A stretch of DNA of 37,241 nucleotides, from the NCBI GenBank assembly GCA_007122875.1, contig SKSS01000080.1, positions 1-37,241 on the forward strand, read 5' to 3'. Under the pieces are notes generated by a model that was given only the letters and a program-made list of their open reading frames with translations, did no database searches and was not told the origin of the DNA. Positions 1 to 37,241 of the stretch are shown here, piece by piece. Source of the DNA: Salinarchaeum sp. Lineage in GTDB: Archaea; Halobacteriota; Halobacteria; Halobacteriales; QS-1-68-20. A program made the position numbers and the translations under genes. Every line of letters starts with the position of its first letter. Position 1 is the first letter of the stretch.

Positions 1-77
1 CCGACGATCAGGATCAGCGTCTTGACGATCATCAAAACCATCGTAATATCGTCTCCGGCGGTGTCGTGGGGACTCAT
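1..77 (-). CDS. DUF7521-like small membrane protein (N-terminal part only, cut by window edge)
   Basis: Reverse strand from ATG at 75-77 reads MSPHDTAGDDITMVLMIVKTLILIVG..., a hydrophobic N-terminus. The start overlaps the stop of the HTH gene (ATGA). Confidence 0.55.
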   Translation of the reverse strand, partial: MSPHDTAGDDITMVLMIVKTLILIV

Positions 78-451
78 ACTTCTTTTTGTACCTCCGACCA
101 CATCTCCGCAAGCCGTTCGTCGGCGGTTCGGGGAGGACGTTCGATCTCGATGTCGAGGGTTTGCTCCTCGTTCATGTAGATCCTGATCTCCTCGAACGCC
201 ACTTCGTACCGCGTGGTGTGGTGGCCATCCGAGCGGATCTCCGTGAGTTCGGTCAGCAGACTCGACTCCGAGAGGAGATCCAGTTTCCGATAGATCGTCG
301 ACATCGGAATGTCACACGCTTCGGACAGGTCGCTCGCCGAAAGCGGCGCGTCGAGCGCCTGGACGATCGCCCGGCAGTCCTCGTCTTCGAGCGCTTCGAG
401 GATGGGCACTAACTCCGGATCGTCCCTGGCGTCGAACGGATCGCGGACCAT
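74..451 (-). CDS. Winged-helix (ArsR-like) transcriptional regulator
   Basis: 125 aa with a wHTH pattern: LEALEDEDCRAIVQAL..SASDLSEACDIPMSTIYRKLDLLSESSLL; acidic haloarchaeal composition. Confidence 0.85.
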   Translation of the reverse strand: MVRDPFDARDDPELVPILEALEDEDCRAIVQALDAPLSASDLSEACDIPMSTIYRKLDLLSESSLLTELTEIRSDGHHTTRYEVAFEEIRIYMNEEQTLDIEIERPPRTADERLAEMWSEVQKEV

Positions 452-644
452 CGTTCGAGGGTCGGAGTCCCACCCCTTAAAACGGACTGATTCGCACCCG
501 AGTTACGGTCTCGACTCGTCGTCGATTCTCACACGGTGGGAACGGACCGAGTTCTTTTATTACCCATGTGGAGAATTCGCCTGTAAGAGAGACGATGATC
601 CGATCGACCACCCACCAGACGAACCGTTCGAGGAGGTGAGACAG

Positions 645-974
645 GTGGATCACCTCACCGTGATTATCGCGCTGGCGAACACCTTCACCCTCGTGTTCGG
701 GGGCGTCGTCACCGCGCTTGCGTGGCGTGCTGCCCGCCGAACGGGCGCTCCCGCCCTCCGTGCGCTCGCGCTCGGCCTCGGTCTCGTCACCCTCGGGGCG
801 CTCCTCGGCGGCACGCTGCATCAGATCGCTGGCTTCGAATTCCAGACCGCCATCGCCGTCCACAGCGTCTTCACGGCGATTGGGTTCGGCACGCTCGCGT
901 ACTCGCTGTACGCCGAGATGGCGGACACCGGATCGCCGTCCACCCCATCTCGAGAACACGCAGAGGAGAGCTAG
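645..974 (+). CDS. DUF7521-like small membrane protein
   Basis: GTG start in the frame of ORF 309..974. Protein VDHLTVIIALANTFTLVFGGVVTALAWRAARRTG... has three predicted hydrophobic helices. Divergent to the HTH gene. Confidence 0.6.
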   Translation: MDHLTVIIALANTFTLVFGGVVTALAWRAARRTGAPALRALALGLGLVTLGALLGGTLHQIAGFEFQTAIAVHSVFTAIGFGTLAYSLYAEMADTGSPSTPSREHAEES

Positions 975-2143
975 TAACCGAGCGAGAACAGCCGATTCGT
1001 TACGATCGCCGCCAGCGCAATTCCCATCACGACCGCCAACAGCCCAAAGGCAACCTCCCACCCGACGAGGTCGGCGAGCGCGCCGACTACAACGCTCCCC
1101 GCCGCGCCGACGGTCATATACACCGTCCGGACCAGCCCGAACCCCCGTCCACGTTCGGCGTCCGCGAGGTTATCCATGAAGCGCGACTGCAACGGGGCAC
1201 CCCAGCTCATCGAGACGCCCACGACGACCACCGCCAGCACCGTCGTGGCCGTCCCGTTTGCGCCGACGAGCAACAGATATCCTCCGGTGCCCATCACCAT
1301 CGTCCCCGCGACGGCTGCGTCCCTCGAGTATCGGTCCGAGAGCGCCCCCAACAGCGGCTGTGTCGCCCCGTGAACCACGAAGTACAGCGAGAACAGCGCG
1401 CCGGCCATCGTCCGGGAGAACGCCTGCCCCTCCTCTAAAAACGCCGGAAGAAACGACGCCGTTGCCTGCCAGGTGAACGCCCCGATGATCGCCAGTCCGG
1501 TCGTGTAGGCAATCTCCGGGCGGGTGAGCAGCTCCCTGAGGCCGTCGAGCGCGACTCGTTCTCGGATGGGTTCGTCCGGAACCCGCGGCTCGGTCCGCTC
1601 GACCCGCCATGCGAACAGGATGAACACCGGAATCGCCACGGCGGCTCCGGTCGCGATCGCCGCCTGCCAGCCGTACCGTGCCCCGACCGCAGCGGCGGCG
1701 ATCGGCGCGAGCAGCCCCGCGAGCGGCCCTCCGGCGACGTGAACCCCGATTGCCCGGCCGATGTCGTCGAACTGGCGGGTCAGCAGCGTTGTCGCCACGC
1801 TGTAGTGAAGCCCCGCCGCTGCCCCGAGTCCGACCGCAACCAGCGCGAACAGGGCGAACGACGGCGAGAGCGCGAGCAGGAGGCTGGCGACGGCCGTTCC
1901 CCCGACGGCCGTCAGGATGACAACGCGCTCTCCGTAGCGATCACCGAGGACGCCGCTCGGAAACTGTGAGAGCGCGTACGCCGCCCACATGCCCGAGAGC
2001 GCCAGTCCGACGAGCCCGTGGCTCACGTCGAACGCATCAACGATGTCGGGGACGACGGGGCTGATCGCCAGCCGGGCGACCATCGTTGCGAAGAACGCGA
2101 GCATACAGAGTCCAAGAACGGTGTGACGGTAGCGCCAGCGCAC
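971..2143 (-). CDS. MFS transporter
   Basis: Multiple TM segments and the MFS loop motif GVLGDRYGERVV, with a second domain GALSDRYSRD. The start is uncertain: the first plausible in-frame GTG is near 2143, and the ORF track's N-terminus lies inside the upstream gene in another frame. Confidence 0.85.
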   Translation of the reverse strand: MRWRYRHTVLGLCMLAFFATMVARLAISPVVPDIVDAFDVSHGLVGLALSGMWAAYALSQFPSGVLGDRYGERVVILTAVGGTAVASLLLALSPSFALFALVAVGLGAAAGLHYSVATTLLTRQFDDIGRAIGVHVAGGPLAGLLAPIAAAAVGARYGWQAAIATGAAVAIPVFILFAWRVERTEPRVPDEPIRERVALDGLRELLTRPEIAYTTGLAIIGAFTWQATASFLPAFLEEGQAFSRTMAGALFSLYFVVHGATQPLLGALSDRYSRDAAVAGTMVMGTGGYLLLVGANGTATTVLAVVVVGVSMSWGAPLQSRFMDNLADAERGRGFGLVRTVYMTVGAAGSVVVGALADLVGWEVAFGLLAVVMGIALAAIVTNRLFSLGY

Positions 2144-2220
2144 GACCGCCAGTTTATCGGGGATGTGAAAATCGGTTCCGATGACGGCAGAGGCGTACCG
2201 GGACCGACTGGGATTCTCGA

Positions 2221-3582
2221 TCAGCGTCGCCGGCCACCGGGCGGACGGAGGAACAGCCCCATCAGTCCCGCGAGCAACGCCATGATGCCGCCAACGACAA
2301 AGCTCGCGTCCCAGCCGATCACGCCGACGAGCCAGCCGACGACGCCGCCGCCGAAGACGCCGCCCCACATCTTGCTGGAGTACAGCAGCGCGTAGTTCGA
2401 CGATGAGTGCTCGTGGCCGTAGTAGTCGGCGACCGTACTCGGAAAGAGCGAAAACTGGGAACTCCAGAAGAAGACGGCCACGACGACGGCGATGACGTAG
2501 CCCGCGCCGACCTCGAACGCCCCGAAACCGACGATCGCCAGGGTGGCGACCCCGCATACGAGAAACGACCCGGCCATCACCCGTTCCCGTCGCATCCGAT
2601 CGGAGAGTCCGCCGACGATCAACCGCCCGCCACCGGAGGCGAGCGGGAGGAGCGTGGCCGCGACCGTCGCCACCAGCGCGGTTAGTTCCAGCTGTTCGGC
2701 GTAGAGGACGACCCGCGCCGTGATCATCAGTCCCGCACCGGCGACGAACGTAAACATGAGGTACATCGTCCAGAACTGCCACGTTCGAACGGTTTCCCGC
2801 CAGGTGTACTGTTTCGGCTGGCTGCGCTCGTAGCCGCCGTCCTCCCGTACCGTTCCTTCGGAATTGGCGTCGGGAGACCCCGTTTCGGTATCGTGATCGT
2901 CCTCAGCGTCGATCCCCGCGCGTTCGGAATCGGTGGCGTCGTCGGTCTCGAACGCCGTCTCCGAGACGAATCCCGACGGCGGATCCCGCAGGACGAACGC
3001 CCCGACTGCGATCCCGAGACCGATCAGCACGCCCATCCCCGTGAGCACGTACGGGAGCGACTCCGGCGCGGAGTACGCCCGGACGAACGGGACGAACAGG
3101 GCGCTTCCGCCGCCGAACGCCATCGTTCCGACGCCAGTCGTGAGCCCGCGCTTGTCGGGAAACCACTTGATCGCGGTGTTGACCGCAATCGTGTAGACGA
3201 TCCCGACGCCGACCGCGCCGATCGCGTAACTCACGTACAGCACCCACGTCTCGGCGGCGAACGCGGTTCCGAGATAGCCGCCACCCGCCAGCACGCCAGC
3301 GAGCAGCGTCAGCTTCCGGGGTCCGTAGCGGTCACGATACCAGCCGGCCGGAAACTGCGCCAGTGACATCACGACGACGTAGACCGTGAACACGAACCCG
3401 ATCACCGCGAGCGAAGCGTCCAGGCGGATCGCCAGCGGTCCCTCGATTGACGACCAGACGTACTGATACGGGCTCACCAGCGCCATCATCACCGCCGCAG
3501 CGGTGACTTGCCACCACCGCGAGTACCCCAGCACTTCTTTCGCGCGGGCCGAATAATCGCTCTCGTCGTGTGCTGCCGTCAT
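2221..3582 (-). CDS. MFS transporter, OFA (oxalate/formate antiporter-like) family
   Basis: 453 aa, about 12 TM; FPAGWYRDRYGPRKLTLLAGVLAGGGYLGTAFA and GIVYTIAVNTAIKWFPDKRGLTTGVGTMAFGGGSALFVP are typical of the OFA family. Confidence 0.85.
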   Translation of the reverse strand: MTAAHDESDYSARAKEVLGYSRWWQVTAAAVMMALVSPYQYVWSSIEGPLAIRLDASLAVIGFVFTVYVVVMSLAQFPAGWYRDRYGPRKLTLLAGVLAGGGYLGTAFAAETWVLYVSYAIGAVGVGIVYTIAVNTAIKWFPDKRGLTTGVGTMAFGGGSALFVPFVRAYSAPESLPYVLTGMGVLIGLGIAVGAFVLRDPPSGFVSETAFETDDATDSERAGIDAEDDHDTETGSPDANSEGTVREDGGYERSQPKQYTWRETVRTWQFWTMYLMFTFVAGAGLMITARVVLYAEQLELTALVATVAATLLPLASGGGRLIVGGLSDRMRRERVMAGSFLVCGVATLAIVGFGAFEVGAGYVIAVVVAVFFWSSQFSLFPSTVADYYGHEHSSSNYALLYSSKMWGGVFGGGVVGWLVGVIGWDASFVVGGIMALLAGLMGLFLRPPGGRRR

Positions 3583-3848
3583 GGATGTCCCAGTGTACTA
3601 CGCACGGTTGCCGCGCTTCGTTCGTCTTCCACGTCTGTGTCACACTCCATCATCGGGCCGCCTTATCGGTTGCCATCCCGGCACCAGTTCGGGGATGATC
3701 CCGCGTTCCCGAGCGACTGACAAGCCGCCCGTGCCGAAGTCGGATCAGAGCCGGTCCAGGAGAGCATACGTACCCGTCGTCGGCGCGGAAGGATGCTACC
3801 GCTCGAACTCATGACGCCAGTCCTACATTTTGGCCCGAAACATAACGT

Positions 3849-3857
3849 ATTTATATC
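3849..3857 (+). promoter_or_regulatory. Archaeal TATA box of the globin-coupled sensor gene
   Basis: atttatatc about 25 nt upstream of the GTG start at 3879, spacing typical of a leaderless haloarchaeal transcript. Confidence 0.6.
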
Positions 3858-3878
3858 TTTCCCCAAATATGTTCCATC

Positions 3879-5507
3879 GTGGCTATTGACAAGCGATTCG
3901 GTCGGGGTGGCCTGAACGAACAGGTCAATCCCGCGGAACTTCTCGATTCGATCGGGCTGGACGACGACGAACTCGCCTGGCGAAAAGAACACATCAATTT
4001 CGACGAGACGGACGTGGAGCGGCTGTCTGCGTTAGAGGATGTCTTTCGCGCTCACGACGACGAAATCGCCGATCGGTTCTACGAGAATCTCACGAATCAC
4101 GACCGCACACTGGAGATTTTCAGTCGTTCTCCGAAGGGTATCGAGGAGTTGAAAGAGACGCAGCGAGCGTATCTCGTCACGCTCTCTGCTGGCAACTACG
4201 GCGAGGAATACTTCCGAGACCGGGCCCGAATCGGCAAGCTTCACGACCTGCTGGAGATGCCGCTGAATCACTACATCGGCCAGTACGGGATCTATTACAC
4301 CCTCCTGCTGGAAGTGCTCGATGACCGTATTCAGGAGAACGTCGTCGAGGCGATCCGTGAGTGGACCGTCGAGGAGTTCGACGACAGTGACGAGACCGGC
4401 GTCGGCTCTCGGCTGTTCGGGGCGTTCGGACGCGACGACGCACACGGAGAGACCGGAGAACTGTCCGCCGCTCTCGAAGAGACCGTCCGAGAGGAGATCC
4501 ACGCCAACGTACAGGATCTGCTGTCGGTCCTTCGGATCATCAACCTCGACATGCAGGTTGCCGTGGACACGTACGTCGACTCTTACAGCAGCCAGATCGA
4601 AGCGGAAGCCGAACGCCGCGCGCAACTCGCGAAGGAGGTTCAACGGGACGCCTGGAATCCGCTTCGGGACCTCAACACCGCCGCTGGCGAGGTCGCCCGG
4701 AGTGCCGAGGAGATCAGCGCTCGGACCGAGCAGAGCACGGAGGGCATCACGGCCATCGCCGACGAACTGGCGAACGTCGGTGCGGCCACCGAGGAGATCG
4801 CTTCGACAGCGAGCGAGGTAGAGGAGACGGCCAGACACGCACGGAGGACCGCTCAGAACGGGCGAAACGAAGCCGAACGTGCGTTCTCGGCGGTGTCGGA
4901 CGTAACCGAAGCGACGCGGGACGTCGGCGAAGAGGTCGCCGACCTCGAATGCGTTCTCGACGACCTCGATGACACCCTGGAGAGCCTCGACGAAGTCACG
5001 CGCCAGACCAAGCGAATCGGTCGAGAGGCGACGTTACAGTCGACACAGGCCAGCGGCGATCGGGAGACGCTCAGAGCCCTCGCTGACGAGGTGAAGTCGT
5101 TCGCCGACGAGACCGAACGACGGTTGGAGTCCGTCTACGGACAGGTCGAGTCCATGCACGACCCGCTCCGATCGACCGCCGAGTCGGTGGAGGTCGCACT
5201 CGACGAGGTCGAAGACGGAACCGAATGCGTCGAATCGTGCATGCAATCCCTCGACGAGATCGTCGACGCCATCGAGGAGGCCACCGACGGCGTCGGCGAC
5301 GTCGCGGACGCGACCGAGTCACAGGCCGAGAGCGCGGAAGGGGTCGCCGCGGCCGCCGATCAGGCCGCCGCCGAAATCGATGCCATCGCCGGCGAAACCA
5401 GCGACATCGCCGCCGCAACCGAAGAGCAGAAAGCACAGTTGGCACAGATCGTCCACTCGCTCAAACGGTTGACCGAGGAAAACGAAACGGTGGAAGCCAC
5501 CGGCTGA
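3879..5507 (+). CDS. Globin-coupled sensor / HemAT-like transducer (protoglobin domain plus MCP-type coiled coil)
   Basis: GTG start. N-terminal protoglobin-like helices (HDDEIADRFYENLTNHDRTLEIF...LKETQRAYLVTLSAGNYGEEYFRDRARIGKLHDLLEMPLNHYIGQYGIY). Long C-terminal MCP-like coiled coil, no TM. Confidence 0.88.
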   Translation: MAIDKRFGRGGLNEQVNPAELLDSIGLDDDELAWRKEHINFDETDVERLSALEDVFRAHDDEIADRFYENLTNHDRTLEIFSRSPKGIEELKETQRAYLVTLSAGNYGEEYFRDRARIGKLHDLLEMPLNHYIGQYGIYYTLLLEVLDDRIQENVVEAIREWTVEEFDDSDETGVGSRLFGAFGRDDAHGETGELSAALEETVREEIHANVQDLLSVLRIINLDMQVAVDTYVDSYSSQIEAEAERRAQLAKEVQRDAWNPLRDLNTAAGEVARSAEEISARTEQSTEGITAIADELANVGAATEEIASTASEVEETARHARRTAQNGRNEAERAFSAVSDVTEATRDVGEEVADLECVLDDLDDTLESLDEVTRQTKRIGREATLQSTQASGDRETLRALADEVKSFADETERRLESVYGQVESMHDPLRSTAESVEVALDEVEDGTECVESCMQSLDEIVDAIEEATDGVGDVADATESQAESAEGVAAAADQAAAEIDAIAGETSDIAAATEEQKAQLAQIVHSLKRLTEENETVEATG

Positions 5508-5660
5508 GACGGCGACCGTCAGTTGCGGTCACGCGGTAACAGGAACCGACCGGCCCGGTCGATAGCCAGCGGAGCGTAGACGAGCGAGCCACACGGCAGA
5601 CGAGGAGAAAGTCCATGACGTCAGTCGTGGGAATATCAACCGATGGTTGAGCGATCGCGT

Positions 5661-6053
5661 TCAGTCGTCCACGGTGGATTCGACGAACTCGAAAAGCTTA
5701 TCAAACTCGTCCGGAAGGCCGTTTTTCGCCTTCTCGATGTTTCCCACCGGGACGACTTCTCCGACGACCGCCACGATCTGCTGGGCGTGATAGTTCGCGT
5801 CGGCGCGATCGACGCCCTCGCGATCGGCGACCCGGTTGAGGAACTCGTCGTAGCCGAAACGTTGGCCGTGATCCGCTTCGGCTAGGTACCGATCGATCTC
5901 CATCGGCAACGGACTGGCGAGGTCGGTCGCCTCCCCCTCGGGTAGTCGCTCACCGAGCGTGGTGAGTGTCGCCCGCGTCGCCCGGACTGCCGGGCCGAGT
6001 TCGGCCAGTTCGAGCCGGTTCTGTACCTGCCCCAGAAACTCCTTGTAATTCAC
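5661..6053 (-). CDS. DUF2267 domain-containing protein
   Basis: GTG start at 6053. VNYKEFLGQVQNRLELAELGPAVRATRATLTTLGERLPEGEATDLASPLPMEIDRYL...FGYDEFLNRVA matches the DUF2267 pattern. Confidence 0.8.
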   Translation of the reverse strand: MNYKEFLGQVQNRLELAELGPAVRATRATLTTLGERLPEGEATDLASPLPMEIDRYLAEADHGQRFGYDEFLNRVADREGVDRADANYHAQQIVAVVGEVVPVGNIEKAKNGLPDEFDKLFEFVESTVDD

Positions 6054-6177
6054 CCTGATTCCCTCCCCGCGATCGGTTACAACCGGCTGGCAGAAATAGC
6101 CGAGGGTCGGTTCACGAATAGCGTCACCGACTCGCCGATACAGGGATTGATAGCCCTCCGATCCGAACGCTCGGGCG

Positions 6178-6801
6178 ATGACGGACCGATCGCTGGCGGG
6201 ACTTGTCCTCGCCGGAGGGTTTTCGACGCGGTTCGGGGAGGAAGAGAAGGCCGTTGCGCCCCTCTCTGGAACGCCGATGATTCGTCGGGTGGTCGATCGA
6301 CTCTGCAAGGTCACCGATGAGATCGTGGTGAACTGCCGATCGGAGCAACTCGACGCGCTTCGAGACGCCCTTGACGATCGGGTCGAGGTACCGAGGTTCG
6401 CGGTCGATCCAGTTGCCGATCGAGGGCCGATCGGTGGCATCCACACCGGACTCGACGCAATCGATGCCGAGTACGCCGCGGTTGTCGCCTGCGACATGCC
6501 GTTCCTCGATCCGGCGCTGTTCGATCTCCTCCTCGGACGCGCACAGCAGCACGATGGTGCCGTCGTCCGACTCGACGATGGGTGGTTCCAGACCACGCAG
6601 GCGATCTATCGAACCGACCCGATGCGTCGTGCCTGCGCCGACGCGATCGACGCCGCCGACAACCGGATCCTGACCGCGCTGGACGAACTCGACTGGGTCG
6701 TCGTAGAGCAGCGGGATCTCGAAGCCGAGGGGATTTCGCTCGACACGTTCGAGAGCATCGATACGAAGGAAGATCTTCGGGCGGCGGAGCGACGCCTCTG
6801 A
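6178..6801 (+). CDS. mobA: Molybdenum cofactor guanylyltransferase (MobA-like NTP transferase)
   Basis: Nucleotidyltransferase motif LVLAGGFSTRFGEEEKAVAPLSGTPMIRRV and DRGPIGGIHTGL...VVACDMPFLDP. Confidence 0.9.
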   Translation: MTDRSLAGLVLAGGFSTRFGEEEKAVAPLSGTPMIRRVVDRLCKVTDEIVVNCRSEQLDALRDALDDRVEVPRFAVDPVADRGPIGGIHTGLDAIDAEYAAVVACDMPFLDPALFDLLLGRAQQHDGAVVRLDDGWFQTTQAIYRTDPMRRACADAIDAADNRILTALDELDWVVVEQRDLEAEGISLDTFESIDTKEDLRAAERRL

Positions 6802-6847
6802 TTCCGTGGAACCCCACGTCGGACCGGCAGCGATCGGGTCGACGTGC

Positions 6848-7597
6848 TCACCGAATCACGTCGACGACGGGCCGGTCCGCGATCATCCGGGCGATCACGA
6901 CGCGGGGAACGTCGGTTCGGTCGAGCACCTCGGCTGCGATCTCCCGTCCGAGACGCTCCAGCGCCGGCGTGTCGGCCATGTTCAGCATCGGAACGACCGT
7001 CGCGTCCGCCGGCACGTCCTTTCGCCCGGCCCGCTCGCTCGCCAGAATAGTGGCGACGTGTTCCGGGCGGATCGCCTCCCCCTCGTCGAGACCGGTGATC
7101 GACGCGACCCGCTCGGGTCGATGAACTACCCCCTCGTCGAGTGGCTCACCCACGGCTTGGACGCTTGCAATCGGGACGACGGTGTCGGCCGAGACGGGAA
7201 GCTGTGGTTCGTTTTCCTTCGGAGCCTTGAGCCAGCGAGTGCGCGCACCGTCGGCTTTCACGAGGATCGCACACTCCTCGCCGACCGCGGCCGCCAGGTC
7301 GTCGACGACGCGGGGATCGTACCCGCGATAGCGATCGGGACCGTCCCGTGCCGCGACGAGTCCGACGGGCCACCGTGGGGACTCACGGACGGCCGCGATC
7401 GGATCGTCGGTCACGCGAACCGAGTCGACGTGTCGCTCGAACGGCGGAATCCGAACGGTCGAGGTGACGATTGCCCGGTCGATTCGTTCGGCGAGCGCGT
7501 AGAGGGTCGACTTCTTCCCGCCAGCTCCGACGACACACGTCACGCCACGGTCGGCATCGAGCGCGGAGACGAGCGAGGAGGTCACGTGTCCGTTCAT
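6848..7597 (-). CDS. yqeC: Selenium cofactor biosynthesis protein YqeC-like
   Basis: CVVGAGGKKSTLYALA (P-loop-like), VKADGARTRWLKAPKENEPQLP and VHRPERVASITGLDEGEAIRPEHVA are characteristic of YqeC. Confidence 0.85.
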   Translation of the reverse strand: MNGHVTSSLVSALDADRGVTCVVGAGGKKSTLYALAERIDRAIVTSTVRIPPFERHVDSVRVTDDPIAAVRESPRWPVGLVAARDGPDRYRGYDPRVVDDLAAAVGEECAILVKADGARTRWLKAPKENEPQLPVSADTVVPIASVQAVGEPLDEGVVHRPERVASITGLDEGEAIRPEHVATILASERAGRKDVPADATVVPMLNMADTPALERLGREIAAEVLDRTDVPRVVIARMIADRPVVDVIR

Positions 7598-7733
7598 GGC
7601 TCTCAGTCACACTCTGGGAACTTGGTCCTACCCCAATCGATCACGGCAACCGATTCGTTCGCTTCCAACACCAGTTGCCGTCGGGTCGGAGTTCAGAACC
7701 GCTGGAACCCCCAGCAGGCCACCGCACGACACC

Positions 7734-7783
7734 ACACCTACCGCGACGCCAGCACCGGACACCTACCGCGACGCCAGCACCGG
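7734..7783. repeat. 25-bp perfect tandem duplication (2 copies) at the 3' end of the Usp gene
   Basis: acacctaccgcgacgccagcaccgg occurs at 7734-7758 and again at 7759-7783. The minus strand encodes PVLASR-stop in both copies. Confidence 0.95.
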
Positions 7784-8644
7784 AATCGACGAGTGCCGAA
7801 GGACCCGCGCGGTCGTGCTGCCGAGTAGGACGGCGGGACGGCCGGTCCGGCCACGGGTTCCCATCGCCACGAGGTCAGCGTCGATGCGTTCGCCCCGGTC
7901 GAGAATCTCCCGGAAGGGGACGCCCCGCCGAACGCTCGTCGTGTACCCGAGTCCCGCCTCCTCGGCGAGACTCGCCACCTCATCGACGGCCCGTCGGCCG
8001 GCCGCTTCTAGCGGACCGAGGAGGCTTCGCGGGGCATCCTCGTACCGCATCGGTGCCTCGTCGACGACGTAGACCGCGTGGACGGTCGCGTCGTACCGCT
8101 CCGCGACTGCGATCGCGGAGTCGGCGGCCCGTTCGGCTCCGTCGCTCCCGTCGGTCGGAACGAGCACGTCGTCGTAACTCGGAAGCTCCTCCGGGTCGTC
8201 GGGTTGTCGATCGCTGGAGCCGACCGGAACCGCGAGAACAGGGGCGGCCGACCGTCGAATGACCCGCTCTGTCGTACTTCCCAGCCGCGGACGATCCGGC
8301 CCGGATCGGCTCCTGGTCGCCATCACCACCAGTTCGATCCCCGCCTCGTCGACGTATGTCAGGATCGCCTCGTGTGCGACCCCGTCTCGATGCTCGCGAC
8401 TCGCGTCCACCCCGACCTCGGCCGCTCGGGTGGCGATCCGTTCGGTCGCGCTCCGGCCGGCCGCGTCGGTCACCGTCCGAAGCTCCCGGCGTTCGTCCCC
8501 TGAAAGCGCCTGCTCCTCGGTTGGGTCGGTGACGAAGAGCGCGTGGACCCGCCCATCATACCGATCGGCGATACCCAGCGCGTGAGCGACGGCGCGCTCG
8601 CTTCCCTCACGGGCGTCCGTCGGAAGGAGGACGTTCGAGTACAT
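7763..8644 (-). CDS. Universal stress protein with two UspA domains
   Basis: MYSNVLLPTDAREGSERAVAHALGIA...VVMATRSRSGPDRPRLGSTTERVIRRSAAPVLAVP, then YDDVLVPTDGSDGAERAADSAI...VAMGTRGRTGRPAVLLGSTTARVLRHSSIPVLASR. Confidence 0.92.
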   Translation of the reverse strand: MYSNVLLPTDAREGSERAVAHALGIADRYDGRVHALFVTDPTEEQALSGDERRELRTVTDAAGRSATERIATRAAEVGVDASREHRDGVAHEAILTYVDEAGIELVVMATRSRSGPDRPRLGSTTERVIRRSAAPVLAVPVGSSDRQPDDPEELPSYDDVLVPTDGSDGAERAADSAIAVAERYDATVHAVYVVDEAPMRYEDAPRSLLGPLEAAGRRAVDEVASLAEEAGLGYTTSVRRGVPFREILDRGERIDADLVAMGTRGRTGRPAVLLGSTTARVLRHSSIPVLASR

Positions 8645-8809
8645 CGCTTCGGACTCGACGTGATGGCCCTTGAAACGAATGTACGGCGACGAGAGAGTTT
8701 TTCTACCGGGGAACCGTCCAGCCGCCGTACTCGTCGTCCAGCAGCGTGAGGGGGTTCCGAGAACGGCGGACCCCACCAACCTTTTGTCCTCACCGTCGAA
8801 GCGGATGCC

Positions 8810-9883
8810 ATGGGTGGGGAACTGCTTGTCTATGGGTCGTACGGCTACACGGGATCGCTGATCGCTCGACGGGCGGTCGCCGAGGGGATGTCGCCGATTC
8901 TCGCCGGTCGGCGGGCGGAACCGGTCGAACGACAGGCGACGATGCTCGACTGTGACCACCGCGTGTTCAGCCTCGATCATCCGGCGATCGTCGAGGAGGC
9001 GATCGAGGATGCCGACGTGCTCGTGAACTGCGCCGGGCCGTTTGCGGACACCGCGAGGTCGCTCGTCGAAGCCTGTCTGCGGACCGGAACCGAGTACCTG
9101 GACATCACTGGCGAGTACCGCGTGCTGGAGTCGATCGCCGAACGGGACCGCGAGGCCGAGCGCGCCGAGATCACGCTCCTTCCCGGCGTCGGGTTCACCG
9201 TGGCGGTCACCGACTGTCTGGCCGCCCTTCTCGACGCGGAGCTATCGTCGGCGACCCACCTCGAGCTGGGGGTCGATCACGGTGGAACGGCTTCCGCGGG
9301 GACTGCGAAGTCGGGGATAGAGGGGCTACGTACCCCCGGTGCGGTCCGCGAGCAAGGGGCGATCCGCGAGGTGCCGGCCGCCTGGCGGCGACGCGAGATC
9401 GACTTCGGCGACGGACCGCGCACGGCCGTGACGATCCCGACCGGCGACGTGTCGACGGCGTACTACTCGACCGGCATTCCGAACGTCGAGACGTACGTCA
9501 CCGTTCCCGAGCGGGCCGCGTGGGCGATGGAACGAACCCGCTGGGCGACGCCGATTCTCGCTGCTGGACCCGTCCAGCGCCTGTTGAAGCGGACCGCCGA
9601 CGTGCTGGTGTCGCCCCCGTCGTCGGACGACCGCGCTGCAGGAGGGTGTCGCGTGTGGGGAGAGGTGGTTGACGACGACGGGAACGTCGCCGATGGACGG
9701 CTGCGCACGCCCGATCCGTTCGACGTGACGACGGACACCGCAGTCGAGGCCGCTCGGCGAGTGCTCGATGGCGACGTTTCACCGGGCTTCCAGACCCCGG
9801 CGTCCGCGTTCGGGCCGTCGTTCGCCCTCGAACTCGACGGTATCGAGGTGGAGGGTGCGGTAGCGTACGCAGGCGTCGAGTAG
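8810..9883 (+). CDS. Saccharopine dehydrogenase-like / trans-acting enoyl reductase family NAD(P)-binding protein
   Basis: LLVYGSYGYTGSLIARRAVAEGMSPILAGRR Rossmann motif; VLVNCAGPFADTARSLVEACLRTGTEYLDITGE. Confidence 0.9.
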   Translation: MGGELLVYGSYGYTGSLIARRAVAEGMSPILAGRRAEPVERQATMLDCDHRVFSLDHPAIVEEAIEDADVLVNCAGPFADTARSLVEACLRTGTEYLDITGEYRVLESIAERDREAERAEITLLPGVGFTVAVTDCLAALLDAELSSATHLELGVDHGGTASAGTAKSGIEGLRTPGAVREQGAIREVPAAWRRREIDFGDGPRTAVTIPTGDVSTAYYSTGIPNVETYVTVPERAAWAMERTRWATPILAAGPVQRLLKRTADVLVSPPSSDDRAAGGCRVWGEVVDDDGNVADGRLRTPDPFDVTTDTAVEAARRVLDGDVSPGFQTPASAFGPSFALELDGIEVEGAVAYAGVE

Positions 9884-9914
9884 CTGTGCGATTCGATGCG
9901 GACGCAGGTGTCGA

Positions 9915-11174
9915 TCAGTCGGGGCGTTCGTCGGCCGTCTCCGAGTCGCGGTCGAGCAACTCGTCGGCGAGCATCGGAAGGAACGTCCCGATGTCGGTGA
10001 CCATCCCGATCGCCTGTGCACTGCCCCGGTCGAGCAACTGCGTGACGGTGGCCGGGTTGATGTCGACGCAGACGGTCTTCGTCGTCGAGGGAAGGCAGTT
10101 CCCGACGGCGACCGAGTGGAGAAGCGTCGAGAGCATGAGGACGATGTCGGCCTCCTGGGCCTGTGTTCGGATGGCGGCCTGTGCCTCGACGGCGTCGGTG
10201 ATCGTATCGGGGAGCGGCCCGTCGTCCCGGATCGAACCTGCGAGCACGTACGGGATGTCGTTCCGCACGCACTCGTACATCACGCCACCATCGACGATCC
10301 CTGCTTCGATGGCCTCCTCGATGCCGCCAGCGCGGACGATCTCGCTGATCGTGTAGATGTGGTGTTTGTGGCCCTTTCGAGGGTGTTCGAGCGATTCGGT
10401 GTCCACGCCGAGCGACGTTCCGTAGAGGTCGCGTTCGAGGTCGTGGACCGCGAATCCGTTCCCGGCGCTGATCGCGTCGACGTAGCCCGCCCGGACGAGG
10501 TCGGCGAGCGCGTTTCGCCCGCCCGCGTGGACGATGGCCGGCCCACAGACGACGAGGGCGGTTCCGTCGGCGTCCCGAACCGCCCGCAACTCGTCCGCAA
10601 TCTCCGCGATGAGCGAGGCGGAGGGTCGCTCGCTGGAGACGCCACCCTGCATGAACCCGAACGCGCTGTCGGCATCCCTGGGCCGCTCCGGCGGTTCGAC
10701 GCGGATTCCCGTCTCGCCCGTGACGACGAGGTCGCCTTCCTCGATGGCGTTGAGGACCTTCGTTCGAACCCGAGGTTCCGAATCCGCACGCTCGACGACG
10801 AGCGCACAGTCCATCTCGGCGTCCTCGACGCTGATCCACTCGCCGTCGAGACGAACGAACGTCGGGTGATTCGTCGTCGAGTAGAAGTTCAGCGGGACGA
10901 CACCGTCCTCGGGCGCGGGTTCGACCGTCGCGTCTCGTGGATCGGCGACCGTCGCGCCGTTCTGATTGAGTTCGTGGACGATCGCCCGGAGGTCGGCCTC
11001 CGAGTCGGCCGTCACGGCCATTCGACAGTACGACTCCTCGTGTTTGTGACGGCCGACCTCGAACTGCTCGACGTCGAACTCGCCACCCATGTCCATGACG
11101 ATCCCGAAACACCGGCCCATCATCCCGGAATCGATGATGTGGCCCTCCAGTTCGACCGTCCGCATCACTACCAT
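9915..11174 (-). CDS. TIGR00300-type LOR/SDH bifunctional protein (archaeal ornithine cyclodeaminase-like)
   Basis: MVVMRTVELEGHIIDSGMMGRCFGIVMDMGGEFDVEQFEVGRHKHEESYCRM...; ALVVCGPAIVHAGGRNALADLVRAGYVDAISAGNGFAVHDLERDLYGTSLG. Confidence 0.85.
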   Translation of the reverse strand: MVVMRTVELEGHIIDSGMMGRCFGIVMDMGGEFDVEQFEVGRHKHEESYCRMAVTADSEADLRAIVHELNQNGATVADPRDATVEPAPEDGVVPLNFYSTTNHPTFVRLDGEWISVEDAEMDCALVVERADSEPRVRTKVLNAIEEGDLVVTGETGIRVEPPERPRDADSAFGFMQGGVSSERPSASLIAEIADELRAVRDADGTALVVCGPAIVHAGGRNALADLVRAGYVDAISAGNGFAVHDLERDLYGTSLGVDTESLEHPRKGHKHHIYTISEIVRAGGIEEAIEAGIVDGGVMYECVRNDIPYVLAGSIRDDGPLPDTITDAVEAQAAIRTQAQEADIVLMLSTLLHSVAVGNCLPSTTKTVCVDINPATVTQLLDRGSAQAIGMVTDIGTFLPMLADELLDRDSETADERPD

Positions 11175-11292
11175 GGGGAGCCCTTGGTCGCTCGGGTACG
11201 TCAATGTGTCCGCACCGGGAAGGGAGCACGGGCCGGCTCTCGACTGGCCGATCGGTGCCTTTACCCTCCCTCCACCTGTTGCCTGCGACCAC

Positions 11293-12963
11293 ATGCCAAA
11301 CGGAGCCGAGCGATTGCTCGAAACGCTCGACGCCCACGGAGTCGAGTACGTCTTCGGCGTCTGTGGCGACACGAGCGTCGGGTTCTATCGTGCCTTCGAG
11401 CGAACGGACGCGGACATCGAACACGTCCTCGCACGGGACGAGCGGAGCGCGTCGTACATGGCCGACGCGTACGCCCGGTTCTCCGGGAAACCCGGCGTCA
11501 CGGAGGGACCGAGCGGCGGCGGCGCGACGTATCTCCTGCCGGGGCTTGCGGAGGCCGACGACTCCTGCGTTCCCGTCGTCGGCTTGAACACGACGGTCCC
11601 GGTCGCGTATCGCAACCGGGGGGTACTCACGGAGTTAGATCAGGCCAGTCTGCTCGACGGCGTGACGAAGTGGAACGCCTCGGTCGATCACCCGGAGGCG
11701 ATCCCTCGGATGGTCAGGCGCGCGTTTCAGGAGGCGACCAGCGGTCGACCGGGAGCGACCCATCTCTCGCTCCCGATGGACGTTCTCGATGGCGTGTGTG
11801 ATTCCGACGCATACGCCAACCCGGACGCAATCCGGTATCCGGCGTACCGGTCCCTCCCCGACGACGACAGAATCGACCGCGCCGCGGAAGTGATCGAAGG
11901 GAGCGAGCGACCCCTGATCGTCGCCGGCGGTGGCGTCCACTCCTCGCGGGCGTGGGAGGAGCTTCGAGCGTTCGCCGAACAGGTCGGTGTTCCCGTCGCA
12001 CAGACGCTCTCCTCGGTTGGATGCGTCGGCGACAGCCCATATTCGATCGGCGTCGTCGGCGAGAACGGATCCCGGGCGTACGCCAACGAGATGTTGGCTG
12101 AGGCCGACACCCTCCTGCTGTTCGGGACGGCCGTCGAGAGCGTCTGGACCGAAAAGTGGAGCCGGCCCGCCGACGGCGAGAAGCGGATCGTCCACGCCGA
12201 CGTTCACGCCGAGTCAATCGGCAAAAACTATCGCACTGAAGTCGCCCTTCCCGGCGACCTCCGGGCGATTCTCGACCGGCTGCTCGACGCCGTTGGACCG
12301 GACGAGAAGTGGGATGCGGACGCTATCGCCGCCCGACACGCGGAGTGGGTCGCCCCGTACGAGGAGCGCTTCGACGCCGACGAGTTCCCGCTCCGTCCGG
12401 AACGGCTGGTCGCCGGCGCGAACGAGGTGTTCAACGACGATGCGATCATCGTGTCCGATCCGGGGACGACGGTCCCGTACTTCGCCTCGCTGTACGAGTT
12501 CGTGCCGCCCGGACGGCACTGGGTCACCCCCCGAGCGCACGGTGCGCTCGGGTACGGTATCCCGGGTGTCGTCGGCGCACACTATGCACGGCCCGAGTCG
12601 CAGGTGATCGGACTCACCGGCGACGGCGGAGCCGGAATGTCGCTCGGCGAACTCGAAACCCTCGGACGGCTCGACGTTCCCGTGACCATCATCGTCGTGA
12701 ACAACGGCTCGTTCTCGTGGATCGAGGCCGGGCAGCGCAACTACGACGACTTCTCGTTCGCCGTCGACTTCGACGGGGTCGACTACGCGGGCGTGGCCGA
12801 GGAGATGGGAGTCTCCGGCCACCGAGTCCGAAACGCCGACGAGTACGAGGAGATCCTCGCCGAGGCCGTCGAACACGACGGACCGTCGCTCGTCGACCTC
12901 CCGACGAAGCCGCTTCCCGAGACCGAGGACGTGCCGGTCGACTGGCTCGAACCCGACGAGTGA
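11293..12963 (+). CDS. Thiamine pyrophosphate-dependent enzyme (acetolactate synthase large-subunit-like)
   Basis: MPNGAERLLETLDAHGVEYVFGVCGDTSVGFYRAF (PYR domain) and a C-terminal TPP motif GLTGDGGAGMSLGELETLGRLDVPVTIIVVNNGSFSW. Confidence 0.9.
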   Translation: MPNGAERLLETLDAHGVEYVFGVCGDTSVGFYRAFERTDADIEHVLARDERSASYMADAYARFSGKPGVTEGPSGGGATYLLPGLAEADDSCVPVVGLNTTVPVAYRNRGVLTELDQASLLDGVTKWNASVDHPEAIPRMVRRAFQEATSGRPGATHLSLPMDVLDGVCDSDAYANPDAIRYPAYRSLPDDDRIDRAAEVIEGSERPLIVAGGGVHSSRAWEELRAFAEQVGVPVAQTLSSVGCVGDSPYSIGVVGENGSRAYANEMLAEADTLLLFGTAVESVWTEKWSRPADGEKRIVHADVHAESIGKNYRTEVALPGDLRAILDRLLDAVGPDEKWDADAIAARHAEWVAPYEERFDADEFPLRPERLVAGANEVFNDDAIIVSDPGTTVPYFASLYEFVPPGRHWVTPRAHGALGYGIPGVVGAHYARPESQVIGLTGDGGAGMSLGELETLGRLDVPVTIIVVNNGSFSWIEAGQRNYDDFSFAVDFDGVDYAGVAEEMGVSGHRVRNADEYEEILAEAVEHDGPSLVDLPTKPLPETEDVPVDWLEPDE

Positions 12964-13036
12964 GGCTCCTCCCAATCGCTCGTCGGTGTGCGTGCACAGG
13001 CTACCCACACCGGCGCAGAGTGGACGAACAGGGACC

Positions 13037-13169
13037 ATGAGGGTTGACGAGCAGTACACACATTCATGAGGGTTGACGAGCAGTACACACATTCATGAGG
13101 GTTGACGAGCAGTACACACATTCATGAGGGTTGACGAGCAGTACACACATTCATGAGGGTTGACGAGCA
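13037..13169. repeat. 29-bp tandem repeat: four identical full units plus a 17-nt partial fifth unit
   Basis: Unit atgagggttgacgagcagtacacacattc starts at 13037, 13066, 13095 and 13124. The partial unit at 13153 diverges after gacgagca. Confidence 0.97.
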
Positions 13170-13180
13170 ATCCCAATGTA

Positions 13181-13450
13181 ATGAGTCGCTGGTTACGTAT
13201 CGGCGGTGGGATCGTCCTCGTTCTGGCACTCCTGTGGCTCGCCTGGACGATTCTCGGGATGATCCTCAGCTTCGTCTCCTGGCTGGTGAGCACGATCGTC
13301 ACGATCCTCGTGGTGCTCGTCCTCCTGTTGCTCGCGTACCTCTTGCTCTCGAAGCTCCTCGGCGGTAGCGGTGGCTCGGGAGGGTCGAGGTCGCAATCCC
13401 GGTCTCAGTCGACATCCCGCACACGCGAACGGGAGAAGATCCTCGAGTAG
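13181..13450 (+). CDS. Small membrane protein with two hydrophobic segments and a charged Ser/Arg-rich tail
   Basis: MSRWLRIGGGIVLVLALLWLAWTILGMILSFVSWLVSTIVTILVVLVLLLLAYLLLSKLLGGSGG..., ATG at 13181. Confidence 0.75.
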   Translation: MSRWLRIGGGIVLVLALLWLAWTILGMILSFVSWLVSTIVTILVVLVLLLLAYLLLSKLLGGSGGSGGSRSQSRSQSTSRTREREKILE

Positions 13451-14017
13451 TCAGCCGTCCCGAGTTCCGTCGTAAAGCGTCCTGAACGTCCCGTCAACGT
13501 AGACGTAGATCGAGTCACCGTGATACAGTCGCCGAAGCTCGAACGTCGTCGGCACGGTCCATCCGTGCTCCGTTCGGATCTCGAATCCGTTCTCGCTCCA
13601 CCGATGTTGGAACGTATTCTTGTCGAACTCCTCGGCGATCACGACGTAGTCGCGGATCGCCTTCACCCGAGCGGTGATGGTTCCGTCGGGATCCTCGTGG
13701 TTCTCGCGTCTCACCAGTGACGACAAGCCCCGATCGCGTGTCCTGACGGCACCGAACTCGATCTTGGTATCTCCTGCGTCGGGGAGGTCGTCTAGTTTCG
13801 CTTTCAGCGCGTCTCCACCCCGCACCTGACCGAACACGGTACCCCTTGGGAAGATGAGCGCGATCTCTCCGCCGTCCGTGCGTATCCGCCGGCGGTCGCC
13901 GACATCAGCAGCCGAATCGACTCCCGAGTTGGAGCCCGCACACCACCTCCGGCCGATACGACCACCACCGGAATCCGATTCCCGACCGGAATGACGCTCT
14001 GAATCGGTCACGATCAC
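13451..14017 (-). CDS. Hypothetical protein
   Basis: Open frame with acidic, coherent C-terminal composition (ITARVKAIRDYVVIAEEFDKNTFQHRWSENGFEIRTEHGWTVPTTFELRRLYHGDSIYVYVDGTFRTLYDGTRDG). GTG start uncertain (14011-14020). Confidence 0.6.
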   Translation of the reverse strand: MIVTDSERHSGRESDSGGGRIGRRWCAGSNSGVDSAADVGDRRRIRTDGGEIALIFPRGTVFGQVRGGDALKAKLDDLPDAGDTKIEFGAVRTRDRGLSSLVRRENHEDPDGTITARVKAIRDYVVIAEEFDKNTFQHRWSENGFEIRTEHGWTVPTTFELRRLYHGDSIYVYVDGTFRTLYDGTRDG

Positions 14018-14146
14018 CACTCCTCGGTCGCCCGCAGTAAACCCATCGCTCGGATCGATTCGACCGTCGACGACCTCTCGCCGATGCGACCGTCGACGAC
14101 CGCTTGTACCCCAAACGTTACCGTCCCACCGCCGATATCGGCCACC

Positions 14147-14752
14147 ATGACGACCTGGGACGATCGGTTTCGGGAGGGGAGATATCCGCGGAACCCCGAC
14201 CCGCCAGCGATCCTGCAACGGCTCGTTGGGACGTTTCCCGACGGACGCGCGCTCGACATCGCGACCGGCACCGGCCGGTGTTCGGTCTTCCTCGCCGAGT
14301 GCGGCTACGAAGTCGATGCGATTGACCGCTCACGAGAGGGGTTGAACATCGCCCGCGAGAACGCCGACGAGCGGGGCGTCGACGTGAACTGGATCCACGC
14401 CGACGCCCTCCGGTTTCCGTATCCCGAGTCGACCTACGACGTGATCACCGCCCGGTCGTTTCGGATTTACGACCGCCTCACCGACGTGAAGGAAGCGCTG
14501 GCTCCTGGCGGCGTCCTCTTTTATCAGGACCACATGCGAACGTCGGAGGGCGTAGACTACGGTCCGCCCGAACGGCGACGCGTCGGAGCGAACGACCTGC
14601 TCCATGCCTGCCTCGACCTCACCGTCCTCCACTATCGGGAGTTCAGAACGGGGGAGGGGAGCCATCGGGGAGCGTACGCCCAGATCGTCGCCAGGAAGTC
14701 GGACGGGGCCACACAGCCCCATCCTCACCGGGAGACGTTCGAGGGACCCTGA
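14147..14752 (+). CDS. Class I SAM-dependent methyltransferase
   Basis: MTTWDDRFREGRYPRNPDPPAIL...ALDIATGTGRCSVFLAECGYEVDAIDRSREGL; tellurite-resistance (TehB)-like layout. Confidence 0.88.
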   Translation: MTTWDDRFREGRYPRNPDPPAILQRLVGTFPDGRALDIATGTGRCSVFLAECGYEVDAIDRSREGLNIARENADERGVDVNWIHADALRFPYPESTYDVITARSFRIYDRLTDVKEALAPGGVLFYQDHMRTSEGVDYGPPERRRVGANDLLHACLDLTVLHYREFRTGEGSHRGAYAQIVARKSDGATQPHPHRETFEGP

Positions 14753-14764
14753 TCGATCGCCGGG

Positions 14765-15940
14765 TCACTCACGTTCGTCTCGGACCATCGCCTCGATTCG
14801 GTCGAACCCGAGTTCGAGGCGGTCGAGACTGTTCGCGAAGCTCAACCGAAGGTGGCCTTCTCCCCCGGCTCCGAACCCCTCTCCGGGAACGGTCACGACG
14901 CCGTACTCCCGACAGAGGCGCTTAGCGACGTCGAAGCTCGATCCGTCGAACGCGCTCACGTCCACGAATGCGTAGAAGCCCCCTTCGGGGTCCGGACACG
15001 AGAGCGTCGGAATCTCGGCCACCCGATCGCGGACGTAATCACGGCGTTCCTCGAACGCGCGGTACATCTCCTTGGCGGCGTCCTGCGGTCCCACGAGCGC
15101 CTCGACGGCGGCGTGCTGGGAGACGCTCGACGGACAGGTCGACGTTCCGGGATGAAGCTTCATCGCGCCGTTCACCACCGACTCCGGGCCGGCGAGCCAG
15201 CCGAGCCGCCACCCGGTCATGGCGTACTGCTTCGAGCAGGCGTTGACGTGAACGACGTTGTTCGCGTCGAGGTCGGCCGCGAGGCTCCGTCCGTCGCCGT
15301 CGAAGGCCAGGCTCGCGTACACTTCGTCGAGAATCACGTAGGCGTCGTGCTTGGCGGCAGCCTCGACGACCGCCGCCACCGGCTCCGGATCGTACACCTG
15401 GCTCGTCGGGTTCGATGGCGAATTGAGTATCACGCAGGCGGTTCGATCGCCGATTGCGTCGATCACCCGATCGACATCGAGGGCAAAGTCGTCCGTCGCG
15501 GAGTGGGGAATCTCGACTGGCGTCGCGTCAGTGAGTTTGATCTGCATCCGGTACTGTGGCCACGCGGGTGTCGGGACGACGACTTCCTCACCACGTCCGG
15601 CGACCGACAACAACGCGAGCAGGAGTGCTTCCGTCCCACCAGCGGTCGCCACTACGTCCTCGGGATCGATGGCGAGGTCGTGATCCCGCGCGGACTTCTC
15701 GGCGATCGCCTCTCTGAGGGCGGGAATGCCGGCGTTCGAGGTGTAGTGGGTGCCTCCACGATGGGCCGCCTCCATCGCGGCGTCGATGATGTGCTCGGGC
15801 GTGTCGAAGTCGGGTTCGCCGATCTCCAGCCGGACGAGGTCACCGCCCTGCTCCTCGGCGAGGTTGTACATCGTTCGAATGGGCGTCGGCTCGATGCTGG
15901 TCACACGCTCGGAGAGCGATGGCGACTCGCTGGCGGTCAT
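14765..15940 (-). CDS. PLP-dependent class I/II aminotransferase
   Basis: [14 protein letters not shown]..., [35 protein letters not shown] (PLP lysine region), [19 protein letters not shown]. Confidence 0.93.
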
Positions 15941-16150
15941 ACCAAACCTCTACGGAGGACTCTATTAAAACGTATGTGTAGATTGTTGGACACGGTTCAA
16001 TTCCTCTGGAGAGACAGGGAACAAAAATCTGTTCACCCGACACCGGAATGTGGGGGAGACACACCGGTCGCTCAGTCGGAGTCGAATGCTCTCGGAACGA
16101 GGAGTGCTCTTTTCAGCGGTACAGTTGTCCCAAACTGAGTTTCCTGACTG

Positions 16151-18781
16151 TTGAGTTATCTTCAAGTCGATAGGGTCAGTGTTGCAAACGTGCCATTACA
16201 CGAAGCACGATCGATCGATCACCTGTATTCATCAGTCGCAGACTACGATCTCGTTCTCACGGCCGAAGCGCCGCTTGCGCTCGCCCTCGACAATCGCGTG
16301 CAGACACCTCGTATTGGCCGGTTATCGGCGACACCACGTAGCTACGCTGCTCAGAAGCTGTTTCCAGACGACATCCGACCGCTCTTTTCCGACGTGATCG
16401 AACGGACTGACCTCTCGTGGAAACAGGCCGTGAGAGCGCTCGAACTCTCGATTGATTGTTGGACTGCCACCGGCGACCGTGAAGCGATACTCGACTATCC
16501 AGCGTTCGACACGCCAGCAACGCAGACGATTGTGACGCTGCTGAACGAACTGGAGAGCAGTTATCTCGTCGCTGATCGGACGACGATCTCTGCGGAGCAC
16601 GATGTCGCCGTTGTCGACGAGCAACAACTTTCCACACTCGACCAGAAGGTGCTTCCACCACCGTCTGAGTACAGTTCTTACTCGTCACTAACTGACACGG
16701 AGATCGCGTTCCCCGAACTCCACATCTTTCCGTCAGCTACGTCGATCGTCTCAACGATCGTCGACCAGATCGACCCCGACACAGCCGATCAGTTCGGGAT
16801 CGTACTCGTCGAAGGAAGCCTGTACAGCGCGCTGATCGAATCCGCTCTCGACGCACAGGGAATACCGTATCGTGGCGGACCCGGGTTCGAAGAGGACGAG
16901 AACGTACGGGGACTCTTGCGGCTGTTGGAAACGGCGTTCGCCGGGTCGAATCAACGAGTGTCGGATATCCGACCCATCCTTACGACCGCTGGAATCGAGG
17001 TTCCCTGGGACGTGGACAACAGCCGGGTTGATTCGCTCGCTTCGGGACAGTTGGGGACCTACGACGAGTTTCGGGAGACCGTTGCGACCGGAACGTTTCG
17101 TGACACCCTTTCGGTCTACGAATCGATGGTTGACACGCGGCTCACGGAGCTTCGTCGAGAGCTTGATGAACTGGGGTTGCTGGACGAACCAGTAACAGAG
17201 GATCGGCTTACCCAGTTTCAGTACTACCTGGACGCGTTCACCGTTCCGACCGACACGAATGACCGTGACGGCGTGCTTTTGGCGGGCGCAACATCGACAG
17301 CGTACGTCGACAGACCGATCGTGTTCTACGTCGGTCTGGGTCCTGAATGGGCGCAGACGCCCCCGGACTATCCGTGGGTCGATCCCGAGGCGTTTCTCGA
17401 CGCCGATGTCGCACGGTTCGAACGGCTCCTTCAAAACGGCGAACAGCGATACTACTTCGTTCAGGAAACCCAGGCAGGAAGTGACGTAACGCCCTGTGTG
17501 TATCTTCGCCAGCTCCACGAGGAACCGTTTGAAACGTTCGGTGATCTGCCACACGAACGCTACGGCGGACGTGCACCCGGAACGCCGATCTCACCATTCT
17601 CGGCTCCGATGGTGACTGAGACGACGACAAAGCCAGTCACCACGATCAGCCAATCACGGCTCCAATCCCTCGCTAACGCCCCGAGAGACGCATACTTCGA
17701 TCGACTTGTGGAGACACCTGAGTCGCTTCCGATGGTTCGAGGGACTGTCCTCCACGAAGCGGCCGAGATCCACGTCTGTGATCCCACTGTACTCGGACCC
17801 CGGCGCGAGGACGTTCTCGATGCGATGTGCGCTCGGTTGGATCCTTACCTCGGTGATGCCGATCGAGCGGTTCAACGGACACGTCTGGCAGTCGGGCTGG
17901 ACGCTGTTGTCGCGTTCTTACAACAGAACCCACCGGAAGAGGTGGAGTACGAGACGTACGACTTCCGGAACCAGGAGAACGAACTTGCAGCCGAACTCGG
18001 GGTCGAACTCGATTCACCGATCACCGAGCGGTGGTTCGCGTCACCATCAATCGGCGTCCACGGCTACGTCGACCTGCTACAAAACGCCACGGCGCTCGTC
18101 GATTATAAGACCGGCAATAAGAACGACGCGTCGGCGATTCTCGATGCCGCGTCGATCGATCCGGTCGACGAGTATCCGGATTTCCAGGCACTCGTTTATC
18201 TCACAAAGCACAGAGAAGAACGTCCCGATGAGCGACTCCGGATACACTTCGTCCACTTGCTCTCCGGCGTTGAAGAGGCGGTTCACGGTACTCCCCTGGA
18301 TCCGGCCGACCTCGTGACGACACTCACCTACGTTCCCGCAACGTTCAGTGAGTTCGTCGCCAGCCGGGATACGTTCGAGGCAGTAACTGAGTACGCCGAT
18401 TCGAACGATCGATGCAAAGCCCTCCAACCGCTCGGTTACGAGGCGTATCGAGACTTTTTCGAAGCGAACGAACTTCCACGGGCCGGGGAAGACCCCTCGC
18501 GACGTGAGCGGGTAACGGAGCGGTTCGTCGAATACACACAGGAGCACGTTGGTGAGTACAAGTACGTCAGGGATGGCTGTGAGACGGTCATCGACGATCT
18601 CGACGACGTTCCGACCGGCTACGTTCTCACGTCCGATCTCGACGCCTTCGAAGCGTTCGTCGAGGAGCAACTCACCGCACTGAACGAGTATCGTGCGAGT
18701 CGATTCCCGGTCGCATACCGAGACGACGGGCCGAACTGGGATCGAGTTGACCACCGCGATCTGATCCTCACAGACCGATGA
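16151..18781 (+). CDS. AddB-like PD-(D/E)XK nuclease protein
   Basis: 876 aa, TTG start. C-terminal RecB-type nuclease: RGTVLHEAAEIHV...IGVHGYVDLLQNATALVDYKTGNK...DFQALVYLTKH. No Walker A visible. Stop overlaps the helicase ATG. Confidence 0.8.
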   Translation: MSYLQVDRVSVANVPLHEARSIDHLYSSVADYDLVLTAEAPLALALDNRVQTPRIGRLSATPRSYAAQKLFPDDIRPLFSDVIERTDLSWKQAVRALELSIDCWTATGDREAILDYPAFDTPATQTIVTLLNELESSYLVADRTTISAEHDVAVVDEQQLSTLDQKVLPPPSEYSSYSSLTDTEIAFPELHIFPSATSIVSTIVDQIDPDTADQFGIVLVEGSLYSALIESALDAQGIPYRGGPGFEEDENVRGLLRLLETAFAGSNQRVSDIRPILTTAGIEVPWDVDNSRVDSLASGQLGTYDEFRETVATGTFRDTLSVYESMVDTRLTELRRELDELGLLDEPVTEDRLTQFQYYLDAFTVPTDTNDRDGVLLAGATSTAYVDRPIVFYVGLGPEWAQTPPDYPWVDPEAFLDADVARFERLLQNGEQRYYFVQETQAGSDVTPCVYLRQLHEEPFETFGDLPHERYGGRAPGTPISPFSAPMVTETTTKPVTTISQSRLQSLANAPRDAYFDRLVETPESLPMVRGTVLHEAAEIHVCDPTVLGPRREDVLDAMCARLDPYLGDADRAVQRTRLAVGLDAVVAFLQQNPPEEVEYETYDFRNQENELAAELGVELDSPITERWFASPSIGVHGYVDLLQNATALVDYKTGNKNDASAILDAASIDPVDEYPDFQALVYLTKHREERPDERLRIHFVHLLSGVEEAVHGTPLDPADLVTTLTYVPATFSEFVASRDTFEAVTEYADSNDRCKALQPLGYEAYRDFFEANELPRAGEDPSRRERVTERFVEYTQEHVGEYKYVRDGCETVIDDLDDVPTGYVLTSDLDAFEAFVEEQLTALNEYRASRFPVAYRDDGPNWDRVDHRDLILTDR

Positions 18782-21675
18782 GCGAGATTTCACCCAACCC
18801 AGCCCAGCAGACGTTGATCGAGAGCACCGAGGGGATCTCCCTCGTCAATGCCGGGGCTGGAACCGGCAAAACGTTCACCATCACGCATCGATACGCGAAC
18901 ATCCTCGACCAGCCAGGAATCGACCCTGACGACGTGTTATTGGTCACGTTCACCCGAAACGCTGCTGCGGAGATGGCCGATCGAATCGCCCAGCAGTCAC
19001 CGTACGATCCCGTCCAGTTGCAGGACGCTCCGATCAGTACGTTCCACGGCTACTGTTATCGCCTGTTGCGACGGTATGGCCACGAGACGCCGAGTGTGCT
19101 GGGAATCGACGACCAGATTCCACAGTCACTCGATCTCATCGAAGACGGAATTCGGGAACGGGTGCTGTTCAACGCGTTCATCTCACAGTTTGCGGATCGA
19201 CACCCGGAGTACGACCACCTCTTTGCGGCCATCGATTCGCCTCCGTCCCTTTGCTCATTGATCGCCGAACTCGCCGCGAAAGGCGTGATTCCCCAGCGTG
19301 ATGGCTGGTATCGGGAGACGGATTCGTCGCTCGACGGTGATCAGGAGGCGTTCATGACACTCTTCGAGCGAGAGAACCACCCGAACGAGGGAGCGAACGG
19401 ACCAACGCAATCCGATGCTCGTTCGTCCATGAGCGGCTGGGAGAACACGGAGTACACCCCAGACGCGCCGACAGCCGATGAGGTCGTTGGCTACCCACAG
19501 CTGTATGCTGAGCCGGTCGAGCGGGCGTTCGACGAGGACCGCGAGGAGTTGTTCGCGTTCGTCCACGACGTGTACTTCGAGTATCTCCAGTACGCATTGC
19601 GTCGCAACTACCTCACCCAGGGTCTCATGCTCGCTTTTACCTTCGTGATGCTGTGTGAGAACTCAGGCGTCCGCGAACAGGTGCAGCATCGGTACGTGAT
19701 GGTCGACGAGTTTCAGGATACCAACGAACTCCAGTTCAAACTCACGCTACTGCTCTCCGAAACGGACAACATCTGCGTCGTGGGCGACTGGAAGCAGAGC
19801 ATCTACGGCTTCCAGTATACGACCGTCGAAAACATCCAGCGGTTCGATGAGCGAATCGCCCGATACAAAGCCGAACTGAATCGTGACGACCACAGAGTCA
19901 CGTATCCTGTCGACGATGTCGAGGAACTCCCGCTAACGCAGAATTACCGATCGACCGAGTCGATTCTCTCGGTGGCCACGGAGACGCTGACCGTTCCAGC
20001 TACCGGCAGTGAATCGGTCGACGCTGAAGCGATCGAACGTGAACTCACGCCGTTAACGGCGACGAACTACGTCGACAACAGCCAGATCGAGGCGGTAGCG
20101 CACGAGGACGAGCCAGAGTTGATACTCGACCGAATACAGCACGTCGTCGACAACGAGGCGTATCGCGTCGAAGTGCGTGACGAACCGAACCCGACGGACG
20201 AGATGACGCAGGCCGAAAAGACGGCTGCCGAACGCGAGCGACTCGGGTCCCCATCCTACGGTGATATCGCTGTCTTTACGCGGACGCGATCGTTCGCCAG
20301 AGAACTTCTCGAAACGGCACAGGAATATGGCATCCCGATGGCGTACGAAGGCGGGATCGAGTTGTTCGACACCGACCAGGCGAAGCTCCTGCTCGCGTGG
20401 CTTCGGATCTGTGAAGCCGACGATACCCGTGGATGGGCAGCGGTACTGGAAGATGCGGGATACACACTTCCACAGGCCACGGAGATCCTCGACTCGGAAC
20501 CGTATCCCGATTCGATGGTCGCGTTCCGAAACCGCCTTCGAGAGTGCGAGACCATCGGGGGATTCGCCCGGATTGTCTTCGACGAATACGGCTACCATGG
20601 AGCGTATGCGAACGGTCTGCTCGGGGAACTCACCGGCATGCACGAGTCCACCGGTTCGACCCGGAGCGAGGCAATCGCGTACATCGAAGCGAACCTCGAA
20701 GCCGGGTCGACGGTCGAGATCGATTCGAACCCAGGCGAGGATGCCGTAACCCTCCAGACGATCCATGGCGCGAAGGGACTCGAATATCCGATCGTGTTCT
20801 GTGCAAACATGAATCGCCGCGCGTTCCCTCACTACGGAACACCATCCTCCGGAACGATCCAGTATCGGGATCCGATCGGTCTCAGACAGCGCTCCGTGTA
20901 CGACGAGTCGAACGGACAGCCATTCGTCTACCGGCACTGGCCGTATGATCTCCTGACTGGCTGTCTTCCGTCCGAGTACGACGAGGAGCGACGACTCCTC
21001 TACGTCGCGGTGACGCGAGCGAAGCGACATCTGTTCCTCACGGCTGGGGACGAGCCAAGCCCGTTTTTCACCGAATTGTCCCTGGACGCCGAGGAGATTG
21101 AACCATCAGTTACCGAACTGGAACTCGAGCCTGAAGACGATGACGCGTTCGCAGTCACCGTTCCGGAGCGCTCCCGCCCGCGTCGGATGAGCGTCCACGA
21201 CATTATGGACGAGAGCGTGTACGAGGATGTCGATGACGGGCGGGGAACGGCGTTCGGCGATCGGTTACATCAGTTCGCCGAGGACTACGTTCGGGGTGAG
21301 GATGTTTCGCCGTCCGGCGACGATCAGGCGAACGTACAGGCGTTGGTGGATTCGCTCGCCGGCGAACTCGAACCGGAAGTTCTCGCAATCTTGCCGCTCG
21401 ATCTGGAACCGCAGGTCACACTCGTCGGAATCATCGATCTGCTCGTACTCACCCCGGAGCAGATTCGAATCATCGACTACAAGACGGATCTGAGCCGTCA
21501 CGCCGAAGCCGAATACCGCACGCAACTCAGCGTGTACTATCACGTCGTCTCCGAGCAGTATCCGGAACGGGACGTATCGATACAGATGTTCTACACTGCC
21601 GATGATGAGCTCGTCGACATAGCCCCATTGCCTCGTGAGGACGTTCGAAAGATCACGGAATCGGCAGCCTCGTAG
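18778..21675 (+). CDS. UvrD/Rep-family helicase with C-terminal PD-(D/E)XK nuclease (AddA/RecB-like)
   Basis: Walker A LVNAGAGTGKTFTITHRYA, Walker B VMVDEFQDTNELQ, GDWKQSIYGFQYT, TIHGAKGLEYPIVF, VAVTRAKRHLFLT. C-terminal GTAFGDRLHQFAEDY...GIIDLLVLTPEQIRIIDYKTD...YRTQLSVYY. Confidence 0.93.
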   Translation: MSEISPNPAQQTLIESTEGISLVNAGAGTGKTFTITHRYANILDQPGIDPDDVLLVTFTRNAAAEMADRIAQQSPYDPVQLQDAPISTFHGYCYRLLRRYGHETPSVLGIDDQIPQSLDLIEDGIRERVLFNAFISQFADRHPEYDHLFAAIDSPPSLCSLIAELAAKGVIPQRDGWYRETDSSLDGDQEAFMTLFERENHPNEGANGPTQSDARSSMSGWENTEYTPDAPTADEVVGYPQLYAEPVERAFDEDREELFAFVHDVYFEYLQYALRRNYLTQGLMLAFTFVMLCENSGVREQVQHRYVMVDEFQDTNELQFKLTLLLSETDNICVVGDWKQSIYGFQYTTVENIQRFDERIARYKAELNRDDHRVTYPVDDVEELPLTQNYRSTESILSVATETLTVPATGSESVDAEAIERELTPLTATNYVDNSQIEAVAHEDEPELILDRIQHVVDNEAYRVEVRDEPNPTDEMTQAEKTAAERERLGSPSYGDIAVFTRTRSFARELLETAQEYGIPMAYEGGIELFDTDQAKLLLAWLRICEADDTRGWAAVLEDAGYTLPQATEILDSEPYPDSMVAFRNRLRECETIGGFARIVFDEYGYHGAYANGLLGELTGMHESTGSTRSEAIAYIEANLEAGSTVEIDSNPGEDAVTLQTIHGAKGLEYPIVFCANMNRRAFPHYGTPSSGTIQYRDPIGLRQRSVYDESNGQPFVYRHWPYDLLTGCLPSEYDEERRLLYVAVTRAKRHLFLTAGDEPSPFFTELSLDAEEIEPSVTELELEPEDDDAFAVTVPERSRPRRMSVHDIMDESVYEDVDDGRGTAFGDRLHQFAEDYVRGEDVSPSGDDQANVQALVDSLAGELEPEVLAILPLDLEPQVTLVGIIDLLVLTPEQIRIIDYKTDLSRHAEAEYRTQLSVYYHVVSEQYPERDVSIQMFYTADDELVDIAPLPREDVRKITESAAS

Positions 21676-21720
21676 AGTGGGGTTGCTCTCACCACTATCG
21701 CTCACGTATTACTCGCAGAA

Positions 21721-21741
21721 TGCTCCGGCGGGGATGTGAAC
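21721..21741 (-). repeat. Truncated copy of the tRNA-Glu 3' end (att-like)
   Basis: tgctccggcggggatgtgaac matches 21870-21890 (tgctccggcggggatttgaac) with one mismatch. Confidence 0.85.
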
Positions 21742-21821
21742 TCGCCGAGACGGTCGCTCACTTCGTTCGCGCTGCGTCCCGTCTGCTCAAATCCCCTCGT
21801 GAACCACTCGTCTCACAACGT

Positions 21822-21852
21822 TGCCGAGCGCCAGCGACGCTGGCGCTCGGCA
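21822..21852. repeat. Near-perfect palindrome (15-bp arms around 1 nt; a 14-bp stem with a 3-nt loop if folded)
   Basis: tgccgagcgccagcg-a-cgctggcgctcggca. Confidence 0.95.
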
Positions 21853-21869
21853 GGTAGTTTCGACAGAAG

Positions 21870-21944
21870 TGCTCCGGCGGGGATTTGAACCCCGGTCATT
21901 GCCTCGAGAGGGCAATATGATTGGCCGGACTACACCACCGGAGC
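21870..21944 (-). tRNA. tRNA-Glu (anticodon CTC)
   Basis: Reverse complement GCTCCGGTGGTGTAGTCCGGCCAATCATATTGCCCTCTCGAGGCAATGACCGGGGTTCAAATCCCCGCCGGAGCA. Acceptor GCTCCGG/CCGGAGC, anticodon stem TTGCC/GGCAA with loop CTCTCGA, T-loop GTTCAAAT. Confidence 0.95.
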
Positions 21945-22008
21945 GTACAGTTTCCCGTTATCGAGGTTCCAGTATAACGGTTGCGCTTTCGAGTGCCCGT
22001 GTCAGTCC

Positions 22009-23256
22009 CTACCGCTCACCCAACGGGGAGCCGGCGGCTTCGGGTTCCTGGCCGTCGAGGCTGATGATGTTCTCCCGTCCGACGCGAAGCTTGCTGATCA
22101 GGCCCTCGTCCTCCATGTCCGACAGCAACATACTGACCTTCGACTTCGACCATCCCGTCTCCTTGACGATGTTGACCTGCTTCATCCGTCCGCCGTTGTC
22201 CTCCAACAGGGTGATCACCCGATCCTCGTCGGTCAACAACTCGTCCTCGCTGATCGGGCTTTCCGGTTCGGCCGGAGCCACCGCTCCCGATGAATCGTCA
22301 TCGGGCGCATCACCCCACGGAAGGGGGAATCCCTGGTCGTCCCGGCGCTGCCACACCGCCGCCGCCGCGAGACCGAGGAGGACGACCGTCCCGAACGCGA
22401 CGGCCATCCACGGCCCGCTGTCGTCACCCACCGCCTCCTCGCCAGGCTCGTTCGTCTCGGGTGGAACCTCGGTCGGCGTCGGGGTTGGCGACGGCTCGAC
22501 TGGACCCTGCTGGTCTTCCGGAATCAGCACGACGCGGGGACGGGCGTCGTTGAACTCCTGTTCGCCCTCCCAGGTGAGCGTGTCGCTGTCCTCGATAACT
22601 TCGTCAGAAACCGTGCTGGGTTCGGGATCCGCCCGCTCGAACGCGAGTCCATCGCCCGCCTCGACGACGATCGACTGGTTGTCGAAGATGATGTGTCCGC
22701 CCCGGAAGACGTCGCCGACGATGATTCGATCGTCGTCGACCTCGGCGAATCCGGACCAGGCGAACGACATCTCGACGATCCCGAGTTCGTCGTCGCGCGC
22801 GTCGAGTCCGCCGGTCCGTGCCTCCCGTTCGAACGCCCCTGCGTCCATCTCGCGGTCGGTTTCGTCGCTCCCGTTGTCGGTGAGCACTTCGGCCTGACGC
22901 CGGAAGTCGTCGTAGAGGTAGGTCTCGTTTTCGTTGAACTCCTGGGCGAACGCCTCGAATCGTTCGGCTTCTGTCTCGTTTTCGAGGATGCGTTCGTACC
23001 GGAACGTCCACTCGGCGGAGCCGTCGTCGCGCACTTCGATCCAGAACTGGACCCGGTCGAACTCTATCTCGTCGACTCCGTCGTCTTCGATCTCGAACTG
23101 GCCGTCACCGAGGCCATCGTTCAGGGGACCCGTCAACGGGTTCACTGGGGCGTCGGGACCGGCTACGGCTACGACCGGTCCGACCAGCAGTTGGCCGGCG
23201 AATCCCGACACGACGACGACGAGCACGAGCACGCCGACGCCCAGCCACCGAGTCAT
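22009..23256 (-). CDS. Membrane-anchored extracytoplasmic-domain protein with C-terminal winged-HTH (DUF7345/DUF7343-like)
   Basis: MTRWLGVGVLVLVVVVSGFAGQLLVGPVVAVA signal/TM, acidic ectodomain, PTPTPTEVPPETNEP linker, TM WMAVAFGTVVLLGLAAAAVW, then wHTH DRVITLLEDNGGRMKQVNIVKETGWSKSKVSMLLSDMEDEGLISKLRVGRENIISL. Confidence 0.85.
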   Translation of the reverse strand: MTRWLGVGVLVLVVVVSGFAGQLLVGPVVAVAGPDAPVNPLTGPLNDGLGDGQFEIEDDGVDEIEFDRVQFWIEVRDDGSAEWTFRYERILENETEAERFEAFAQEFNENETYLYDDFRRQAEVLTDNGSDETDREMDAGAFEREARTGGLDARDDELGIVEMSFAWSGFAEVDDDRIIVGDVFRGGHIIFDNQSIVVEAGDGLAFERADPEPSTVSDEVIEDSDTLTWEGEQEFNDARPRVVLIPEDQQGPVEPSPTPTPTEVPPETNEPGEEAVGDDSGPWMAVAFGTVVLLGLAAAAVWQRRDDQGFPLPWGDAPDDDSSGAVAPAEPESPISEDELLTDEDRVITLLEDNGGRMKQVNIVKETGWSKSKVSMLLSDMEDEGLISKLRVGRENIISLDGQEPEAAGSPLGER

Positions 23257-23373
23257 TCGTAGGTACTCACTTCCGGCGGGGCAAAAGAGCTTTTGTCTGA
23301 CTTCCGTATTGCACCGCGGTACCGACCTGGATGCGACGTGGTGACACCATTCACACTGTGGTCCTCGCGTTCG

Positions 23374-23389
23374 GAATACATATGTATTC
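23374..23389. promoter_or_regulatory. 16-bp perfect palindrome upstream of the crcB pair
   Basis: gaatacatatgtattc, between the divergent starts at 23256(-) and 23442(+). Confidence 0.5.
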
Positions 23390-23441
23390 GCCGTCCAGAT
23401 TTCCGGCGGAACACACCAGTCGAGTGATACTCCCGAAAACG

Positions 23442-23831
23442 ATGGCACAGAATCGCTTGCGCGTCATGATCGAAACGATCGTACTGATCGCTGTCGGCGG
23501 GTTCGCGGGATCGGCCCTCCGCTATGCGATCGGACTGTTCGCCCCTGGACTCGGCGGGACGTTGCTGGTCAACGTCGTGGGAAGCTTTGCGCTTGGTATC
23601 GTCCTCTACGAGGCGATGCACACTGGGCTGCTGGGACGGCGAACGCGACTGATCGCCGCGACCGGATTCATCTCTTCGTTCACGACGTACAGCACGTTCG
23701 CGGTCGAGGCCGCGCTCGCAACCCCGGTTGTCGCCGTCGGGTACGTGGCCGTGAGCTATGCGTTTGGCTTTGCCGGGGTGCTCGCCGGACGGACGATCGT
23801 CCTCCGGTTCGGAGGTGGCGGTGGTGAGTGA
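23442..23831 (+). CDS. crcB: Fluoride efflux transporter CrcB
   Basis: VGGFAGSALRYAIGLFAPGLGGTLLVNVVGSFALGIVLY...GRRTRLIAATGFISSFTTYSTFAVEAA. The start could also be at the ATG at 23382 or 23466. Confidence 0.9.
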   Translation: MAQNRLRVMIETIVLIAVGGFAGSALRYAIGLFAPGLGGTLLVNVVGSFALGIVLYEAMHTGLLGRRTRLIAATGFISSFTTYSTFAVEAALATPVVAVGYVAVSYAFGFAGVLAGRTIVLRFGGGGGE

Positions 23832-24192
23832 TCTCTCCCCGGCGGTCGCCGTCGGTGTCGGGGGCGCGCTCGGCGCGGTTCTGCGCTACTACGTCGCCAT
23901 GGCGCTCGACGCCGAGGAGTATCCGAGCGGCACGCTCGCGGTGAACGTCCTCGGGAGCTTCGGTGCGGGCTTGATCCTGTTTGCAGGCGTAGACGGAACG
24001 CTCTGGCTGTTTTTCACCGTCGGCGTCTGGGGGTCGTTCACGACGTTCTCCTCGTTCTCGTTCCAGACCGTGCGGCTGTGGGAGGAAGGACGCGTGCCAG
24101 CCGCGACGATTCACGCGCTTGGGAACCTCCTCGGCTCACTCGCAGCGATCGGTCTCGCCTGGTTCGTCGTTCGGATCACCGGGCTAGGCTGA
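23824..24192 (+). CDS. crcB: Fluoride efflux transporter CrcB (second subunit)
   Basis: VGGALGAVLRYYVAMALDAEEYPSGTLAVNVLGSFGAGLILF...FFTVGVWGSFTTFSSFSFQTVRL; GTG start overlapping the first crcB stop. Confidence 0.9.
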   Translation: MSDLSPAVAVGVGGALGAVLRYYVAMALDAEEYPSGTLAVNVLGSFGAGLILFAGVDGTLWLFFTVGVWGSFTTFSSFSFQTVRLWEEGRVPAATIHALGNLLGSLAAIGLAWFVVRITGLG

Positions 24193-24264
24193 GTATTCCA
24201 TCGAGAACCCAAGTTCGAACGCCCGATCCGACCGTTTTTGGTTCTCCCGTTCGTACCGCGATCG

Positions 24265-24606
24265 ATGAAGTCTCCGGAGTTTCGCCACCACGTCGATGAG
24301 TATCTCGCCGACGGATGGCGGATCGAGGAAGACGGGCACGATCGCGTGGTGCTCAAGCGACCGAACGTCGGCTCGGTGTGGGTACACCTGCTATTGGCCG
24401 TGCTGACTGCTTGGTGGACCCTCGGCATCGTGAACCTTGTCTATGCCGCCGTGAAGTACGTCAACGACTCCGAACGTGCGGTGCTCTACGCCGAGGACGC
24501 ACTCCCCGCCGAATCGATCGAACAGCTCCGTCGACGGTACGCCCGTGGTGAGATCGACGACGCGACGTTCGATCGTGGAGCCCGCCTGCTTCGCGAACGC
24601 GAGTGA
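24265..24606 (+). CDS. SHOCT-domain small membrane protein
   Basis: [33 protein letters not shown]...TM...[27 protein letters not shown] (SHOCT motif). Confidence 0.8.
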
Positions 24607-24656
24607 TCTCCCGGGTTCCCGATACGCCTTTGGCATCGGCGTGCATCGATCCGCGC

Positions 24657-25292
24657 ATGAACCGTGACGAACTCGCGCGCCTGATCGATCACACGGTCCT
24701 CGGCCCGGAAACGACCGTCGACGACATCCACACCCTCCTCGACGAGGCATCAACGTACGGCATGAACGTCTGCGTCCCGCCGTGTTACGTCGCCGAGGCC
24801 GCCGCCTACGAACCCGACGTGACGCTGGCGACCGTAATCGGGTTTCCGCACGGCCAGAACGCGACGGATGCGAAGGTCTCGGAGGCCGAACTGGCGGTCG
24901 AGGACGGCGCTGACGAACTCGATCTGGTGATCAACGTCGGCCGCCTGAAGGCGGGCGAGGACGAGGCGGTTCGCGACGACATCGCAGCGGTCGTCGAGGC
25001 GACCGATGCCCCGGTGAAGGTGATCGTCGAAACCGCCCTCCTGACCGACGACGAACTCGACCGAGCCTGTGAGGCGGCCGTCGAGGCGGGTGCGGCGATG
25101 GTCAAAACGTCGACCGGCTTCGCCGATGGCGGGGCCGTCGTCGAGGACGTCGAACGGATGGCCGAGTACCGTCCCGTGAAAGCCAGCGGCGGGATCGGCA
25201 GCTACGAGGACGCGATGGCGATGATCGACGTCGGGGCGGAACGAATCGGCGCGTCGAGCGGCGTCGAGATCCTCGACGGTGTGCCGGAGTAG
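24657..25292 (+). CDS. deoC: Deoxyribose-phosphate aldolase
   Basis: [20 protein letters not shown]...[11 protein letters not shown]...[15 protein letters not shown]...[15 protein letters not shown]...MVKTSTGF...[13 protein letters not shown]. Confidence 0.96.
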
Positions 25293-25401
25293 CGCGGAAA
25301 CGAGCGCCGAGTGTAACCGATCGTGATTACGATGAGGGTGGTAACTAATCGTAGGTAACAGGTATCTTTATGATGAACCGCAAGTACCTATCGACTGGAA
25401 C

Positions 25402-26004
25402 ATGAGCGACTACGAACTTCCTCCGCTGCCGTACGACGAAGACGCACTCACACCGCACATCAGCGATCAGGTGCTCACCTGGCACCACGATACCCACCAT
25501 CAAGCCTACGTGGACGGCTGGAACGCGGCCGAGGAGACGCTGGCCGAGAACCGCGAATCAGGCGACTTCGGCAGCTCCCCTGGCGCGCTCCGCAGCGTCA
25601 CGCACAACGGCTGTGGGCACATCCTCCACGACCTCTTCTGGAAGAACATGAGCCCGGATGGGGGCGACGAGCCCGAGGGTGCGCTCGCCGACCGGATCGA
25701 GGAGGACTTCGGTTCCTACGAGGCCTGGAAGGGCGAGTTCGAGGCGGCCGCGGGTGCCGCCGGCGGCTGGGCGCTGTTGGTGTACGACTCCTTTAGCAAC
25801 CAGCTCCGGAACGTCGTCGTCGACAAGCACGATCAGGGTGCGCTCTGGGGGAGCCACGCGATCCTCGCGCTCGACGTGTGGGAGCACTCCTACTACCACG
25901 ACTACGGGCCGGATCGTGGCGGGTTCGTCGACGCGTTCTTCGAGGTCGTCGACTGGGAGGAGCCGAGCACGCGCTACGAGCAAGCCGTCGACCTCTTCGA
26001 GTAG
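25402..26004 (+). CDS. sod: Superoxide dismutase (Mn/Fe family)
   Basis: YELPPLPYDEDALTPHISDQVLTWHHDTHHQAYVDGWN...HILHDLFWKNM...LALDVWEHSYYHDYGPDRGGFVDAFFEVVDW. Confidence 0.97.
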   Translation: MSDYELPPLPYDEDALTPHISDQVLTWHHDTHHQAYVDGWNAAEETLAENRESGDFGSSPGALRSVTHNGCGHILHDLFWKNMSPDGGDEPEGALADRIEEDFGSYEAWKGEFEAAAGAAGGWALLVYDSFSNQLRNVVVDKHDQGALWGSHAILALDVWEHSYYHDYGPDRGGFVDAFFEVVDWEEPSTRYEQAVDLFE

Positions 26005-26143
26005 TCGGCAGACCGGTCGAGTCGCTGTCGGACCGATCACGCACGGTTTTTTTCGAGGCGACGCCGGGATCGACCGACATCTCCCGAGATCCCGAACCGC
26101 ATCGCAGGTGCTAAGACCGAGGGTACGTACCGTTCGGGTACGA

Positions 26144-27898
26144 ATGTTGCGGACACTCCGGGATCAGCTCGAGAACTCCATCGGGGACGTACTCGCGGAG
26201 ATGGACTGTTCGGTGGAGGGATCGCTCGTCGAGCTACAGGACGCCGCCGAGGAGGAGCGTGGGCTTCTGGCGACGCCCGTCGCCCACCGTCTCGCCGGCC
26301 AACTCGGCCGGTCGCCACAGGCGATCGCCGAGGAGATCGTCGACCGCCAGCGACTCCCGGACGAGATCGACGACGTGGAGATCGTCAACGGGTTCGTCAA
26401 CTACCACGTCGACGAGCCGGCGGTGTTTCGCGGGATCGTCGAGGCGGTCGTCGAGACCGGCGACCGGTTCGGCGCACGGGAGGACGGTCGACGGATCGTC
26501 GCCGACGTGTCCGCCCCGAACGTCGCGAAACCGCTGCACGTCGGCCACCTTCGCAACGGCGTGTTGAGCACGGCGCTGGCGAACGTCTTCGAACACCGCG
26601 GCCACGAGGTAATCACCGACGACCACATCGGCGACTGGGGGCTGCAGTTCGGCAACCTGATGTACGCGTTCGAGGAGATGGGCGGCTCCGAGAAGAAGCT
26701 CGAATCGGAGCCGATCGAGCACCTTCTCGATCTCTATCAGGCGTTCAATCGCCGCGAATCCGAGTTGGAGGCGGCCGGGAAGGACGAGGAGGTCGACGCC
26801 CTCCGAGACGCGGGCCGGGAGTGGCTCGTCCGCCTCCAGGACGGGGAGGAACGGGCCGTTGAGCTGTTCGAGCGGTTCCACGAGGTCAGCCTGGCCCGAT
26901 TCGACGAGACGTACAACCTCCTCGAACTCTCGTTCGATCACCGGTACGGCGAGTCGTTCTACGTCCGGGAGGGGTGGTGTGACCGTGTCATCGAGCGGGC
27001 GCTCGAATCGGGTGTGGCCCGCGAGGGACCGAACGGCGAGATCGTCGTCGAACTGCCCTCCGACGATCCGGAGAAGGACGTCGACGAGTTCGTGTTGCTG
27101 ACGGCCGACGGAACGACGGTGTACGGCACCCGTGACCTGGCGACCATCGAGTTCAGGGAGGCGGAGTTCGATCCCGACGAGAACCTCTACGTCGTCGCCA
27201 ACGAACAGGACGAGTACTTCCAGCAACTGTTCGAGGTGGCTCGGAGGATGGGCTACGATGCGGACTTCTATCACGTCTCCTACGGTCTCGTGAACCTCCC
27301 GGACGGGACGATGTCGACTCGCGCCGGCCGGATCGTCACCGCCCGCGAGACCTACGACGCTACCTTCGAGAGGGCGCTGGAGATCGTTGACGAGACGCGG
27401 CCCGAACTCGATTCGGCCGAACGCGAAGCGATCGCTCACGATGTCGCACTCGGGACGATGAAGTTCGAGATGCTGAAGGTCTCGCGCCGAAAGGACATCA
27501 CCTTCGACGTCGAGGAAGCCACCTCGTTCGAGGGGGATACGGGACCGTACCTCCAGTACGCGACGGTTCGTGCGAAAAAGATCGTCGAGAAGGCCGGAGA
27601 GGAAGACGTTCCACCCGTCCCCGAGGAGCCGACGATCAACGACCTGGATTTCCAGCTGGCCGCCCTCCTCGGTCGCTTCCCGCTCGTGCTCGCGGAGTGT
27701 GAGGAGGAGTACGACGCCACGCCGCTCGCGACGTACGCACTCGATCTCGCGGGACTGTTCAACACGTTCTACGCGCACAACCCCGTCCTGGATGCGGAGG
27801 CAAACCGCGATACGCGGCTCGCGTTGACCGCCGCGACCCACCGCGTGCTGACGCTTTCGCTCGATCTCCTCGGGATCAACACGCTCGACCGAATGTAG
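26144..27898 (+). CDS. argS: Arginyl-tRNA synthetase
   Basis: MLRTLRDQLENSIGD...VADVSAPNVAKPLHVGHLRNGVLSTALANVFEHRGHEV (HIGH motif) and YGLVNLPDGTMSTRAGRIV. The ORF-track N-terminus is spurious. Confidence 0.95.
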   Translation: MLRTLRDQLENSIGDVLAEMDCSVEGSLVELQDAAEEERGLLATPVAHRLAGQLGRSPQAIAEEIVDRQRLPDEIDDVEIVNGFVNYHVDEPAVFRGIVEAVVETGDRFGAREDGRRIVADVSAPNVAKPLHVGHLRNGVLSTALANVFEHRGHEVITDDHIGDWGLQFGNLMYAFEEMGGSEKKLESEPIEHLLDLYQAFNRRESELEAAGKDEEVDALRDAGREWLVRLQDGEERAVELFERFHEVSLARFDETYNLLELSFDHRYGESFYVREGWCDRVIERALESGVAREGPNGEIVVELPSDDPEKDVDEFVLLTADGTTVYGTRDLATIEFREAEFDPDENLYVVANEQDEYFQQLFEVARRMGYDADFYHVSYGLVNLPDGTMSTRAGRIVTARETYDATFERALEIVDETRPELDSAEREAIAHDVALGTMKFEMLKVSRRKDITFDVEEATSFEGDTGPYLQYATVRAKKIVEKAGEEDVPPVPEEPTINDLDFQLAALLGRFPLVLAECEEEYDATPLATYALDLAGLFNTFYAHNPVLDAEANRDTRLALTAATHRVLTLSLDLLGINTLDRM

Positions 27899-27984
27899 GG
27901 TCAACTGGAGCTGCCGACGGATCGTTCCCAGAACGAGGTGCTTCGAGGCGAACGTTGATCCTCGGGAGGACCGATCGGGTGGGT

Positions 27985-28377
27985 ATGGGCTATCACCTCA
28001 TCGACCCGGACGAACTGGACCAGTGGGACGACCGCCCCGTCGACGTTCGTTCGATCAGCGTCGCTGCCGGTCTCGACTATCGGGATGCGCCGCTCGGACT
28101 TCGCATCTACGAGGCCGAACCGGGCGAGCAACTCCCGCTTCGCTACCACTATCACGACGAGCAGGTGGAGGCGTTCTACGTGCTGTCGGGGGATCTCCAC
28201 GTCGAGACGCCCGACGAGGAGGTCGTCGTCGGAACCGACCGGGCGTTCGTCGTCGAACCTGGAAATCCCCACCGGGCGCACAACCCGTCGGACGCGGAGG
28301 GAAACGTTCGCGTGCTCGCGATCGGGGCACCGACGGCCGACGACGCCCACACGTACGATCCGGCTGACGGAGAGTGA
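27985..28377 (+). CDS. Cupin-domain protein
   Basis: LRYHYHDEQVEAFYVLSGDLHVETPDEEVVVGTDRAFVVEPGNPHRAHNPSD cupin motifs. Confidence 0.9.
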   Translation: MGYHLIDPDELDQWDDRPVDVRSISVAAGLDYRDAPLGLRIYEAEPGEQLPLRYHYHDEQVEAFYVLSGDLHVETPDEEVVVGTDRAFVVEPGNPHRAHNPSDAEGNVRVLAIGAPTADDAHTYDPADGE

Positions 28378-28501
28378 AACGACCCGAACAGCGCCGTCGC
28401 GGGCCATAATCGACCAACGTGATCACCGCGATCGTCGAAGAGTCCAACGAGTCCCGACCGACGAATGTGCTGTTCCACCGATCCTTCGTCCGACGATATT
28501 C

Positions 28502-28520
28502 TGTTAGTAACAAGCTAACA
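28502..28520. promoter_or_regulatory. Candidate operator: overlapping palindromes TGTTA-G-TAACA and TGTTAG-N7-CTAACA
   Basis: tgttagtaacaagctaaca, ending about 8 nt upstream of a TATA-like ctttattc (28528-28535). Confidence 0.5.
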
Positions 28521-28561
28521 ACAGCCCTTTATTCCGGCGTTTCGTACGAAGCGACAGCAGA

Positions 28562-28606
28562 ATGAAGTTGCCGAGCGCGTCGATCGGTGGAGGAGGCTCC
28601 GGATGA
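28562..28606 (+). other. 14-codon leader ORF MKLPSASIGGGGSG with ATGA overlap onto the transporter start
   Basis: ATG 28562; TGA 28604-28606 overlaps ATG 28603-28605. Lies about 30 nt downstream of the TATA-like element. Confidence 0.45.
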
Positions 28607-31600
28607 GCGTTCCGGAGCGAATTGCTGGCACCATCACAAGCCACAGCAAGGTCCTCATCGCCGTTCTTCTAGTGTTCACGTTGGTGATCGGGTCGGGTGC
28701 GTCGATGGTCGACGACGACTCCTCACTCGATCAGTTCGAGGGCGATTCCCCGGAGGCCGAAGCCTCGGAGTACATCAGCGAGAACTTTTCGGCCGGTGAG
28801 GACAACACGACGACGGTCCAGCTAATCGTCAGGGGTGACGATGTCCTCACGAAGGAGTCGATACGCTCTTCGCTCGAATTCCAGCGGGAGATCCGAGACG
28901 AGGACGCGATCAACGCGACGCTCCACGACGATCCCATCTTCGGCGTCGAGAACATCGTCGCGATCACCGCGTACGCCGAGGACCGTGGAGACGAACTGGA
29001 GGCACGCGGAGAGGCACTCAACGAATCCGCTGATCGGCTGAACGAGTCCGCGGACGAACTCGAAGCGGAGGTCGAGGAACTCAACGAGACCGCGGACGAA
29101 CTCGAAGCGGAGGTCGAGGAACTCAACGAGACCGCGGACGAACTCGAAGCAGACGCCGAGGCGCTCGAAGCGTCGTTCGAGCGCCTCCAACGGGATGGGG
29201 CGCAGCTGGAAGCCGAGTCCGAACAGCTGGAAGCGGAATCCGAACAGCTCACACAGGAGCAACAGGAACTCGAAGCGCGAACCGGAATACTTCAAGACGC
29301 GCTGAACGAGACAGCAACCCAGCAGGTCGCATACGAACAGGCAGCTACCGATGCGGAGCGCGCGGCGATCAACGCCACGATCGAAGACGTATGGACTGAC
29401 GCACAGACAAACGCTGAACTCGATCAAGAACAGAACGCAACCTTCGAAACGGCCGGCGAGCAGGTCAGAGAGATCACCGGATTGGAGGTTCAACTCGAAG
29501 GGACGATCGAAGCCGGAGCGAACGTGGCGGCCGACCCTGATGACCAGGCGACGCTCCGAACGGCGTTGAACGAGACGGTCGAACTCCAGACGGCGTACGA
29601 CGAGGCTGAAACCGACGCCGAGCGCGATCAGATCGACGACCAGATCGAGAGCGTGTGGTCTGACGCTGCCGACAACGCAACTCTCGATCCCACACAGGAG
29701 GCTCAGTTCGAAGGATTCGGTCAGGAGGTTCGGACCCTCACCAGCGAGCGCAACGACGCCGGACCCATCGAGGACGCCTTCCAGCTCGGAACGCAGGGCG
29801 TGTTCGCCGACGAGTTCGCCGATCTCGAAGCATGGGGAGACGACCTACAGGAGTGGGGCGAGGAACTCGAAGAGCGCGGCGAACGGCTCGACGAACGAGC
29901 GAGCGGCCTCTCGGACCGTGCTGACGAGATCGAAGAGCGCGGTGACGAGTTAGAGGAGTGGGGCGACGACCTCGAAGAGCGTGGAGACGAGTTAGAGGAG
30001 TGGGGTGACGACCTCGAAGAGCGCGGCGACGAACTCGAAGAGCGCGGGGACGACTTAGAGGAAGAAGCTGACGAGTTAGAGGAGGACGCCGACGCCCTGG
30101 AAGACGAGATTGACGACCTCTCGCTCTCGGCACAGATCGAGCAGATCGAGTCGATGGACGACGACGAGGTCGCGGAGGTGGTCGAGGACGTGCTCGCCGA
30201 CGAGGACGACAACGACGCCGCACTCGCCATGATGCCGTCGGAGTACGAGCCGGGGTCGACCTCCGCCGACGCCCGAATGACGTTCATCACGCAGATGACC
30301 GACGAGGAGGTGTCCACACAGGACATCGAGGGCTTCGAGGGTGGCGTCCTCGACGCCCAACTCGACCTGCGGGACCTCGCGAACCAGCAAGACGAGGACT
30401 ACATCGTCTTCGGAGCGGGGATCATGCTCGAAGAGATCGATCAGTCGATGGGCGACAGCCTCGCGATCGTCGGCCCGCTGGCGCTGCTGTTCGTCGTGGG
30501 CGCGTTGCTGGTCGCCTATCGCGATCCCCTCGACATTCTCATGGGCGTCGGTGGGATCGTCGCCGTGCTCGTCTGGACGTTCGGGTTCATGGGATGGATG
30601 GGGATCGCGTTCAATCAGATGTTCGTCGCCGTGCCCGTGCTGTTGATCGGCCTGTCGATCGACTACGCGATCCACGTGTTCATGCGCCACCGAGAGCATC
30701 GCGACGCCAGCGGACGGTCGGACGCCATCGACGAGTCGATGGCCGTCGCCCTCGTCGGCGTCGGTGTCGCGCTCGTCTGGGTGACTGCGACCACAGCGAT
30801 CGGCTTCCTGGCGAACCTCGTCAGCCCGATCGCCCCCATCCGCGAGTTCGGGATCGTCAGCGCGTTCGGTATCTTCTCGGCGCTGCTCATCTTCGGCGTG
30901 CTCGTTCCGGCGATCAAGGTGGAGGTCGATTCCGCCCTCGAACGCCTGGGGTACAGCCGTCACAAACGGGCGTTCGGGACCGGTGGCGGCCGATTCAGCA
31001 CCGTCCTCACCGTCGGAGCCGTCGCCGCTCGGCGGGCCCCGATCGCGGTCATCGTCGTGACCGTCCTGATCACCGCCGGTGGCATCTACGGGGCGACCGC
31101 GGTCGACACGAGTTTCGACGAGGAGGATTTCCTCGCCGACACGCCTCCCGAGTGGACCCAGCACCTTCCCGGACCGCTCAGTCCCGGTGAGTATCACGCG
31201 AAAGACGATCTGGACTTCGTCAACGAGCACTTCCAGCGTGAGGACACCCAGGTCGAGATTCTCGTCCAGGGGGCGGTGACCGACGACGAGACGTTACCAC
31301 GGATCGATCAGGCTGAATCGGATGCTGCCGCCACGGAGAGCGCGTACATCACCGCGAGCGGCGACGCCGATGTCGAGAGTCCGTTGTCGACGATGCAACG
31401 CGTCGCCGCCGAGAACGAGACGTTCAACGAATCGTTCACCGCGGCCGATACGACTGGCGACGAGGTGCCCGACCGGAACGTCGAGGAGCTGTACGACGAG
31501 CTGTTCGAGGCCGATTCGGACGCCGCATCCGAGACGATCTATCGGACCGACGACGGCGAGTACGAGGCGATCCAACTCGTTGTCTCCATCCGCGGCGACG

Positions 31601-32322
31601 CGTCGTTCGCGGAGACGACCGACGAGATGCGCGTGATCGCTGCGGGAATCGACGACGACGGCACCGATCCACGGTGGGGAGCGATCGCGACGGGAGGGCC
31701 GATCGAGAGCCACATCGTCGAACAGGATCTGCTGGCGACAGTGCTCGAAAGCCTGCTGATCACGCTCGTTGCGGTGTTTGCCTTCCTGACGGTCGCCTAT
31801 CGCCTGATGGGTAGCAGTGCGAGTCTGGGCGCGGTGACGCTGTTGCCGGTCGTTCTGGCCGTCAGCTGGATTCTCGGGACGATGTACCTCCTGGGGATGC
31901 CGTTTAACGTCCTGACGGGGATGATTACGAGCCTGACGATCGGGCTGGGCGTCGCCTACAGCGTCCACGTGAGTTCGCGATACACGCTCGAACTCGACCG
32001 ACAGGGGAACGTCTGGGACGCGATGCACACGACGGTGACCGGAACCGGTGGGGCGCTTCTCGGGAGTTCGGCGACGACTGTCGGCGGGTTCGGAACGCTC
32101 GCGCTCGCCATTCTGCCGGTTCTCCAGCAGTTTGGCATTATCACGGGCCTGACGATCATTTACGCGTTCCTCGGCAGTGTCCTCGTCCTCCCGACGTTGC
32201 TCGTGCTGTGGACTCGATACCTCGGGCCTGACGTCTCCTTCGATCCGAGCGGATCTCCGTCCCGATCGACTGACCGATCCGGTGAGGACGACCAGGCTCC
32301 GGCAGGCGGTGGTGAGCGATGA
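28603..32322 (+). CDS. RND/MMPL-superfamily transporter with long coiled-coil ectodomain insertion
   Basis: 1239 aa; two TM bundles (VGPLALLFVVGALLVAYRDPLDILMGVGGIVAVLVWTFGFMGWMG...LLIGLSIDYAIHVFMRHRE and SLLITLVAVFAFLTVAYRLMG...GLGVAYSVHVSSRYTLE) typical of MMPL/RND. Heptad-rich regions in the first ectodomain. Confidence 0.92.
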   Translation: MSVPERIAGTITSHSKVLIAVLLVFTLVIGSGASMVDDDSSLDQFEGDSPEAEASEYISENFSAGEDNTTTVQLIVRGDDVLTKESIRSSLEFQREIRDEDAINATLHDDPIFGVENIVAITAYAEDRGDELEARGEALNESADRLNESADELEAEVEELNETADELEAEVEELNETADELEADAEALEASFERLQRDGAQLEAESEQLEAESEQLTQEQQELEARTGILQDALNETATQQVAYEQAATDAERAAINATIEDVWTDAQTNAELDQEQNATFETAGEQVREITGLEVQLEGTIEAGANVAADPDDQATLRTALNETVELQTAYDEAETDAERDQIDDQIESVWSDAADNATLDPTQEAQFEGFGQEVRTLTSERNDAGPIEDAFQLGTQGVFADEFADLEAWGDDLQEWGEELEERGERLDERASGLSDRADEIEERGDELEEWGDDLEERGDELEEWGDDLEERGDELEERGDDLEEEADELEEDADALEDEIDDLSLSAQIEQIESMDDDEVAEVVEDVLADEDDNDAALAMMPSEYEPGSTSADARMTFITQMTDEEVSTQDIEGFEGGVLDAQLDLRDLANQQDEDYIVFGAGIMLEEIDQSMGDSLAIVGPLALLFVVGALLVAYRDPLDILMGVGGIVAVLVWTFGFMGWMGIAFNQMFVAVPVLLIGLSIDYAIHVFMRHREHRDASGRSDAIDESMAVALVGVGVALVWVTATTAIGFLANLVSPIAPIREFGIVSAFGIFSALLIFGVLVPAIKVEVDSALERLGYSRHKRAFGTGGGRFSTVLTVGAVAARRAPIAVIVVTVLITAGGIYGATAVDTSFDEEDFLADTPPEWTQHLPGPLSPGEYHAKDDLDFVNEHFQREDTQVEILVQGAVTDDETLPRIDQAESDAAATESAYITASGDADVESPLSTMQRVAAENETFNESFTAADTTGDEVPDRNVEELYDELFEADSDAASETIYRTDDGEYEAIQLVVSIRGDASFAETTDEMRVIAAGIDDDGTDPRWGAIATGGPIESHIVEQDLLATVLESLLITLVAVFAFLTVAYRLMGSSASLGAVTLLPVVLAVSWILGTMYLLGMPFNVLTGMITSLTIGLGVAYSVHVSSRYTLELDRQGNVWDAMHTTVTGTGGALLGSSATTVGGFGTLALAILPVLQQFGIITGLTIIYAFLGSVLVLPTLLVLWTRYLGPDVSFDPSGSPSRSTDRSGEDDQAPAGGGER
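29041..29150 (+). repeat. 42-nt intragenic tandem repeat (14-aa coiled-coil unit NETADELEAEVEEL)
   Basis: aacgag(t/a)ccgcggacgaactcgaagcggaggtcgaggaactc at 29041 and 29083, with a diverging third unit from 29125. Confidence 0.9.
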
Positions 32323-33080
32323 CCCGTGACGAGGCCGAGGCGATCGAGTCGTTCGAACGGCTCGGACTCACCAGCTACGAGGCGAAGGTGTTCATCGCGC
32401 TCCAACGGCTCGGATCGGGGACAGCCCGTGACATCGCCGACGTCGCCGACGTTCCCCGATCGCAGGTCTACAGCGTCGCCGAGGGGCTCGAACGCCAGGG
32501 ATTGATCGAAGTGCAGCAATCGAGTCCGATCCGGTATCGTCCCGTGAGCGTCGCTGAGGCGCGCGAGACGCTTCATGAGCGCTTCGAACGCGAGCACGGG
32601 CGTGCCTTCGAGTACGTCGAGACGGTTCGATCGAAATCCGACGGGGAAGAAGAGCAGGAGGACATCTGGACCGTCCGCGGTCGCGAGCGGATCGACGATC
32701 GGGTCGTCGATCTGCTGTCGAACGCCCGTGAACGTATCGTCTTCGGGACGCGCCTGCCGGTGTTTCTCACCGAGGATATCGAACGGGCGCTGGAGCGACA
32801 CGCCGCTGCCGGAATAGACGTTCTCGCGGTCAGCAGTTCCGACGACGTTGCCGAGCGGATGCGATCGCTCGACGGCGTCTCGTATGCCTCACCGCCAGAA
32901 CACCAGGGGGCCGACGATCGATCCGGCCGGATCGTGATCGTCGACGACGACACGATCCTGCTCAGCGTCGTCGACGAGGACGAAAACGAGACCGCGATCT
33001 GGAGCGCGGAATCGCTGTTCGCCTCCGTGTTTATCCAGTTGGCGGAAGCCCGCGTCGATCCAACCGGTGAGTCGAGCTGA
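32319..33080 (+). CDS. TrmB-family transcriptional regulator
   Basis: ESFERLGLTSYEAKVFIALQRLGSGTARDIADVADVPRSQVYSVAEGLERQGLIEVQQSSPIRYRPV is the TrmB wHTH. ATGA overlap with the transporter gene. Confidence 0.93.
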   Translation: MTRDEAEAIESFERLGLTSYEAKVFIALQRLGSGTARDIADVADVPRSQVYSVAEGLERQGLIEVQQSSPIRYRPVSVAEARETLHERFEREHGRAFEYVETVRSKSDGEEEQEDIWTVRGRERIDDRVVDLLSNARERIVFGTRLPVFLTEDIERALERHAAAGIDVLAVSSSDDVAERMRSLDGVSYASPPEHQGADDRSGRIVIVDDDTILLSVVDEDENETAIWSAESLFASVFIQLAEARVDPTGESS

Positions 33081-33086
33081 CGTTCC

Positions 33087-35276
33087 ATGAGCCGAACTTC
33101 CAATCCACACCACGACACGAATCGAATCGCAGATCGCCCGGTGATCGTCGCAGCCGTCGTACTGATTGCCGTGGTCACGACAGTCGCCCTGAGCGGTGGG
33201 GCGGCTGCTATCCAGCCAGATTCCGCCGTGCCAGCCGACGCCGTTCACTCGGAACCGACTGTCGAAGCCAGCGCCCAGCTTTCGGACAACGCGTCCGCGG
33301 AGTACGATCGGGACGCTGCCGACGTGATTTACGACGACGCCGAGCACAACGACCTCCAGGGTGAGATTCTCTGGCGGGGACAGGTCGTGCTTCTCTCGGG
33401 GTTGACGCCCGGTGAGACGTACCAGCTTCGCGAGGGAACGCCCGACGACGACCGTGGGCTGGCGACCGAACTGACCGCCGACGGTAACGGCACCGTACAG
33501 ATCGATACTGCCGCCCGGAACGACAGTCGTCACTACGTCCGTGGTGAGTTCGAAGACGACCAGGAGGCCACCATCGAGATCGTCGAACAGTCCATCCGAA
33601 CGTTCGAGTTCGATCCCGACGAGCTCCCCCGCGGTGACGAGACGGCACTGACGATCGACTCGAACCGCGGCACCTACACGGCGTATCTGACCGCCGAGGA
33701 CGTCGACGCGGCGACGCTCGCGGCGGCGATCGACGACGCCGAGTACGACGAGGCTGCCGACGCGGCACGGGTCGACGACGCCGACGGCACGGTTGCGGTC
33801 GAAACCGATTCATTTCCCGAGGAGAACGTAACCGTCGATCTGATCGTCGCCGACTCGACGGCTGCCGCCGAGGCGTCGATCACCGTCGAGGAACGACCCG
33901 ACGCCGCTGTCGCGTTCGACGATCCGATCACGACGGCGAGCCGTGGCGACTGGGCCACCATCGCGTACGAGGTCGATGGCACCGACGAGACGACGCTCCG
34001 GATCGGCAACGACGATGTCCGATTCAACGTCACGGTCGATGTCGTCGTCGACGATCCCGACGAACCCGTCGAGGTCGCGATGAACACCTACGAGGTCGCA
34101 CGTGAGGAGGTCGACATCGACGACGCCATCGAGGTCGAGAACGCAGCCAGCGTCGACGCGACGCTCCACTCCGATCCGTTCGACGGCGACACCCGTCTGG
34201 AAGCGGGGAGCTACTCGCTCAGGCTGACTGGCGACGACGCTGCGGACGCGGGGTCGCTTCGACTCACCGACCGATCGACAGACGACCTGACGGCGTTCGT
34301 CGCGCCGATCGACAGCACGTTCGACGAGCCTGAACCGCTCGTCGACGGCATCTCGCGAGCGGACGCAGCTTCGAACGAGAGCACCGTCGCCGAAGGGGAT
34401 ACGCTCGTGTTTCAGGTCGAGGCCACCGGTCTCTATGGGTATCTGCTCGACGACGAAGGCGAGTTGGCGACCGAGGAGGGCATCGAGTTCACGATCGAGG
34501 CGAACGACTCCGCCCCGCACGCGTCACCCGACCGGTTCGAGATCGGCGACCTCGACGACGAGGAGGCCGTGACGATCGTTGAAGACTCCGACAACGACCA
34601 GTTCTTCGTCGTGATCGACACCGACGAGTTCGCACAGGACGGGGCCGAACTGGAGGTGGACGAGGAGTACGAGGCGACGTTCGCGGTCCACTACCACAAC
34701 GACTACATCGCGTTCGACGAACTCGACGAGATCGTCAGGACGACGTTCACCGTTGAGGAGCGAACGGTCGCGCTCGACGACGATCCCGTCACCGTCGAGA
34801 GCGCAACCGAGCAGACCATCGGCGGGACGGCGACCATCGCTCCCGGAAGTGAACTGCTGGTCGCCGTCGAAGCGGACGAACCGCCGTTCTACGACCACGA
34901 GCGGACGACGGTCGAGGACAACGGGACGTGGCAGGTAACCTTCGACGACGTATTCGACGGCGTTCGCGAGAACGCCACGTTCGAAGTCGAGGTGTCCGGT
35001 GACGCCGAGACCGACGCCGATGGTGTCGTTACGAGCCGAGACGACGGTGAAGACGTCACGCCGACCCCGACCGAGACACCTGCGTCGAACGAATCGACGC
35101 CGACGCAGACGCCCGATCCGACCCCAACCCCCGATTCCACCCCAACCGGAACGCCGGTGGATGCGATCGGCGACGAGGATCCGACCGAGGAGGGCGTTCC
35201 CGGGTTCGGGATTGGCTCGGTGATAGCCGCGTTGCTCGCAGTTTGGTTGGTGGTCGGTCGTCGAAGTGGAGTATAG
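33087..35276 (+). CDS. Secreted, acidic surface protein with BGTF/DUF7827-like repeats and PGF-CTERM-like tail
   Basis: Signal-like RPVIVAAVVLIAVVTTVALSGGAAA, Thr/Pro linker (TPTPTETPASNESTPTQTPDPTPTPDSTPTGTP), C-terminal VPGFGIGSVIAALLAVWLVVGRRSGV. Confidence 0.85.
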   Translation: MSRTSNPHHDTNRIADRPVIVAAVVLIAVVTTVALSGGAAAIQPDSAVPADAVHSEPTVEASAQLSDNASAEYDRDAADVIYDDAEHNDLQGEILWRGQVVLLSGLTPGETYQLREGTPDDDRGLATELTADGNGTVQIDTAARNDSRHYVRGEFEDDQEATIEIVEQSIRTFEFDPDELPRGDETALTIDSNRGTYTAYLTAEDVDAATLAAAIDDAEYDEAADAARVDDADGTVAVETDSFPEENVTVDLIVADSTAAAEASITVEERPDAAVAFDDPITTASRGDWATIAYEVDGTDETTLRIGNDDVRFNVTVDVVVDDPDEPVEVAMNTYEVAREEVDIDDAIEVENAASVDATLHSDPFDGDTRLEAGSYSLRLTGDDAADAGSLRLTDRSTDDLTAFVAPIDSTFDEPEPLVDGISRADAASNESTVAEGDTLVFQVEATGLYGYLLDDEGELATEEGIEFTIEANDSAPHASPDRFEIGDLDDEEAVTIVEDSDNDQFFVVIDTDEFAQDGAELEVDEEYEATFAVHYHNDYIAFDELDEIVRTTFTVEERTVALDDDPVTVESATEQTIGGTATIAPGSELLVAVEADEPPFYDHERTTVEDNGTWQVTFDDVFDGVRENATFEVEVSGDAETDADGVVTSRDDGEDVTPTPTETPASNESTPTQTPDPTPTPDSTPTGTPVDAIGDEDPTEEGVPGFGIGSVIAALLAVWLVVGRRSGV

Positions 35277-35295
35277 CGGTCGTCGGATCGACGAT

Positions 35296-35829
35296 TCACT
35301 GTTCAGCCAACTCTCCGAACTTCTCGCGCACTTTCTGAATCTTCGGATCGGCGTGGAACGTACAGTAGCCGTCTCCAGGATTCTTCTCGTAGTAGTCTTG
35401 GTGATACTCCTCGGCTTCGTAGAACTCTTCGAGCGGTTCGATCTCGGTGACGATCTCGTCGTCGTAGACCTCCTCAGCGTCCAGTTCCTCGACGTACCCC
35501 TCCGCCAGTTTCCGCTGCTCGTCGTCGTGGCAGAAGATCGCCGAGCGGTACTGCGTTCCCACGTCGGGACCCTGCCGGTTGAGCTGTGTCGGATCGTGGA
35601 TCGTAAAGAACACACGAAGGAGGTCGAGATACTCGATCCGGTCGGGATCGTATTCGAGCTGGACGACCTCCGCGTGGCCGGTCTCGCCGGTACAGACCTC
35701 CTCGTAGGTCGGATCCTCGGTGTGCCCGCCGGCGTAGCCGGAGGTAACCGACTCGATCCCGTCGAGTTCCTTGAACGCCGCTTCGACACACCAGAAACAG
35801 CCGCCGCCGAACGTCGCTCGCCTGTGCAT
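35296..35829 (-). CDS. msrA: Peptide methionine sulfoxide reductase A
   Basis: MHRRATFGGGCFWCVEAAFKELDGIESVTSGYAGGHTEDPTYEEVCTGETGHAEVVQLEYDP...YRSAIFCHDDEQ. Confidence 0.96.
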   Translation of the reverse strand: MHRRATFGGGCFWCVEAAFKELDGIESVTSGYAGGHTEDPTYEEVCTGETGHAEVVQLEYDPDRIEYLDLLRVFFTIHDPTQLNRQGPDVGTQYRSAIFCHDDEQRKLAEGYVEELDAEEVYDDEIVTEIEPLEEFYEAEEYHQDYYEKNPGDGYCTFHADPKIQKVREKFGELAEQ

Positions 35830-35897
35830 GAGAGAGGGTTGGCCCGCGTGGCCTTGAGCCTTGAGGAAGGGAGTCACGTTTCCGTCCGTCCACCAAC

Positions 35898-36215
35898 TCA
35901 CGCGAGGTCGAGATACTGTTCGAGCAGCGTGTGACCGCGGTACTGGGCGATCTGGCGCTGTGCATCGTACTCGACCGCGCCGAGGTCGTCCAGCTTCGGA
36001 AGCGTGACGTGATGATATGAAATTATCACCCGAGTCCGCTCGGCTGTCGTCACATCGGTTGCCAGTACATCGTCGACGAGTTCGTCGAGAGATGCCCTGT
36101 CCGTCCGAGTGAGCAGAAAGTACTGGAGGACGTGGCGGCACCGTTCCGATGCGAGTACCGAGTACACGCGATCGGTCGACGGCTCACTGGGTCGATCGGC
36201 TGATGGACAGCTCAT
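35898..36215 (-). CDS. DUF7344-like wHTH protein
   Basis: DRVYSVLASERCRHVLQYFLLTRTDRASLDELVDDVLA...VIISYHHVTLPKLDDLGAVEYDAQRQIAQYRGH. Confidence 0.8.
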   Translation of the reverse strand: MSCPSADRPSEPSTDRVYSVLASERCRHVLQYFLLTRTDRASLDELVDDVLATDVTTAERTRVIISYHHVTLPKLDDLGAVEYDAQRQIAQYRGHTLLEQYLDLA

Positions 36216-36279
36216 TGGCTATCGTACCGTACGATGTTCGGGGCCCGTAGGGGCGTTCGTTGACCCGTCAATGCATTTT

Positions 36280-36960
36280 TCAGTCCGACCATGTGCCCTC
36301 GTCGAAATCGGCTACCGAGGAGAGCAGCGTCTTTCGGAGCACCGTCTCGGTTCCCCGTCGGATCCGGTTCGAGAGCGCCTGTCTCGTGATGTCGAGTTCG
36401 GCGGCCAACTCGTCGAGACTCGCCTCGCTGGGCGTATCGAAGTAGCCCCTTCGGAGCGCGAGGACGAGTGCTTCACGCTGTTCCTCTGAGAGATCGAACC
36501 GATGACCGCGTTCGGTCTCCTCGCTCAACGTGTAGGTCCGCTCGATGTGGATTCGGATGTCGTGGTCGGTCAGGTAGTTGTGAAACTGTGAGAGGCGTTC
36601 GTGGTCGGTGAACCGAAGTCGGAACATCCAGTGTTCGTCTCCGCGTGCCTCCAGCACGGCCGCTTCAGCCATCGCGATGCCGCCGATGAGGTGGTCGTCG
36701 CGCCGGTCGGCCCATTCGATTCGGTACAGCCCCTTCCCGTCTATTCGGTCGAGTGCGTGGAGGGCCTTCACGCGGGGGCTGTCGCGGACGTGTTCTTCGA
36801 ACGCCGTGAACTCGTCCGCAGTCACCCACACGAACGGCATGATCGCATCGCCTGTCGGAACGATTCGTTCGAGTTCGAGCCGTCTGTCGGCCCCGTTCGA
36901 GAGCACCTGTCCGAGCGTGAACTCGGCACTGTCGACGGTAAATTCGAGAATGACGCTCAC
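36280..36960 (-). CDS. Bat-like / HTH_10 family transcriptional regulator
   Basis: C-terminal FDLSEEQREALVLALRRGYFDTPSEASLDELAAELDITRQALSNRIRRGTETVL is the HTH_10 signature. Confidence 0.9.
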   Translation of the reverse strand: MSVILEFTVDSAEFTLGQVLSNGADRRLELERIVPTGDAIMPFVWVTADEFTAFEEHVRDSPRVKALHALDRIDGKGLYRIEWADRRDDHLIGGIAMAEAAVLEARGDEHWMFRLRFTDHERLSQFHNYLTDHDIRIHIERTYTLSEETERGHRFDLSEEQREALVLALRRGYFDTPSEASLDELAAELDITRQALSNRIRRGTETVLRKTLLSSVADFDEGTWSD

Positions 36961-37016
36961 AGCACATACACGTTCGTCATCCGTGTAGGGGTTTCCCCTG
37001 CTAGTTTAGGGATCGT

Positions 37017-37241
37017 TCACAGCAGCGAGCGGATATACTGTCCGACGTGGTCGTCCATCCGGCGCTTGTAGCCCGCCTGCCGAGCCAGCCGATCGAGTTC
37101 CCGAGAGACGAGGCTGCCGTACTGGACGGCCTTCTTGTCCCTGAACGCGACGGGATCCGGGAGCCGCCCGCGGGCAGCCAACCGAAGCGCGACCTTCCGA
37201 TCGCCGCGCTCGGAGACGAGGAGGTCCGACCGTAGCCGAAG
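37017..37241 (-). CDS. Asparagine synthase-related protein, C-terminal fragment (cut by window edge)
   Basis: Reverse strand reads LRLRSDLLVSERGDRKVALRLAARGRLPDPVAFRDKKAVQYGSLVSRELDRLARQAGYKRRMDDHVGQYIRSLL*; FRxKKAxQYGS is typical of AsnB-like C-termini. Confidence 0.65.
   Translation of the reverse strand, partial: LRLRSDLLVSERGDRKVALRLAARGRLPDPVAFRDKKAVQYGSLVSRELDRLARQAGYKRRMDDHVGQYIRSLL

What the first reader, a model, noticed from the sequence alone, without database searches (positions are those of the whole stretch)
16151..21675. AddAB-like two-gene helicase-nuclease module in an archaeon
The upstream 876-aa protein carries a C-terminal RecB-type nuclease (GYVDLL...LVDYKTG) but no visible Walker A and no CxxC-type Fe-S cysteine cluster of the kind found in bacterial AddB. 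The downstream 965-aa protein has all UvrD motifs plus its own nuclease (IIDYKTD). They overlap by ATGA. This dual-nuclease, single-motor architecture is AddAB-like, but most of the AddB-like protein is divergent. It could be the haloarchaeal break-resection machine, since archaea more usually use HerA-NurA, or a defence-related helicase-nuclease.
Basis: partly seen in the sequence, partly recalled or inferred. Interest (0 to 1): 0.65.

Follow-up and report, generated by a model that had tools for sequence, protein, structure and literature searches.

The report
Mobile archaeal AddAB-like helicase-nuclease gene pair
A two-gene DNA-unwinding-and-cutting machine, built like the bacterial AddAB enzyme, jumps between salt-loving archaea as a bare 5.5-kb cassette and often lands beside BREX virus-defence genes, so it is more likely an add-on weapon against foreign DNA than the cells' main DNA-break repair machine.

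Summary
Two genes overlap by ATGA at 18778-18781. The second (965 aa) has an intact UvrD motor plus a RecB-type nuclease. The first has an intact RecB-type nuclease, no Walker A and no AddB-type Fe-S cysteines; its real start is GTG 16190 (863 aa). AlphaFold/Foldseek pairs them with AddB and AddA of Bacillus AddAB, so the AddAB-like reading is supported at fold level. The "haloarchaeal break-resection machine" reading is not. A NurA-family protein is in 290/294 haloarchaeal genomes, including this one (beside a HerA-like ATPase), whereas the pair is in about 42%, varies within genera, is sometimes multi-copy and is often on plasmids. It spreads between genera as a clean two-gene cassette: near-identical copies sit in unrelated flanks, homology running from about 40 nt before gene 1 to the stop of gene 2. 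Where pair and BREX-5 share a genome, 11/24 have them within 30 kb (0.5 expected), on at least 10 label changes of the tree; CRISPR cas1 shows no such link. Best explanation: a mobile, stand-alone AddAB-like end-degrading helicase-nuclease acting mainly against foreign DNA. Enzymology and defence role are inferred, not shown. I found no description of it in the searchable literature.

The parts
16190..18781 (+). addB-like gene (863 aa; GTG start at 16190, not TTG 16151)
   Evidence: fold AddB
16190..17635 (+). N-terminal region: SF1-helicase-like fold without Walker A (dead motor)
   Evidence: no Walker A in any of 75 relatives; Foldseek matches to UvrD/PcrA, which lack a nuclease domain
17642..18394 (+). 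RecB-family PD-(D/E)XK nuclease domain (GxxxHxxAE ... GYVDLL ... LVDYKTG ... QxxxY)
   Evidence: PF12705 E 1.3e-10; catalytic residues invariant
18778..21675 (+). addA-like gene (965 aa): UvrD-type SF1A helicase plus C-terminal RecB-family nuclease
   Evidence: fold AddA
18850..18873 (+). Walker A / motif I (AGAGTGKT) of the single motor
   Evidence: invariant columns A25-T32 in alignment A2
21175..21675 (+). RecB-family nuclease domain of the addA-like protein (GIIDLL ... IIDYKTD ... QLSVYY)
   Evidence: PF12705 E 7.7e-11; invariant D887, D900, K902, Q916, Y920
18778..18781 (+). ATGA overlap of stop and start codons
   Evidence: 4-8 nt overlap or near-contact in most relatives
16150..16189 (+). 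about 40 nt upstream of the start, presumed promoter. In relatives this is where cassette homology begins, with a TATA-like box at about -25 to -30
   Evidence: in the window itself the box is only inferred
21721..21741 (+). 21-nt copy (20/21) of the 3' end of the tRNA-Glu gene, lying between the pair and the tRNA: att-like remnant of integration
   Evidence: 0 matches in 100 shuffles
21869..21944 (-). tRNA-Glu(ctc), 3' end facing the pair: likely integration hotspot
   Evidence: the same tRNA lies about 230 bp from the pair in Halorubrum laminariae L045

Best explanation
The two genes encode an AddAB-type heterodimer. The second subunit (AddA-like) would be the only motor and would translocate 3'-5' from a free double-stranded end. 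The first (AddB-like) would be a dead helicase plus nuclease. Each subunit's RecB-type nuclease would cut one of the two emerging strands, so the machine degrades linear DNA from its ends. It is accessory: it travels between hypersaline archaea as a bare two-gene cassette on top of the core NurA/HerA and Mre11-Rad50 set. Its main selected role is probably defence, that is, destruction of linear viral, plasmid or restricted foreign DNA, often alongside BREX-5. Shown here: motifs, folds, universal pairing, mobility, patchiness and BREX-5 co-location. Inferred: complex formation, polarity, degradation and the defence role.
For: Folds: AddB and AddA are the top PDB matches for subunit 1 and subunit 2. 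Both nuclease sites and the single motor are invariant. The pair was found together wherever it could be read, and the distances of the two subunits correlate at r = 0.98. Accessory: 123/294 genomes with a full-length copy, 10 genomes with two or three copies, 33 haloarchaeal plasmids with a near-complete match. Mobile: cassettes 94-97% identical in different genera share nothing beyond about 40 nt upstream and the final stop codon; the genus label changes 46 times on a 73-row tree and Haloarculaceae are fully scattered. Core resection genes are present anyway. Defence: within 30 kb of BREX-5 PglZ in 11/24 genomes holding both (expected 0.49, P 4e-13; 8/21, P 2e-9 without the three genomes that suggested the test; P 0.003 even if both are confined to 15% of the genome). 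In G012, G065 and G245 B-A is followed, co-oriented, by the BREX-5 operon starting at BrxA. BREX adjacency needs at least 10 label changes on the A tree. Cas1 shows 1/46 within 30 kb (expected 0.8).
Against: Most copies, including the window's, are not next to BREX or any recognised defence gene. A blind PADLOC scan of the six nearest genes was enriched in one half of the loci (201 v 42 families) but not in the other (35 v 83). No enzymatic or infection data exist. Foldseek TM-scores are moderate (0.46-0.50) because domains are arranged differently or smaller. No co-folding of the two subunits could be run. The BREX-5 P-values treat genomes as independent.
Confidence: 0.6

Rival explanations
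1. Accessory repair/recombination enzyme: an AddAB-like resection machine that gives extra double-strand-break repair or recombination in salt-stressed, polyploid cells, and helps incoming DNA recombine.
For: Bacterial AddAB is a repair enzyme (established knowledge); folds match AddA and AddB; many copies have no defence neighbour.
Against: Absent from over half of Halobacteria, nearly all of which have NurA; frequent transfer, plasmid carriage and multiple copies are unusual for a repair core; co-location with BREX-5.
Confidence: 0.25
2. A selfish or plasmid-stability module: the pair serves the megaplasmids and islands that carry it, for example by destroying competing linear elements or processing their own recombination intermediates.
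For: Found on 34 haloarchaeal plasmids (33 near-complete matches); next to integrases, transposases, ParA and Orc1/Cdc6 genes.
Against: Also on chromosomes, in clean two-gene form without any plasmid gene; none in phage records, and only nuclease-domain fragments in viral contigs.
Confidence: 0.1
3. A dedicated BREX-5 component: the helicase-nuclease supplies the nuclease that BREX seems to lack and acts only with the BREX-5 proteins.
For: B-A directly precedes and is co-oriented with brxA in G012 and G065 (about 260 nt gap) and G245 (about 1 kb); it abuts BrxHII in G031, G050, G080.
Against: Only about 15 of 122 sampled copies are near BREX, and 13 of 24 genomes with both keep them apart, so it cannot depend on BREX in general.
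Confidence: 0.05

Closest known systems
Bacterial AddAB (RexAB) helicase-nuclease
   Same: Two genes in the order B then A; single UvrD-type motor in A; RecB-family nuclease in both; top structural matches AddB and AddA.
   Different: AddB-like subunit is about 860 aa instead of about 1150 and lacks the Fe-S cysteines and Walker A; no full-length NCBIfam AddB match; archaeal, patchy, mobile, BREX-5-linked.
AdnAB (mycobacteria) and RecBCD
   Same: Same superfamily; AdnA and RecC are among the next fold matches.
   Different: AdnAB has two motor-type subunits; RecBCD has a second motor (RecD) and one nuclease. Here one motor and two nucleases.
UvrD-Cas4 (pfam12705) fusion proteins, proposed as components of several defence systems in bacteria and mesophilic archaea (PMC5704561)
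   Same: UvrD helicase with a RecB/Cas4-like nuclease, stand-alone or beside restriction genes; described there as defence-related.
   Different: A single fused protein with no AddB-like partner described. Membership of our A protein in that clade was not tested.
BREX type 5 (haloarchaeal)
   Same: Recurrent neighbour; in some genomes the pair heads the operon.
   Different: The pair is not one of the BREX-5 genes named by PADLOC or PGAP in the records seen here, and mostly occurs without BREX.
Gabija GajB and other UvrD-type defence helicases (PADLOC)
   Same: A matches GajB models through the UvrD core (E 1e-43).
   Different: A carries its own nuclease and an AddB-like partner; the match reflects the helicase core only.

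Membership tests
AddAB | AddA-like subunit: SF1A helicase motifs plus C-terminal RecB nuclease | tested here: met
AddAB | AddB-like subunit: inactive SF1 fold plus RecB nuclease | tested here: met
   fold match at E 3e-11, no Walker A
AddAB | 4Fe-4S cluster in AddB (four conserved cysteines around the nuclease) | tested here: not met
   conserved cysteines only at 103, 449 and, in part of the family, 754 and 810; no CxxC in the window protein
AddAB | Sequence-level membership of curated AddA/AddB equivalog models | tested here: not met
   A scores 166 bits against a cut-off of 708 for addA_Gpos; B matches no NCBIfam model; own genome has no TIGR02773 hit
AddAB | Heterodimer, ATP-dependent end resection, Chi response | not testable with these tools
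   only co-occurrence and correlated distances seen
Core haloarchaeal break-resection machine | Near-universal presence in the clade | tested here: not met
   pair in 123/294 genomes, NurA in 290/294
Defence system | Co-location with known defence genes beyond chance | tested here: met
   BREX-5: 11/24 within 30 kb, expected 0.49; cas1 by contrast 1/46, expected 0.8
Defence system | General enrichment of defence genes among nearest neighbours | tested here: inconclusive
   PADLOC families 201 v 42 in one half of the loci, 35 v 83 in the other
Defence system | Protects against virus or plasmid | not testable with these tools
   needs infection assays
BREX-5 component | Regularly encoded with BREX-5 | tested here: not met
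   about 15 of 122 copies near BREX
UvrD-Cas4 fusion clade | A protein falls in that monophyletic clade | not tested
   no reference sequences of that clade were at hand

The most novel reading that the evidence does not exclude
The pair is an undescribed, widespread archaeal immune module: a stand-alone AddAB derivative without an Fe-S cluster that has moved from repair to defence, spreads as a bare promoter-plus-two-genes cassette, and has repeatedly been recruited as the nuclease arm of haloarchaeal BREX-5.
Probability: 0.4. Interest if true: 0.75.

Novelty: new variant of a known kind. Interest (0 to 1): 0.55.

Why it matters
AddAB/RecBCD machines are treated as bacterial repair enzymes, and archaea are taught to use HerA-NurA with Mre11-Rad50. 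A mobile AddAB-type pair in about 42% of haloarchaea, linked to BREX-5, would show the same engine reused as an exchangeable defence part, and would offer a nuclease candidate for BREX. It also makes a question testable: what does an AddAB without an Fe-S AddB do, and how does it spare the host's own DNA ends (Chi-like sites, end protection)? Separately, the near-universal NurA hit challenges statements that haloarchaea lack nurA.

Tried and rejected
Replacement for HerA-NurA: rejected, NurA in 290/294 genomes and a HerA-like neighbour in this genome. CRISPR-adaptation partner: no co-occurrence with cas1 (46/76/57/114, P 0.46) and no proximity. Virus-encoded module: no match in phage records, only short nuclease-domain hits in viral contigs, only weak helicase or nuclease fold matches in BFVD. 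A conserved third gene: neighbour clustering found none above 9 of about 78 loci. General defence-gene enrichment: inconsistent between halves. A PDB profile search with the alignment found nothing real. The extra phylum hit G303 is an unrelated UvrD-RecB fusion in a Dnd-like locus.

Full report
Observation. The window carries two overlapping genes on the + strand. Gene B (16151-18781 as listed) has one recognisable domain, a RecB-family PD-(D/E)XK nuclease. Gene A (18778-21675) has the full UvrD helicase and a second nuclease of the same family. GC falls to 0.56-0.60 over 16-22 kb, against about 0.60-0.69 elsewhere. The profile match and blastn both start at 16190, and relatives start with GTGCCATT-like sequences, so the true start is GTG 16190 and the protein has 863 aa.

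Conservation. Eighty loci from named genomes were fetched with A. Wherever the contig allowed, an intact B-sized gene precedes A, overlapping or within about 45 nt (75 loci). No B has a Walker A motif. The nuclease residues of B and A, and the helicase motifs of A, are invariant in the alignments. The cysteines conserved in B (103, 449, partly 754 and 810) cannot form the AddB four-cysteine cluster, and the window's B has no CxxC. Pairwise distances of A and B correlate at 0.98.

Fold. AlphaFold2 with the family alignment gave pLDDT 86 / pTM 0.66 for B and 83 / 0.66 for A. Foldseek against the PDB puts AddB of Bacillus AddAB first for B (4ceh_B, E 3e-11; then AdnA, RecC and UvrD/PcrA) and AddA first for A (4cej_A, E 1e-37). 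Sequence searches alone see only the nuclease in B. The pair is therefore AddAB-like in architecture, but outside the curated AddAB families and without the Fe-S cluster.

Distribution. In 294 Halobacteria genomes a full-length B is found in 123; matches occur in 49 of 79 genera, with presence and absence inside the same genera (for example g4, g5, g6, g9, g20), and 10 genomes have two or three copies. Thirty-four haloarchaeal plasmids match, 33 of them near-completely, and none outside archaea; the usual annotations are 'PD-(D/E)XK nuclease family protein' and 'ATP-dependent DNA helicase'. Other carriers are a 2.1-Mb genome from elsewhere in the phylum (G295) and Thermoplasmata and Nanohaloarchaeota bins. 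Phage records have no match, and viral contigs only short nuclease-domain hits. By contrast NurA (PF09376) is found in 290/294, including the window's own genome, and in the Haloferax volcanii control; in the window's genome a HerA-like ATPase (DUF87 + HerA_C) sits beside it. Two papers state that nurA/herA are absent or not apparent in halophiles (PMC7776575; PMC12977600).

Mobility. Cassettes that are 94-97% identical in DNA lie in unrelated surroundings in different genera, for example Halobellus captivus v. Halorubrum, Halobellus salinus v. a Halorientalis plasmid, and Halobium v. Halogeometricum. Similarity starts 36-45 nt before the start codon, which includes a TATA-like box, and ends at about the stop of A. 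On the tree of joined A and B the family label changes 25 times and the genus label 46 times; the eight Haloarculaceae rows need eight changes. The unit that travels is promoter + B + A, with no transposase of its own. How it moves is unknown. In the window it lies next to tRNA-Glu, with a 20/21 copy of the tRNA's 3' end in between, and in Halorubrum laminariae it is about 230 bp from the same tRNA gene, so tRNA-directed integration is one plausible route.

Context. A blind PADLOC scan of the six nearest genes in 40 loci against 40 loci about 100 kb away gave 201 v 42 families in one half and 35 v 83 in the other: no consistent enrichment. Three target loci held complete BREX-5 proteins, which led to a direct test. 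BREX-5 PglZ is in 43/294 genomes, 24 of which also hold the pair. In 11 of the 24 the two are within 30 kb (expected 0.49, P 4e-13). Without the three genomes that suggested the test it is 8/21 (P 2e-9), and P is 0.003 if both are assumed confined to 15% of the genome. These P-values treat genomes as independent. In G012, G065 and G245 the order is B-A-BrxA-large protein-BrxB-BrxC-PglX, all co-oriented (PglZ follows where the region was read); in G031, G050 and G080 the pair lies tail to tail with BrxHII; in G143 and G171 it faces a divergent BREX. BREX adjacency needs at least 10 label changes on the A tree, so it arose or was lost repeatedly. Cas1 shows neither co-occurrence (P 0.46) nor proximity (1/46). 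The plasmid pHTIA confirms the BREX-5 names independently. Other annotated neighbours include DNA methyltransferases, integrases and transposases. The window's own copy has ordinary chromosomal neighbours: an aminotransferase, tRNA-Glu and CrcB genes.

How it probably works (inferred). By analogy with AddAB, the heterodimer would load on a duplex end, A would pull 3'-5', and the two nucleases would shred both strands. Because the host already has NurA/HerA and Mre11-Rad50 (the latter from general knowledge), and because the pair is mobile and drawn to BREX-5 loci, the likeliest selected role is degradation of linear foreign DNA, alone or after another system has cut or stalled it. A repair role remains possible (about 0.25).

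Known or new. No paper in the searchable library describes an archaeal AddAB or this pair. The nearest published idea is the single-chain UvrD-Cas4 fusion in defence contexts (PMC5704561). Recent defence surveys outside the library could have listed it. I rate it a new variant of a known kind.

Noticed in passing
G000:C107:8355-9311 (L262:7233-8759 and 4851-6692), and 290 of 294 Halobacteria: NurA-family proteins are nearly universal in haloarchaea, with a HerA-like ATPase next to NurA in this genome, although two papers say nurA/herA are absent or not apparent in halophiles.
   Followed up: partly
window 21721-21741 and 21869-21944: A 21-nt near-copy of the tRNA-Glu 3' end lies between the gene pair and the tRNA; it looks like an integration remnant.
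   Followed up: partly
L140 (G303:C79), 1904-9818: A UvrD-RecB fusion (1020 aa) sits beside genes that look like DndB, DndC and DndD elsewhere in the phylum; it was brought in only by its nuclease domain.
   Followed up: no
G089:C1:2860865-2863618: A B-like copy reads in one 1370-aa open frame with about 60 extra residues between its two matched halves; possible fusion or insertion.
   Followed up: no
L034 and L035 (Haloglomus halophilum chromosome): Two copies 91% identical over 6.5 kb also share about 1.1 kb upstream carrying an opposite-strand HNH/HTH-like ORF, so here the transferred unit seems larger.
   Followed up: no
neighbours of several copies (L056, L097, L102, L204, L209): A large 850-1100-aa protein family (weak type II restriction-enzyme match in L209) recurs next to the pair and was not seen in the control regions.
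   Followed up: partly
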